Virus record (IMG/VR): IMGVR_UViG_3300027706_000026 | Coordinates: 1 to 40,369 of that record | Source: a virus | Direction: 5' to 3' (one strand) | Length of the DNA stretch: 40,369 nucleotides | Shown: one piece after another, positions 1 through 40,369 of the stretch | Position numbering within the stretch: the first letter of the stretch is position 1 | Layout: every line of letters begins with the position of its first letter | Notes under the pieces: generated by a model | Told to the model about the DNA's origin: nothing | Database searches by the model: none | Seen by the model: the letters and a program-made list of their open reading frames with translations, nothing else | Made by a program: the position numbers and the translations under genes

Positions 1-18
1 GCCGGAGCCCGCGCCGCG

Positions 19-258
19 ATGATCCTGAAGACCCCCGACAATCCCAGCGGCTGCCCGCTCGACGAGGTGCTGGGGCGGATCTCGGTCGAGCTGCAAAGCG
101 AGGGCATGCGGCGCAGCGACCCCCATCTCACCGCCGCCGTCACCGAGATCTCGGGACTGCTGTTGCAGGCGCAAGGCGTCCATCGCCGCGCCCGCGCGCA
201 AGGCTGTGCGATCGACAGCTTTCCGATGCCGCGGCTGGCGCCCGGACGACCGCGCTGA
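19..258 (+). CDS. Hypothetical small protein, possibly 5'-partial
   Basis: A 79-residue protein that I do not recognise. The frame is open to the left edge of the window (codons for Ala-Gly-Ala-Arg-Ala-Ala precede the ATG), so the true start may lie upstream and the gene may be truncated here. The sequence is soluble-looking and mostly helical, with no membrane segment and no cysteine cluster; its C-terminus is Arg/Pro-rich. It ends about 110 bases before the next gene and has the same orientation as the early genes that follow. Codon use (GC-ending) matches its neighbours, which supports real coding. Confidence 0.5.
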   Translation: MILKTPDNPSGCPLDEVLGRISVELQSEGMRRSDPHLTAAVTEISGLLLQAQGVHRRARAQGCAIDSFPMPRLAPGRPR

Positions 259-320
259 GCCGATCACGCTTTTCGATTTCGTTCCAGCGCTTTAAACTTA
301 TTAATCGTTGCGAAACGGCA

Positions 321-366
321 AGGAGCGATGTTGCGGGAGAGGTTCAACCCGCAAGCGCTTTGGTGA
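321..366 (+). promoter_or_regulatory. Possible leader ORF and hairpin upstream of the HAD-like gene
   Basis: AGGAG (321-325) precedes ATG at 328, which opens a 12-codon ORF (MLRERFNPQALW) ending in TGA at 364-366, one base before the ATG of the next gene at 368. The mini-ORF contains a perfect 7-bp hairpin: TTGCGGG at 331-337 pairs with CCCGCAA at 348-354. The gene at 368 has no Shine-Dalgarno of its own, so translational coupling through the leader is plausible. The SD-to-ATG spacing is short (2 bases), which weakens the case; TTG at 331 in the same frame would be better spaced. Confidence 0.3.
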
Positions 367-367
367 C

Positions 368-802
368 ATGGCAAAACGCCGCCTCGCCGTCGAGTTCGAA
401 GGCGTGCTTTACGGGCTTACCGACGACGCCTGGCCGGCGCTCGACCGGGACATGCCGCACCACCGGTTCCTCGGGCTCATGCGCGCGGTCGGCGGCTATG
501 ACGTCATCGTCTATTCGGCGGCCCGACGCGCGCCCCAACGCGAGGCGGTCCGCGCGTGGATTTTTGCCACGGCGCTCAGGGGATTCGCGCTCGAACGCCA
601 TCCCGACCCCGTGAAAGCCGCGGCGGATCTGGTGCTCGAAATCGAGATCGTGCAGTCGATGCCGGGCGACGCGGACGTCGTGATGGAACCCGACGACCGG
701 CTCGGCCTGCCGCGCGGCGAGTATCCGCCGCTCGTGATCCGCCGGCGCCGCGAGCCCGATGACGAGCTGCGTCATGACTTCGACTGCCTGGCGGCGGCGT
801 GA
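368..802 (+). CDS. HAD-like phosphatase-type protein
   Basis: A 144-residue protein starting MAKRRLAVEFEGVLYG. The N-terminal pattern of a hydrophobic strand followed by E-F-E-G-V resembles HAD motif I (hhhhDxDGV) found in short phage HAD-like proteins, and the stretch DVIVYSAARR at about residues 46-55 resembles motif II (hydrophobic strand, then Ser). The usual nucleophile Asp appears as Glu, so activity is doubtful. The fold assignment is inference from these two motifs. I chose the ATG at 368 rather than the in-frame TTG at 308 because the family-like strand starts immediately after it. An antisense ORF over the same bases is a shadow. Confidence 0.5.
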   Translation: MAKRRLAVEFEGVLYGLTDDAWPALDRDMPHHRFLGLMRAVGGYDVIVYSAARRAPQREAVRAWIFATALRGFALERHPDPVKAAADLVLEIEIVQSMPGDADVVMEPDDRLGLPRGEYPPLVIRRRREPDDELRHDFDCLAAA

Positions 803-944
803 GGCGCAGGGCGTCCCTCGATGCGAAGCGCGCGGCGCTGCTCATGGCGGCGCCGCTCGGGGCGCATAACAATTTTGCTATCTCCTCAGCTCTGGATACC
901 CCGGCTGATCTATCCCGAGCTCATCCACCGGTGGCGGCAATAAC

Positions 945-1622
945 ATGGTCAAAGCCCGGCGCAAGCGTGGCCGAACGCGCGATCCCGACGCCAAGCGCAA
1001 CCACACCACGCGGCAGGGGCGCGGGATCATCCCCGCCAAATGCGGCTGCTGCGGGCTTCCGACCTCGCTCATCGTGAGGAAGCGTCTGGCGCTCGCCGGC
1101 GACAGGGCGGTCTCGACGGATTTCCCGCTCGACAATCTCGTCGCCATCGGCTTCCTCACCGAGGAGGAGCGCGATATCGGCATGCGCTTTGCCGCCTTCG
1201 CCTGGTGGCTCTTCGGCGTGCCCTTCGCCGGCACCGAGATGCTTTATGAGCGCGTGGTGTCGGGCGTGACCGATGCCGATCTCTCGCCGCCGCGCATCGG
1301 CGCCGGCGATCCCGAGGCGGAGCGGCGCGAGGCCGAGCGCATGGCGTCGAACCGCCGCCGCTTCGAGCGCATGGAGCGGGCGCTCCGGGCGGCGGCGCCG
1401 CGCGACATCGTGCTCACGGCGCTGAAGCGCGCGGCGCAGTTCCTCGACAAGCCCGGCATTCTGCTGCGCGAAGGTCTCGACCAGGTCACCGGTGCCGACC
1501 TCTACGAGGTCGCGCGCATCAAGAAGGCGCTCGGCATCCTGCTCGCCCAGCAGAAGGCCGAGGACCGCCATGTGCGGCGGGCGAGGGCGGCAAGAATGGA
1601 AGAGAGAGGAGTACAGCCATGA
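945..1622 (+). CDS. Hypothetical phage protein with zinc-ribbon-like CxxC and basic N-terminus
   Basis: A 225-residue protein of unknown function. The first 25 residues are strongly basic, followed by CGCCG at about residues 33-37, a compact cysteine motif that might bind a metal or nucleic acid. The middle holds a hydrophobic helix (AAFAWWLFGVPFAG), probably buried rather than membrane-spanning. The C-terminal half is Arg/Glu-rich helix, likely coiled coil, running to the stop. The gene overlaps the next one by 4 bases (ATGA at 1619-1622), so the two are probably co-translated. The 142-base gap upstream (803-944) holds no ORF I would defend and no promoter clear enough to call. Confidence 0.6.
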   Translation: MVKARRKRGRTRDPDAKRNHTTRQGRGIIPAKCGCCGLPTSLIVRKRLALAGDRAVSTDFPLDNLVAIGFLTEEERDIGMRFAAFAWWLFGVPFAGTEMLYERVVSGVTDADLSPPRIGAGDPEAERREAERMASNRRRFERMERALRAAAPRDIVLTALKRAAQFLDKPGILLREGLDQVTGADLYEVARIKKALGILLAQQKAEDRHVRRARAARMEERGVQP

Positions 1623-1891
1623 TGAGCGGACATGCGCCACGCGGCGGCGGCCTGTTGGGAAAGACCGTGGCGGACCGGGTCACAGGGTTCACCGGTATTG
1701 TCACGGGTCGGGTCGAATACATCACCGGATGCGACCAATGCCTGGTCACGCCGAAGGTGAAGGAAGACGGCTCATCGATCGAGGCGCATTGGTTCGACCA
1801 GCAGCGTCTCCTCGTCCTCGATGGTGAGCCGGTGCTGCAGCTCGACAACGGCGCGACGCCTGGCCCGGATAAAGAGGCGCCGAAGCGGTGA
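1619..1891 (+). CDS. Conserved phage hypothetical, small beta-rich domain
   Basis: A 90-residue protein with the pattern LGKTVADRVTGFTGIVTGR-VEYITGCDQCLVTPK-WFDQQRLLV. I recognise this as a common small protein of alphaproteobacterial and other phages and prophages; its function is not established. The alternating hydrophobic pattern suggests a small SH3- or KOW-like beta barrel (inference). The start is ATG at 1619 or ATG at 1622; GGAG is 10-15 bases upstream in the end of the preceding gene, which it overlaps. No membrane segment is present. The C-terminal 20 residues are polar and probably disordered. Confidence 0.65.
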   Translation: MMSGHAPRGGGLLGKTVADRVTGFTGIVTGRVEYITGCDQCLVTPKVKEDGSSIEAHWFDQQRLLVLDGEPVLQLDNGATPGPDKEAPKR

Positions 1892-1916
1892 CGAGAAATA
1901 ACGCGCCGCCGGGGCA

Positions 1917-2264
1917 TTGGGCGCCGACTATGCCTCGCCGCTGGCGATTCTGCTTATGCGCGCACTCGCCAAAACCTGGGTTGGCGCGCCCGGCATCAAA
2001 CGGCAAAGCCTGTCCGACTGGCTCCGCCAGCTCTCGCCAGATCCTATGTCAGACAGCGGCGACCTCTACTCTGCCGTAGAGAATATCATCGAAGCTCTCC
2101 CCGCCGAGGTCTGGATAGCGAAGGGCGGATGCGGCGGCGAGCCGACCGTCGCGTGTTTCACCGGCGACGGCAGCGACGAGATGCTCAATCGCTGCCTCGG
2201 CTACTGGGCAGTGGACGATCGCATGTGGCCCGGGCTGGAACGCGTGCCACTCATAAAGCGATGA
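1917..2264 (+). CDS. Hypothetical protein
   Basis: A 115-residue protein of unknown function. The frame starts with TTG at 1917; an in-frame ATG at 1956 gives a 102-residue alternative beginning MRALAKTW, and I cannot decide between them. The C-terminal half contains GGCGGEPTVACFTGDGSDEMLNRCL in pieces rich in Gly and Cys, but no motif I can name. It ends in an ATGA overlap with the next small gene, the normal arrangement in this operon. Base composition is slightly less GC-rich than the structural genes. Confidence 0.5.
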   Translation: MGADYASPLAILLMRALAKTWVGAPGIKRQSLSDWLRQLSPDPMSDSGDLYSAVENIIEALPAEVWIAKGGCGGEPTVACFTGDGSDEMLNRCLGYWAVDDRMWPGLERVPLIKR

Positions 2265-2449
2265 GGACATCGCTACAGAATGTACCGTCGACGCTGACGC
2301 CGGCCGAGCTCGCGACGCGGGCCGAGGCTTTCGAGCGCGAGCTGTGGCATCGGCACCGTGCGGTCGTCGTGCGGCTCGACCGGCCGGAAGGATTGCCGCG
2401 GCTCGTGACGATGAGCATCGAGGCCTGGGCCAAGGGGCGCTTCGGCTGA
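2261..2449 (+). CDS. Hypothetical small protein
   Basis: A 62-residue protein beginning MRTSLQNVPSTLTPAEL. The ATG at 2261 overlaps the stop of the previous gene (ATGA, 2261-2264), which is why I prefer it to the upstream in-frame extension that begins at 2129 inside the previous gene. The sequence reads as two helices with a short hydrophobic strand (RAVVVRLDRPEGLPRLVTM) and shows no metal site or membrane segment. It is the last gene before the 173-base non-coding stretch leading to the integrase. Function unknown. Confidence 0.45.
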   Translation: MRTSLQNVPSTLTPAELATRAEAFERELWHRHRAVVVRLDRPEGLPRLVTMSIEAWAKGRFG

Positions 2450-2495
2450 GCGGTCTTTGTTCCCCCGTTCAGCTTTCGTCAAGGAATCGGGCGTA

Positions 2496-2505
2496 TCGTG
2501 CACGA
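2496..2505. repeat. Palindromic half-site of the integrase-region repeat family
   Basis: TCGTGCACGA is a perfect 10-base palindrome in the non-coding stretch between 2450 and the integrase. Its core GTGCAC is shared with the sites at 2576-2585 and 2623-2651, so at least three related sites lie within 160 bases upstream of, and over, the integrase start. Shared repeats of this kind usually mark binding sites for the integrase itself or a regulator (inference). Confidence 0.5.
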
Positions 2506-2575
2506 AATATAGCTCCCGGACTGCGACCGAAACGCGCCGGGGGCTTTTTCTTTGCGCTCGAGGCGCGGGGCATCT

Positions 2576-2585
2576 TGCACGATAA
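2576..2585 (+). repeat. Direct copy of the integrase-region repeat
   Basis: TGCACGATAA occurs here and again at 2624-2633 in the same orientation, 48 bases apart, and in inverted orientation at 2641-2650. It lies just upstream of the integrase start in the non-coding gap. Likely an accessory protein-binding site. Confidence 0.5.
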
Positions 2586-2622
2586 CCGGCCTCCGCCGGC
2601 GTCGCGCGCGACGCCTCAAATC

Positions 2623-2651
2623 ATGCACGATAATCGGGCGTTATCGTGCAT
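2623..2651. repeat. Perfect 11-7-11 inverted repeat, candidate recombinase core or operator
   Basis: Arm ATGCACGATAA (2623-2633), spacer TCGGGCG (2634-2640) and arm TTATCGTGCAT (2641-2651) form a perfect 11-bp inverted repeat around 7 bases. The first three bases of the left arm are the proposed integrase start codon. Inverted 9-13-base arms around a 6-8-base spacer is the geometry of tyrosine-recombinase crossover sites, so this could be the attP core; an autoregulatory operator is the alternative. The geometry is seen directly; both functions are inference. Confidence 0.55.
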
Positions 2652-3603
2652 CGCCGAGCCAGCAAATCCGCCGAATTCGGCGCTCGTGGTGCAGGCCATC
2701 GCGCCGGAGCTCAGAGACGACATCGAAGGGGCCTATTCGCTCAACACCGCCCGGGCCTATCGCGCCGATTGGCGCGACTGGTGCGCCTGGTGCGAAAGAT
2801 CGGGTGTCATACCCACTCCCGCAGCGCCGCGCGCCGTGCGGGACTATCTCGTCGACCTCGCCGCTGGCAAGAAAGTTTCGACGCTGCGCCGGCGGCTCGC
2901 CGCGATCGCGCGCGCGCACAAGATCGCCGGCTATCAATTCGATAGGTCGGATCCGGTCATTCAGCATGCCATGCGGCGACTCGCGCGCGAGCTCGGCACC
3001 GCGCCGAAGGGTCGTGACGCACTGATGACGGCGGACCTGGTGGGTCTGCTCAAGCTCGTGCCGAATACCCTGCGCGGGACGCGCGACCGCGCCATCCTGC
3101 TGATCGTCTTCGCCGGCGGCCTGCGCCGTTCAGAGGCTGTTGACTTAAACATCAACGATCTCGAGTGGCGGCGCGACGGCATCGCCGTGCATTTGCGCAA
3201 GTCGAAAACCGACCAGGCCGGCGCCGGTGAGCTTGTCCTCGTCGAATATGGCAAGCGCGAATCGACCTGCCCTGTGCGGGCGCTGAAAGCCTGGCTCGCG
3301 GGAGCGAAGGTCGAGAGCGGGGCAATCTTCCGTCTCGTCACCGGCGCTACGGCGCTGCCGGATGCCGTCTCCGACCAGCTCGTCTGGCGGCTCATCAAGC
3401 GCTACGGCGCGCGCGCCGGCCTCGACGTCACCATGCTCGGCGCGCATAGCCTGCGCGCCGGCCACGTCACACAGGCGCTCGAGAACGGCGCCGAGCTCGC
3501 CAAGGTCAAGGAGCAGCTCCGCCATCGCCGCCTCGAGACGACGCTCGGCTACAACCGCGGCCGCTCGTTCAAGGGCAACAGCAGCGGGAAGCTCGATCTC
3601 TAG
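2623..3603 (+). CDS. int: Tyrosine site-specific recombinase (phage integrase)
   Basis: A 326-residue tyrosine recombinase catalysing phage integration and excision. An N-terminal SAM-like core-binding domain spans about residues 35-125 (SLNTARAYRADWRDWCAWC onward) and the catalytic domain about 135-320. All six active-site positions are visible: Arg168 (GGLRRSE), Lys195 in the beta-hairpin (LRKSKTD), His275-Arg278 (HSLR), His301 (LRHRR) and nucleophile Tyr310 (TTLGYNRG). The C-terminus is short after the tyrosine. It is XerC-like in size, with no obvious arm-binding domain. The frame is open upstream to 2344, but ATG 2623 follows the end of the previous gene; GTG at 2686 is an alternative start. 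No excisionase gene was recognised nearby. The start codon lies inside a perfect inverted repeat, suggesting autoregulation or an overlapping att site. Confidence 0.92.
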   Translation: MHDNRALSCIAEPANPPNSALVVQAIAPELRDDIEGAYSLNTARAYRADWRDWCAWCERSGVIPTPAAPRAVRDYLVDLAAGKKVSTLRRRLAAIARAHKIAGYQFDRSDPVIQHAMRRLARELGTAPKGRDALMTADLVGLLKLVPNTLRGTRDRAILLIVFAGGLRRSEAVDLNINDLEWRRDGIAVHLRKSKTDQAGAGELVLVEYGKRESTCPVRALKAWLAGAKVESGAIFRLVTGATALPDAVSDQLVWRLIKRYGARAGLDVTMLGAHSLRAGHVTQALENGAELAKVKEQLRHRRLETTLGYNRGRSFKGNSSGKLDL

Positions 3604-3605
3604 CC

Positions 3606-3647
3606 TGTAACTTTTTGACACCTCAAATGAGGGCGAAAAAAGTTACA
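3606..3647. repeat. 42-base compound palindrome downstream of the integrase
   Basis: The outer arms TGTAACTTTTT (3606-3616) and AAAAAGTTACA (3637-3647) match perfectly over 11 bp and enclose a second inverted repeat, CCTCA-AA-TGAGG (3621-3632). It starts two bases after the integrase stop and ends nine bases before the next ATG. The T-tract precedes and the A-tract follows the centre, opposite to a Rho-independent terminator on either strand, so a protein-binding or cruciform site is more likely than a terminator (inference). Confidence 0.55.
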
Positions 3648-3655
3648 TCGGAGCG

Positions 3656-3985
3656 ATGATGCACCAGAGCGCCGATGACATCGCCGAAATGCTCATCGAG
3701 AAGCTCGTCGCCGAGACCGGACCGCTGACCGAGCGTCGGCTTAGGGTGATGTTGACCGAAGCTATCTGCGCTGGCGCACGATCTGCGACTCGTCATGCGG
3801 CAAGCGAGTTGCTCAAGCTTCTCGTCGAATTCGAGAATGAATCCTCGCAGCTCAATGCGACGGCCAACAAGCTCGTGCTGCCGCAGATTCTCCGCATGCG
3901 GCATAAGCTCGACCTGCTCGAGCGCGAATGCCAACAGCACCACGCACGCGCCGACGGCGCAGGCTCATTGACGCCGTCGCGTTAA
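3656..3985 (+). CDS. Hypothetical helical protein
   Basis: A 109-residue, mostly helical, charged protein with heptad-like leucine spacing (ELLKLLVEFENESSQLNATANKLVLPQILRMRHKLDLLE), likely a coiled-coil oligomer. Two adjacent ATGs exist (3656 and 3659); GGAG at 3650-3653 is better placed for the second, which removes one methionine. The gene follows directly on the compound palindrome, so that element may be its operator. No DNA-binding helix-turn-helix is evident. Function unknown; less GC-rich than the structural genes. Confidence 0.55.
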   Translation: MMHQSADDIAEMLIEKLVAETGPLTERRLRVMLTEAICAGARSATRHAASELLKLLVEFENESSQLNATANKLVLPQILRMRHKLDLLERECQQHHARADGAGSLTPSR

Positions 3986-3999
3986 CCCGCGACGGGGGA

Positions 4000-4040
4000 T
4001 CGGGCGTTGGCGCGCCCGAAACCGCGAGGGGACACCTCGC
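4000..4040 (+). other. Two consecutive hairpins in the gap before the methylase gene
   Basis: TCGGGCG (4000-4006) pairs with CGCCCGA (4013-4019) around TTGGCG, and GCGAGG (4024-4029) pairs with CCTCGC (4035-4040) around GGACA. Neither is followed by a T-run, so they are not typical terminators. They fill the 131-base gap between the small helical gene and the methylase gene, and could cap the upstream mRNA or be protein-binding sites. Confidence 0.35.
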
Positions 4041-4116
4041 ATGGACCGACCGCGGCCGATCGTTCGGCCATCCCGCCGCCCTCCGAAGGGCGCAGGAAGA
4101 TTAAACCGGCGCGTTC

Positions 4117-4911
4117 ATGGCAGGGCGAACCATCGCATCAAATGCAACCAAACCTGTTGCACCGTATATCGGGGGCAAGCGGCGGCTGGCCGAGCGCCTG
4201 ATCGCGCGAATCGAGGCGGTGCCACACGAGCTCTACGCCGAGCCCTTTCTCGGCATGGGCGGCGTCTTTCTCAGGCGCCGTCGCGCCGCGAAGTCCGAAG
4301 TAGTCAACGACATCAGCCGCGACGTCGCGACCTTCTTCAGAATCCTGCAGCGTCATTATGTGGCGTTTATGGAGATGCTGAAGTGGCAGCTCACCACGCG
4401 GTCAGATTTCGAGCGCCTTGTCGCCACAGATCCGTCAACGCTGACTGATCTCGAGCGCGCGGCGCGGTTCCTCTACCTGCAGCGCACCGCTTATGGCGGC
4501 AAGGTCGTCGGACGCACCTTCGGCGTGAGCGGCGGCACGGCGCGATTCAACGTAACGCGCCTCGCACCGATGCTCGAGGAAGTGCATGAGCGCCTCGCGG
4601 GCGTGGTCATCGAGTGCCTTCCTTTCCACGACTTCATAACTCGCTACGACGCCGCCGGCGCGCTCTTCTATCTCGACCCGCCCTATTGGGGATCGGAGCG
4701 CGATTACGGCAATGCGTTCCGTCGCGATGAGTTTGCATCGCTGGCTGAGCTTCTCGCCAGCATCAAGGGCAAATTCATCCTATCGCTGAACGACGTGCCG
4801 CAGGTACGCAAGCTGTTCGCACGCTTCGAGCTCGAGCCTGTCGCCACGGCCTACAGCATCGCGGATGGCGCCCAGGTCCCTGCGCGTGAGCTCATCATCT
4901 CCGGACCGTGA
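4117..4911 (+). CDS. DNA adenine-N6 methyltransferase, Dam/D12 class
   Basis: A 264-residue DNA N6-adenine methyltransferase of the D12 (Dam) class, transferring methyl groups from S-adenosylmethionine. Visible motifs: motif X APYIGGKRRL (residues 15-24), motif I PFLGMGG (43-49, AdoMet-binding) and catalytic motif IV DPPY (187-190) inside FYLDPPYWG. The length is normal for the family and the region between motifs I and IV holds the expected helical target-recognition part. The start ATG is preceded by AGGAAGA about 17 bases upstream, which is rather distant. No cognate restriction enzyme gene is adjacent, so this is an orphan methylase; protecting phage DNA from host restriction or changing regulatory methylation are the usual interpretations. 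Target sequence unknown. Confidence 0.9.
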   Translation: MAGRTIASNATKPVAPYIGGKRRLAERLIARIEAVPHELYAEPFLGMGGVFLRRRRAAKSEVVNDISRDVATFFRILQRHYVAFMEMLKWQLTTRSDFERLVATDPSTLTDLERAARFLYLQRTAYGGKVVGRTFGVSGGTARFNVTRLAPMLEEVHERLAGVVIECLPFHDFITRYDAAGALFYLDPPYWGSERDYGNAFRRDEFASLAELLASIKGKFILSLNDVPQVRKLFARFELEPVATAYSIADGAQVPARELIISGP

Positions 4912-4920
4912 GGGAATGCG

Positions 4921-5163
4921 ATGAGCTGGCGTCTCGAAGCGCGAGTGACGACGAAGTTCGCGGCGCTCGATTACGTCAAGGCGGCCCGCGGAAACAACCC
5001 GGATATACCGCCTGTGGCAATCGCCTCGCTCATCTCGGCGATTAGTGCGATGCCCGACCCGGGCGTCGGTCAGAACGTCTACGTGCTTTGCTCGGGAAAC
5101 TTGGACGAGATCGGCGGCGACTTCGCGTTGAGGGTCACGGTCGATCAGATATTCGTTAGCTGA
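4921..5163 (+). CDS. Hypothetical small protein
   Basis: An 80-residue protein starting MSWRLEARVTTKFAAL, nine bases after the methylase stop and so probably co-transcribed. It reads as an N-terminal helix region, a hydrophobic helix (VAIASLISAISAM) and a C-terminal strand pair (VYVLCSGNL... FALRVTVDQIFVS). The hydrophobic stretch is too short and too polar at its flanks to be called a membrane anchor. A GGGAATG sequence just before the ATG can serve as a weak ribosome-binding site. Function unknown. Confidence 0.5.
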   Translation: MSWRLEARVTTKFAALDYVKAARGNNPDIPPVAIASLISAISAMPDPGVGQNVYVLCSGNLDEIGGDFALRVTVDQIFVS

Positions 5164-5176
5164 CGGTCGAGAAGGC

Positions 5177-5506
5177 GTGACAAGGCTTAACGACTTGGTC
5201 CAGAGGGTGGCAGTCGTCGACACGCGCTCCGCCAAACCGGCTGCCAAAGCGGTCGATTCGTTCTATACGTCGCCTCGATGGCGCGCGCTGGTCGCCGGCA
5301 TCATCTCCAAGCGTGGCCGGCGCTGCGAGGATCCGCTCTGCGAATATACTGGCCGCACAGGCATGCGCGTCTTCGGCGATCACATCGTCGAGCTGCAGGA
5401 CGGCGGAGCGCCGCTAGACGAGCATAACGTCATGCTTCGCTGCGGCTCTTGCCATACCCGCAAGACGAATCTTCGCCGTGATGAACGAGCGCGTACCAGA
5501 TATTGA
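5177..5506 (+). CDS. HNH endonuclease, packaging-associated
   Basis: A 109-residue HNH nuclease. The core is Asp68-His69 (GDHIVEL), Asn84 (DEHNVML) and His93 (CHTRKT), framed by two cysteine pairs, Cys50/Cys55 and Cys89/Cys92, expected to bind structural zinc. The start is GTG at 5177 with GAGAAGG just upstream; no ATG occurs before the domain. Small HNH proteins encoded next to the terminase are known in many cos-type phages, where they act with the terminase in cutting concatemers (established for HK97-like phages). The position one gap before the small terminase gene fits that role. Confidence 0.88.
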   Translation: MTRLNDLVQRVAVVDTRSAKPAAKAVDSFYTSPRWRALVAGIISKRGRRCEDPLCEYTGRTGMRVFGDHIVELQDGGAPLDEHNVMLRCGSCHTRKTNLRRDERARTRY

Positions 5507-5638
5507 GGGGGGGTATGTCAATCCTCGACCATCGGGGTGCCCTGTACCGCCATAGGCCACACGCACAGAATTTTTTCCCAAGCGCGCCGGTGAAAAATCC
5601 GTCGTTTCGATCCCATCCAAAATAGACCTCGCCTGTTA
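5507..5638. other. Non-coding gap between HNH and terminase genes, candidate cos region
   Basis: A 132-base gap with no credible ORF and visibly lower GC than the flanks. It includes a run ATTTTTTCCC near 5570 and the near-complementary GAAAAAT about 20 bases later, which could form an imperfect hairpin. In HNH-encoding cos phages the cohesive-end site normally lies beside these genes, so this is the best candidate cos location; no cleavage site can be read from sequence alone. Confidence 0.3.
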
Positions 5639-6229
5639 ATGTCCACGAACGACAAGCGTCTACGCTTCGCCGCGGCCTATCATCTTGATCCGAATGGCAC
5701 AAAGGCCGCCATCACGGCGGGATACAGCCCCAGGACGGCGGCGCCGCAGGCTTCCCGGCTGTTAAGGTCGCCGATCGTCCAGGCGGAGCTCGCGCGTCTG
5801 CGCTCCGCTTCGGCGGAAGCGACGGGCGTCACGCCAGACATGGTCATCGCCGAGCTCGCCCGCATCGGCTTCGCCAAGATCACCGACGTCGTCATCTGGC
5901 GCAGCAACGTCCACGAGATGGGAGAGGTTCGGAATGCCGACGGCGAAGACGAGCTCGTGCTCAACGTTGTCAACCACGTCCAGTTCATCGACAGCGAGAA
6001 GCTACGGCCGGAGATCGTCGCGGCGATCGCCGAGGTCTCCAAATCCTCGACCGGTGCCATCAAGATCAAGATGCACGACAAGATCGCGGCGCTGGTGAAG
6101 CTCGGGCTTCATCTCGGCCTCTTCAACCGCGTCGAGAAGCCGGCGTCGCCCGGCAAGAAGGAGATCGCCCAAGCGCATGCCGACCTGCCGCCCGATCCGA
6201 AATCGGGCTGGAGCGACCTCGTTCACTGA
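5639..6229 (+). CDS. terS: Terminase small subunit
   Basis: A 196-residue DNA-recognition subunit of the packaging motor. The N-terminal part has the Terminase_2-type pattern: RFAAAYHLDPNGTKAAITAGYS (about residues 9-30, helix-turn-helix), then helices ending in SPIVQAELARLR. The middle is an acidic/beta section (MGEVRNADGEDELVLNV) and the C-terminus, with KIKMHDKIAALVKLGLHLGLF, matches the oligomerisation helix seen in this family. The stop overlaps the large-subunit start by one base (TGATG). No strong Shine-Dalgarno precedes the ATG; the T-rich tail of the preceding gap lies close upstream. Confidence 0.88.
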   Translation: MSTNDKRLRFAAAYHLDPNGTKAAITAGYSPRTAAPQASRLLRSPIVQAELARLRSASAEATGVTPDMVIAELARIGFAKITDVVIWRSNVHEMGEVRNADGEDELVLNVVNHVQFIDSEKLRPEIVAAIAEVSKSSTGAIKIKMHDKIAALVKLGLHLGLFNRVEKPASPGKKEIAQAHADLPPDPKSGWSDLVH

Positions 6230-8043
6230 TGAGCGAGGCATGGTCCTTCGCCTGCTCGGATTGGGAGCAGCGCCTGCGCGCGGGCCGCTCTCTCGTACCC
6301 GACCTGCCGCTCGACCGCAAGGAAGCGGCGCGCGCCGTCGGCATCTTCAACCGCCTCAAGCTTTCCGACGTTCCGGGAACGCCGACGCTCGAGCAAGCCG
6401 CCGGCGACTGGTTCCGCGACATCGTCCGCGCGCTCCTTGGCTCGATAGACCCCAAGACGGGCATGCGCATGGTGCGCGAGGTCCTGTGCCTCGTGCCCAA
6501 GAAGAACAGCAAGACGAGCTATGGCGCGCTGCTTGTGCTGACGGCGCTGCTGATGAACCGGCGCCCGCGCGCCGAGTTTCTCTTCATCGGCCCGACGCAG
6601 GCGGTCTCCGACATAGCGTTCAATCAAGCCTTGGGCGCGATCGAGCTCGACGAATTCTTGGGCCGACGCCTGCACCCGCAGGTGCATCTGAAGACGATCA
6701 CGGACCGCAAGACCAAGGCGCAGCTCAAGATCAAGACCTTCGACAGCTCCGTGCTCACGGGCGTGAAGCCGGCGGGCGTGCTCATCGACGAGCTCCACGA
6801 GATCGCGAAGAACGCCAAGGCCGCACGCATCATCGGCCAAATCCGCGGCGGACTGCTTCCCAATCCCGAGGGCTTCCTCGTCTTCATCACGACGCAATCG
6901 GACGACATCCCGGTCGGCGCCTTCCGCGCTGAGCTCCAGAAGGCCAGGGCCATCCGCGACGGCCGCCAGACCGGGTCGATGCTGCCGGTGCTGTACGAAT
7001 TCCCCTTGGCGATCGCCAAGGACGAGGAGAAGTGGTCGCAACCCAAATACTGGCCGATGGTTACGCCCAATGCCGGACGCTCGATCACGGTCGAGCGGCT
7101 TGTGCCTGACTTCGAGACGGCGCGCGAGACCGGCAAGGAAGAGCTGCGCCGCTGGGCCTCGCAGCACCTCAACATCGAAATAGGACTGGGCCTGCATTCC
7201 GACCGCTGGGCCGGCGCCGATCACTGGGAAGCGCGCGGCGACACATCGCTGACGCTCGACAAGCTTCTCGCGCGCTCGGACGTGGCCGTGGTCGGCATCG
7301 ACGGCGGGGGCCTGGACGACCTTCTCGGCCTGGGCGTGCTCGGCCGGGACGCGCAAACCCGCGGATGGCACCTCTGGTCGAAGGCCTGGGCGCATCTCCC
7401 CGTGCTCGAGCGCCGAAGCAGCGAAGCGCCGCGATTCAGGGATTTCGCGAAGGCCGGCGAGCTCGTCATCGTCGAGCGGCTGGGCCAGGACGTGTCCGAG
7501 GTGTGCGACATCGTCGATCGCGTGGCGGAGGCGGGGCTGCTTCCGGACAAGAACGCGATTGGTCTCGACCCCGTCGGCATCGGCCAGATCGTCGACGAGC
7601 TCGCGGCGCGCGGCATCGAGACCGAGCGCATCGTTGGCATTCCCCAGGGATGGAAGCTGTCGGGCGCGATCAAGACGGCCGAACGCAAGCTCGCCGACGG
7701 CACGCTGACGCATTCGGGTCTGGCCATCATGAACTGGGCGGTCGGCAATGCCAAGGTCGAGCCGCGGGGGAACGCAGTCCTGATCACGAAGGCGGCCGCT
7801 GGAACGGCCAAGATCGACCCGCTCGTCGCCGCCTTCAATGCAGTGGCGCTGATGTCGCTCAATCCCGAGCCACGATTGAGCGTCTTCGACGCACTGGCGG
7901 CAGGAAATACCGGCGATGAGCCACATGATGACGGCATAGACGAGGCGATTCTGCGCGATCCCCGTCATCAGCAGTGGTCGGAGATGCGTCGGCGCTGGGA
8001 AGAGAAGCATCTGAGCCGCGACACCGCCGAGGATTCTTTCTGA
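6229..8043 (+). CDS. terL: Terminase large subunit
   Basis: A 604-residue ATPase-nuclease that drives DNA into the prohead and cuts it (Terminase_1/HK97-like). Walker A is VPKKNSKTS at residues 89-97, with Ser in place of the usual Gly before the Lys; Walker B is VLIDE at 184-188 followed by LHE. The C-terminal RNase H-like nuclease domain shows metal-binding aspartates at Asp357 (VVGIDGGGLDD) and Asp446 (GLDPVG), with a further DPLVAAFNA motif near residue 525. Length is as expected. It overlaps the portal gene by one base. A long antisense ORF over the same region is a shadow of GC-rich codon use. Confidence 0.95.
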   Translation: MSEAWSFACSDWEQRLRAGRSLVPDLPLDRKEAARAVGIFNRLKLSDVPGTPTLEQAAGDWFRDIVRALLGSIDPKTGMRMVREVLCLVPKKNSKTSYGALLVLTALLMNRRPRAEFLFIGPTQAVSDIAFNQALGAIELDEFLGRRLHPQVHLKTITDRKTKAQLKIKTFDSSVLTGVKPAGVLIDELHEIAKNAKAARIIGQIRGGLLPNPEGFLVFITTQSDDIPVGAFRAELQKARAIRDGRQTGSMLPVLYEFPLAIAKDEEKWSQPKYWPMVTPNAGRSITVERLVPDFETARETGKEELRRWASQHLNIEIGLGLHSDRWAGADHWEARGDTSLTLDKLLARSDVAVVGIDGGGLDDLLGLGVLGRDAQTRGWHLWSKAWAHLPVLERRSSEAPRFRDFAKAGELVIVERLGQDVSEVCDIVDRVAEAGLLPDKNAIGLDPVGIGQIVDELAARGIETERIVGIPQGWKLSGAIKTAERKLADGTLTHSGLAIMNWAVGNAKVEPRGNAVLITKAAAGTAKIDPLVAAFNAVALMSLNPEPRLSVFDALAAGNTGDEPHDDGIDEAILRDPRHQQWSEMRRRWEEKHLSRDTAEDSF

Positions 8044-9377
8044 TGGGCCTTCTCGACCGCCTCGCCGGCATCTTCGCCGCGCGCCGCACGGACGAGCCGA
8101 AATATCCCGCCGCCTCGCGCATCCCGTTCTCGGGCCGGGCGCTGGCGGGCGTGCTGGTGACGCCGGACACGGCCGTCACCGTCTCGGCCGTCTGGGCGTG
8201 CCTGCGCTATCTCTCGCAGACCGTCGCCGTGCTGCCATGGCACATCATGCGCGAGACGGAGTCCGGCGGAAAGATCGCCGATTCCCATCCGCTCGACTGG
8301 CTGATCTATAAGCAGCCAAACCCAGAATGGACATCCTTCCAGTTCCGCGAGACGCTGACCCATTGGGGGCTGCGCTGGGGCAACGGCTATGCCGAGATCG
8401 AGCGCGACGCGCTGGGGAGGCCGGCGGCGCTCTGGCCTCTCCATCCGCAGCGTGTGCTGCCGATGCGCGCCGATGACGGACGGCTCATCTACAAGGTCAG
8501 CAACGAGACGCTGTCGTCCGGCGTCGAGGTGAGCCAGGTCGGCGGCGTGACGCTCGAGGCGCGCGATGTCTTCCATATCCGCGGCTTCGGCGAGGGGCCG
8601 ATCGGTGTGAACGTCATTCACTATGCCGCCGAATCCATCGGCTGGGCGCGCGCGGCACAGCTCTTCGGTGCGGCCTTCTTCGGCAACGGCATGAACGTCT
8701 CGGGCGTCGTGCAGAACAAGCGCGCTCTCAAGCCAGAGGGCATGGCGAAACAGCGGGCGGAGATGCAGAGCCTCTACAAGGGCCCGCGCAACGCCAACAA
8801 ATTCGCCATCATCGACGCCGACGCCGACTTCAAGGAGGTCGGCATCGAGCCGGAGAAGGCGCAGTTCCTCGGCACAAACCAGTTCCTCGTCACCGAAATC
8901 TGCCGCTGGTTCGGCGTGCCCCCGCACAAAGTGGCGCAGCTTGAGCGGTCGACCAACAACAACATCGAACACCAGGGCATCGAGGCCGTCGTCGACAGCA
9001 TCTCGCCTTGGGCCAAGCGCTTCGAGGACGAGGCGGACGTCAAGCTCTTCGGCCAGAACCGCGGACGCCTCTACACGAAGATGAACTTCAACTCGCTGAT
9101 GCGCGGCGACTCCGCCAGTCGCGGCACCTATTTCCAGCTCATGCGCAACATCGGCGCATACAACGTCAACGACATCCGTCGCCTCGATGATCTGCCGACC
9201 ATCGGCCCGGACGGCGATAAATACGTCATGCAGAGCCAATACACGACGCTCGACAAGATCGGCGAGGCGACGCCACCGCCGGCGGCGCCTAAGCAGCCCA
9301 CTGACCCCGCGGAGCGCGCCGCGCAGACGCTGCTGCGCGACATGGCCGAGGATATGGAGCGCGAGCATGTCGCGTGA
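8043..9377 (+). CDS. Portal protein, HK97 family
   Basis: A 444-residue portal protein, the dodecameric ring at the DNA-entry vertex. It carries family-typical features: TAVTVSAVWACLRYLSQTVAVLPW near residues 40-65, HPLDWLIYKQPNPEWTSFQFRETL (82-105), HIRGFGEGPIGVN (179-191), and the clip/stem part LGTNQFLVTEICRWFGVPPHKVAQLERSTNNNIEHQ (276-312). I chose ATG 8043, which overlaps the terminase stop (TGATG), over the in-frame upstream start at 7974. The C-terminus is a charged helix. The next gene starts inside its last four codons. Confidence 0.95.
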   Translation: MGLLDRLAGIFAARRTDEPKYPAASRIPFSGRALAGVLVTPDTAVTVSAVWACLRYLSQTVAVLPWHIMRETESGGKIADSHPLDWLIYKQPNPEWTSFQFRETLTHWGLRWGNGYAEIERDALGRPAALWPLHPQRVLPMRADDGRLIYKVSNETLSSGVEVSQVGGVTLEARDVFHIRGFGEGPIGVNVIHYAAESIGWARAAQLFGAAFFGNGMNVSGVVQNKRALKPEGMAKQRAEMQSLYKGPRNANKFAIIDADADFKEVGIEPEKAQFLGTNQFLVTEICRWFGVPPHKVAQLERSTNNNIEHQGIEAVVDSISPWAKRFEDEADVKLFGQNRGRLYTKMNFNSLMRGDSASRGTYFQLMRNIGAYNVNDIRRLDDLPTIGPDGDKYVMQSQYTTLDKIGEATPPPAAPKQPTDPAERAAQTLLRDMAEDMEREHVA

Positions 9378-10302
9378 CGCGATCGCGCTCAACCGCGGCA
9401 GCGGTGAGCGACCCGATACTCCGCCGGAGGGAAGCCCGTGGGCCGCGGTCTATCGCATCCTGGCGCATCTGCGTCAGCGGCTTTCGGCGCTCGAGATGCG
9501 GCCTCTCGCGCGCGACGGCGTCGCGGGCCGGGATGGCCGCGACGGCCCGCAAGGGCCGCGCGGCGAGCGCGGACCCGTCGGCCCGCAGGGCGAGCGCGGT
9601 TTGCCGGGGGAGAAAGGCCCGCAAGGCGAGCGCGGTCAACAAGGCGAGACGGGGCCGCCCGGCCAGCCAGGACCTTCCGGCCCGCGCGGCGAAGCCGGAC
9701 CAACCGGGCCGCAGGGCGAGCGCGGCGCTCAGGGAGAGCTCGGCCCGCGTGGCGAGCGCGGACCCGCCGGGCCGCGTGGAGAGACAGGTCCTCAGGGACC
9801 AAAGGGCGAGCGCGGCGATGCGGGGCGAGACGGCCGTGACGGTATCGCCGGGCGTTCGATCATCTCGGCCAAGGTCGATGATGAAGGCCGTCTCATCCTC
9901 GCGCTGTCGGACGGTTCGACCGAGATCGTCGGCCGCATCGTCGGCCCGCAGGGTGAGCGCGGAGAGCCAGGACGGATCGGTCCCGAGGGAAAGATGGGAC
10001 AACCAGGCCCCAAAGGCGAGCGCGGCGGGCGCGGCCCGCAGGGTGAGCGTGGGCCGAAGGGAGACCCCGGACCGCAGGGCCCGGTCGGGCCGCGCGGCGA
10101 GCGCGGGGAGCGCGGTCCAGCCGGTAAGGACGGCGCGGTGGGCCCAAAGGGAGAGCGCGGCGAGCGCGGCGATGACGGCCTGCCAGGGACGACAGTGGAA
10201 CTCGGCGACGCCTATTCCGCAAGCCACCAGGACATTGAAGGCGCGCGCGTCCGCGTCGTCGTCATCGACGGCCAGCCGTTGCGGCTGCTCTCGCTCGATT
10301 GA
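9367..10302 (+). CDS. Collagen-like Gly-X-Y repeat protein
   Basis: A 311-residue protein with two collagen-like Gly-X-Y blocks (about residues 50-163 and 192-275) of the type [11 protein letters not shown], rich in Pro, Glu and Arg. Between them is a short non-collagen segment (164-191, [19 protein letters not shown] and on) that looks like a beta hairpin. The N-terminal 50 residues form a helix that could trimerise or anchor the chain; the last 36 residues ([19 protein letters not shown] onward) may be a folding cap. Collagen repeats form trimeric rods in many phage tail fibres and head fibres; here the gene lies between portal and protease, so a head fibre or adhesin is the likeliest role (inference). 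ATG 9367 overlaps the portal end by 11 bases. Confidence 0.9.
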
Positions 10303-10309
10303 GACGGCT

Positions 10310-10675
10310 GTGGGCCAGATCAACGCGTGTTTACGAAGCATCGACCGACATCATTTTGCGCATTGGTGCCCTGGCTGCGAGGAGATGCACGCCATCCCTC
10401 TCGGCTGGACGTTCGACAGCAACTTTGACAGGCCGACCGTTTCGCCGAGCGTCAAGATCACCGGAAAGAAAACGGTGAGGGTCAACGGCAAGTGGACGGG
10501 AGAGTGGGTCTATGAGGCCCACGGTAAGCCGGTTGACGAGTGCTGCCATTACATTCTGACCGCAGGCCAACTCAATTTTTGCGGCGACAGCACGCACGCG
10601 CTCGCCGGCAAGACCGTGCCGTTGCCGCCACTGCCGCTTTTCGTGACTGACGCGGCTGGGAGAACCGAGAAATGA
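10310..10675 (+). CDS. DUF6527-type phage protein with Cys/His metal site
   Basis: A 121-residue protein with the pattern HHFAHWCPGCEEMHAIPLGWTFDSNFDRPTVSPSVKI in consecutive segments, then CCHYILTAGQLNFCGDSTHALAGKTVPLP. This matches the widespread phage family I know as DUF6527: CPGC-x2-H, PTxSPS, CH-x-F and D-x-THALAGxxV. The CxxC plus later Cys/His residues probably bind zinc. Function is not established; such genes commonly sit among packaging or head genes. The start is GTG at 10310, eight bases after the collagen-like gene, because no ATG lies before the domain. Its stop overlaps the protease ATG (AATGA). Confidence 0.75.
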   Translation: MGQINACLRSIDRHHFAHWCPGCEEMHAIPLGWTFDSNFDRPTVSPSVKITGKKTVRVNGKWTGEWVYEAHGKPVDECCHYILTAGQLNFCGDSTHALAGKTVPLPPLPLFVTDAAGRTEK

Positions 10676-11745
10676 CCATCCGCAACGCGGCGTCGCTCAA
10701 CAGCGCCGGCCGGACATATGCCGACTCTCTCATCGCCGGCGGCAAGGTCAATAAGACCGCCTCATGGTCGTGGGATGACAGCAGCGACGGCAATGCGCTG
10801 CTCGGATCGGCCGGCGACGATTGGGCCAATTACGGCAAGCACCATCTCGGCATCGACGGCGGCGAGCCCGACAACACGAAGGCGCATTGGAAGTATCCCT
10901 TCGCCAAGGATGGCACACTCTATCGCTCGGCGCTCGTCGCCATCCGCCAGCGCTCGGCGCAACAGAACGACACCGGCATATACGACGCGGCAGGAGCGCT
11001 CATCGACAAGATCGACGGCAAGGACAAGGAAAGCGGCGAGCAGAACCGGCGTTTCGCTGCGCGGCTCGCGGCGCTCACCGAAAGACCAGCGGGACGATCG
11101 CTCAATTATCGCATGCGATCCAAGGGCGACCGCGGCGAGATCTATCTCTACGACACGATCTCGGCGATTTGGGGTATTGGCGCCGCGCAGTTCGCCAAGG
11201 ATCTGTCGGCCCTTGGCCCTGTGAAGGCGATCGACCTTCGCATCAATAGCGACGGCGGCGATGTCTTCGAAGGCCGCGCCATCTATACGCAACTGGCCAA
11301 CCACCCGGCGCGCGTCGTCGCCCATGTCGACGGCCTGGCGGCCTCGATCGCGAGCCTCATCGCCATGGCCGCCGACGAGATCCGCATGGCCGACGGCTCC
11401 TTTATGATGATCCACAACGCCTGGGGACTGGCCATCGGTGAGGCGGCGGAGATGCGCCGAACCGCCGACCTCCTGGACAGCGTCACCGCGACGATCGCCG
11501 ACAGCTACGCGGCGCGCACGAAGCAGCCCGTCGCTGACATCCGCACGATGATGGACGCGGAGACCTGGATGACGGCGCAGGAGGCTGTCGACAAACGCTT
11601 CGCCGATGTGCTCGACGAGCCGGTGAAGGCCGCGGCCAGCGTGCGCGATCCCTCGCGCTTCCGCCATCTTCCCGCAGCGCTTCATCCGCGGCGCGCGGCC
11701 GCGGCGGCCCGCGTCGCCGGCACGCGCGCGCTCATCGGCAGGTAA
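10672..11745 (+). CDS. ClpP/S49-like prohead protease with N-terminal extra domain
   Basis: A 357-residue head maturation protease. The C-terminal ClpP-like serine protease domain (about residues 150-315) shows LRINSDGGDVFEG (oxyanion region, 189-201), nucleophile Ser225 in GLAASIAS, His248 in MIHNAWG and a nearby candidate Asp269. It should cut capsid subunits and itself during maturation. The first 120 residues are a separate domain: SWDDSSDGNALLG, DDWANYGKHHLGID, then KYPFAKDGTLYRSALVAIRQRSAQQ; I recall similar segments attached to HK97-type prohead proteases, so its presence on a ClpP-type enzyme looks like a domain swap or fusion (inference). The C-terminus is Ala/Arg-rich and probably self-cleaved. 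It lies directly upstream of the capsid gene, as expected. Confidence 0.88.
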   Translation: MTIRNAASLNSAGRTYADSLIAGGKVNKTASWSWDDSSDGNALLGSAGDDWANYGKHHLGIDGGEPDNTKAHWKYPFAKDGTLYRSALVAIRQRSAQQNDTGIYDAAGALIDKIDGKDKESGEQNRRFAARLAALTERPAGRSLNYRMRSKGDRGEIYLYDTISAIWGIGAAQFAKDLSALGPVKAIDLRINSDGGDVFEGRAIYTQLANHPARVVAHVDGLAASIASLIAMAADEIRMADGSFMMIHNAWGLAIGEAAEMRRTADLLDSVTATIADSYAARTKQPVADIRTMMDAETWMTAQEAVDKRFADVLDEPVKAAASVRDPSRFRHLPAALHPRRAAAAARVAGTRALIGR

Positions 11746-11828
11746 ACGCTTTCCGACGCGCCGCCCGCGCGCCGGCCATCGTCCATCGGGCCTTGGGCAA
11801 GCCTTCCTTTACAAAAGAGGTCCAGCAC

Positions 11829-13208
11829 ATGCGCGCCACGCTTCTGGCGGCTTCCGCGCTGTCTCTCGTCGGCCCGGCGATCATCATGATGGCGGCCCCG
11901 TCGGAGGCGGCAATCCAGGCCCTGCGCGACAAGATGGTCGGTCTGCAGGAAGAGAGCGAGACGATCCTCGCCAAGGCCGACGAGGAAAGTCGCGAGCTGA
12001 GCGACGACGAGCTCGCGAAGATCGACGCCAACGCCGTCGAGGTCGAGAAGCTCGACAAGCAGATCAAGGCACGCGAGCGCGTCGCCATCGTCGCCAAGGG
12101 CGGCGGCCGACGCACGACCGAGCCGACCGATCCGAGCAACCGCGTCCCCGCGACGCCGCGCGTCATCGATGCCAGAGGCGGCTTCCGCTCTCTCGGCGAA
12201 TTCGCCGTGGCGGTCCGCCAGGCCAGCCTGCAGGGTGCGCAGCCGGATCAGAGGCTGCTCAATGCCGCGACGACCTTCGGCACGGAAGGCGTCGGCACCG
12301 ATGGCGGATTCGTGGTGCCACCGGATTTCTCCAAAGAGATCATGGTCAAGGTGTACGCCGAGGAGAACCTCCTCGTCCGCGCCACGCCGTTCACGCCGAG
12401 CGGCAATTCGATGACCTTCCCGAAGGACGAGACGACGCCCTGGGATACGACCAGCGGTGTGCAGGTCTTCTGGGAAGGCGAGGCGGCGACGCACGCCCAG
12501 AGCAAGCCAGCGCTGAAGCTCGACACCGTTCGCCTGGTGAAGCTCTCGGCGCTCGTGCCGATCTCCGACGAGCTCCTCGAGGACGCATCTGGCCTCGAGT
12601 CCTGGCTGCGCGCCAAGGCGCCGGCGAAGATGGTCTCCAAGATCAACGCCGCGATCATCCGCGGGACCGGCGTCGGTCAGCCCTTGGGCTTCCTCAACTC
12701 GCCGAGCCTCGTCTCTGTCGCCGAGGAGGCGGGCCAGTCCTCATCGACCATCTGGTTCCAGAATGTCAACAAGATGTGGTCGCGGATGTACGCGCCGTGG
12801 CGCCGCAACGCCGTCTGGCTCATCAACCAGGACGGCGAGCCGCAGCTCAACGGCATGGCCTTCGACCCCGCCGCGACCAGCAAGGTACCGGTCTATCTCG
12901 GCCCCAACGGCATCGCCGGCTCGCCCTATGCGACGCTCTACGGCCGGCCGGTCATTCCGCTCGAGGCCTGCTCGGCGCTCGGCACGCAGGGCGACATCTT
13001 CCTCGTCGACATGGCGCAGTACTGGGCCTTCACCAAGGCCGGCGGCATTCGCACGGACACGTCGATCCATCTCTATTTCGACCAGTCGCTTACCGCCTTC
13101 CGCTTCATCTTCCGCATGAACGGCATGCCGGCCTGGTCGACGACGCTGACGCGCGAGAACGGGAGCAACGCGCTCTCCTGGTGCGTCACGCTCGACAACC
13201 GCCCGTAA
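11829..13208 (+). CDS. Major capsid protein, HK97 fold
   Basis: A 459-residue HK97-fold capsid subunit. A charged coiled-coil scaffold-like delta domain spans about residues 29-90 and a linker 91-117; the mature shell domain probably begins near Gly118 (GGFRSLGEFAVAV). Family signatures include GTEGVGTDGGFVVPPDF, LVPISDELLED, AAIIRGTGVGQPLGFLNSP and GRPVIPLEAC. Oddly, the first 28 residues look like a Sec signal peptide (MRATLLAASALSLVGPAII... with SEAA near 25-28). The start is supported by AAGAGG 8-12 bases upstream; internal ATGs at codons 20 and 21 lack one. The delta domain, and with it this leader, would be removed by the protease encoded upstream. Confidence 0.93.
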   Translation: MRATLLAASALSLVGPAIIMMAAPSEAAIQALRDKMVGLQEESETILAKADEESRELSDDELAKIDANAVEVEKLDKQIKARERVAIVAKGGGRRTTEPTDPSNRVPATPRVIDARGGFRSLGEFAVAVRQASLQGAQPDQRLLNAATTFGTEGVGTDGGFVVPPDFSKEIMVKVYAEENLLVRATPFTPSGNSMTFPKDETTPWDTTSGVQVFWEGEAATHAQSKPALKLDTVRLVKLSALVPISDELLEDASGLESWLRAKAPAKMVSKINAAIIRGTGVGQPLGFLNSPSLVSVAEEAGQSSSTIWFQNVNKMWSRMYAPWRRNAVWLINQDGEPQLNGMAFDPAATSKVPVYLGPNGIAGSPYATLYGRPVIPLEACSALGTQGDIFLVDMAQYWAFTKAGGIRTDTSIHLYFDQSLTAFRFIFRMNGMPAWSTTLTRENGSNALSWCVTLDNRP

Positions 13209-13232
13209 AGCCCTGAGCGGCTGACCTCCATT

Positions 13233-13254
13233 GGCGGGGCTTAATCGCCCCGCC
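13233..13254 (+). terminator. GC hairpin after the capsid gene
   Basis: GGCGGGGC (13233-13240) pairs perfectly with GCCCCGCC (13247-13254) around TTAATC. Only a weak pyrimidine stretch (GCCTTCCC) follows, so this may be a partial terminator or an mRNA-stabilising structure that keeps the abundant capsid message intact. Confidence 0.5.
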
Positions 13255-13293
13255 GCCTTCCCAAATTCTAGCCCAAATTCAGGAGACTTCCAG

Positions 13294-13833
13294 ATGTCCC
13301 TCAATCAGCATGTCGCTGAGAAGCTCCAGATCTGCCAGGGCTTCCTGCCGGTCGACATGTCCGCCGGCGCGAACACTGGCGACTGGGTGAACCTCAAGGA
13401 TTACTTCCGTTGCGCCGTCGTCCTCTTCAAGGCTGTTGGCACCAACGGCGACGACCCGACCATCACCTTGTCGCAAGCGACGGACGTCAACGGCACCAAC
13501 TCCAAGGCGCTGAGCTTCACCCGCGTCGACAAGAAGCAGGCCGCGAGCAATCTCTTGGCCGTCGGCCAGTTCACCACCTCGACCAGCACCTCCCCGGCGA
13601 CACACGACACCTTTACCCCGGCCAGCGGCACCTGGACCAACAGCGACCTCGCGGAGCAGGCGGCGATCGTCGTGATCGACATCAAGGCCGAGGACCTCGA
13701 CGTCGCCAACGGCTTCTGCTGCATCCAGGCGTCGATTGCCGACGTCGGCCTCAACGCCCAGCTCGGCGCGCTGCTCTACATCCTTCACGCCCCGCGCTAT
13801 CAGGAGAGCCCGCTTCTCTCCGCCATCGTCTGA
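13294..13833 (+). CDS. Probable capsid decoration or auxiliary head protein
   Basis: A 179-residue beta-rich protein directly after the capsid gene. Visible pattern: LPVDMSAGANTGDWVNLKDYFRCAVVLFKAVGT, DDPTITLSQATDVNGTNSKALSF and WTNSDLAEQAAIVVIDIKAEDLD in separate segments, ending in ALLYILHAPRYQ. I recognise this as a recurrent structural protein encoded after the capsid gene in alphaproteobacterial phages; assignment to the capsid surface rests on position and beta-rich character. The ATG at 13294 has AGGAGA about 10 bases upstream, better than the in-frame start at 13231. It sits alone between two GC hairpins, suggesting expression at a different level from its neighbours. Confidence 0.65.
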   Translation: MSLNQHVAEKLQICQGFLPVDMSAGANTGDWVNLKDYFRCAVVLFKAVGTNGDDPTITLSQATDVNGTNSKALSFTRVDKKQAASNLLAVGQFTTSTSTSPATHDTFTPASGTWTNSDLAEQAAIVVIDIKAEDLDVANGFCCIQASIADVGLNAQLGALLYILHAPRYQESPLLSAIV

Positions 13834-13846
13834 GCATTGATCGCTT

Positions 13847-13872
13847 GGGCCGCCGCCTAACCGCGGCGGCCC
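13847..13872 (+). terminator. GC hairpin after the decoration gene
   Basis: GGGCCGCCGC (13847-13856) pairs perfectly over 10 bp with GCGGCGGCCC (13863-13872) around CTAACC. The following CTGGCGCTTCCATTCTTCT is pyrimidine-rich without a clean T-run. Likely a terminator or attenuator. Confidence 0.5.
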
Positions 13873-13902
13873 CTGGCGCTTCCATTCTTCTCGAGGTTCG
13901 CA

Positions 13903-14226
13903 ATGTCTGAGCCGACGACGACCGTCCTATTTACGGCCGACGGCATCGTTCACAATCGCCCGCGGGATCCCGAGATGCGCTTCCGCGCCGGCGAGATCGT
14001 CGCAATGCGGGCCAGTTCCGCCCGCTGGTGGATAGAGCGCGGCGTCGCCACGGACGATACCGCGGCGATCGAGGCCGCTCGCGGCGCAGATTTAAGAAAC
14101 ACCGGGGACAGTACGCGCGCCCTTGTCGGCAAAGTAGCGAGCGACGACCAGCAGCCTGATTCCTCACCGCCGACTTCCCCTTCCCGCCGCGGCCGTCGCC
14201 GCGACAGCCAGGAGACGCCCGCATGA
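13903..14226 (+). CDS. Hypothetical small phage protein
   Basis: A 107-residue protein. The first 60 residues resemble a compact beta-alpha domain (TTTVLFTADGIVHNR, MRFRAGEIVAMRASSARWWIERGVA), a pattern common in short phage proteins encoded near the capsid gene, and the last 40 residues are Ser/Pro/Arg-rich and disordered. The ATG is preceded by GAGG about 9 bases upstream and follows the strong hairpin at 13847-13872. It overlaps the next gene by four bases. Function unknown; a small head or head-tail factor is possible from position only. Confidence 0.55.
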   Translation: MSEPTTTVLFTADGIVHNRPRDPEMRFRAGEIVAMRASSARWWIERGVATDDTAAIEAARGADLRNTGDSTRALVGKVASDDQQPDSSPPTSPSRRGRRRDSQETPA

Positions 14227-14687
14227 TTCGCACGATGGCCACGAACGGCGGTCCGCATACGCCCGAGAAATGGGCGGTCGAGACCGCGACGCACATCACG
14301 CCGACGGATCCCGGCATCACGCAGGACAGGCTGCTGGAGGTAGAGCGGCTCAGGCTCAAGATCGCCGAGGCGCTCGTCGTGCATCACGACCGCGTGCAGC
14401 GGGAAGAGCGCGGCCATCTCGCCACCAAGGGCGACGCGCGCTTCGACGAGCCGCATGACGCCTCGCATCTCCTCGATCAGATGGTCGCCGACGTCGTCGA
14501 TGCGGCGAAGGGCTCGCCCTTCGAGGCGCATTTCGCCAAGCCGGAGGTCCAGGCGGTGATACGCCAGGAAGTGCACGGGCACTTCGTCACGGTGCAGCAC
14601 ATCGAGCGCCTCTGGCACGGCGACCGCAATCCGAGCTCGGCCGCCAAAGCCTACCGCGAGCGGTTCCATCCCGCCGCCAACTCTTGA
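14223..14687 (+). CDS. Hypothetical phage protein
   Basis: A 154-residue, helical, histidine-rich and charged protein (15 or so His), beginning MIRTMATNGGPHTPEKWAVETATHI. One long central helix is likely (QDRLLEVERLRLKIAEALVVHHDRVQREERG). I have seen the opening THITPTDP-type pattern only as an uncharacterised phage protein and cannot name a function. It overlaps the previous gene (ATGA) and its stop lies 17 bases before the next start, so it is part of the same operon. Confidence 0.5.
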   Translation: MIRTMATNGGPHTPEKWAVETATHITPTDPGITQDRLLEVERLRLKIAEALVVHHDRVQREERGHLATKGDARFDEPHDASHLLDQMVADVVDAAKGSPFEAHFAKPEVQAVIRQEVHGHFVTVQHIERLWHGDRNPSSAAKAYRERFHPAANS

Positions 14688-14704
14688 GCGCCGTGGAGGG
14701 TTCA

Positions 14705-15484
14705 ATGCGCCGCCATCTGCCGATCATCCTCTTCGCGCTCTTCGCGCTGCTCTATGTAGGCATCACCGGGCATGCCGGACTGCCGCTCTTCGCGCTGGCG
14801 ACCACGGCCATGTGCACCAGCTTTAAGCAGGAGCTCCTCGAGGGCGGCCACTGCTTTCTCGCGACACAGTTGGTCTCCGCGACCGGCGTGAATGCCGCCT
14901 TCACGCTGACGGGACTCGCCTCGACGGCCAACCTTGCCGTCGGCATGGCGGTCACCGGAACGAACGTCGCCGCCGGCGCCGTCATCGCCAGCATCGACGG
15001 CGCGAGCCAGGTGACGCTGTCGAAGGCGCACACCGGCGCCGTAACGACCGTCACGTTCACGGCCGACGTCTTCAAGATGCTGCTGATCAAGGTCTCGCCG
15101 ACGCGCACCTTCGACGGCACGCAGACCAATGTCGGCACGCCGGGCGTGGGCTCGCCGACGGCGAGCAATGTCGGCACCGACGAGACCTCTGGCACCGGCT
15201 ATACCTCGGGCGGATCGGCGCTGACCAATGTGACGCCGACCACCTCCGGCACGACCGCGCTCACCGATTTCAATCCCGACCCGTCCTGGACGAGCGCGAC
15301 CTTCTCCGCGACGGCCGCGGTCATCTACAACAATTCGACCCGTCTCGGCGCCGGTGCGACGCCGCTGAACGGCCGCGCAGTCTCGGTGCATGATTTCGGC
15401 GGCACGCAGACGGTCAGCGCCGGCACGTTCACCGTCATCCTCCCTACCGCCGATGCCAGCAACGCGATCCTTCGCCTAGCCTGA
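14705..15484 (+). CDS. Virion-associated protein with N-terminal hydrophobic signal and beta-rich repeats
   Basis: A 259-residue protein. Residues 1-35 are MRRH followed by a long hydrophobic segment (LPIILFALFALLYVGITGH and on), a signal peptide or membrane anchor. Then comes MCTSFKQELLEGGH, which I recognise as the start of a common phage structural protein, interrupted by an Ig-like insert (about residues 55-120: SATGVNAAFTLTGLASTANLAVGM and so on). The remainder is Thr/Ser/Gly-rich beta sequence. The ATG at 14705 has a well-placed GGAGGG, so the hydrophobic leader is genuinely part of the gene; the frame also extends to a TTG at 14684. A secreted or membrane-anchored leader on a structural protein is unusual. 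Function unknown. Confidence 0.6.
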   Translation: MRRHLPIILFALFALLYVGITGHAGLPLFALATTAMCTSFKQELLEGGHCFLATQLVSATGVNAAFTLTGLASTANLAVGMAVTGTNVAAGAVIASIDGASQVTLSKAHTGAVTTVTFTADVFKMLLIKVSPTRTFDGTQTNVGTPGVGSPTASNVGTDETSGTGYTSGGSALTNVTPTTSGTTALTDFNPDPSWTSATFSATAAVIYNNSTRLGAGATPLNGRAVSVHDFGGTQTVSAGTFTVILPTADASNAILRLA

Positions 15485-15487
15485 TCC

Positions 15488-16642
15488 GTGGCGTTTCCGA
15501 ACGATCTCGCCATTGGGCAGTGGTGGCAGGCGCCATCGTCGGGGAATTACCGCCTCAACGATGTTGCGGTGTCGCCAAGCCCCGGCGGCGTCATCGGCGT
15601 GGCAGCCGAAATGGCGGATTGGGGCGGCGCCGTCTTCGATAGCAAGCGGCGCGACCTCGTCATCTTCAACGGCGGCCACAACGACTATTACGGCAACGAG
15701 GTCTATGCCTTCAACGTCGACACCTTCCTGTGGCGGCGCAAGACGACGGCCTCGGTGGCAACCACCGGCACGGCGGTCGACAGCAACGCGGACGGCACGC
15801 CCGCCTCGCGCCACGGCTATGGCTCGCTGGTCTATCTGGCGAATCAAGACAAGCTCTTCGCCGGCGACGGCGGCTATGTGCAAGGCACGACAGGCGCCTT
15901 CACGGCCGAGAACTGGGTCTTCGACATGTCGACGGAGACGCCGAACTCGACTGGCGCCGGCGCATGGACGCAGCAGGATATCGCGCCGACGATCTCGCCG
16001 GCAAGCGGGCCCGACGTGCTCGAGCCCAAGGTCTATAACCCGGTCGACAATCTGATCTATTCGCAGGAAAACCGCGGGCTCGCCAGCTTCGACATAACGG
16101 CGGCTGCGGGCTCGCAATGGACGCCCCTCACCAACTTCGAAGGGCCAGGCGGCGGCACTGCGGCGACGTCGGTCTGCGCCATCGTCGGCGGCACGCCCTA
16201 CATGCTGCGCGTCGGCGGCGGCCACACCTATATCCGCTCGCTCGTCAGTCCCTTTTCCTATGTCGATTCCGAGGCCGGCGCGACGACGAGCGGTTCGACG
16301 GTCATCGAAGGCATCACGGGTCCCGGCATCCTCTTCGATCCGATCTCTGGAAAGGTCTTCGGCTGGTCCGGCACGCTAACGGGCGGCACCGACAACCGCG
16401 ATTATTACATGCTCGACGTAGCCGCGAAGAAATGGACGCGCCTCGCCGGCACCGGCGACACGCCAGACGGCGCACAGACAAACGGCACGTGGGGCCGCTT
16501 CTGCTATATCGGCGACGGCCTGGCCGTCCTGGTGAACACGGTCACCAGCAACGTCTTTTACCTCCGCGTCTCGAAATACCCGAAGCTGCCGAGCCGCAGC
16601 CCGATCCGACCGCGCGCCTTCGCGCCCGGCATCGCCCGATAG
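15488..16642 (+). CDS. Kelch-like beta-propeller protein, probable virion surface protein
   Basis: A 384-residue protein with repeated beta-propeller blades. Blade-type motifs include DLVIFNGGHNDYYGNEVYAF, RHGYGSLVYLANQDKLFAGDG and GPGILFDPISGKVFGWSG, matching the Kelch/galactose-oxidase style (small hydrophobic strand, Gly-Gly, aromatic, then a strand ending in Trp). About five or six blades can be traced. There is no signal peptide. The start is GTG at 15488, three bases after the previous stop; no strong Shine-Dalgarno is seen. Propellers bind sugars or proteins, so a receptor-binding or surface-decoration role is plausible (inference), though position between head and connector genes is not typical for a receptor-binding protein. 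Confidence 0.7.
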   Translation: MAFPNDLAIGQWWQAPSSGNYRLNDVAVSPSPGGVIGVAAEMADWGGAVFDSKRRDLVIFNGGHNDYYGNEVYAFNVDTFLWRRKTTASVATTGTAVDSNADGTPASRHGYGSLVYLANQDKLFAGDGGYVQGTTGAFTAENWVFDMSTETPNSTGAGAWTQQDIAPTISPASGPDVLEPKVYNPVDNLIYSQENRGLASFDITAAAGSQWTPLTNFEGPGGGTAATSVCAIVGGTPYMLRVGGGHTYIRSLVSPFSYVDSEAGATTSGSTVIEGITGPGILFDPISGKVFGWSGTLTGGTDNRDYYMLDVAAKKWTRLAGTGDTPDGAQTNGTWGRFCYIGDGLAVLVNTVTSNVFYLRVSKYPKLPSRSPIRPRAFAPGIAR

Positions 16643-16651
16643 GATCTCCGC

Positions 16652-17179
16652 ATGAGCCGTCAAACCTGGGAAGAAACGCTGAGCGCCGCCGTGGCCGATG
16701 GCACCGCCGTCGCCAACACGACGACCGAGGCCATCATCTTCCCCAACGTCACTATCCCCGGGAATTACCTGGCAGATGGGCGGCGATTGAGAGTCGTCGC
16801 ATCGGGCAAGCACTCGACGACCGCGACGCCGACGCTCATCTTCCGGCTGCGCTGGGGCGGGGTGTCCGGCACCGTGCTGGCGCTAAGCCCGACCTTCACG
16901 ACGGGCTCGGGCGTCACCAATAACATGTGGTATCTGGAGCTCTATCTCCAGGTCCGCAGCAACGGCTCTTCGGGCACGCTCGAGGTAAACGGCTTTGCGA
17001 TCGTCAATGGCGCGACAGTGCCCGTTCAAGCCATGTGTGTCGCCGGCGCGTCTGCACCCGCTGCGGTGACGGTCGACCTCACCTCCGACACGGCGCTCGC
17101 GATCACGGCACAATGGGGCACGGCGTCCGCGTCGAACACGCTGACCGGCGTCGACTATTCCATCGAAGCGATGAACTGA
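16652..17179 (+). CDS. Beta-rich phage structural protein, jelly-roll type
   Basis: A 175-residue protein of alternating hydrophobic strands, beginning MSRQTWEETLSAAVADGTAV. The pattern IIFPNVTIPGNYLADGRRLRVVASGK, then TPTLIFRLRWGG and NNMWYLELYLQVRSNG, resembles single jelly-roll or C1q-like proteins encoded near tail and fibre genes of phages. No membrane segment. The ATG follows AGGATCT within 10 bases. It ends two bases before the GTG of the next gene, which is likewise beta-rich; the two may form one surface structure. Function inferred only from fold pattern and position. Confidence 0.55.
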   Translation: MSRQTWEETLSAAVADGTAVANTTTEAIIFPNVTIPGNYLADGRRLRVVASGKHSTTATPTLIFRLRWGGVSGTVLALSPTFTTGSGVTNNMWYLELYLQVRSNGSSGTLEVNGFAIVNGATVPVQAMCVAGASAPAAVTVDLTSDTALAITAQWGTASASNTLTGVDYSIEAMN

Positions 17180-17180
17180 T

Positions 17181-17843
17181 GTGCTTATCCCCGTCGGCTA
17201 CGGCTCGGTCGAGGCCTCGAGCATAACCATACCCGCCGGCCATCAGGTCGGCGATCTCATCGTCATCTTCGCCTACCGCGACGGCAGCGCCACGCCGCCG
17301 ACTCTACCGGCGGGTTGGACGAGCGGCGCGAGCCATGGCGCGAACACGAATTCTTGCGTGCTCGGCTGGAAGATCGCCGCCAGTAGCGCCGAGGTCTCCG
17401 GCACCTGGACGAATGCCACTGACATGGTCGTCCATGTCTATCGCGGGGTCCATGCGACGACGCCGCTCGGCACGCCGCAGAGCGGCAGCGGCACGGGCAC
17501 GACGGTCACCTATTCGGCGGTGACGCTCAAGAGCAAGAATTCCTGGCTCGCGGCCTTCGCCGGCCATCGCTCGACAAACACGACGCTCGAGGCGCCGCCT
17601 GCCGGCATGACCAATCGCACCAATACCGCCGGCGCCACGGCAGAAGTCTCGGGCCATGACACCGGCGGCCAGGCGAGCTCGTGGCCGTCGACGAACGTCT
17701 CGGTCGGCGGCACGTCCTCGGGCTGGGAGAGCATGACGGTCGAGATCATCCCGGCCGTGATGAGCTTCGGTATCCACCAGGCGCCGATCGCCAACGACAC
17801 GAACGCGGGCGTGATCAGCATATTCGCCGAGAAGATCCGATGA
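17181..17843 (+). CDS. Beta-rich phage structural protein
   Basis: A 220-residue protein starting at GTG 17181 (no in-frame ATG nearby). It shows the motif series SITIPAGHQVGDLIVIFAYRDGS, TLPAGWTSG, NTNSCVLGWKIAASSAEVSGTW and MVVHVYRGVHATTPLG, which I recognise as a recurrent beta-sandwich family in phage tail and virion surface proteins. The C-terminal 40 residues include a further strand pair (WESMTVEIIPAVMSFGIHQAP). The stop overlaps the start of the repeat protein (ATGA), implying coupled synthesis. Role inferred as virion surface protein. Confidence 0.55.
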   Translation: MLIPVGYGSVEASSITIPAGHQVGDLIVIFAYRDGSATPPTLPAGWTSGASHGANTNSCVLGWKIAASSAEVSGTWTNATDMVVHVYRGVHATTPLGTPQSGSGTGTTVTYSAVTLKSKNSWLAAFAGHRSTNTTLEAPPAGMTNRTNTAGATAEVSGHDTGGQASSWPSTNVSVGGTSSGWESMTVEIIPAVMSFGIHQAPIANDTNAGVISIFAEKIR

Positions 17844-18913
17844 GCTTCCCGGCGCTGCGCTCGAAATATTTCAATTACCTCGTCCACCCGCCAGAGACCG
17901 ACGTCTCGGTCACCGGCGTCTCGGCGACAGGCGTGGCCGGCTCGGTCTCGCTGACGATCGGCGCGCCGCCTTCGGGCGTTGCCGCGACGGGCGGCGCCGG
18001 AAGTGTCGCGCCGAGCGTCAGTCTCGCCCAGGGCGGCGTGGCCGCCACGGGATCGGCCGGATCGCCGACGCCCGATATCCAGGCCTCGATCTCGGGCGTC
18101 GCCGCGACGGGCGCGGCTGGCTCTGTCGTCGCCGGCGTCGTTACGCCGGTCATTATCACCGGTGTCCAGGCAACGGGCGCGGCCGGCAGCATCGTCCCCG
18201 GCGTCACCGCCTTCCCGAGCGGCGCGGCGGCGACGGGTGAGGCCGGCAGCGTCATCGCAGGCACGATCACCACCGCCAACATCGCCGGCGTGGCCGCGAC
18301 AGGCGCCGCGGGGACGACGGCCCAAAGCATCGCTGTCACGACGAGCGGCGCCGCGGCGACGGGGAGCGCAGGCGCGGCCATCGCCCAAGTCGCGGCGGCT
18401 TCGAGCGGCGTGGCTGCGACAGGGCATGCCGGCACCGGCGCAGCCAATGTCGGCGCGGCCGTCGCCGGCGTGTCCGCCGCGTGCGCGGCTGGAACAGTCA
18501 CGCCTTCGCTCGCAGCATTCCCCGGCGGCGTTTCGGCCACCGGCACGGCCGGCACGCCGACGGCGTCGACCGGCAACAATGCCTCGGTCACGCTTGCCGG
18601 CGCGGCCGCGACGGGTCAGGCAGGCGCGCTCTTCTCCGATATCGGCATCGCCGCGGCCGGCGTCGCCGCGATCGCGAGCGCCGGCGGCGACATCGCCGGA
18701 CCTGGCACTCAAGGCGCCGGCGTCGCCGCGACAGGCATCGCCGGCACGCTCGGCATCCACAGCGACATCAATCTCGATGCGCCTGGCGTCACGGCGGCAG
18801 GCCACGCCGGCATCGTCACGGTCAAGGTCAGCTTCACGACCGCAACGCCGCGCACGCGCGCTGCCGGCGCCATCCCGCGCACGGCCGACACTCCAGCGAT
18901 ACCAAGGTTATGA
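17840..18913 (+). CDS. Ala/Gly-rich repeat protein with 15 GVAATGxAG units
   Basis: A 357-residue protein made of about 15 imperfect copies of GVAATGxAGxV, spaced roughly 18-22 residues with a strand-forming spacer, from residue 20 to about 335. It begins MSFPALRSKYFNYLVHPPET, which may be the attachment part, and ends with a basic tail. Such repeats occur in phage structural proteins and probably build an extended beta-helix or stacked-hairpin rod; this is inference. ATG 17840 overlaps the previous stop and is preferred to the upstream in-frame start. The underlying DNA is also repetitive (consensus GGCGTSGCCGCGACGGG), so copy number may vary by recombination. Overlaps the connector gene by four bases. 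Confidence 0.75.
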   Translation: MSFPALRSKYFNYLVHPPETDVSVTGVSATGVAGSVSLTIGAPPSGVAATGGAGSVAPSVSLAQGGVAATGSAGSPTPDIQASISGVAATGAAGSVVAGVVTPVIITGVQATGAAGSIVPGVTAFPSGAAATGEAGSVIAGTITTANIAGVAATGAAGTTAQSIAVTTSGAAATGSAGAAIAQVAAASSGVAATGHAGTGAANVGAAVAGVSAACAAGTVTPSLAAFPGGVSATGTAGTPTASTGNNASVTLAGAAATGQAGALFSDIGIAAAGVAAIASAGGDIAGPGTQGAGVAATGIAGTLGIHSDINLDAPGVTAAGHAGIVTVKVSFTTATPRTRAAGAIPRTADTPAIPRL

Positions 18914-19530
18914 TCACCATCATCACGCCGGCCGCGACGCACGACATGACGGTGCTGGCCACCGTCAAGACGCGCCTCGGCATCACCACCACCGCCGACG
19001 ACGATCTCCTCGCATCGCTGATCACCGCCTACAGCGGCGTCGCCGAGGACTATACCAATCGCGTCTTCGCCGAAGAGACGGTCGAGGAGACATTCCGCTT
19101 CGCGCGCTTCGCCTTGCGACCGTCCGAGCTCTGGCTCGAGCGCTATCCCGTCACCGAGATCGTCTCGGCGACCGATGGCGACACAACCCTGACGAGCGAC
19201 GACTACGAGCTCGACGGCGACAAGGGCAAGCTGCTGCGCCTCAACGGCAACGACATTCCCTGGTTTTGGACCGGCCCCAAGGTCGTCATCCGCTACACCG
19301 CCGGCTATGCGCTGCTCGACAGCCTGCCCTTCGGCATCGAGGAAGCGGTGATCGAGATGGTCAAGGCGACATATCTCGCGCGCAACCGCGACCCGATGCT
19401 CAAGAGCCAGCAGGTGATCGACGTCGGGACGGAGCAGTATTGGGTCGGCGGCGTGCCCGGCCAGGACGGCGGATTGCCCGACACGATCCGCGACAAGCTC
19501 GACAAGCACAGACGGGTCTCGGTCGGATGA
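18910..19530 (+). CDS. Head-tail connector (gp6-like)
   Basis: A 206-residue connector protein of the HK97 gp6/DNA-packaging adaptor type. The pattern DMTVLATVKTRLGITTTADDDLLASLITAYSGVAEDYTNRVF (about residues 12-53) is the typical two-helix opening, followed by a beta section with LRPSELWLERYPVTEI and a helix near 150 (GIEEAVIEMVKATYLARNRDP). It forms the ring that joins portal to tail. ATG 18910 overlaps the repeat-protein stop (ATGA). Unusually, it is separated from the capsid gene by five extra structural genes. Confidence 0.85.
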   Translation: MITIITPAATHDMTVLATVKTRLGITTTADDDLLASLITAYSGVAEDYTNRVFAEETVEETFRFARFALRPSELWLERYPVTEIVSATDGDTTLTSDDYELDGDKGKLLRLNGNDIPWFWTGPKVVIRYTAGYALLDSLPFGIEEAVIEMVKATYLARNRDPMLKSQQVIDVGTEQYWVGGVPGQDGGLPDTIRDKLDKHRRVSVG

Positions 19531-19841
19531 GCCCGGACAGTGTGCAGGCGATGATCGACCGCCTCGGCGAGACGACGATCCTGCGGCGACAAGGCCAATC
19601 CGATCTTTCGGTGAAGGCGAAAGTAAGGTTCTTTTCGCCGGCCGAGCTCGTCGGCGGCATCATCCAGGGCGACAGGCGCGCGGCGATCGGCAACGCCGAA
19701 ATCGCTGCCGCCGGCTGGCCAGGGCCACCGAAGAAGGGCGACTTCCTCGTCATCGATGGCGCAGCGCGCGCTGTTCAGGCCTGCAACTCCGTCAAGATCG
19801 GCGATGACTACGCAATGCACGTTCTCCAGGTGCGCGGGTGA
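19527..19841 (+). CDS. Head closure/stopper protein
   Basis: A 104-residue beta-barrel-like protein (MSPDSVQAMIDRLGETTILRR, KAKVRFFSPAELVGGIIQGDRRAAI, KKGDFLVIDGAARAV), matching the small head-completion proteins encoded directly after the gp6-like connector. It overlaps neighbours on both sides (ATGA at 19527, TGATG at 19839-19843). ATG 19527 is the only start consistent with that length. It should plug the portal channel after packaging. Confidence 0.75.
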   Translation: MSPDSVQAMIDRLGETTILRRQGQSDLSVKAKVRFFSPAELVGGIIQGDRRAAIGNAEIAAAGWPGPPKKGDFLVIDGAARAVQACNSVKIGDDYAMHVLQVRG

Positions 19842-20452
19842 TGGCGCGGATCGAAAAATTCGAGCGCGAGCTGAGGGTCGCGACATCCGGGCTTTCGAGC
19901 GCGGCGATCGCCGCCGAGCTCGCGCGCGTGGCGCATGAGGCGCTCGACGAGGCGATCGATGGCGGCGACGCCTCGGAGCATTACCAGCGCTTCGTCAACG
20001 GCAAGGAGGGAGCGCCAGAGGAGTCCGTCATCCCGCCGGGCCCGATCGTCTACGTCTTCGACTACCAGGCAGAGATCGCCGCCTTCGCGCTCGATTGGGC
20101 GCGCGAAAACTCGCCGGTCGAAAGCGGCGCCTATCGCGACGCCTGGTTCGCCATGGTCGACGGGCAACAGGTCGACGCCGAGGAGATCCCCGACGGCGCG
20201 CAGGTGACCATCACCAACGACAGGCCCTATGCCAGAAAGATCGAGGTCGGGTCGATCAAGGTGCGCATTCCCCCGGGGATAGTCGAGCGCATGCGTTCGG
20301 CCGTCATCGCCGAGTTCGGGCCGATCGTCTCGGCCGAGATTTCGTTCATCCAGCTCGAAGGCGGCTATATCCTCAAGCGCAACGGCGGCCGGCGCGGGCG
20401 TCACGCCGGCGACTCCATCACCTATCCCGCCCTCATCCTCTCGCCGCCATGA
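19841..20452 (+). CDS. HK97 gp10-like tail completion protein
   Basis: A 203-residue protein in the position of HK97 gp10. It has a helical N-terminal half and the typical motif NSPVESGAYRDAWFAMVDG (about residues 90-108), followed by VTITNDRPYARKIEVG, the S-G-x-Y...N-x-x-P-Y-A pattern of that family. A GTG at 19838 gives one more residue; the ATG at 19841 overlaps the stopper stop codon. It overlaps the tail terminator gene (ATGA). Role: neck or tail completion. Confidence 0.75.
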   Translation: MARIEKFERELRVATSGLSSAAIAAELARVAHEALDEAIDGGDASEHYQRFVNGKEGAPEESVIPPGPIVYVFDYQAEIAAFALDWARENSPVESGAYRDAWFAMVDGQQVDAEEIPDGAQVTITNDRPYARKIEVGSIKVRIPPGIVERMRSAVIAEFGPIVSAEISFIQLEGGYILKRNGGRRGRHAGDSITYPALILSPP

Positions 20453-20871
20453 GCTACGACAGTTGCGTCGCCGCGATCGTCGCGCGGTTCGAAGCGAGCT
20501 GGACGACGACGGCCATCCGCCTGCCGAACGATACGACCGACCGGCCGATTGCGGGCGACGGCTCGCCGCTGCCTTTCGCCTATCTCGAGGTGATCGGCGG
20601 AACCGACGAGCAGATGTCGATAGGCGCGCCCGGCAACAACCTCTTCCGCCGGCGCGGCACGATTGTGGTTCATCTGTTTGTGCCGCGCGGATCGGGCGAC
20701 GGCACGGCGCTCGGCTACGCGGTCGGCGCCGGCGACATCTTCCGCGCGCAGACATTCGGCGGCCTCACCTGCGAAGGGGCGAGCATCGGCGGCGGCGAGA
20801 CCGCCGACGACAACGGCCTCTATTGGCGGCGGTCGGTATCGATCCCGTTCTGGGAAGACGAAGCGGCGTAA
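20449..20871 (+). CDS. Tail terminator protein
   Basis: A 140-residue protein in the tail-terminator slot before the tube gene, starting MSYDSCVAAIVARFEASW. The mixed alpha/beta pattern (N-terminal helix, PFAYLEVIGG, GTIVVHLFVPRGSGDG, helix, YWRRSVSIPFWE) matches gpU-like terminators that cap the tail tube. ATG 20449 overlaps the previous stop; the long in-frame extension upstream is within the gp10-like gene. Assignment is by pattern and gene order. Confidence 0.72.
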   Translation: MSYDSCVAAIVARFEASWTTTAIRLPNDTTDRPIAGDGSPLPFAYLEVIGGTDEQMSIGAPGNNLFRRRGTIVVHLFVPRGSGDGTALGYAVGAGDIFRAQTFGGLTCEGASIGGGETADDNGLYWRRSVSIPFWEDEAA

Positions 20872-20903
20872 TGGTCTAACGAGCACCTGGGAGCGTTCAG
20901 ACG

Positions 20904-22373
20904 ATGAGCGACAGCAACCGCGTACAATTGTCGGCGATCCTCGAGGCGACGCTCGGCACCACGCCGGCGTCGCCGCGCATGCGCATCGCGCGCATGACCG
21001 GTGAGAGCCTGGCCTACAAGCCGGATTTCCAGACGTCGGACGAGATCCGCGCCGACCGCATGAACGCGCCGCCGATCCAGGTCGGCCAGTCGAACAGCGG
21101 CGCGATCAACAACGAGTGGCACTATCCCGTCGACAATTCGACGCTCGAGAACTTCCTGCAGAGTGCCTTCTTCAACCTCTTCACCAAGACGCCGAGCCGG
21201 GACAACGACGGCACCGCCGACAGCGTCATCACCAATGTCGCCACCACCGGCACAATCGTCACGGTGAACAGCGGCGCCCCCTTCGTCGCGAGCCAGCTCG
21301 TGCGGTTTACCGGCTTCGGCGTCGCCGGCAACAACGGCGTCTTCAAATGCACCACAGGGAGCGCCACCGTTCCCGCCTTTGCCGGCTCTGGCATCACCGA
21401 CGAGGCCATCCCTCCCGGCACGGCGAGATTGAAGGTCGTCGGCTTCCAGGGCGGCTCGGGCGACATCACCGCGACCTCGACCGGCCTGGGGTCGACCACG
21501 CTCGACTTCACGACGCTCGGCCTAACCGTCGGCGAGTGGCTCAAAGTCGGCGGAACGGCCGCCGGCACGAAGTTCGCCACGGCCGCCAATAACGACTGGG
21601 TGCGGCTCACCGCGATCGCGGCGCACGCGCTGACCTTCGACAACCTGCCCTCAGGATGGTCGGTGGACGCAGGCGCGGGCAAGACGATCAGCGTCTGGAT
21701 GCCGGATTACATCAAGAACGGCACGTCGATGCAGAGCCTGTCGATCGAGCGAGGCTTCCTCGACCAGGTGACGCCGACCTACATCCTGCAGAAGGGCATG
21801 GTGGTCGACAAGATGAGCGTCAAGATCGACGCCAAGCAGAAGATCACCGGCAGTTTCGACTTCCTCGGCATGAGCGGCTCGCAGAGCCAGGCCAGCGTCG
21901 CCGGCTCGACGAGCGCCGCGCCCGATCCCTCGACCTACCCGGTCATGGCGGCCTCGGCCAATGTCGGCCGCGTCGGATTCAACGGTGCCTCGCTCGCCTC
22001 GCCGAATTTCGTGAAGTCCTTCGACATCGAACTCGCGAACAACCTGGCGGTGATCGAGGCGGTGGACAGCCCGTCGCCCGTCAGCATCTCTTCGGGCTCC
22101 TGCGATATCTCCGTCACGCTCGAGACCTATTTCGGCGACAATACGCTGCTCTCTCAGCTCTTCGCCGGCACAGTGATCAGCGTCAATGCGCGCGCAACCA
22201 AGGGCAGCCAGGCGCTCATCTGGGGCGTGCCGTCGCTCACGCTGACCGAGGGCGTGCCGAATGCGGCGCGCAAGAACGATCGCGTCACGCTGCCGGCCAA
22301 GGGGAGCGCCAGCATCGATGCGCTCACCAACGCGCATATCACGCTGTCGCGCCTCGAATATTTCGAAACCTGA
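20904..22373 (+). CDS. Major tail tube protein
   Basis: A 489-residue tail tube subunit, much longer than many tube proteins because of an inserted beta domain at about residues 100-265 (SVITNVATTGTIVTVNSGAPF to VWMPDYIKNG) of the Ig-like kind. Family-typical segments are RVQLSAILEATLGTTPASPRMRIARMTGESL at the N-terminus, INNEWHYPVDNSTLENFLQSAFF, and SLSIERGFLDQVTPTYILQKGMVVDKMSVKID with the C-terminal AHITLSRLEYF. GGGAG lies about 13-17 bases before the ATG. The insert probably projects from the tail surface (inference). Confidence 0.85.
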   Translation: MSDSNRVQLSAILEATLGTTPASPRMRIARMTGESLAYKPDFQTSDEIRADRMNAPPIQVGQSNSGAINNEWHYPVDNSTLENFLQSAFFNLFTKTPSRDNDGTADSVITNVATTGTIVTVNSGAPFVASQLVRFTGFGVAGNNGVFKCTTGSATVPAFAGSGITDEAIPPGTARLKVVGFQGGSGDITATSTGLGSTTLDFTTLGLTVGEWLKVGGTAAGTKFATAANNDWVRLTAIAAHALTFDNLPSGWSVDAGAGKTISVWMPDYIKNGTSMQSLSIERGFLDQVTPTYILQKGMVVDKMSVKIDAKQKITGSFDFLGMSGSQSQASVAGSTSAAPDPSTYPVMAASANVGRVGFNGASLASPNFVKSFDIELANNLAVIEAVDSPSPVSISSGSCDISVTLETYFGDNTLLSQLFAGTVISVNARATKGSQALIWGVPSLTLTEGVPNAARKNDRVTLPAKGSASIDALTNAHITLSRLEYFET

Positions 22374-22389
22374 CATCTGTCGAGGATCC

Positions 22390-22785
22390 ATGCCGGTCAA
22401 GCTATCGTCTCTCCAGGCCGATATCGCCAAGGAGCAGGATGGCGAGCTCATCGCCATCCCGGATCTCGCCGAGGTCTCGCTGCGCGTGCGGTCGCTCCAC
22501 TATCGGCCCTATGTCGTCGCGCGCGACCTCGCCTTCCGCCGGCTCGCCAAGCGCTTCCCCAAGGAGACCCCGCCCGAGGACGAGACGGCGCGCGTCGTCG
22601 GATCTCTCCTCGCCGAGCACATCCTGCTGGGATGGGAAGGTTTCGACACGCCCTATAGCGGCGAGATGGCGCGCGAGCTCTTGACCGATGTCGGCTATCG
22701 CAAGCTGCGCGAGCATGTCGTCTGGGCGGCGACGCAGGTAGGCGAGCGCCAGGTCGAGTTCCTGGAGGATGCGGAAAAAAACTGA
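22390..22785 (+). CDS. Tail assembly chaperone, short form (gpG-like)
   Basis: A 131-residue helical, acidic protein between tube and tape-measure genes, the usual place of the tail assembly chaperone. It contains DLAEVSLRVRSLHYRPYVVARDLAFRRLAKRF and ends EFLEDAEKN. Its last codons, GAA AAA AAC TGA, contain the heptamer A AAA AAC, a classic -1 slippery sequence, so part of the ribosomes should continue in the -1 frame to give a 258-residue gpGT-like fusion. ATG 22390 is preferred over the in-frame extension into the tube gene. Confidence 0.85.
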   Translation: MPVKLSSLQADIAKEQDGELIAIPDLAEVSLRVRSLHYRPYVVARDLAFRRLAKRFPKETPPEDETARVVGSLLAEHILLGWEGFDTPYSGEMARELLTDVGYRKLREHVVWAATQVGERQVEFLEDAEKN

Positions 22786-22816
22786 GGGCCGCGGTCCGCT
22801 GGCACCTCACCAGCGG
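22776..22816 (+). promoter_or_regulatory. Programmed -1 frameshift signal
   Basis: Slippery heptamer A AAA AAC (22776-22782) sits one codon before the short-form stop (22783-22785). Thirteen bases further, CCGCTGG (22796-22802) pairs perfectly with CCAGCGG (22810-22816) around CACCTCA, a hairpin that could pause ribosomes; the spacer is longer than the usual 5-9 bases. Confidence 0.8.
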
Positions 22817-23165
22817 GCGCGATGCGGACTGGCTCGAGGATTTGGCGGCCGAGGAGCCCGATGCGGCGCACCTGGCCAGCCTCGCTCACGCGCCGGAGGA
22901 GGCTGATATCGCCGAGAATCTCGGCGACGTATGGCAGTCTTTCTGGCGTCTCTCGGCCGACAGGTCTGCGCATGTCGTGACGATCGTGCTGCCGATGGGC
23001 GGCCTGTCGACCAAGCTGCTGCATCGGCCGATCTCGTTTGCCGCGATCGACGCCTATGCCGCGCGGTTCGGCTATGAGGGCGAGGCCTTCGACGAGCTGC
23101 TGCGGCTCGTCTCGGCGATGGACGAGGAATGGCTCCGGGTGATTTCCGATCTCGCCGAGGGCTGA
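22782..23165 (+). CDS. Tail assembly chaperone, -1 frame extension (gpT part)
   Basis: This 127-residue extension is read after a -1 shift: next codons CTG AGG GCC give LRAAVRWHLTSGRDADWLEDL and onward, ending in DEEWLRVISDLAEG. It has no independent ATG until 22995 and only a TTG at 22842, and the frame is open from the slippery site, strong evidence that it is made only as a fusion with the upstream gene. The fused product would be 258 residues. The T part binds the tape measure protein in characterised phages. This genome therefore follows the conserved G/GT arrangement. Confidence 0.8.
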   Translation: MRAAVRWHLTSGRDADWLEDLAAEEPDAAHLASLAHAPEEADIAENLGDVWQSFWRLSADRSAHVVTIVLPMGGLSTKLLHRPISFAAIDAYAARFGYEGEAFDELLRLVSAMDEEWLRVISDLAEG

Positions 23166-23176
23166 AAGGAGTGACG

Positions 23177-23383
23177 ATGACGCAGGTGAGGAGCAGTCGG
23201 CTGTCCAAGATCGCGATCGATCGCGCGGTAGCGGCCGAGAAAGCCGGCGGCGGCCCGTCCGCGCAGCTACACGCCGCGCGCCGGGTGCAGAACACCGTCG
23301 TTTATCTGCCGCCTCAGGGCGCGCGCGAGCGGGCGAGGCGGCCGAAGCGGATGGCCAGACAAGCGGCCGGCACCAATGGGTGA
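23177..23383 (+). CDS. Small basic hypothetical protein before the tape measure gene
   Basis: A 68-residue, basic, Ala/Arg-rich protein (MTQVRSSRLSKIAIDRAVAAEKAGG...). The ATG at 23177 is served by AAAGGAG at 23165-23171; a GTG at 23171 is less likely. It overlaps the tape measure gene by eight bases. No motif known to me; the basic tail QGARERARRPKRMARQ might bind nucleic acid or the acidic chaperone (inference). Confidence 0.55.
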   Translation: MTQVRSSRLSKIAIDRAVAAEKAGGGPSAQLHAARRVQNTVVYLPPQGARERARRPKRMARQAAGTNG

Positions 23384-26300
23384 AAAACTCACCTCTCTCC
23401 GCGTCGAGGCGGCGCTCGACTCGTCGGGCTACCAAGCCGGTGCGGCGCAGAAGGTCGCGGCCGACGCGAAGATGGTTCAGTCGGGAAACGCGCTGTCGGG
23501 CGCGATCGCCGAGACCGAGCGGCGACTGACCAGCGGAGCGCAGGGCTTCGAACGCCTGAGGCGGTCGCTCGATCCGGCCTACGATTCGCAACTGAAATTC
23601 GCCAAGGGCGCGGACACGCTGAAGCGCGCGCTCGATACCGGCAAGGTATCGGCCGACGAGCACGCGAAGCTCATGGCCCAACTGCGCGCGCGCTACCTCG
23701 ATTTCGGCGCGGCGTCAGAGGGAGTGGCTCAATCGAGCGAGCATGCCCACGGCGGCATCGCCACGCTCGTCCGCGAATTCCGCGGCCTTTCCGTCGAGGT
23801 GAGCCGCGGCGAGTTCGGTCGCGTGCCTATCACCCTCGGCCTGATCGCCGAGCACCTCTTCGGTCTGTCCGGTGCGACGCTCGCCTGGAGCGCGGCAATA
23901 TTGGCCATCCCGGCCGCATTCGCCGCCGCGGCCATTGCCTCCGAAAACTCGCTGAAACGCATCGAGACACAGCTCCGGGCGACGGCCAATGCGAGCGGGC
24001 TCACGACGTCTTCGGCCGACGCGCTCGCCGGCCGGATATCGCAATCGAGCTCCCTCTCGATCTTCGGCGCGCGCAGCGTCGTCACCGAGCTCGCCCGCGG
24101 CGGCCAGATCCCGGGCGACCTCGTCGGCCGGCTCGGCGCGATCGCGCCCGATTTCGGCTATGCCGGCGGCAAGGGTGCGGCGGACGCCGCCAAGGAGCTG
24201 AAGGCGCTCTTTGCCGACCCGGCCAAGGGCGCCAGGGAGCTCTCCGACGAATTCGCGCTGTTGAGCACCGCCGACCGCAAGGTCATCGACGATCTCGTCG
24301 CCTCGGGTCACGCGCATGAGGCCCAGGTCGTTCTCCTCGACGCGGTGACGCAACGCTTCCAGGGCCTCGAGCAGAACGGCCTCGGCCTCTTCGAGCGCAC
24401 GCTCAATACCGTGACGAAGGCCGCGGCAAGCGCCGCCGAGCGGCTGGGCGCCATCGGCCGCGCGCCGACGCCGGCCGAGCAGTTGGATGCGGCCAGGGAA
24501 CGCGTGGCGGGGCTCGAGAGAGGCGTTCCCGTCGAATCCCCCACCGGTCGCCGCGCCGCTCCCTTGGCGCCTGGCGCGGGCCCCAGGTCTCTCGGCCAGG
24601 GCCTGCCGGAATCGGCCCGCCCGAGCGTCACGCCGGCCGAGCTCGTCGCCGCTTATGGCCAGCTCTACTCTCTCCAGACCGCCGAGAATATCGAGCGCAC
24701 CACTGCCGCGTTTCGCGCGCAGACGGTCGAGCAGGACAAGCTCATCGGCCAGGCGAGCGGTATCGCCAAGGGCTTCGATACGGTTTCCGGCCGCACGGAG
24801 AAGCTCGCCAACGACGCCGAAGCGCTCTCGCGCGGGCTGGACGCGGCGCAGAAGCAATACGACCTTCTCAACGCCTCGATCGCCGGCGGGACGAATGAAG
24901 ATCCGCAAGCGACGGAACGGCTGAAAGCGCTCGGCGAGATCCTCAAGGCAGGTCGTGAGGCGCAGGCAGGCGTTTCAGCCGCGGCCGGCAACCAGCGCTC
25001 GCCCTTCGAGCGCGAGGCCGCGCCGATTCGCGCGCAGATCGCCGCCTTCGGTGTCGCTGCGCCGAACCGGCAGTTCACGCTCCAGCGTTCGCAGATCGAG
25101 GATCAGTACCTCGCCGACCTCGAAAACGAGCGCGCGGCCGCCTTCGCTGGGCAACTTCGCGGCCTAAGGCTCCAGCAGCTCTCGGCCGGTCGCGCCGCCG
25201 AGTTCAACGACCAATTCGGCGCCAGCGGCCTCTACGGCCAGGCGGGGTTCGCCAACGACAATCTCGCGCGCATTGCGGCGGCTGGCGGCAGTCCGGCGGC
25301 GATCCAGGCGGCGCAGCGGCAGAACGAAGCGGCGCAAGCGACCCACGACCTGGCGCTCAAGGCGACGACACCCGAAGAGATCGCCCAGGTTCAGCAGCTC
25401 ACCGAGCTCCTCGTCCAGCAATACGAGGTCCGCGACAGGATAAACCAGCAGATCCGCGCCAATGACGAGGACAGGCAGCTTCAGCAGACGCTCGCGGAGA
25501 AGCAGCTCGAGCTTGCGCTTCAGGGCAAGAACGCCGAGCAGCGCGCCCAGGAACTGGCCGATCTCAGGCTGCGCAATCAGCTCGTCAACGAGGGGTACAC
25601 CGGCGACGTGCTCGAGCAGGAGTACCAGAAGCGCAAGCAGATCAACGAAGAAATCGCCAAGACCGACGTGGCCCTCCAGCGTGCGCAGAACGCCGATCGG
25701 GCATTCAGCGAAGCCGCCAAGCAATTTGCCGACACGATTTCGCGGGATTTCGAAAACTTCATCGAGAAGGGTGGCAAAGCCAGCGACCTCTTCAAGTCGC
25801 TCGAGCGCGACGTCGCCAATCTCGTCTTCCGCCTGACGGTGACTCAACCTCTTAATGATGCGCTGACCGAACTGATCACCGGTAAGGCGACCAGTAGCGG
25901 TGGCACTGGCGGTGTGGGCTTCGGCGGCCCTCTCGCCGGTCTATTCAGCAAGGGCCTGTCTGGCATCGGCAATTGGTTTGAGGGCACATTCCCTGAGCTG
26001 TTTGCGCCGAGTTCCGGGTTCACCGTGCCCGATGCGGGATTCAGCGCGCCGTTTGCGATGGGTGGCGCCTTCGTCGGCGGCCGGCAAGTCAAACGGTTCG
26101 CCGCGGGTGGCATCTTCGACACGCCGAACCTTTTCCAATATTCAGGCGGCCTCGGCGTTCTCGGCGAGGCGGGGCCCGAGGCCATCATGCCTTTGACGCA
26201 GCTAGGCGGAGGCAAGCTCGGCGTCAGCGCGGCGGGAACTGGCGGCGTCAACAATCATTTCTACATCGACGCGCGCGGCGCGGATATCGGCGTCGAGCAG

Positions 26301-26414
26301 CGCCTCGAGCAGCTATCGAAGCGCTTGGGCGGTCTCGACGCGTCGATCGAGCGCCGGGCGATAACAGCGGCGGCGCAGGCGAACGCGCGCAGTCCCAGGC
26401 TCTTCGCGTCGTAG
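23376..26414 (+). CDS. Tail tape measure protein
   Basis: A 1012-residue protein that sets tail length. The N-terminal third is helical, with a hydrophobic membrane-like segment at about residues 165-192 (GLSGATLAWSAAILAIPAAFAAAAIASE in parts) that in other tape measures inserts in the host membrane. The middle is alanine- and glutamine-rich coiled coil (roughly 420-800). The C-terminal part, with FAMGGAFVGGRQVKRFAAGGIFDTPNLF and GEAGPEAIMPL, is the signature found in lambda-like tape measures, ending NNHFYIDARGADIGVEQRLEQL. At about 1.5 angstrom per residue it would predict a tail of about 150 nm (general rule, not a measurement). No frameshift seen. Confidence 0.9.
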   Translation: MGEKLTSLRVEAALDSSGYQAGAAQKVAADAKMVQSGNALSGAIAETERRLTSGAQGFERLRRSLDPAYDSQLKFAKGADTLKRALDTGKVSADEHAKLMAQLRARYLDFGAASEGVAQSSEHAHGGIATLVREFRGLSVEVSRGEFGRVPITLGLIAEHLFGLSGATLAWSAAILAIPAAFAAAAIASENSLKRIETQLRATANASGLTTSSADALAGRISQSSSLSIFGARSVVTELARGGQIPGDLVGRLGAIAPDFGYAGGKGAADAAKELKALFADPAKGARELSDEFALLSTADRKVIDDLVASGHAHEAQVVLLDAVTQRFQGLEQNGLGLFERTLNTVTKAAASAAERLGAIGRAPTPAEQLDAARERVAGLERGVPVESPTGRRAAPLAPGAGPRSLGQGLPESARPSVTPAELVAAYGQLYSLQTAENIERTTAAFRAQTVEQDKLIGQASGIAKGFDTVSGRTEKLANDAEALSRGLDAAQKQYDLLNASIAGGTNEDPQATERLKALGEILKAGREAQAGVSAAAGNQRSPFEREAAPIRAQIAAFGVAAPNRQFTLQRSQIEDQYLADLENERAAAFAGQLRGLRLQQLSAGRAAEFNDQFGASGLYGQAGFANDNLARIAAAGGSPAAIQAAQRQNEAAQATHDLALKATTPEEIAQVQQLTELLVQQYEVRDRINQQIRANDEDRQLQQTLAEKQLELALQGKNAEQRAQELADLRLRNQLVNEGYTGDVLEQEYQKRKQINEEIAKTDVALQRAQNADRAFSEAAKQFADTISRDFENFIEKGGKASDLFKSLERDVANLVFRLTVTQPLNDALTELITGKATSSGGTGGVGFGGPLAGLFSKGLSGIGNWFEGTFPELFAPSSGFTVPDAGFSAPFAMGGAFVGGRQVKRFAAGGIFDTPNLFQYSGGLGVLGEAGPEAIMPLTQLGGGKLGVSAAGTGGVNNHFYIDARGADIGVEQRLEQLSKRLGGLDASIERRAITAAAQANARSPRLFAS

Positions 26415-26415
26415 C

Positions 26416-27039
26416 ATGACGATCACCTATCCGCTGTCGATGTCCGGGCTGCAAAAACCCAGCCAGATCGAGTTGTCGATGACCGACGTTGTCGGCATGA
26501 ACGTCTCGCCGGTGACGCTTCAGCAGGAGACATTCGAATGGCCCGGCAAGGCCTGGAGCGTGACGCTCACCTGGGACAAGGTCGTGGGCCGCGCCTCGGC
26601 CGAAGCAATCTTCGCCTTCCTCGCGTCGCTCAAAGGCGTGCTCGGCACGTTCTATGTCGGCGATCCCTTGGGCGCCTCGCCGCGTGGCAGCGGTACGGGC
26701 GCGCTGGTCAATGGCACAGTCGCGGCAGGCGCGTCGCAGATCACCACCAAAGGGTGGACGCCGAGCGCGTCGGGCGTGCTGCTCAAAGGCGACTACCTCC
26801 AGCTCGGCTCGGGCACGGCGCAGCGGCTTTATAAGGCGTTGGGCGACGTCAACGCCGATGGCAGCGGCCATGCGACAATCGACGTCTGGCCCACTATCCG
26901 CGAAGGCTATGCCGATGGGGCGGTGATCACGCTCACCAACACCGCCGGCACGTTCCGGCTTTCCGGGAATCCGCGCAGCGCCAAGATCGGCAGCCCGTTC
27001 GTCTATTCTTTCCAGCTCCAGGCGACGGAAGCGCTCTGA
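26416..27039 (+). CDS. Tail protein, distal-tail type
   Basis: A 207-residue beta-rich protein after the tape measure gene, starting MTITYPLSMSGLQKPSQIELSMTD. Segments SPVTLQQETFEWPGKAWSVTLTW, FLASLKGVLGTFYVGDPLG and FRLSGNPRSAKIGSPFVYSFQLQATEAL match a phage tail family found between tape measure and tail tip genes, similar in position to distal tail proteins. It overlaps the next gene by one base (TGATG) and follows the tape measure stop after one base. Confidence 0.7.
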   Translation: MTITYPLSMSGLQKPSQIELSMTDVVGMNVSPVTLQQETFEWPGKAWSVTLTWDKVVGRASAEAIFAFLASLKGVLGTFYVGDPLGASPRGSGTGALVNGTVAAGASQITTKGWTPSASGVLLKGDYLQLGSGTAQRLYKALGDVNADGSGHATIDVWPTIREGYADGAVITLTNTAGTFRLSGNPRSAKIGSPFVYSFQLQATEAL

Positions 27040-27671
27040 TGGCGCGCCCTGTCACCGCCGACATGGTCGCCGCGCTCGTCGCCGCGGCAAAGCGCCCGGC
27101 GCTCTTCTATCAGGGGAATTTTGTCAGCGGCACGGTGAATGCCTGGTCCGGCCTCGGCGATTTCGTGTGGAACGGCATCACCTGGAAAGGGCTGGGACAG
27201 CTTGCCGGCGTGCAGAGTGTCGGCGAGACGACCGATATCGCCGCCTCCGGCGTCGTCTTCACGCTCGCCGGCGTGCCCTCCGACCTCCTGGCGCTGCTCC
27301 TTGCCGAGACGGCGCACGGCCTCACCGGCGCGCTGTGGCTCGGATTCCTCGACGACACGGGCGCGCTCATCGCGTCGCCGATGCAGCTTTTCGCGGGCCA
27401 GATGGACGTGCCGCAGATCGTCGAGAGCATAGCCGGGCCGCAGATCCAGATCTCCTACGAGAACCGGTTGATCGATCTGCAGCGCCCTCGGCTTCAGTAC
27501 TACACGACGGCCGACCAGCAGGCGAATTTTCCTGACGATCTCGGCTTCGCCTTCGTCCCCGCCGCACAGGAATGGATGGGAACCTGGGGCGGTCCGGGAA
27601 CGTCGGCGCCAGCCTCGATACATACTTTCCCGGGCACGAACATACCGGTTGGCGTCGGAGGAGCGTGGTGA
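27039..27671 (+). CDS. Tail hub-type protein
   Basis: A 210-residue protein (MARPVTADMVAALVAAAKRPALFYQGNFVSG) with beta-sandwich pattern, resembling DUF2163-like minor tail proteins: ALFYQGNFVSGTVNAWSGLGDFVWNG and LSYENRLIDLQRPRLQYYT-like strands. It sits between the distal-tail-type gene and a DUF6950/NlpC-like gene, the normal order in Rhizobiales phages with the Cys-containing tail module. It overlaps the next gene's GTG. Confidence 0.65.
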   Translation: MARPVTADMVAALVAAAKRPALFYQGNFVSGTVNAWSGLGDFVWNGITWKGLGQLAGVQSVGETTDIAASGVVFTLAGVPSDLLALLLAETAHGLTGALWLGFLDDTGALIASPMQLFAGQMDVPQIVESIAGPQIQISYENRLIDLQRPRLQYYTTADQQANFPDDLGFAFVPAAQEWMGTWGGPGTSAPASIHTFPGTNIPVGVGGAW

Positions 27672-28072
27672 GGCGGCGCGACGATTGGCCTGAGCGCTTG
27701 GCGTATTTTCTCGCCGAAGCGCGCGGCCGCCCCTTCGCCTGGGGCAGTTGGGATTGCTGCCTCTTCGTCGTCGAGGCGATCAGGGCGATGACGGGCATCG
27801 ATCTCGGCGAGCGCTACCGCGGGACATACAGCGACGAGGCAGGCGCTGTCGAGATATTGGCGCGCGATGGCGGCGTGGTGGGAATTGCCACGGCGATGCT
27901 CGGCGCGCCTTTGCCTACGCCGCTGCTGGCGAAGCGCGGCGATGTCGTCGCCGTCGAGACGAGGGGCGGAACAGCGCTGGGCGTCGTCGCTGGTAAGGCG
28001 GCGATGCTTCTGACGCCAGAATGTCTAGCCGGCGTTTCAGTCTCCGCCGCTATTAGAGGCTGGAGCGTTTAG
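27668..28072 (+). CDS. DUF6950-like tail protein, NlpC/P60-related fold
   Basis: A 134-residue protein starting at GTG 27668 (overlapping the previous stop; an upstream in-frame region is inside the hub gene). The pattern RPFAWGSWDCCLFVVEAIRAMTG (residues 21-43) is the Cys-helix of NlpC/P60-like folds and KRGDVVAVETRGGTALGVVAG (89-109) is the following strand pair. In an active enzyme a His should begin the latter strand; here Ala-Leu-Gly occupies that place, so activity is doubtful. Role: tail tip component or peptidoglycan contact. The last 36 bases overlap the convergent minus-strand gene. Confidence 0.7.
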   Translation: MRRRDDWPERLAYFLAEARGRPFAWGSWDCCLFVVEAIRAMTGIDLGERYRGTYSDEAGAVEILARDGGVVGIATAMLGAPLPTPLLAKRGDVVAVETRGGTALGVVAGKAAMLLTPECLAGVSVSAAIRGWSV

Positions 28073-28513
28073 AGCAGCGATAGCGGAGTCGTTAATCCTC
28101 GCGAGCGCGGCTAACGCATTTCTAACGATGTCATCACGAACGACGATGTGGTCAAGGCTTGCGTCGATCCTAACCATATCGACATAGACTTCCGCTGCGC
28201 ATGCCTGGGCATTTCCGCGCTGGCAGATGAGCCCGTCATGCGTCGATCTCCATATTCGCTGAACAACTTCCAGCGCAGAGACAAGCTTTAGCAACTGGTC
28301 TGGTAGGTACTCGTTGCTCGGCGACATCATTTTTTCGCCGGCGAGGATCTGCGATCTGATGTCTGCAAATTCCCTGATGCTTATGCCGCTTTGGAGCTTT
28401 GCCGAAAGGCCGTAGAGCGATTTCACCAGGTCAGCCCTCGCATCGGCCAGCGCCGTTTCGCCGATGGCAAAGAGAATGAGGATTGCCGCGGCAAAAAGCC
28501 AAAGTGCTCGCAT
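28037..28513 (-). CDS. Exported protein, probable lysogenic-conversion (moron) gene
   Basis: A 158-residue protein on the minus strand inside the plus-strand tail operon. Residues 1-23 (MRALWLFAAAILILFAIGETALADA) form a classic signal peptide with likely cleavage at ALA-DA. The mature part is helical and has one Cys pair (LICQRGNAQACAAE) that could form a disulfide in the periplasm. GGGAGGAG stands 4 bases upstream of the ATG. Base composition is visibly less GC-rich than the neighbours, a sign of recent acquisition. Genes like this, with their own promoter and opposite orientation, are typical morons; a periplasmic factor expressed from the prophage (for example blocking superinfection) is a hypothesis. 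It overlaps the DUF6950-like gene by 36 bases, tail to tail. No homology known to me. Confidence 0.75.
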   Translation of the reverse strand: MRALWLFAAAILILFAIGETALADARADLVKSLYGLSAKLQSGISIREFADIRSQILAGEKMMSPSNEYLPDQLLKLVSALEVVQRIWRSTHDGLICQRGNAQACAAEVYVDMVRIDASLDHIVVRDDIVRNALAALARINDSAIAALNAPASNSGGD

Positions 28514-28578
28514 GTTCTCCTCCCGTCAAAGTGGAACTTAAATATGGCGTTCGCCCGCTCAACCGTCGATAGGGCGAT
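28514..28578 (-). promoter_or_regulatory. Probable moron promoter and ribosome-binding site
   Basis: Reading the minus strand from 28578 down: TTGAGC followed after 16 bases by TAAGTT, a fair -35/-10 candidate, then GGGAGGAG 4 bases before ATG. Only 65 bases separate this start from the divergent tail-tip gene, so this is the only space for the moron's own promoter. Confidence 0.4.
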
Positions 28579-31545
28579 ATGCCGCCGCTGATCATCGCGG
28601 GTGCGGAGATCGCCGTCGGGATAGCGGCGTCTACGGCCGTCGGCATCGGTACGATCGCCGGTGCGATCGCTGGCGCGCTCGCCTCGGCCGCCGTCGCCTT
28701 CATCGGCAACGCTATCTTCGGGCCGAAGAAGCCCGACCAGCCGGTCGTCCCGCAGACGGTGACGTCGCGCCAGGCCGTGTCGCCGCGCCAGGTCGTCTAT
28801 GGCTGGCAGCGCAAGGGCGGCGTCATCACCTTCATCGGTCTTTCCCCCGACAATCAGACGCTGCATCTCGTCATCACCTTGGCCGGACACCAGGTGCAGT
28901 CGATCGGCGAGATGTATATCGGGACGACGCCGGTCGGGCTCGACGCGTCGGGAAGCGGCACCGGCGTCTATGCCGGCTTCGTCTTCGTCGAGAAGAAGCT
29001 CGGCGCGCCCGGCGAGGCTGCCTTTCCCGAGCTGGTCTCGGTCAATCTCGGCTGGACGACCAAGCATCTCCAGGAGGGTTGCGCCGCCGTCCATATCGCG
29101 ATGGTGTTCAGCCCGTCCGTCTTCTCGGGCTTCAGCTTCTCGCAGATCAGCTTCGACGTCTTCGGCGCCAACCAGATCTATGACCCGCGCACCGCGACGC
29201 GGGGTTACACCGACAACGCCGCGCTGTGCGTTGCCGACTATCTGACGAACACGGTCTATGGCCTGGGCTCGTCCTGGTCGACCGAGATGAGCCTCGATGA
29301 CGCGATCGCCGCGGCCAATACGAGCGACGAGCTGGTCGCCGTGCAGCCGACCTCTGCACCAATCACCTGCAGCCCCGCGAACTTTCGCATCACGCTCACC
29401 GAGGCGCTGCTTCCCGTTTCCAGCGGCACACCGTCGGGCATGTTCACGCCGCTCCTCGGCGACGTCGTCAACCTCTCCGCCTCGAGCGGCGGCTCGCTGC
29501 CCTCGGGCCTCGCCGCCGCGACGGATTATTACTGGATACCGGTCTCGTTCACCGCCGGCGATTTCAGTCTCAGCACGTCGGACATCTTCGTGGGCCTTTT
29601 GGCGGCCTCGCTTGCCGACGCCATGGCAGGAACGCCTGTCAATTTCAGCGGCACAGGATCGGGCACGCTGACGCTCACGAGGACGGCCGAGCGGCGATAT
29701 ACCTGCAACGGCACGCTCTCGGTCGATCAGACGCCGGCGCAGAACCTGCAGAACCTGCTGAGCGCGCTCGGCGGCACGGCGGGGCGGGCGATATGGACCT
29801 CGGGCGAATGGGTCATTCAGGCCGGCGAATACCGCACGCCGACCGTCACTCTCAGCGAAGGAGATCTGAGGAAGGACGGCTTCCAGGTGCAGATGCTGTC
29901 GTCGCGGCGGAGCTCCTTCAATGCCGTGCGCGGCACCTTCATCAACCCGGCGATCAACTGGCTCCCCGACAGTTACCCGCCGGCGAAGAGCGACGTCTAT
30001 CTCGCGCAGGACAACGGCCAGCAGGCTTTCCAGCCGCTCGACCTGCCGTTTACTCTTTCGGGCTCGATGGCGCAGCGAATCGCCACGATGGAGCTCAACC
30101 GCAACCGACTCGAGACGCAGCTCCCTCAGCTTCCCTGCAAGCTCTCGGCGCTGCAGCTCCGCGCAGGCGACACGATGATGCTCGACTACGCGCGCTACGG
30201 CTGGTCGGGCCAGATTTTCGAGGTGCAGGCGCTCGCTTTCGTGGGCGAGCAGGATGCGGCCGGAGCGCCCGTTCTCGGCGTCGACCTCGCGCTCCGCCTA
30301 AACGACCCCTCTGCCTACGCCTGGTCGGCGACGCAGGAGCTGCCGGTCACGCGCCACACGCCGACGACGCTGCCCGATCCAAACACCGTCCACGCGCCTG
30401 GCGTGCCGGCGGTGAGCGAGGTGCTTTACGACACGCGCACACCCTCGGGCGTCAAATCGAGCGCGGTGATCACCGCGGCCGTCTCGCCCGACGCCTTCGC
30501 CAGGACCTACCAGTTCGAATATGGCCTGTCGGGATCCGGCAGCTTCGCCGTCCTCCCGCCCGTGCCGGCGCCGACGCAGGGCGATGCGACGGTGACGGCG
30601 ACGGTCTTCGACATTCAGCCGGGCACTTACGATTTCCGCGTGAAGGCGCTGAACGGCTTCGGCGCATCATCGCCCTATGCGATGGCATCGCACGTCCAGA
30701 TGATCGGGCTGTCGGCGCCGCCGTCCTCGCCCACGGGCTTTACCGTCTCGGGCTTGAGCGGCTTTGCCCATCTGCAATGGGACCCGCCGGTTGATCTCGA
30801 CGTGAAGATCGGCGGGTCAGGTCGGATAAGGTGGTCGCCGCTGACCTCGGGCGCCACATGGGCGAACGCGATGGACTTCGGGCCTGTCGTCTCCTCAAGC
30901 GCGACGAGCACAGTGCTTCCGCTCTCGGCAGGCACCTACCTCTTCAAATGGCTGAACAGCAATGGCGTCGAATGCGCGACGGCCGCCAGCTTCGTAGTGA
31001 CGGCCGCAGCCAACATCGTCACCTTGGCTAACACCACGACGGTCACGGAAGACCCGACCTTCGCCGGCACGAAGACCGACTGTCTCATCGACGGACCGTT
31101 CCTGAAGCTCGTCGGCTCGGGCAATGTCGATAGCGTTGCCGATTTCGATCTGGTCGCCGACGTCGATACCATCGGCGGTATCGTCTCCAGCGGCACCTAT
31201 GATTTCGCCTCGGGCATCGATCTCGGCAGCGTCAAGCCTTGCCGCATAAGCTCATCCGTGGGCTTGGCCGTCGTCAACACCTTCGACCAGATCGATGCGC
31301 GCACGGCTTCCGTCGATGACTGGCTCGATTGGGATGGCTCGACCGCGGCCTCTGCCGGCGCCACGCTCTATGCTCGCTCGACGCCCGACAATCCCGGCGG
31401 ATCGCCCACGTGGAGCGATTGGCAGCGGCTCATCACCGCGGATTTCAACGCGCGCGCCTTCCAGTTCCGCCTCGTGCTGACCTCGTCGGACCCGGCCTAC
31501 AACGCCGAGATCAATGCGCTCTCCGTCACCGCGAAATACAACTAG
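28579..31545 (+). CDS. Central tail tip/host-specificity protein
   Basis: A 988-residue protein ordered like phage host-specificity (gpJ-like) tail tip proteins. The N-terminus has a 35-residue hydrophobic stretch (IAGAEIAVGIAASTAVGIGTIAGAIAGAL), then PKKPDQPVVPQTVTSRQAVSPRQVVYGWQRKGG, which I recognise from alphaproteobacterial tail tip proteins. Residues about 255-375 hold an inserted beta domain (PITCSPANFRITLTEALLPVS onward). The hub part continues to about 600 (LEFRNRLETQLPQLPCKLSALQ-like). The last 350 residues contain a fibronectin-III-type domain (PPSSPTGFTVSGLSGFAHLQWDPPVD) and a C-terminal Ser/Thr-rich beta domain, likely the receptor-facing part. The ATG has no good Shine-Dalgarno. 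Confidence 0.8.
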   Translation: MPPLIIAGAEIAVGIAASTAVGIGTIAGAIAGALASAAVAFIGNAIFGPKKPDQPVVPQTVTSRQAVSPRQVVYGWQRKGGVITFIGLSPDNQTLHLVITLAGHQVQSIGEMYIGTTPVGLDASGSGTGVYAGFVFVEKKLGAPGEAAFPELVSVNLGWTTKHLQEGCAAVHIAMVFSPSVFSGFSFSQISFDVFGANQIYDPRTATRGYTDNAALCVADYLTNTVYGLGSSWSTEMSLDDAIAAANTSDELVAVQPTSAPITCSPANFRITLTEALLPVSSGTPSGMFTPLLGDVVNLSASSGGSLPSGLAAATDYYWIPVSFTAGDFSLSTSDIFVGLLAASLADAMAGTPVNFSGTGSGTLTLTRTAERRYTCNGTLSVDQTPAQNLQNLLSALGGTAGRAIWTSGEWVIQAGEYRTPTVTLSEGDLRKDGFQVQMLSSRRSSFNAVRGTFINPAINWLPDSYPPAKSDVYLAQDNGQQAFQPLDLPFTLSGSMAQRIATMELNRNRLETQLPQLPCKLSALQLRAGDTMMLDYARYGWSGQIFEVQALAFVGEQDAAGAPVLGVDLALRLNDPSAYAWSATQELPVTRHTPTTLPDPNTVHAPGVPAVSEVLYDTRTPSGVKSSAVITAAVSPDAFARTYQFEYGLSGSGSFAVLPPVPAPTQGDATVTATVFDIQPGTYDFRVKALNGFGASSPYAMASHVQMIGLSAPPSSPTGFTVSGLSGFAHLQWDPPVDLDVKIGGSGRIRWSPLTSGATWANAMDFGPVVSSSATSTVLPLSAGTYLFKWLNSNGVECATAASFVVTAAANIVTLANTTTVTEDPTFAGTKTDCLIDGPFLKLVGSGNVDSVADFDLVADVDTIGGIVSSGTYDFASGIDLGSVKPCRISSSVGLAVVNTFDQIDARTASVDDWLDWDGSTAASAGATLYARSTPDNPGGSPTWSDWQRLITADFNARAFQFRLVLTSSDPAYNAEINALSVTAKYN

Positions 31546-31554
31546 GAACCAAGC

Positions 31555-32583
31555 ATGTCGCAGTCCTCAGACGCCTTTGCCGTCGCCGATGGCAGCGGCG
31601 CGACTGTCCGCGCGGCAATCAACGCAGATCTCCAGGCGCTTGTCACGCTCAGCAGCGGCTCGTCGGCGCCGTCATCGCCCTTTGCCTATCAGTTCTGGGA
31701 AGACACATCTACCACGCCGCCGACGCTCAGGCAGCGGAACGCGGGCAACACGGGCTGGATCGTCGTCGGCAATTCGGATGGCACGGCCAATCAGTTCAAC
31801 GCTGCCGGCCTCGCTGGACAATGCCGGCTGACCGTCTCGAGTTCGACCGTCCTCAAGCTGATGCCGTACAACGGCAACCGCGTTCCGCTCAATGGTGGCG
31901 CCGTGTCGCTTCCCTCGGGCGGCGTCTCGGCGACGTCATCCGGCACGTTCGTCAGCGGCGTCGGCGCGACAGGCCTGGCGGCCTCGACCGCCTATCTCGT
32001 CTATCTCTTCAACAATGGCGGCACGCTCGCGCTCGATTTCTGGCCTATCGCCGGCGGTCACGTCACCGACACGAGCGCCGGCAATGTCGGGGTCGAGGTC
32101 CGCAGCAATTCGGGATCGCCCGATAGCACGCGAACGCTGGTCGGCGCGGTGCTGACCAATGGGAGCGGGCAGTTCCAGAGCAATGTCGGCGCGGTCATCG
32201 GCGTCGCTAACTGGTTCAACCGACGCACCACCGTTCCGGGACTGCTGATCAACGCCTCCACGTCGTCGACGACGATCGTGCAGGTAGGCGGAAGCCTGAC
32301 TTATTTCCAATGGTCAGATGAGGAAAGCGTGTGCATGACCTGGTTCGGCACGATTTCGATGTCGACTGCCAATGGCACGCTGGCCGCGATCGGCTTCGGC
32401 ACGACCGAATATGGCGGCATCGCGCCGTCACAGCCCGTGGCCGGCGTGCCGATCGACACCAGCTTGACATTTTTCTCAGGCGGCGCGGGCGTCGAAGGAT
32501 TCCTCAGTCTCAACCTTATCGGCCAGGTGGGCGGAGGCACCGCCACATATGCCGGCACGCTACAGGCTGCATGCCGGTGCTGA
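31555..32583 (+). CDS. Tail fibre-like protein
   Basis: A 342-residue beta-rich protein. The N-terminal pattern GATVRAAINADLQALVTLSSGSSAPSS-PFAYQFWEDTST-LRQRNAGNTGWIVVG is shared by many phage tail fibre-type proteins and probably attaches to the tail tip. The rest is Ser/Thr/Gly-rich and beta-stranded (SLPSGGVSATSSGTFVSGVGATGLAASTAYLVYLFNNGG, and so on), ending in CRC. Located directly after the tail tip gene. Receptor-binding role inferred. Confidence 0.7.
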   Translation: MSQSSDAFAVADGSGATVRAAINADLQALVTLSSGSSAPSSPFAYQFWEDTSTTPPTLRQRNAGNTGWIVVGNSDGTANQFNAAGLAGQCRLTVSSSTVLKLMPYNGNRVPLNGGAVSLPSGGVSATSSGTFVSGVGATGLAASTAYLVYLFNNGGTLALDFWPIAGGHVTDTSAGNVGVEVRSNSGSPDSTRTLVGAVLTNGSGQFQSNVGAVIGVANWFNRRTTVPGLLINASTSSTTIVQVGGSLTYFQWSDEESVCMTWFGTISMSTANGTLAAIGFGTTEYGGIAPSQPVAGVPIDTSLTFFSGGAGVEGFLSLNLIGQVGGGTATYAGTLQAACRC

Positions 32584-32597
32584 ACGGAGGCTAAAGC

Positions 32598-33113
32598 ATG
32601 TCAAACGTTTTCGGACCGACCTTCGGCGCAGAACTCTACGCCGCCCTCACCGCGGCAGGACAGTCGACCAACGGCGTTTCGGCCGACCTGATCACCGGCG
32701 CAGTCTATTACAACGGCGTGCCGGTCGCCGCGTCGGGCGCGCCCAGCGCGCTCAAAAGCGTCGTCGCCAGCGTCGTCAGCGCGCATGACAACTCCGCCGT
32801 TGACCGCCACGCCGCTGCCGCCGCGGCGCTGGCCGCGGGCATCGCCATCACCAGCACCGGCACGCCGAGCATCAGCGGCGTCTACGGCACCGCGATGCAG
32901 GACGAGATCAACCTGACCGGGCTGCAGGCGTCGATCAACGCCGGCGTGCCGTTCCTCAGCTATCTGCGCGACAAGTCGGGGGTCAAGCACACCATGACGG
33001 CAACGCAATTCACCGCGTTGGCGTCGGCCGTGCTCGCCTACATCGCCGCGGTCGATGCCTATGTCGCGGGCGACACAGCGTCGCTGCTGGCAGCCTCTGC
33101 CACGATCCCATGA
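32598..33113 (+). CDS. Tail-associated hypothetical protein
   Basis: A 171-residue, Ala/Ser-rich protein starting MSNVFGPTFGAELYAALTAAGQSTNG, with GGAGG well placed upstream. The C-terminal part (LRDKSGVKHTMTATQFTALASAVLAYIAAVDAY) resembles the DUF4376-type pattern (DKSGxxHxMxxxQ...A) found in small phage tail-fibre assembly or tip proteins. It ends in an ATGA overlap with a membrane protein gene. Role: fibre accessory, inferred. Confidence 0.6.
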   Translation: MSNVFGPTFGAELYAALTAAGQSTNGVSADLITGAVYYNGVPVAASGAPSALKSVVASVVSAHDNSAVDRHAAAAAALAAGIAITSTGTPSISGVYGTAMQDEINLTGLQASINAGVPFLSYLRDKSGVKHTMTATQFTALASAVLAYIAAVDAYVAGDTASLLAASATIP

Positions 33114-33319
33114 CCCAGCGCCTCGCGCTCGGCCGCCGGAGAACCTTCGCCATGAACCTCGGTCCCCGCTCCGAGCTCGCGCTCTCTGGCGCGCTCATGA
33201 CCGCGCCGGTCTGGGTCAATTGGATCTATTACGCCGACATCGTTTTCAGCGCGATCGCCGCCTTCTGCGGCGCGGTGCTCGGCGTCTACGCGCTCTGGCA
33301 TAAGTTCAGCCGCCGCTGA
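33110..33319 (+). CDS. Small membrane protein, holin or spanin candidate
   Basis: A 69-residue protein with one hydrophobic segment (VNWIYYADIVFSAIAAFCGAVLGVYALWH) and a basic end (KFSRR). The ATG at 33110 overlaps the previous stop; ATG 33152 gives a 55-residue form (MNLGPRSELALSGALMTAPV...). Directly upstream of the endolysin gene, it is a good holin candidate, but one clear membrane segment leaves this open. Confidence 0.6.
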   Translation: MTQRLALGRRRTFAMNLGPRSELALSGALMTAPVWVNWIYYADIVFSAIAAFCGAVLGVYALWHKFSRR

Positions 33320-33324
33320 TCTCC

Positions 33325-33801
33325 ATGTCGATATCCTCGCTCGACGAGCTCCTGATCCTCGAAGAGGGGGAGCGGTTCGTTCCCTATGACGACATGACGG
33401 GCGAGGCCGTCCCCGTCGGCGGCGTCTGCCTGGGTACGCTCACGGCAGGCGTCGGGCATACCGGGTCCGACGTGAAGCCCGGCGATTACTGGACGCGCGA
33501 ACGCTCGCGCGCGACGCTCGCCCAGGACCGCGATATCGCTCTCGCGCGCGCGGCCAAGGATCTTGGCCCCGGCTATTTCAGGGCGCTCGACCCGGTGCGC
33601 CAAGCGGCGCTCGCAAGCATGGCCTTCGCCATGGGCGGCAAGGGCCTCGCCGGCTTCCACCGTATGCTGACGGCCGTGCGGTCGGATGCCTGGCAGGTCG
33701 CGCATGACGAATGCCTCGCGAGCGACTGGGCGAGGATGGAAGAGCCGGCGCGGGCGAAGCGCTGTGCGCTGATGCTGCTCACCGGCCAGTGGCCGCAATA
33801 G
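33325..33801 (+). CDS. Endolysin, GH24 lysozyme type
   Basis: A 158-residue T4-like lysozyme (GH24 muramidase) that cuts the peptidoglycan glycan strands at lysis. Catalytic Glu14 lies in EEGERFVPYDD and Asp23 and Thr40 (LTAGVGHT) complete the triad by alignment with T4 lysozyme Glu11, Asp20 and Thr26. The Asp-to-Thr distance is about 10 residues longer (MTGEAVPVGGVCLGTL), a noticeable insert near the active site. The C-terminal helices include the AALASMAFAMG motif. No signal sequence, so export depends on a holin. No Shine-Dalgarno stronger than weak before the ATG, five bases after the membrane-protein stop. Confidence 0.88.
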   Translation: MSISSLDELLILEEGERFVPYDDMTGEAVPVGGVCLGTLTAGVGHTGSDVKPGDYWTRERSRATLAQDRDIALARAAKDLGPGYFRALDPVRQAALASMAFAMGGKGLAGFHRMLTAVRSDAWQVAHDECLASDWARMEEPARAKRCALMLLTGQWPQ

Positions 33802-33820
33802 AACCTTCGGAGAAATCCCC

Positions 33821-34099
33821 ATGCCTCAGATGCAGACTTCGCACGCGGTCGCCGCGGGCGCCGGCGGCTCGCTTACCTTGGCGCTGGTGCTGATGTACGC
33901 GCAGTCCTGCCTCACCGCGCTCAAACTCCTGCCGCTCGACATGAACACGGCGATGGCGTTCTCGGCGCTCATCCTGTGGGCGCTCTCGGCGAGCGCGCAG
34001 CGGCGCGGGCAAACGCTTCCCCCTTTTCCCAATGGCGGCGGCGATGGCGGCGCGCCGGCCGCTGCCTCACCAGATGCCGCCCCGGAGCGCAAAGCGTGA
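33821..34099 (+). CDS. Holin-like protein with two membrane segments
   Basis: A 92-residue protein with two hydrophobic segments at about residues 8-30 (GGSLTLALVLMYAQSCLTAL) and 40-58 (NTAMAFSALILWALSASAQ), then a charged and Gly/Pro/Ala-rich tail. GGAGA stands about 9 bases before the ATG. Two helices with a polar tail right after the endolysin suit a class II holin; a pinholin or accessory membrane protein remains possible. Confidence 0.6.
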   Translation: MPQMQTSHAVAAGAGGSLTLALVLMYAQSCLTALKLLPLDMNTAMAFSALILWALSASAQRRGQTLPPFPNGGGDGGAPAAASPDAAPERKA

Positions 34100-34134
34100 G
34101 GACCTGCGAATCCCTTTCAGAATTGGAGCACATC

Positions 34135-34419
34135 ATGAACTCGTCCCTCGGTTCCCTCTTCCGCTCGATCCTCGACGCGGTGAAGAACGAAGCGCTGAAG
34201 ATCGTCCTGCCGCTCGTCCAGAAGTTCCTCGCGGATGTCGCGGCCAATCCGACGCAGCTCAATATCGTCGCCAAGCTCGGACAGCTCCAGGTCGATCTCC
34301 TGGCGGCGCTGCCCGACCTCGAATCCTCGCTCGCCAAGGACCTCTCGACGATCCTCAACAACGAGATCGCGGCTTTGGTCGCCCAGCAGTCGCAGCCGGC
34401 GAAGGCCGCTGCGGCCTGA
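34135..34419 (+). CDS. Hypothetical helical protein of the lysis region
   Basis: A 94-residue, helical, hydrophobic-amphipathic protein (MNSSLGSLFRSILDAVKNEALKIVLPLVQKFLADVAAN). ATG 34135 with GGAG about 7-11 bases upstream is preferred over the in-frame start inside the previous gene. It lacks a full membrane helix. Leu/Ala periodicity suggests helical bundling. Function unknown; followed by a terminator. Confidence 0.55.
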   Translation: MNSSLGSLFRSILDAVKNEALKIVLPLVQKFLADVAANPTQLNIVAKLGQLQVDLLAALPDLESSLAKDLSTILNNEIAALVAQQSQPAKAAAA

Positions 34420-34446
34420 TCGCTTTTCCAAAGCACCTTTTGCGGG

Positions 34447-34480
34447 GCGCTCGGCTCGGCCGGGCGCTTCTCACTTTTTC
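34447..34480 (+). terminator. Rho-independent terminator
   Basis: GCGCTCGGC (34447-34455) pairs with GCCGGGCGC (34459-34467; one G-T pair) around TCG, followed by TTCTCACTTTTT. The ribosome-binding site of the next gene (GGAGG, 34481-34485) starts right after the T-run, so this could act as an attenuator between lysis genes and the peptidase gene. Confidence 0.6.
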
Positions 34481-34494
34481 GGAGGCGCTGGCCT

Positions 34495-35439
34495 ATGGCC
34501 GATCACTCCTCGATGAAGCTCGGCAAGCACGAGGCGCGGCACGATGCGCGCGTGCCGCTGCTGGCGCGCTACACCGCCGCTTTCCCGCCGCCGCCCGAGG
34601 CCGTCGACTGGACGGGGAAGCTCGCCGCCATCGGCATGATGGGAAACGACAGCCTCGGCGATTGCACCTGCGCCGCGGTGGGCCATGCCGTGCAGGTGTG
34701 GACCTCGATCGCCAAGGGCGCGGAAGTCACCCTCGCCGATAGCGACGTGATCGCGCTCTATGAGATTGTCGGGCATTACGTGCGGGGCCAGGCGAATACC
34801 GATCAGGGCGCGGTCGAGACCGACGTTCTCGGCTATTGGCTCAAGAATCCGGTCGCGGGCAACGCGCTCTCGGCCTATGCGGCGCTCGAGCCGGGCAACC
34901 TCACCGAGATCAAGGACGCGATCTCGCTTTTCGGCGGCTGCTATATCGGCCTGGCGCTGCCGGTCTCGGCGCAATCGCAGGACATCTGGGCCGTGCCCGC
35001 GGGCGGCCCGACGGGACCTGGCGAGCCCGGAAGCTGGGGCGGTCATGCCGTCTTCGTCGCCGCTTACGACCAGCGCGGCCTCACCTGCATCACCTGGGGT
35101 GCGTTGAAGCGCATGACCTGGGAGTTCTGGTCGACCTATTGCGACGAGGCCTATGCGCTCCTCTCGCCCGACTGGCAGGCGTCGGGCAACAAGGCGCCGG
35201 GCGGCGCCGATTGGAGCGCTCTCGTCGCCGACATGGCGGCGCTGGGAGCCGGCGCGGGGCCGCCGAAGCCGCTCGCGCTCACCGACGCGCAGCTCTGGCT
35301 CCTCGAGGCGGCGATCCAGTCGAAGCTCGACGGGCTCGACGAGGACAGCGGTGCCGGGCTCGACACCGCGGCGCTGCAAAAACCGTGGAATGACCTGCTC
35401 GCCGTGATCGGCGCGCCGGGGAAGCGGTGTGCCGGATGA
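34495..35439 (+). CDS. Papain-like cysteine peptidase-type protein
   Basis: A 314-residue protein with a papain-like fold pattern: GDCTCAAVGHAVQVW at residues 55-69 (candidate nucleophile Cys57 or Cys59 at the helix start) and WGGHAVFVAAYD at 181-192 (catalytic His184), followed by the strand-loop TWGALKRMTWEFWSTYCDEAYALL, the usual end of the domain. The last 90 residues are a helical appendage. A close resemblance exists in other phages and prophages of alpha- and betaproteobacteria, where the role is not established; cell-wall or protein-processing functions are possible. It is preceded by GGAGG and by the terminator at 34447-34480. It overlaps the lipoprotein gene by four bases. Confidence 0.72.
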   Translation: MADHSSMKLGKHEARHDARVPLLARYTAAFPPPPEAVDWTGKLAAIGMMGNDSLGDCTCAAVGHAVQVWTSIAKGAEVTLADSDVIALYEIVGHYVRGQANTDQGAVETDVLGYWLKNPVAGNALSAYAALEPGNLTEIKDAISLFGGCYIGLALPVSAQSQDIWAVPAGGPTGPGEPGSWGGHAVFVAAYDQRGLTCITWGALKRMTWEFWSTYCDEAYALLSPDWQASGNKAPGGADWSALVADMAALGAGAGPPKPLALTDAQLWLLEAAIQSKLDGLDEDSGAGLDTAALQKPWNDLLAVIGAPGKRCAG

Positions 35440-35672
35440 ACGGCGCCCTTCCGCCCTATCGCCACGAGATGCTCTGCCTCCTCGCCGGCCTCGTCCTGCT
35501 GGCGATCGCGCTGACCTTGCCGGGCTGCGCCTTCCTGGCATCGCCCGCGGGCGCGGCACTCGCGACCGGGACCGGCATCGCCGCCGGAGCGGCCGGCATC
35601 TTCAGCGAGAGCATTTCCGGCGTGAAGACGCTCTTCGATCTGAAGCATGAGGAGAAGGAGGAGGGACCGTGA
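35436..35672 (+). CDS. Small lipoprotein, possible outer-membrane spanin-like protein
   Basis: A 78-residue lipoprotein. After MNGALPPYRHEM comes a hydrophobic segment ending in LTLPGCAF, with the lipobox LPGC; Cys would be lipidated. The mature part is short, Ala/Gly-rich, then charged (DLKHEEKEEG). It resembles an Rz1-like outer-membrane spanin by size, lipobox and position in the lysis region, but lacks the proline-rich stretch usual there, and no embedded partner was found. The ATG 35436 overlaps the previous stop; the frame also has GTG 35427. Confidence 0.6.
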   Translation: MNGALPPYRHEMLCLLAGLVLLAIALTLPGCAFLASPAGAALATGTGIAAGAAGIFSESISGVKTLFDLKHEEKEEGP

Positions 35673-36166
35673 CGCTCGAGACCCGCACCATCACCCTGCA
35701 ATTCGTCGGCGCCGATGGGCTTTCCTCCGAGGCGATCGAATGGTTCAGCCACGGCGCCTTTTCGCATGTCGACAGCGTGCTCGACGATGAGACGCTCCTG
35801 GGCGCGCGCGCCGATGTCATCGGCGGCATTCCCGCGGGCGTGCAGATCCGTCCGCCCGGTTACGAGACCTTCAAGCGCGTGCTGCGGGTCGAGCTCGTCG
35901 CGCCGGCCGATATCGTCGCGACCTATTATGAATTCGTGCGCTCGCAATTGGGCAAGCCCTACGACAAGGAAAGCATCCTCGCCTTCGTCACCGGGCGCGA
36001 TTGGCGCGAGCCCGATAGCTGGTTCTGCTCGGAGCTTGTCGCGCGCGCGCTGGAGGTCTCGGGGTACTTCCTCTTTCCGCTGGCCTCCCCCGCCAACAAG
36101 GTGACGCCGTCTGAGCTGGTGCAGATCCTCAGCATCTGCGTGCCGATCACGCTGCCGGCCGCGTAA
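35669..36166 (+). CDS. Permuted NlpC/P60-type peptidase-like protein
   Basis: A 165-residue protein with the permuted (YiiX/DUF830-like) NlpC/P60 arrangement: His33 in GAFSHVDSVLDD comes before the cysteine, KPYD at 97-100 and Cys120 in SWFCSELVARALE. This order is typical of permuted papain-fold amidases. Probable role: cleaving or binding a cell-wall peptide or lipid, or virion assembly. The start overlaps the lipoprotein stop. A good terminator follows at 36349-36382. The last 20 bases overlap a minus-strand small ORF. Confidence 0.72.
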   Translation: MTLETRTITLQFVGADGLSSEAIEWFSHGAFSHVDSVLDDETLLGARADVIGGIPAGVQIRPPGYETFKRVLRVELVAPADIVATYYEFVRSQLGKPYDKESILAFVTGRDWREPDSWFCSELVARALEVSGYFLFPLASPANKVTPSELVQILSICVPITLPAA

Positions 36167-36335
36167 CCCGCGCCGCACATTCCTGACCGCGCCTCGCGAT
36201 GCGCTCGCGGCCCCGCGCGAGCTCCGAAGCGATCGCCGAGGGAAATGTCTGGCCGGCGACCGTGCCGATGCCATGATCGCTGCGCCGCCGGCTGCCGAAC
36301 ACCGCCCATGCGCCGGCGGCTTTCTTGGTCTTCAT
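36147..36335 (-). CDS. Possible small minus-strand protein
   Basis: A 62-residue ORF beginning MKTKKAAGAWAVFGSRRRSDHG, preceded at 2 bases by GGGAGG, which is strong but too close. The product is basic and unlike anything I recognise. It lies over the gap between the NlpC gene and the basic peptide gene and overlaps the NlpC gene end by 20 bases, tail to tail. The hairpin at 36349-36382 precedes it in this direction and may hide its ribosome-binding site. Low confidence; the region could also be non-coding. Confidence 0.35.
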   Translation of the reverse strand: MKTKKAAGAWAVFGSRRRSDHGIGTVAGQTFPSAIASELARGRERIARRGQECAARVTRPAA

Positions 36336-36348
36336 TTCCTCCCAACTT

Positions 36349-36382
36349 GCCGTCCCGGCTCTGGCCGGGCGGCATCTTTTTC
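36349..36382 (+). terminator. Rho-independent terminator
   Basis: CCCGGC (36354-36359) pairs with GCCGGG (36364-36369) around TCTG; flanking GCCG and CGGC extend the stem with one bulged T. CATCTTTTTCC follows directly. Ends the lysis/peptidase transcript on the plus strand. Confidence 0.7.
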
Positions 36383-36402
36383 CGCAGAGATAACGCCGGC
36401 GC

Positions 36403-36433
36403 CGTTGACAACGCGCGGGAAATGTCGCAATCG
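36403..36433 (+). promoter_or_regulatory. Possible promoter with palindromic -35 box
   Basis: TTGACA (36405-36410) is a consensus -35 box and lies inside the near-palindrome CGTTG-A-CAACG (36403-36413). The expected -10 position (36428-36433, CAATCG) is poor. It would drive the small basic gene at 36466. Confidence 0.3.
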
Positions 36434-36465
36434 CCATCTCCCGCAACGGACGAGGAGGTCTCGAG

Positions 36466-36588
36466 GTGGCAACCACGACGACGACGCGCCGTCAGACCGC
36501 GCGCAAGACTGCGCGCCGCACGGCGACGAGCAAGCCCGCCAAGGCCAAGAAGACGACGATGGCCAAGCCGCGCGCCAAGCGCGCCTGA
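36466..36588 (+). CDS. 40-residue Lys/Arg-rich basic peptide
   Basis: A short GTG-initiated gene: MATTTTTRRQ-TARKTARRTA-TSKPAKAKKT-TMAKPRAKRA, then TGA. GAGGAGG lies 9-15 bases upstream, the best ribosome-binding site in this area. About a third of the residues are Lys or Arg, the rest Ala, Thr and Pro, like histone H1 tails or bacterial Hc1/AlgP-type repeats, so it probably binds DNA or RNA. It sits between a terminator and a strong hairpin, as an independent unit. Function inferred from composition only. Confidence 0.55.
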   Translation: MATTTTTRRQTARKTARRTATSKPAKAKKTTMAKPRAKRA

Positions 36589-36598
36589 GCGGACCGGT

Positions 36599-36633
36599 AC
36601 ATCTCCGGGTCCCGTCAGCGGGCCCGGAGATGT
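36599..36633 (+). terminator. Very stable hairpin after the basic peptide gene
   Basis: ACATCTCCGGG (36599-36609) pairs perfectly with CCCGGAGATGT (36623-36633), enclosing CCCG-TCAG-CGGG, with one bulged T at 36610: a 15-bp stem with a TCAG loop. No T-run follows, so it may protect the mRNA end rather than terminate transcription. Confidence 0.55.
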
Positions 36634-36654
36634 GCCGACGGGAGGAAATCGGGC

Positions 36655-36924
36655 ATGGTGACGATCACCTATCCCCTCGTGGTCGACACGCTCGGCAAGA
36701 TGCGGGCGATCGGCAACTGGCTTAGCGGATATTGCCTCGATTGCCGCAAGCCCTTCGATATCGATTTGGACGCGCTCATCGCCGAGCGCGGCGAGCATCA
36801 CCCCGCGACCTATCCAGAGGGTTTCGAGCGCGTGCCGTGCCACCGCTGCGGCGGCAAACGGACGGAGACGCGATCGCACGCCGGCCCGAAAGATGCGCCG
36901 CCTTGCGTCACCAGCTCGAATTGA
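36655..36924 (+). CDS. Small zinc-ribbon protein
   Basis: An 89-residue protein with two CxxC pairs: YCLDC (about residues 26-30) and PCHRCGG (about 62-68), the pattern of a zinc ribbon, with TYPEGFERV between. GGGAGGAAA stands about 9 bases upstream. The protein starts MVTITYPLVVDTLGKMRAIG. Such small ribbons are often nucleic-acid-binding, but I cannot name a target. It is the last plus-strand gene, ending 35 bases before the end of hicB. Confidence 0.65.
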   Translation: MVTITYPLVVDTLGKMRAIGNWLSGYCLDCRKPFDIDLDALIAERGEHHPATYPEGFERVPCHRCGGKRTETRSHAGPKDAPPCVTSSN

Positions 36925-36958
36925 TCGGCGTTTTAGCGAGCCGGTGATCGACCCTTCG

Positions 36959-37414
36959 CTATGCCGCCCGCCTGGGCGATCGTTTGATCGGCTTCGCCTT
37001 GGCCTTCTTCCGCGGCGCCTTCGCGGCGGGCGCGCGCCGGGCGATCATCTCCTCGGCGGCCCGCGCGATGAGGCCCGAGCGCGTATAGCCCTGGCTCTCG
37101 GCATAGGCGTCGAGCCTGGCCAGCACCCCCGAGGACAGCGTGATGTTGATGCGCACGACGCGCTCGGCGGGCTCCTTCAACGGCACGAGGAAGGCGACAG
37201 CGCCAGTCGTGTCGACCGCATCGAGCGGGCTCGGCTCCGGCAGCGCCTCGCCATCCTTCACCATCTCTTCGGTATGAAAGGCGAGAGCTTCCTCGGCCAT
37301 GGCGCGCGCCTCCTCCAGCGTGCTGCCGGCGGTGATGCAGCCGGGAAAATCGGGGAAATCGACGCTGTAGTCGCTATCGGGCGACTTGCGGAGGAGGGCA
37401 ATATAGTGGGTCAT
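36959..37414 (-). CDS. hicB: HicB-type antitoxin with ribbon-helix-helix domain
   Basis: A 151-residue antitoxin. Residues 1-50 have the HicB fold (YIALLRKSPDSDYSVDFPDFPGCITAGSTLEEA), residues 85-125 a ribbon-helix-helix DNA-binding domain (RVVRINITLSSGVLARLDAYAESQGYTRSGLIARAAEEM) and the tail is Lys/Arg-rich. HicB binds and inhibits HicA and represses its own promoter. ATG 37414 begins ten bases after the hicA stop; the frame continues upstream to 37456 inside hicA, but the HicB fold starts at 37414. Toxin first, antitoxin second is the usual order. Confidence 0.9.
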   Translation of the reverse strand: MTHYIALLRKSPDSDYSVDFPDFPGCITAGSTLEEARAMAEEALAFHTEEMVKDGEALPEPSPLDAVDTTGAVAFLVPLKEPAERVVRINITLSSGVLARLDAYAESQGYTRSGLIARAAEEMIARRAPAAKAPRKKAKAKPIKRSPRRAA

Positions 37415-37424
37415 TTCTCGTCCT

Positions 37425-37613
37425 TCACCGGAGTTTGACTTGAGCTTGGCGCTCAATGCTCTTCACGGTGTCGATATGCACATCCTTGCGGGGATGAGGA
37501 ACCGTGGCTCGGCCGGGCTTCGTCGGATGCTTGAAGTGAAGGTGGCTGCCCTTCTGCGCGACGCGGTACCATCCATCGGCCTCAAGCTTCGCGATAATGT
37601 TCCGGCTATCCAT
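37425..37613 (-). CDS. hicA: HicA-type toxin, mRNA interferase
   Basis: A 62-residue HicA toxin (double-stranded-RNA-binding-like fold) that cleaves mRNA and arrests translation. The catalytic His is His24 in KGSHLHFKHP, and the family pattern NIIAKLEADGWYRVAQKGSHLHFKHPTKPGRATVPHP is complete in pieces. It is directly upstream of hicB. The ATG has no Shine-Dalgarno and follows the -10 box by only six bases, so the transcript may be leaderless. In a prophage it could stabilise the element or defend the lysogen. Confidence 0.9.
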   Translation of the reverse strand: MDSRNIIAKLEADGWYRVAQKGSHLHFKHPTKPGRATVPHPRKDVHIDTVKSIERQAQVKLR

Positions 37614-37672
37614 AGTGTGTATATATGCACACTCAAGCGGAAATCAAGACCCATTGTGTATTAGTGTGTATC
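37614..37672 (-). promoter_or_regulatory. hicAB promoter and palindromic operator
   Basis: On the minus strand TTGATT, 16 bases and TATATA, ending 6 bases before the hicA ATG. On the plus strand AGTGTG (37614-37619) and CACACT (37628-37633) are inverted repeats around TATATATG, covering the -10 box; more TGTGTA copies lie at 37655-37660 and about 37665-37670. Good operator candidates for the HicB ribbon-helix-helix domain. Confidence 0.65.
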
Positions 37673-37975
37673 GCGGCTTGGCGCGCGCCGCATCGCTGCC
37701 CATATTCGGCCTATGTCGATCGCCGATCCACGCTGCAGCCGCGTCGCCGAAGGACTGCGCGCGGCTGCCGTCAGGCCGTAGGAGTTCGCGATTCGACGCG
37801 CCCGCGCCGCATCGGCGAGATGCTGCGCCGCCTCAGCCGGATGACGCATCAGGCGCGCGATAATGGCGAATTTCACCGATATCGCGCCGGCCCTAATCCA
37901 CCAGCGCCGATGCGTCCAGCGCCGGCCGCGGCGCCGCTCGAAGATGCGCCGCTCGAGCTCGGCCGTGTCCGTCAT
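37661..37975 (-). CDS. Hypothetical basic protein
   Basis: A 104-residue, very basic protein (MTDTAELERRIFERRRGRRWTHRRWWIRAGAISVKFAIIARLMRHP). It begins 9 bases after the stop of the gene upstream in this minus-strand operon and ends in the promoter region of hicAB, so the two units are tandem. Its first 50 residues (R-R-x-W repeats followed by a hydrophobic strand) look like a phage DNA-binding or structural peptide, but I recognise no family. The C-terminal 60 residues are low-complexity Ala/Arg and might be partly a chance reading frame. Confidence 0.45.
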   Translation of the reverse strand: MTDTAELERRIFERRRGRRWTHRRWWIRAGAISVKFAIIARLMRHPAEAAQHLADAARARRIANSYGLTAAARSPSATRLQRGSAIDIGRIWAAMRRAPSRDTH

Positions 37976-37984
37976 CGGATCGTC

Positions 37985-38350
37985 CTAATCCTCTTCCGCA
38001 TAGAACTCGGCCGTTTCCGGCGCGGGCAACCGCTCCAGCGGCCGGTAGGGCTTCGGCCGGTCGTGCTCGGCCCATTCGCGCGCCGCCGCCTCGGTCATCG
38101 GCGTCATGCCGAAGATCGAGTTGCCGTGATAGAGGAAGGTCTCGAATTTCTCGGGCTCGTTGAGGAGCGGCGCGGCCGCTTCGACTGGCACGTCGACTCT
38201 CAGCATCTTGACGCCGAACTTCTCGACCTCGGTCACGCGGCCGTAATGCCGGCGGTGGCCGAAAATCTCGACCAAGGCCCAGATCTCGTCCGGCGTGCGC
38301 TCGATCGGCGCGATTGGACGTTCGAGCGGCTCATCGGCAGTCATAAGCAC
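37985..38350 (-). CDS. Conserved phage hypothetical protein
   Basis: A 121-residue protein with EIWALVEIFGHRRHYGRVTEVEKFGVKMLRVDVPV, a pattern I recognise as a common uncharacterised protein of Rhizobiales and other phages, and FETFLYHGNSIFGMTPMTEAAAREWAEHDRPKPYRP in the second half. Starts are ATG 38350 or ATG 38344 (two residues shorter); it overlaps the preceding gene by 10 bases. No catalytic motif is evident. Probably an early gene product; role unknown. Confidence 0.6.
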   Translation of the reverse strand: MLMTADEPLERPIAPIERTPDEIWALVEIFGHRRHYGRVTEVEKFGVKMLRVDVPVEAAAPLLNEPEKFETFLYHGNSIFGMTPMTEAAAREWAEHDRPKPYRPLERLPAPETAEFYAEED

Positions 38351-38805
38351 CCTCCCTCGATGGGCGCGGCCATCGCCGCGCGAAAAGCCGCCCAGTTCCC
38401 GTCGACTGGCTCGGCAACGCCGACCGCATCGTGGCCGGGAGAAAATCTCTCGAGCTCCACGGTTACGCAGGCCAGATCCTTGGCGATGAAGCCGAAGAGG
38501 CCCATGAGCGCCAGCACCGCCTCTGGGCTGGGCAGAGAGCCGGGCCGGTGACGCGAAACGGTCATCAGACGGCAGACGATGCCGGGCCGGACCTCCTCAT
38601 GCGAATAGCAGCAGCGGAAGCCGACAGGGATCTCGAGCTCCAGATGCCGGTTGCGATTGCGCAGCGCGTCGGTGACGCGACCATCGCGCATGGCCGCGAG
38701 CAGCGCCCGACGCGTGCTGTAGCTGGTAACGTCGCGCGCGGCGGCCGCCGCGATCTCGCGCGCCTGCCGCTCGATTTCGGGAGTGATCAGGAGAGCCCGG
38801 CCCAG
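38341..38805 (-). CDS. Hypothetical phage protein with proposed CTG start
   Basis: The frame has no ATG, GTG or TTG before 38691, yet protein-like sequence continues upstream (LGRALLITPEIERQAREI and so on) to the ATPase stop. AGGAGG (minus strand, 38811-38816) overlaps that TAG stop and lies five bases from CTG at 38805-38803, so initiation at CTG giving 154 residues is proposed. The second part is RCCYSHEEVRPGIVCRLMTVSRH with several Cys/His. The alternative is a 116-residue protein from ATG 38691, or readthrough of the TAG. Function unknown. Confidence 0.5.
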   Translation of the reverse strand: MGRALLITPEIERQAREIAAAAARDVTSYSTRRALLAAMRDGRVTDALRNRNRHLELEIPVGFRCCYSHEEVRPGIVCRLMTVSRHRPGSLPSPEAVLALMGLFGFIAKDLACVTVELERFSPGHDAVGVAEPVDGNWAAFRAAMAAPIEGGCL

Positions 38806-38814
38806 CCGCGCCTC

Positions 38815-40369
38815 CTAGAGAAAGAGGAGGTCGGTCGCGACCACGCTGCCACGCGCCGGATAACCGGCGAAGCCGAGCGTATGCAGCCGGCCGAGCGCGT
38901 TGGTGAACCCCTTGGAGTTGAGATGCCCATAGCCGGCCGCGGCCGCGATCTCCTCGCGCGGGACGGCTTGGGGATAGCGTTCGACCAGCGCGCGGATGAT
39001 CCGACCTTCGGCGCCGCCGAGCAATGACGCGATGCGCCGCTGGAGCGCCTCGCTGGTCAGCGGCGCCTCGGTGAACTCGGCGGCGCGCATTCCATCGTCG
39101 GTGAGCGCGACCTTGCCTCGCTCGGGATAAGAGATAAGCCCGGCCGAGCTCAACGCGCCGAGTCCGTTGGTAAAGCCCTTCGAGTTGAGATGGCCGTATC
39201 CGGCGAGGAAGGCTGCGAGCACGCGCGGCGCGCGGTCGACGCCGAGCGCACGGAGCTCGGCGAGGCCGTCGAGGATGCGCTGCTGCGGTCCCGGCAAGGC
39301 GCCGCTGCAGACATTGGTGCGCCCGGCGGGAGTCGAACCCGCCGCCTCCCGGCTCGGAACCGGGCGCTCTCTCCGCTGAGCTATGGGCGCAGGCGAGGTC
39401 GGTGGCACGCGGCCAATGTCGAGCGACCGCGCCAGGATCTTCTGAGCCGTGGCGGCGCTCTGGCGGATCTGCTCGAAAAGCGGCGCCGCTTCGTCGATCG
39501 CCACGCGCTGCTGCGCCAGCATATGGGCGACGGCCTCTTTCAGCCCGTCGCGCCGGCCGGCCTCCACGCCGGAGAGATAAGCCGCGTCGCGATCGGCCTT
39601 GGCCTTGACCGGATCGGCACTACCCTTGGCGAGCGCGCGCTCGAGCTCGGCGACGCGCTGCCGGAGGCGCTTCGGGTCGTTGGCTTCGGCCTCCTTCGCG
39701 ACGCTCGCGAGCCGTCCCTTCAGCGCCTCGATGTTGAGTGGCTTGAGCTCGGCCTCGTGACGTTTCTCGCCGCGCTTGGGCGTCGCCGAGCTATCGAAGG
39801 TCGATTTGGCGGGGAAGGACACGGTCTCAAGGATGCCGCGGCCGGGGACCCAGACGACGCCATGGCCCACTTGCATGGCGGGCAGCGAGTCCTTGATCGC
39901 CTTCCCCTGCTCCTTGTCGGCCTGGCCCTCGATCCAGGCGTCGATCGCGTCGCGGTCTTGGGTCGATGTCAGCTTAAAGGCGATGAGGCCGTCGACTTGG
40001 CTCAGCACATTCTTGTTAATGACCGCGGGCCGCTGCGAGATCACCCACGGGATGAAACCCTTCACGCGGCCGCGGCGCACGATCTGTTCCATGCGGTTGA
40101 GCAAAGTCTCGTCGCCCTTCGGCGGCTTCTGCGGTGCGAAGAGGTCGGCTTCGTCGACGATGAGGTGAAAGGGCTCGCCCGCGGCCTTGCGGAAGATCGT
40201 CTCGAGGAATTCGGTCATGAACTGGCGCTCGGCCGTTTTCGTCCCGAGCTGGCTCAGTTCGACGATGCAGCTCTCCGCCATGGTGACGGCGGTCTCGCCG
40301 ATCAGTGCCCCTGCGCGCTCGTTAAGCGGCAGATCACCGTGCGGGCCGCCGAAGATGACGACGTTGAAC
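38815..40369 (-). CDS. HerA/FtsK-type ATPase, 5' end outside the window
   Basis: A HerA-like ATPase fragment of 517 residues, open to the right edge with FNVVIFGGPHGDLPLNERAGALIGETAVTM before the first ATG (40281), so the P-loop region is outside. Walker B is in FHLIVDEADLFAPQK, and VISQRPAVINKNVLSQVDGLIAFKLTSTQDRDAI matches HerA-family sensor and arginine-finger regions. After a coiled coil (RLASVAKEAEANDPKRLRQRVAELERAL) the linker contains a complete tRNA gene in the same strand. Two winged-helix-like repeats end the protein (AGYGHLNSKGFTNGLG and AGYGHLNSKGFTNALG), about 90 residues apart. Probable role: DNA translocation or processing; a defence or recombination role is possible. Stop TAG overlaps a Shine-Dalgarno for the next gene. 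Confidence 0.75.
   Translation of the reverse strand, partial: FNVVIFGGPHGDLPLNERAGALIGETAVTMAESCIVELSQLGTKTAERQFMTEFLETIFRKAAGEPFHLIVDEADLFAPQKPPKGDETLLNRMEQIVRRGRVKGFIPWVISQRPAVINKNVLSQVDGLIAFKLTSTQDRDAIDAWIEGQADKEQGKAIKDSLPAMQVGHGVVWVPGRGILETVSFPAKSTFDSSATPKRGEKRHEAELKPLNIEALKGRLASVAKEAEANDPKRLRQRVAELERALAKGSADPVKAKADRDAAYLSGVEAGRRDGLKEAVAHMLAQQRVAIDEAAPLFEQIRQSAATAQKILARSLDIGRVPPTSPAPIAQRRERPVPSREAAGSTPAGRTNVCSGALPGPQQRILDGLAELRALGVDRAPRVLAAFLAGYGHLNSKGFTNGLGALSSAGLISYPERGKVALTDDGMRAAEFTEAPLTSEALQRRIASLLGGAEGRIIRALVERYPQAVPREEIAAAAGYGHLNSKGFTNALGRLHTLGFAGYPARGSVVATDLLFL
39315..39390 (-). tRNA. tRNA-Arg(CCG) with encoded CCA, inside the ATPase frame
   Basis: A full 76-base cloverleaf: acceptor GCGCCCA/CGGGCGC (only position 7-66, A-C, mismatched), D arm GCTC/GAGC, anticodon arm CCCGG-TTCCGAG-CCGGG with anticodon CCG, variable AGGCG, T arm GCGGG-TTCGACT-CCCGC, then A73 and encoded CCA. 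It decodes CGG (Arg); A20 and A73 fit arginine identity. It runs in the same direction as the ATPase gene and is read in frame as PIAQRRERPVPSREAAGSTP. Confidence 0.85.

Follow-up and report, generated by a model that had tools for sequence, protein, structure and literature searches.

The palindrome at positions 2623-2651 of the window, the whole 40,369-bp virus record that was analysed, is very probably the DNA site that is cut and rejoined by the adjacent tyrosine recombinase, P0001. Comparison with relatives of the enzyme makes it likely that the palindrome is the core site of the recombinase encoded downstream, and that the two form a plasmid-type module which would convert the extrachromosomal genome of a phage-plasmid into circles or monomers. 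Recombinases of this lineage are associated with such sites, the spacer between the arms of the sites is constrained to 6 or 7 bp, and in one pair of sister sites a sequence junction lies inside the spacer.

The gene for P0001 occupies positions 2623-3603 (+ strand) and encodes 326 aa if translation starts at the ATG at 2623. The protein has an N-terminal SAM-like domain (PF02899) and a catalytic domain (PF00589) according to Pfam, and its matches in the PDB are XerD, XerA (an archaeal XerC-like protein) and Cre. The active site is complete (R169, K195, H275, R278, H301 and Y310) and largely conserved among relatives, giving P0001 the R-K-H-R-H/W-Y residues of a two-domain tyrosine recombinase. 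The sequence-only reading placed the palindrome on the integrase start codon; an ATG is indeed found there, but its use as the start is less certain, as the reading frame continues upstream without a stop as far as 2344 and the first 25 or so residues are unconserved. No clear Shine-Dalgarno sequence precedes this ATG, and GTG 2686 or GTG 2689 are possible alternative starts.

Regarding the palindrome itself, the window sequence contains a perfect 11-7-11 inverted repeat, exactly where it had been reported. The left arm ATGCACGATAA (2623-2633, + strand) and the right arm TTATCGTGCAT (2641-2651, - strand) enclose the 7-bp spacer TCGGGCG (2634-2640), the putative overlap region and crossover interval, as judged from the lineage spacers of 6 or 7 and the break between two sister sites (L050 and L060, below). 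By itself the palindrome is insignificant window-wide: among 300 simulated windows, built from the base-transition frequencies of the real window, 51 contain a perfect repeat with arms of at least 11 and a spacer of 5-9 (17%, mean 0.27), so that outside evidence is needed. Comparison with recombinase relatives provides it, and strongly supports the earlier proposal of a tyrosine recombinase core site.

The search for relatives of P0001 points to plasmids. The best phage matches are below 32% identity (tblastn), and 2,942 plasmid records match the protein, the top ones with about 40% identity along almost its entire length; the best plasmid relatives have about 36-42% identity. Annotated plasmid neighbourhoods of the relatives often have parA/parB, rep or toxin-antitoxin genes nearby, and some relatives are on chromosomal contigs. 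Peptide patterns revealed no close relatives of P0001 in viral_contigs or genome_contigs, there were no DNA-level relatives among phages, and a close relative of this phage with the same module was not found. Conservation of the module among TerL relatives was also considered and rejected, as neither recombinase nor site is present in the flanks fetched for them (HMM positive control 94/94). Among 299 sampled genomes of the phylum, 35 contain the recombinase lineage.

Sites similar to that of the window accompany these relatives. Of 12 plasmid relatives, 10 have a GATAA-N6/7-TT palindrome upstream of the recombinase gene or of the operon that contains it, with 7-9 of 14 positions paired in the weakest of the ten. 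A total of 76 loci, gathered by recombinase protein search in one family and one phylum, were surveyed for an anchored inverted repeat pairing at 10 or more of 13 positions, since leaving out the TAA/TT anchor gave too much noise in GC-rich DNA. Upstream of the gene there are 39 such hits, in 15 loci at spacer 6 and in 24 at spacer 7; there is one repeat at spacer 5 and none at 3, 4 or 8-12. Downstream, none was found at spacer 6 or 7, the single match having spacer 5. Because the anchor was picked after viewing the plasmid sites, the weight of the survey rests on these controls, namely the other spacers and the downstream side. No recognisable site was found within 1.3 kb upstream in 25 of the 76 relatives. 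Across the lineage, a site made of inverted arms and a short spacer of fixed length is conserved beside the gene; it can lie as much as about 900 bp away from the recombinase and can also precede other genes of the operon. Complete plasmids have one linked site each, in a count made with a loose pattern that also catches unrelated matches, mostly in AT-rich plasmids. The Roseomonas recombinase sites have an arm identical to the inner arm block of the window, GCACGATAA. In a quick tree of the recombinases, the GCACGATAA-arm label is strongly clustered (6 changes vs 19.1 when shuffled, 0 of 500 shuffles as low). The recombinase of the window has a long branch (1.22) of uncertain placement and does not group with the Roseomonas clade in which these arms occur.

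Starting from the site, a scan of 257 Gb for GCACGATAA-N7-TTATCGTGC identified 45 stretches, of which 36 are in Roseomonas-type genomes; simple base counting predicts about 4. A lineage recombinase is present within the fetched DNA in 23 of the 45, with the site upstream of it in all 23, and the spacers vary widely among sites. Two of these loci, L050 (R. rosea) and L060 (R. pecuniae), are alignable for 4 kb away from the recombinase and identical in the sampled stretches; the identity ends within the spacer, and the sequences differ beyond it. Another pair from one genome (L026 and L036) has the left flank and the spacer in common, and not the right flank. Recombination at the spacer would leave such patterns, and as the L050/L060 break is inside the spacer, such sites look like natural crossover points. 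Alternatively, a homologous exchange could have ended there by chance, which is possible and less likely. This one clear junction within a spacer belongs to Roseomonas sister sites and not to the site of the window itself.

Some further features of these sites were observed. Contigs of one Roseomonas genome can contain the same 7-bp spacer (L025/L058/L061, L026/L036, L038/L041, L051/L055 and L052/L062), and spacers are not always private to one replicon. In Roseomonas loci such as L019, L038, L053, L054 and L062, about 25 bp of conserved sequence (CCAAGGGGCGGG...) borders the site at only one of its arms, which suggests that it is an accessory or promoter element. Lone AGGCACGATAA-N7-TTATCGTGCCT sites occur in the viral contigs L014, L015 and L016, and G001 and G002 each have a lone site close to one contig end (at most about 310 bp away) and an unrelated integrase at the other; lone sites in viral contigs may be a sign of host DNA or of a hotspot for prophage insertion. 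With a gap of 6 bases, the same arms are found in 17 mostly low-GC phage contigs (L064-L080), some of them near terminase or helicase genes. None of the 17 has the lineage recombinase, and these sites were rejected as part of the lineage; they are probably part of another system, possibly its operator.

The extra half-sites that the sequence-only reading had described upstream of the palindrome are present and exceed what chance gives, with two within 350 bp where 0.09 would be expected. The first, TGCACGATAA, is an isolated half-site and an exact recurrence (2576-2585, + strand). The second is the TCGTGCACGA palindrome at 2496-2505, contained in a longer segment, AATCGGGCGTATCGTGCACGA (2485-2505, + strand), in which AATCGGGCG-T-ATCGTGCA (2485-2502) matches AATCGGGCGTTATCGTGCA (2632-2650) with one base missing. 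Since the spacer is also repeated there, which had been overlooked, this segment is a decayed direct repeat of the spacer and right arm, with the left arm missing. Extra half-sites were rejected as a family feature, because the 45 relatives with a site have 6 of them against 6.0 expected; at this chance level, the half-sites of the window are peculiar to this phage. Those at 2485-2505 and 2576-2585 are probably additional putative recombinase-binding sites, accessory or auto-regulatory, and a relic of a duplicated core is favoured for 2485-2505. The crowding of half-sites into the 160 bp upstream, together with a -10-like GATAAT within the core (2629-2634), would also suit a site that mainly controls transcription of int, as an operator to which a repressor or the integrase binds, instead of a recombination site. 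We consider this very unlikely, because no sigma-70 promoter was found upstream of int, the homologous sites can be distant from the recombinase or precede other operon genes, extra half-sites are not shared by the family, and both the strict spacer of 6 or 7 and the junction inside a spacer suit recombination. An operator function is possible as a second role of the site.

The palindrome could alternatively be the attP of an integrating temperate phage, as the sequence-only reading had suggested, which would join a chromosomal or plasmid attB with the same spacer and thereby split the start of int from its promoter. The core architecture adjoining int is that of tyrosine recombinases, some relatives are on chromosomal contigs, and Roseomonas genomes hold resident sites with identical arms that could possibly serve as attB. 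However, a search of 397 Acetobacteraceae genomes for TCGGGCG between similar arms found no real attB candidate, although the host may lie outside these genomes. The one near-miss, GGGACGATAA-TCGGGTG-TTATCGTCCC in L230, precedes a recombinase with 41% identity and is therefore that enzyme's own site. No second site or flanking att copy was found within about 100 kb of the two chromosomal relatives that were checked, the nearest relatives are plasmid-type, and Pfam finds no lambda-type arm-binding domain in P0001. Phage-like genes are present on both sides of the site, the order near int being unknown genes (one PHROG-matched), int, MTase, HNH, TerS, TerL and portal, which argues that the sequenced molecule is probably not integrated through 2623-2651. 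For these reasons we consider attP an unlikely identity for the site; with no attB, no flanking copies and one linked site per plasmid, resolution or monomerisation is favoured over integration. The associated proposal of a self-limiting design, in which recombination disconnects int from its promoter, also finds no support, since resolution between identical sites restores the promoter arrangement and nothing is disconnected.

The rest of the window was also inspected. The record is classed as linear, has no end repeats and is probably a fragment; no replication or partition (rep/par) genes were found among the window genes scanned. A HicB-like antitoxin (36959-37456, - strand; Pfam PF15919, E 1.8e-29), which is not adjacent to the site, is compatible with plasmid-like maintenance. 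The small ORF upstream of it (37463-37654, - strand) has no Pfam match and may encode a HicA toxin. A tRNA-Arg (CCG) with an encoded CCA was identified at 39315-39390 (- strand; ARAGORN; Rfam 55.9 bits). It sits inside an open frame (38815-40281, - strand) that reads through the tRNA, between the HerA-like ATPase part and the C-terminal repeat-bearing part of the frame.

Comparison with known systems helps to place the module. The inner arms ATAA/TTAT of the site resemble dif and pdif sites, and the plasmid XerCD sites cer, psi and pdif have a core with these inner arms and occur once per replicon, as in the lineage studied here. This similarity raises the possibility of a XerCD (pdif-type) site that serves the XerC and XerD of the host, with its position beside int being incidental. 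We consider it extremely unlikely, because the spacer is 7 and not 6, the arms are perfectly symmetric, the arms track the recombinase tree, and in the survey such sites (spacers 6 and 7) are upstream and never downstream of lineage recombinases. XerCD/dif sites have a 6-bp centre with dissimilar XerC and XerD arms, and cer, psi and pdif depend on host XerC/XerD; the lineage, with its own recombinase, symmetric arms and the spacer of 7, is not of this kind. The single-recombinase Xer systems XerS/difSL and XerH/difH, in which one recombinase is linked to its own dif-like site, are more similar in this respect, but they act at chromosome termini (PMC2731167, which also gives the dif layout as 11-6-11). 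The lineage of the window is mostly on plasmids, and its arms are near-perfect palindromes; as noted, P0001 matches XerD in the PDB. Cre-type recombinases have lox-like sites beside the gene (PMC4957104), and Cre/loxP of P1 keeps the plasmid prophage monomeric (PMC2409434). In common with P1 Cre/loxP, Dre/rox, Vika/vox, Nigri/nox and Panto/pox, a phage or plasmid tyrosine recombinase here has an inverted-repeat site nearby. Unlike lox sites (13-8-13), that of the window is 11-7-11, and no lineage site in the survey has the 8-bp spacer that defines the Cre family proper along with 13-bp arms. P0001 and Cre share about 29% identity along half of the protein, which together with the 7-bp spacer places the system outside Cre/loxP. 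A rhizobial Cre-like recombinase, CDS5 of pSmeLPU88b, lies beside repABC and toxin-antitoxin genes, and its authors propose concatemer resolution and plasmid maintenance (PMC10194956); by this description, it resembles the P0001 lineage in having rep and toxin-antitoxin genes as neighbours on plasmids, and the description cited here includes no recombination site. The system thus appears to work like Cre/loxP or single-recombinase Xer and to be a member of neither Cre/loxP nor XerCD/dif. Related ideas occur in PMC4957104, PMC10194956, PMC2731167 and PMC2409434, and the literature reachable outside most subscription journals yielded no account of the sites of the lineage; the novelty is provisional to that extent.

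A Cre/lox-like monomerisation module of a phage-plasmid is therefore the most likely reading. On plasmids, enzyme-site pairs of this kind usually maintain circular DNA in single copies and do not insert it into the chromosome. In the proposed mechanism, two P0001 monomers would bind the inverted arms, where GCACGATAA would be the inner block that they recognise. They would cut at the edges of the 7-bp spacer and swap strands with a second, identical site. Recombinase and site would form a self-contained module of plasmid type, and recombination would take place, as in P1 Cre/loxP, between two site copies carried by multimeric or terminally redundant phage DNA, leaving the extrachromosomal genome circularised or monomerised. 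From the comparisons above, we infer that P0001 binds and cleaves the site, that multimers are resolved in this way in this phage, and that the phage lives as a phage-plasmid.

A bolder extension, which we offer tentatively and regard as possible rather than probable, is that the module belongs to a widespread and apparently undescribed plasmid lineage. Many replicons of one cell would carry similar recombinases and identical arms, with the 7-bp spacer acting as a replicon bar code that is the main thing keeping them apart. Where spacers match, plasmids and phages could swap segments, as L050/L060 and the shared spacers suggest. In this phage the enzyme could also use the decayed second site, which lies 147 bp upstream and has the same spacer, to cut out its own promoter region. 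Multi-plasmid Roseomonas genomes permit testing whether the spacer alone prevents replicon fusion. The lineage, found in 35 of the 299 phylum genomes sampled, is a source of many naturally occurring pairs of recombinase and site, with spacers of 6 or 7 bp, that are useful as tools. For this phage, the annotation 'integrase' becomes a testable recombinase-site pair, and the likely lifestyle call moves from integrating prophage to plasmid-like maintenance.

Follow-up and report, generated by a model that had tools for sequence, protein, structure and literature searches.

A tRNA-Arg(CCG) gene nested in frame in the interdomain linker of a phage HerA/FtsK-type ATPase gene

Can the same bases of a phage genome serve both as a tRNA and as codons of a protein? 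The question arises from the window analyzed here, a stretch of 40,369 nucleotides (IMG/VR virus record IMGVR_UViG_3300027706_000026, positions 1 to 40,369). The record is linear and carries integrase, terminase, portal, capsid, and tail genes; the phage is a temperate siphovirus, probably with an alphaproteobacterial host. At one end of the window, an ATPase gene contains a tRNA gene in the sense orientation. The relevant features, all on the minus strand, are as follows.

38815..40369, minus: HerA/FtsK-type ATPase gene (P0001, 517 amino acids), its 5' end cut by the window end; from the open frame, Pfam HerA_C, and homologues
39413-39420, minus: 5' arm, GACATTGG, of an 8-bp inverted repeat; from the minimum free energy fold
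39315..39390, minus: tRNA-Arg(CCG), 76 nt, CCA encoded; from ARAGORN, Rfam RF00005, and 20 of 21 pairs
39313..39390, minus: tRNA-encoded linker, residues 327-352 of P0001, APIAQRRERPVPSREAAGSTPAGRT(N); from translation
39310..39317, minus: 3' arm, CCAATGTC, of the 8-bp perfect inverted repeat, including the tRNA CCA; from the minimum free energy fold
38818..39312, minus: C-terminal region with two winged-helix repeats, both of the AGYGHLNSKGFTN type, in frame past the tRNA; from homologue alignment and the model of homologue L033

The tRNA and the frame around it

The initial annotation described a complete 76-base tRNA-Arg(CCG) with its CCA on the minus strand, and both search programs confirm it. 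ARAGORN finds a single tRNA in the window, tRNA-Arg(ccg) at 39315-39390 (minus), and the Rfam model RF00005, with a gathering score of 29, matches 39318-39390 at 55.9 bits (E 3.8e-10, with 10.4 kb searched). The arginine identity positions of tRNA are A20, C35, and G36; read from the sequence, all three are present, together with the encoded CCA. The copy is not flawless. Pairing is complete at 20 of the 21 cloverleaf positions, the mismatch being A7-C66, and the combination G15/G48 leaves it without the 15-48 tertiary pair, so that stems and tertiary pair are not fully intact; position 38 is also a G. Its Rfam score is the lowest among the intact embedded tRNAs, those of the relatives L033 and L040 reaching 67.7 and 70.0 bits, respectively. 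Judged on these features, the window copy is the weakest tRNA of the set, perhaps at the beginning of decay or less active. The best cellular matches to it are 81% identical, and its exact sequence has no match in the viral contigs.

The inverted repeat GACATTGG/CCAATGTC flanks the tRNA on both sides and, in the predicted fold, would pair the CCA of the precursor. It was seen in the window and in neither L033 nor L040. When the tRNAs are folded in context, the minimum free energy structure contains the four tRNA arms in the window, and not in L033 or L040. A consensus scan found no internal promoter or terminator near the tRNA.

The ATPase frame extends from 38815 to beyond 40368 with zero stops, and the tRNA is read through in frame. 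The Pfam HerA_C match, at 22.5 bits, lies barely above the cut-off of 22. The homologues have the Walker A motif GTSGSGKT (the N terminus of the window ATPase falls beyond the window edge), and the predicted fold of homologue L033 gives Foldseek matches to HerA and to the packaging ATPase B204. By sequence and predicted fold, then, the protein is a member of the HerA/FtsK superfamily. Homologues align in frame both upstream and downstream of the linker, which identifies the frame as a real gene and bears out the earlier description of a tRNA in sense within an ATPase frame, with no stop or shift.

In the protein, the tRNA falls at a hypervariable Pro/Ala linker, with a coiled coil on one side and two winged helices on the other. 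This is where the initial annotation had placed it. Relatives without the tRNA have linkers of similar length, and the tRNA thus replaces a linker rather than adding a new segment. An AlphaFold2 model of L033 (mean pLDDT 77.5) has two winged-helix domains, and its tRNA-coded residues 387-412 fall within a low-confidence segment, 370-410, that connects a long helix to the winged helices. From this model, the tRNA-coded linker is predicted to be disordered and the site to tolerate nearly any sequence.

Recurrence among relatives and the origin of the embedding

Viral and genome scans yielded 58 distinct ATPases of this family. In L033 and in L040 (to which L050 is identical), an intact tRNA-Arg(CCG) occupies the same linker, strand, and frame, its translation reading APVAQRIERRVPNPKVAGSSPAGRA in L033 and ADVAQRIEHRVPNPKAAGLSPAVRA in L040/L050. 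With the window, this makes three distinct intact cases, and the arrangement is not unique to the window. In a fourth homologue, L037, the equivalent position carries, again in frame, a decayed tRNA that both ARAGORN and Rfam miss: 15 of 21 pairs remain, 52 of 76 positions are identical to the L033 and L040 tRNAs without a gap, and its profile score is 44 against a background of at most 12. The homologue ranked after L037 in this profile scores below 0, and the linkers of the remaining ATPases among the 58 show no trace of a tRNA. The score, and the fact that site, strand, and frame all recur, rule out a chance cloverleaf. An assembly artefact is likewise ruled out, since independent contigs share the arrangement and the L050 contig (G008) has direct terminal repeats of 127 bp (1-127 and 51103-51229); this contig, in which the ATPase gene is intact, could well be a complete circular genome, ~51.1 kb in size.

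The arrangement is rare. Among 2.9 million viral contigs scanned for the embedded tRNA type, only 4 matched (L033, L040, L050, and L034), all with the ATPase family; because the pattern was derived from the matched sequences and would miss the window tRNA, the scan speaks to rarity and is not an exhaustive count. L034 carries the ATPase, but its tRNA-Arg(CCG) is free-standing, outside the ATPase gene. It belongs to a cluster, Pro(CGG)-Arg(CCG)-Gln(TTG), at L034:13041-13301, ~1.6 kb beyond an integrase gene, and the Arg tRNA there is of the same type as the embedded ones. Surveys of cellular genomes with tRNA checks found no bacterial ATPase copy bearing the tRNA. The truncated ATPase L133 (G840) appears to be a plain frameshift, without a tRNA.

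The three intact carriers occupy separate, well-supported branches of the ATPase-core tree, so that three changes are required, and they differ in winged-helix type. L033 is a mosaic, its N-terminal half being 92% identical to L003 and its C-terminal half 79% identical to L063, and nucleotide homology between L033 and L066 starts with the first base past the tRNA CCA. Together these observations place the tRNA at a junction where winged-helix modules are swapped. Such swaps are seen among L033, L003, L063, L066, and other loci, and both winged-helix repeats of one ATPase are usually of the same type, as if co-evolving.

Three origins are candidates: one ancestral insertion that was later lost many times, several captures at this junction between domains, or recombinational spread. 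The tRNA sequences do not discriminate among them, since the embedded tRNAs are about equally near to cellular tRNA-Arg genes (at most 67 identical positions for L033) and to one another (58-66). The identity of the tRNA itself may have a simple reason. Frame 0 is open in three of the four cellular tRNA-Arg(CCG) genes sampled and closed in 14 of 15 tRNA-Arg(CCT/TCT) genes; the CCG species thus passes the reading-frame filter unaided, and this open frame may be why it is CCG that is found embedded.

One transcript and its candidate products

For the RNA, double-sided changes occur at 8 of the 21 pairs among the window, L033, L040, and free-standing L034 tRNAs, a sample of four sequences only; shuffles average 2.6 and in none of 500 reach 8, and slid partners give 0-2. 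Pairing is kept at 21/21 in L040 and in L034, and at 20/21 in L033. Moreover, five of the six codon changes between L033 and L040 within the tRNA are non-synonymous. Stems that still pair through double changes, while the changed codons are mostly non-synonymous, indicate that selection acted on the RNA. Some of the compensatory changes may predate the embedding, since the embedded tRNAs are about as similar to cellular tRNA-Arg genes as they are among themselves. All four tRNAs share the anticodon CCG, T33, and A37, and three pairs of the anticodon arm show covariation. For the protein, L037 kept its frame after the tRNA had decayed to 15/21 pairs, from which it follows that the frame is also selected. 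A codon-usage need for tRNA-Arg(CCG) gives no signal, CGG usage in carriers (23-27 per 1,000 codons) being like that in non-carriers (16-33).

With moderate confidence, we favor a dual-use gene, in which each transcript could be committed either to maturation of the tRNA-Arg(CCG) nested in the linker or to synthesis of the ATPase. That one transcript could yield either ATPase or tRNA had been proposed in the initial annotation, and it is upheld as the best reading by the recurrence in L033 and L040/L050 and by the stem covariation. What we infer is that transcription runs across the locus, that the tRNA is processed and charged, and that the two fates compete. On the protein side, the ribosome would unfold the tRNA and read through it as a 26-residue linker. 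On the RNA side, RNase P would cut at the 5' end and 3' trimming would proceed to the encoded CCA, giving tRNA-Arg(CCG). The latter would sever the ATPase mRNA ahead of the winged-helix part, leaving an ATPase message that lacks a stop codon and a winged-helix message that lacks a leader.

A captured tRNA that now serves as protein linker only is a possible alternative, although a somewhat unlikely one. By this account, recombination at the ATPase/winged-helix junction brought in the tRNA, it was retained for its open frame 0, and the window tRNA no longer works. L037, with its frame kept and its tRNA decayed, is such an end point, and the mismatch, lost tertiary pair, and lowest score of the window copy could mark a step toward it. 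The prevalence of open frames among cellular CCG genes and closed ones among CCT/TCT genes, the mosaic structure of L033, and the L066 homology that begins right after the CCA also suit capture of this kind. Against it stand the 21/21 pairs kept in L040 and the 20/21 in L033, with covariation despite mostly non-synonymous codon changes, and the same anticodon in every intact copy.

Quite unlikely is the idea that the cloverleaf is only a processing signal, by which RNase P would cut the ATPase mRNA and so limit ATPase or separate its winged-helix part, decoding being irrelevant. The tRNA does lie in sense within the mRNA, and on the L033 model a cut there would part the protein domains. RNase P, however, requires the acceptor/T arm and not the anticodon arm, yet covariation extends to three pairs of the latter, and CCG is invariant.

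tRNA genes are usual attachment sites, and these phages carry tyrosine integrases, so the embedded tRNA might be an attP whose integration into a host tRNA-Arg(CCG) would split the ATPase gene; this is very improbable, for in the two relatives where the site can be located it lies elsewhere than in the embedded tRNA. In L033 (G006), the integrase gene (41035-42207) is followed directly by a tRNA-Arg(CCT) (42284-42360) and, beyond it, by genes of chromosomal appearance (PPK2), while the ATPase gene lies uninterrupted within the prophage; in L050, the att-like sequence adjoining the integrase is the 3' end of a different tRNA, GGTTCGATTCCACTCGACGGCACCA, unlike the embedded one. The earlier suggestion of a former integration target thus finds no support in either relative.

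The preferred dual-use reading admits a regulatory extension, which we consider unlikely: a phage RNA/protein switch that sets ribosome traffic against RNase P, such that low translation would free replacement tRNA-Arg(CCG) at the cost of full-length ATPase. Translation might run low, for example, at CGG codons if tRNA-Arg(CCG) were in short supply or cut by a host defence.

Known nested tRNAs and the phage setting

The statement in the initial annotation that no described system is built this way was too strong. In Alphaproteobacteria, selC, encoding tRNA-Sec, is nested in frame inside selB, which its author claims as the first bacterial report (Mukai 2021, PMC8124441), and competition between processing and translation was proposed there (PMC8124441). 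The likeness extends to a whole tRNA in sense and in frame within a bacterial ORF, with remnants in some relatives (PMC8124441). The two differ in that selC, on chromosomes or plasmids, is read as an extension at the C terminus of the very elongation factor that makes use of this tRNA, whereas the phage case has an elongator tRNA-Arg between domains, with ~165 residues of protein past the tRNA. The ATPase is not a translation factor. A putative tRNA-Pro is nested in the octocoral mitochondrial mutS gene (PMC11353228). There too a cloverleaf in a coding region is conserved in relatives, with RNase P processing of the mRNA suggested, but the genome is that of an animal mitochondrion, the case is predicted only, and gene and tRNA are unrelated to those described here (PMC11353228). 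The open-licence literature yielded no example from a phage, nor any that lies between two domains of a bacterial protein. In-frame nested tRNAs are already known in bacteria; as far as our search goes, the phage gene and the interdomain placement would be the first of their kind.

Ordinary phage tRNA genes also include tRNA-Arg, as in the L034 cluster, but these lie between genes and not inside an ORF. The ATPase core resembles HerA (4d2i), SIR2-HerA complexes, and the B204 packaging ATPase in fold and sequence, although TM-scores against HerA are low, about 0.2-0.4, and the phage form has a coiled coil, a variable linker, and two winged helices.

If the dual-use reading is true, nature would offer here a system where selection acts on the same bases both as folded RNA and as translated codons. 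Whether an RNA is at once mRNA and pre-tRNA becomes directly testable, with intact, decayed, and tRNA-free versions of one gene occurring naturally.

In L033, the ATPase gene lies between a gene for an S24-type repressor and YqaJ and RecT recombination genes, neighbors that put it in an early/lysogeny region. In Afipia massiliensis, a tRNA-Pro(TGG) (L016:7569-7645) stands ~130 bases ahead of the ATPase frame, as though a prophage had integrated at that tRNA with the ATPase as its leading gene. In the window itself, 37510-37614 (minus) is the start of a HicA-like toxin gene, with a blastn match to a HicA toxin gene of Paracoccus phage vB_PbeS_Pben1.
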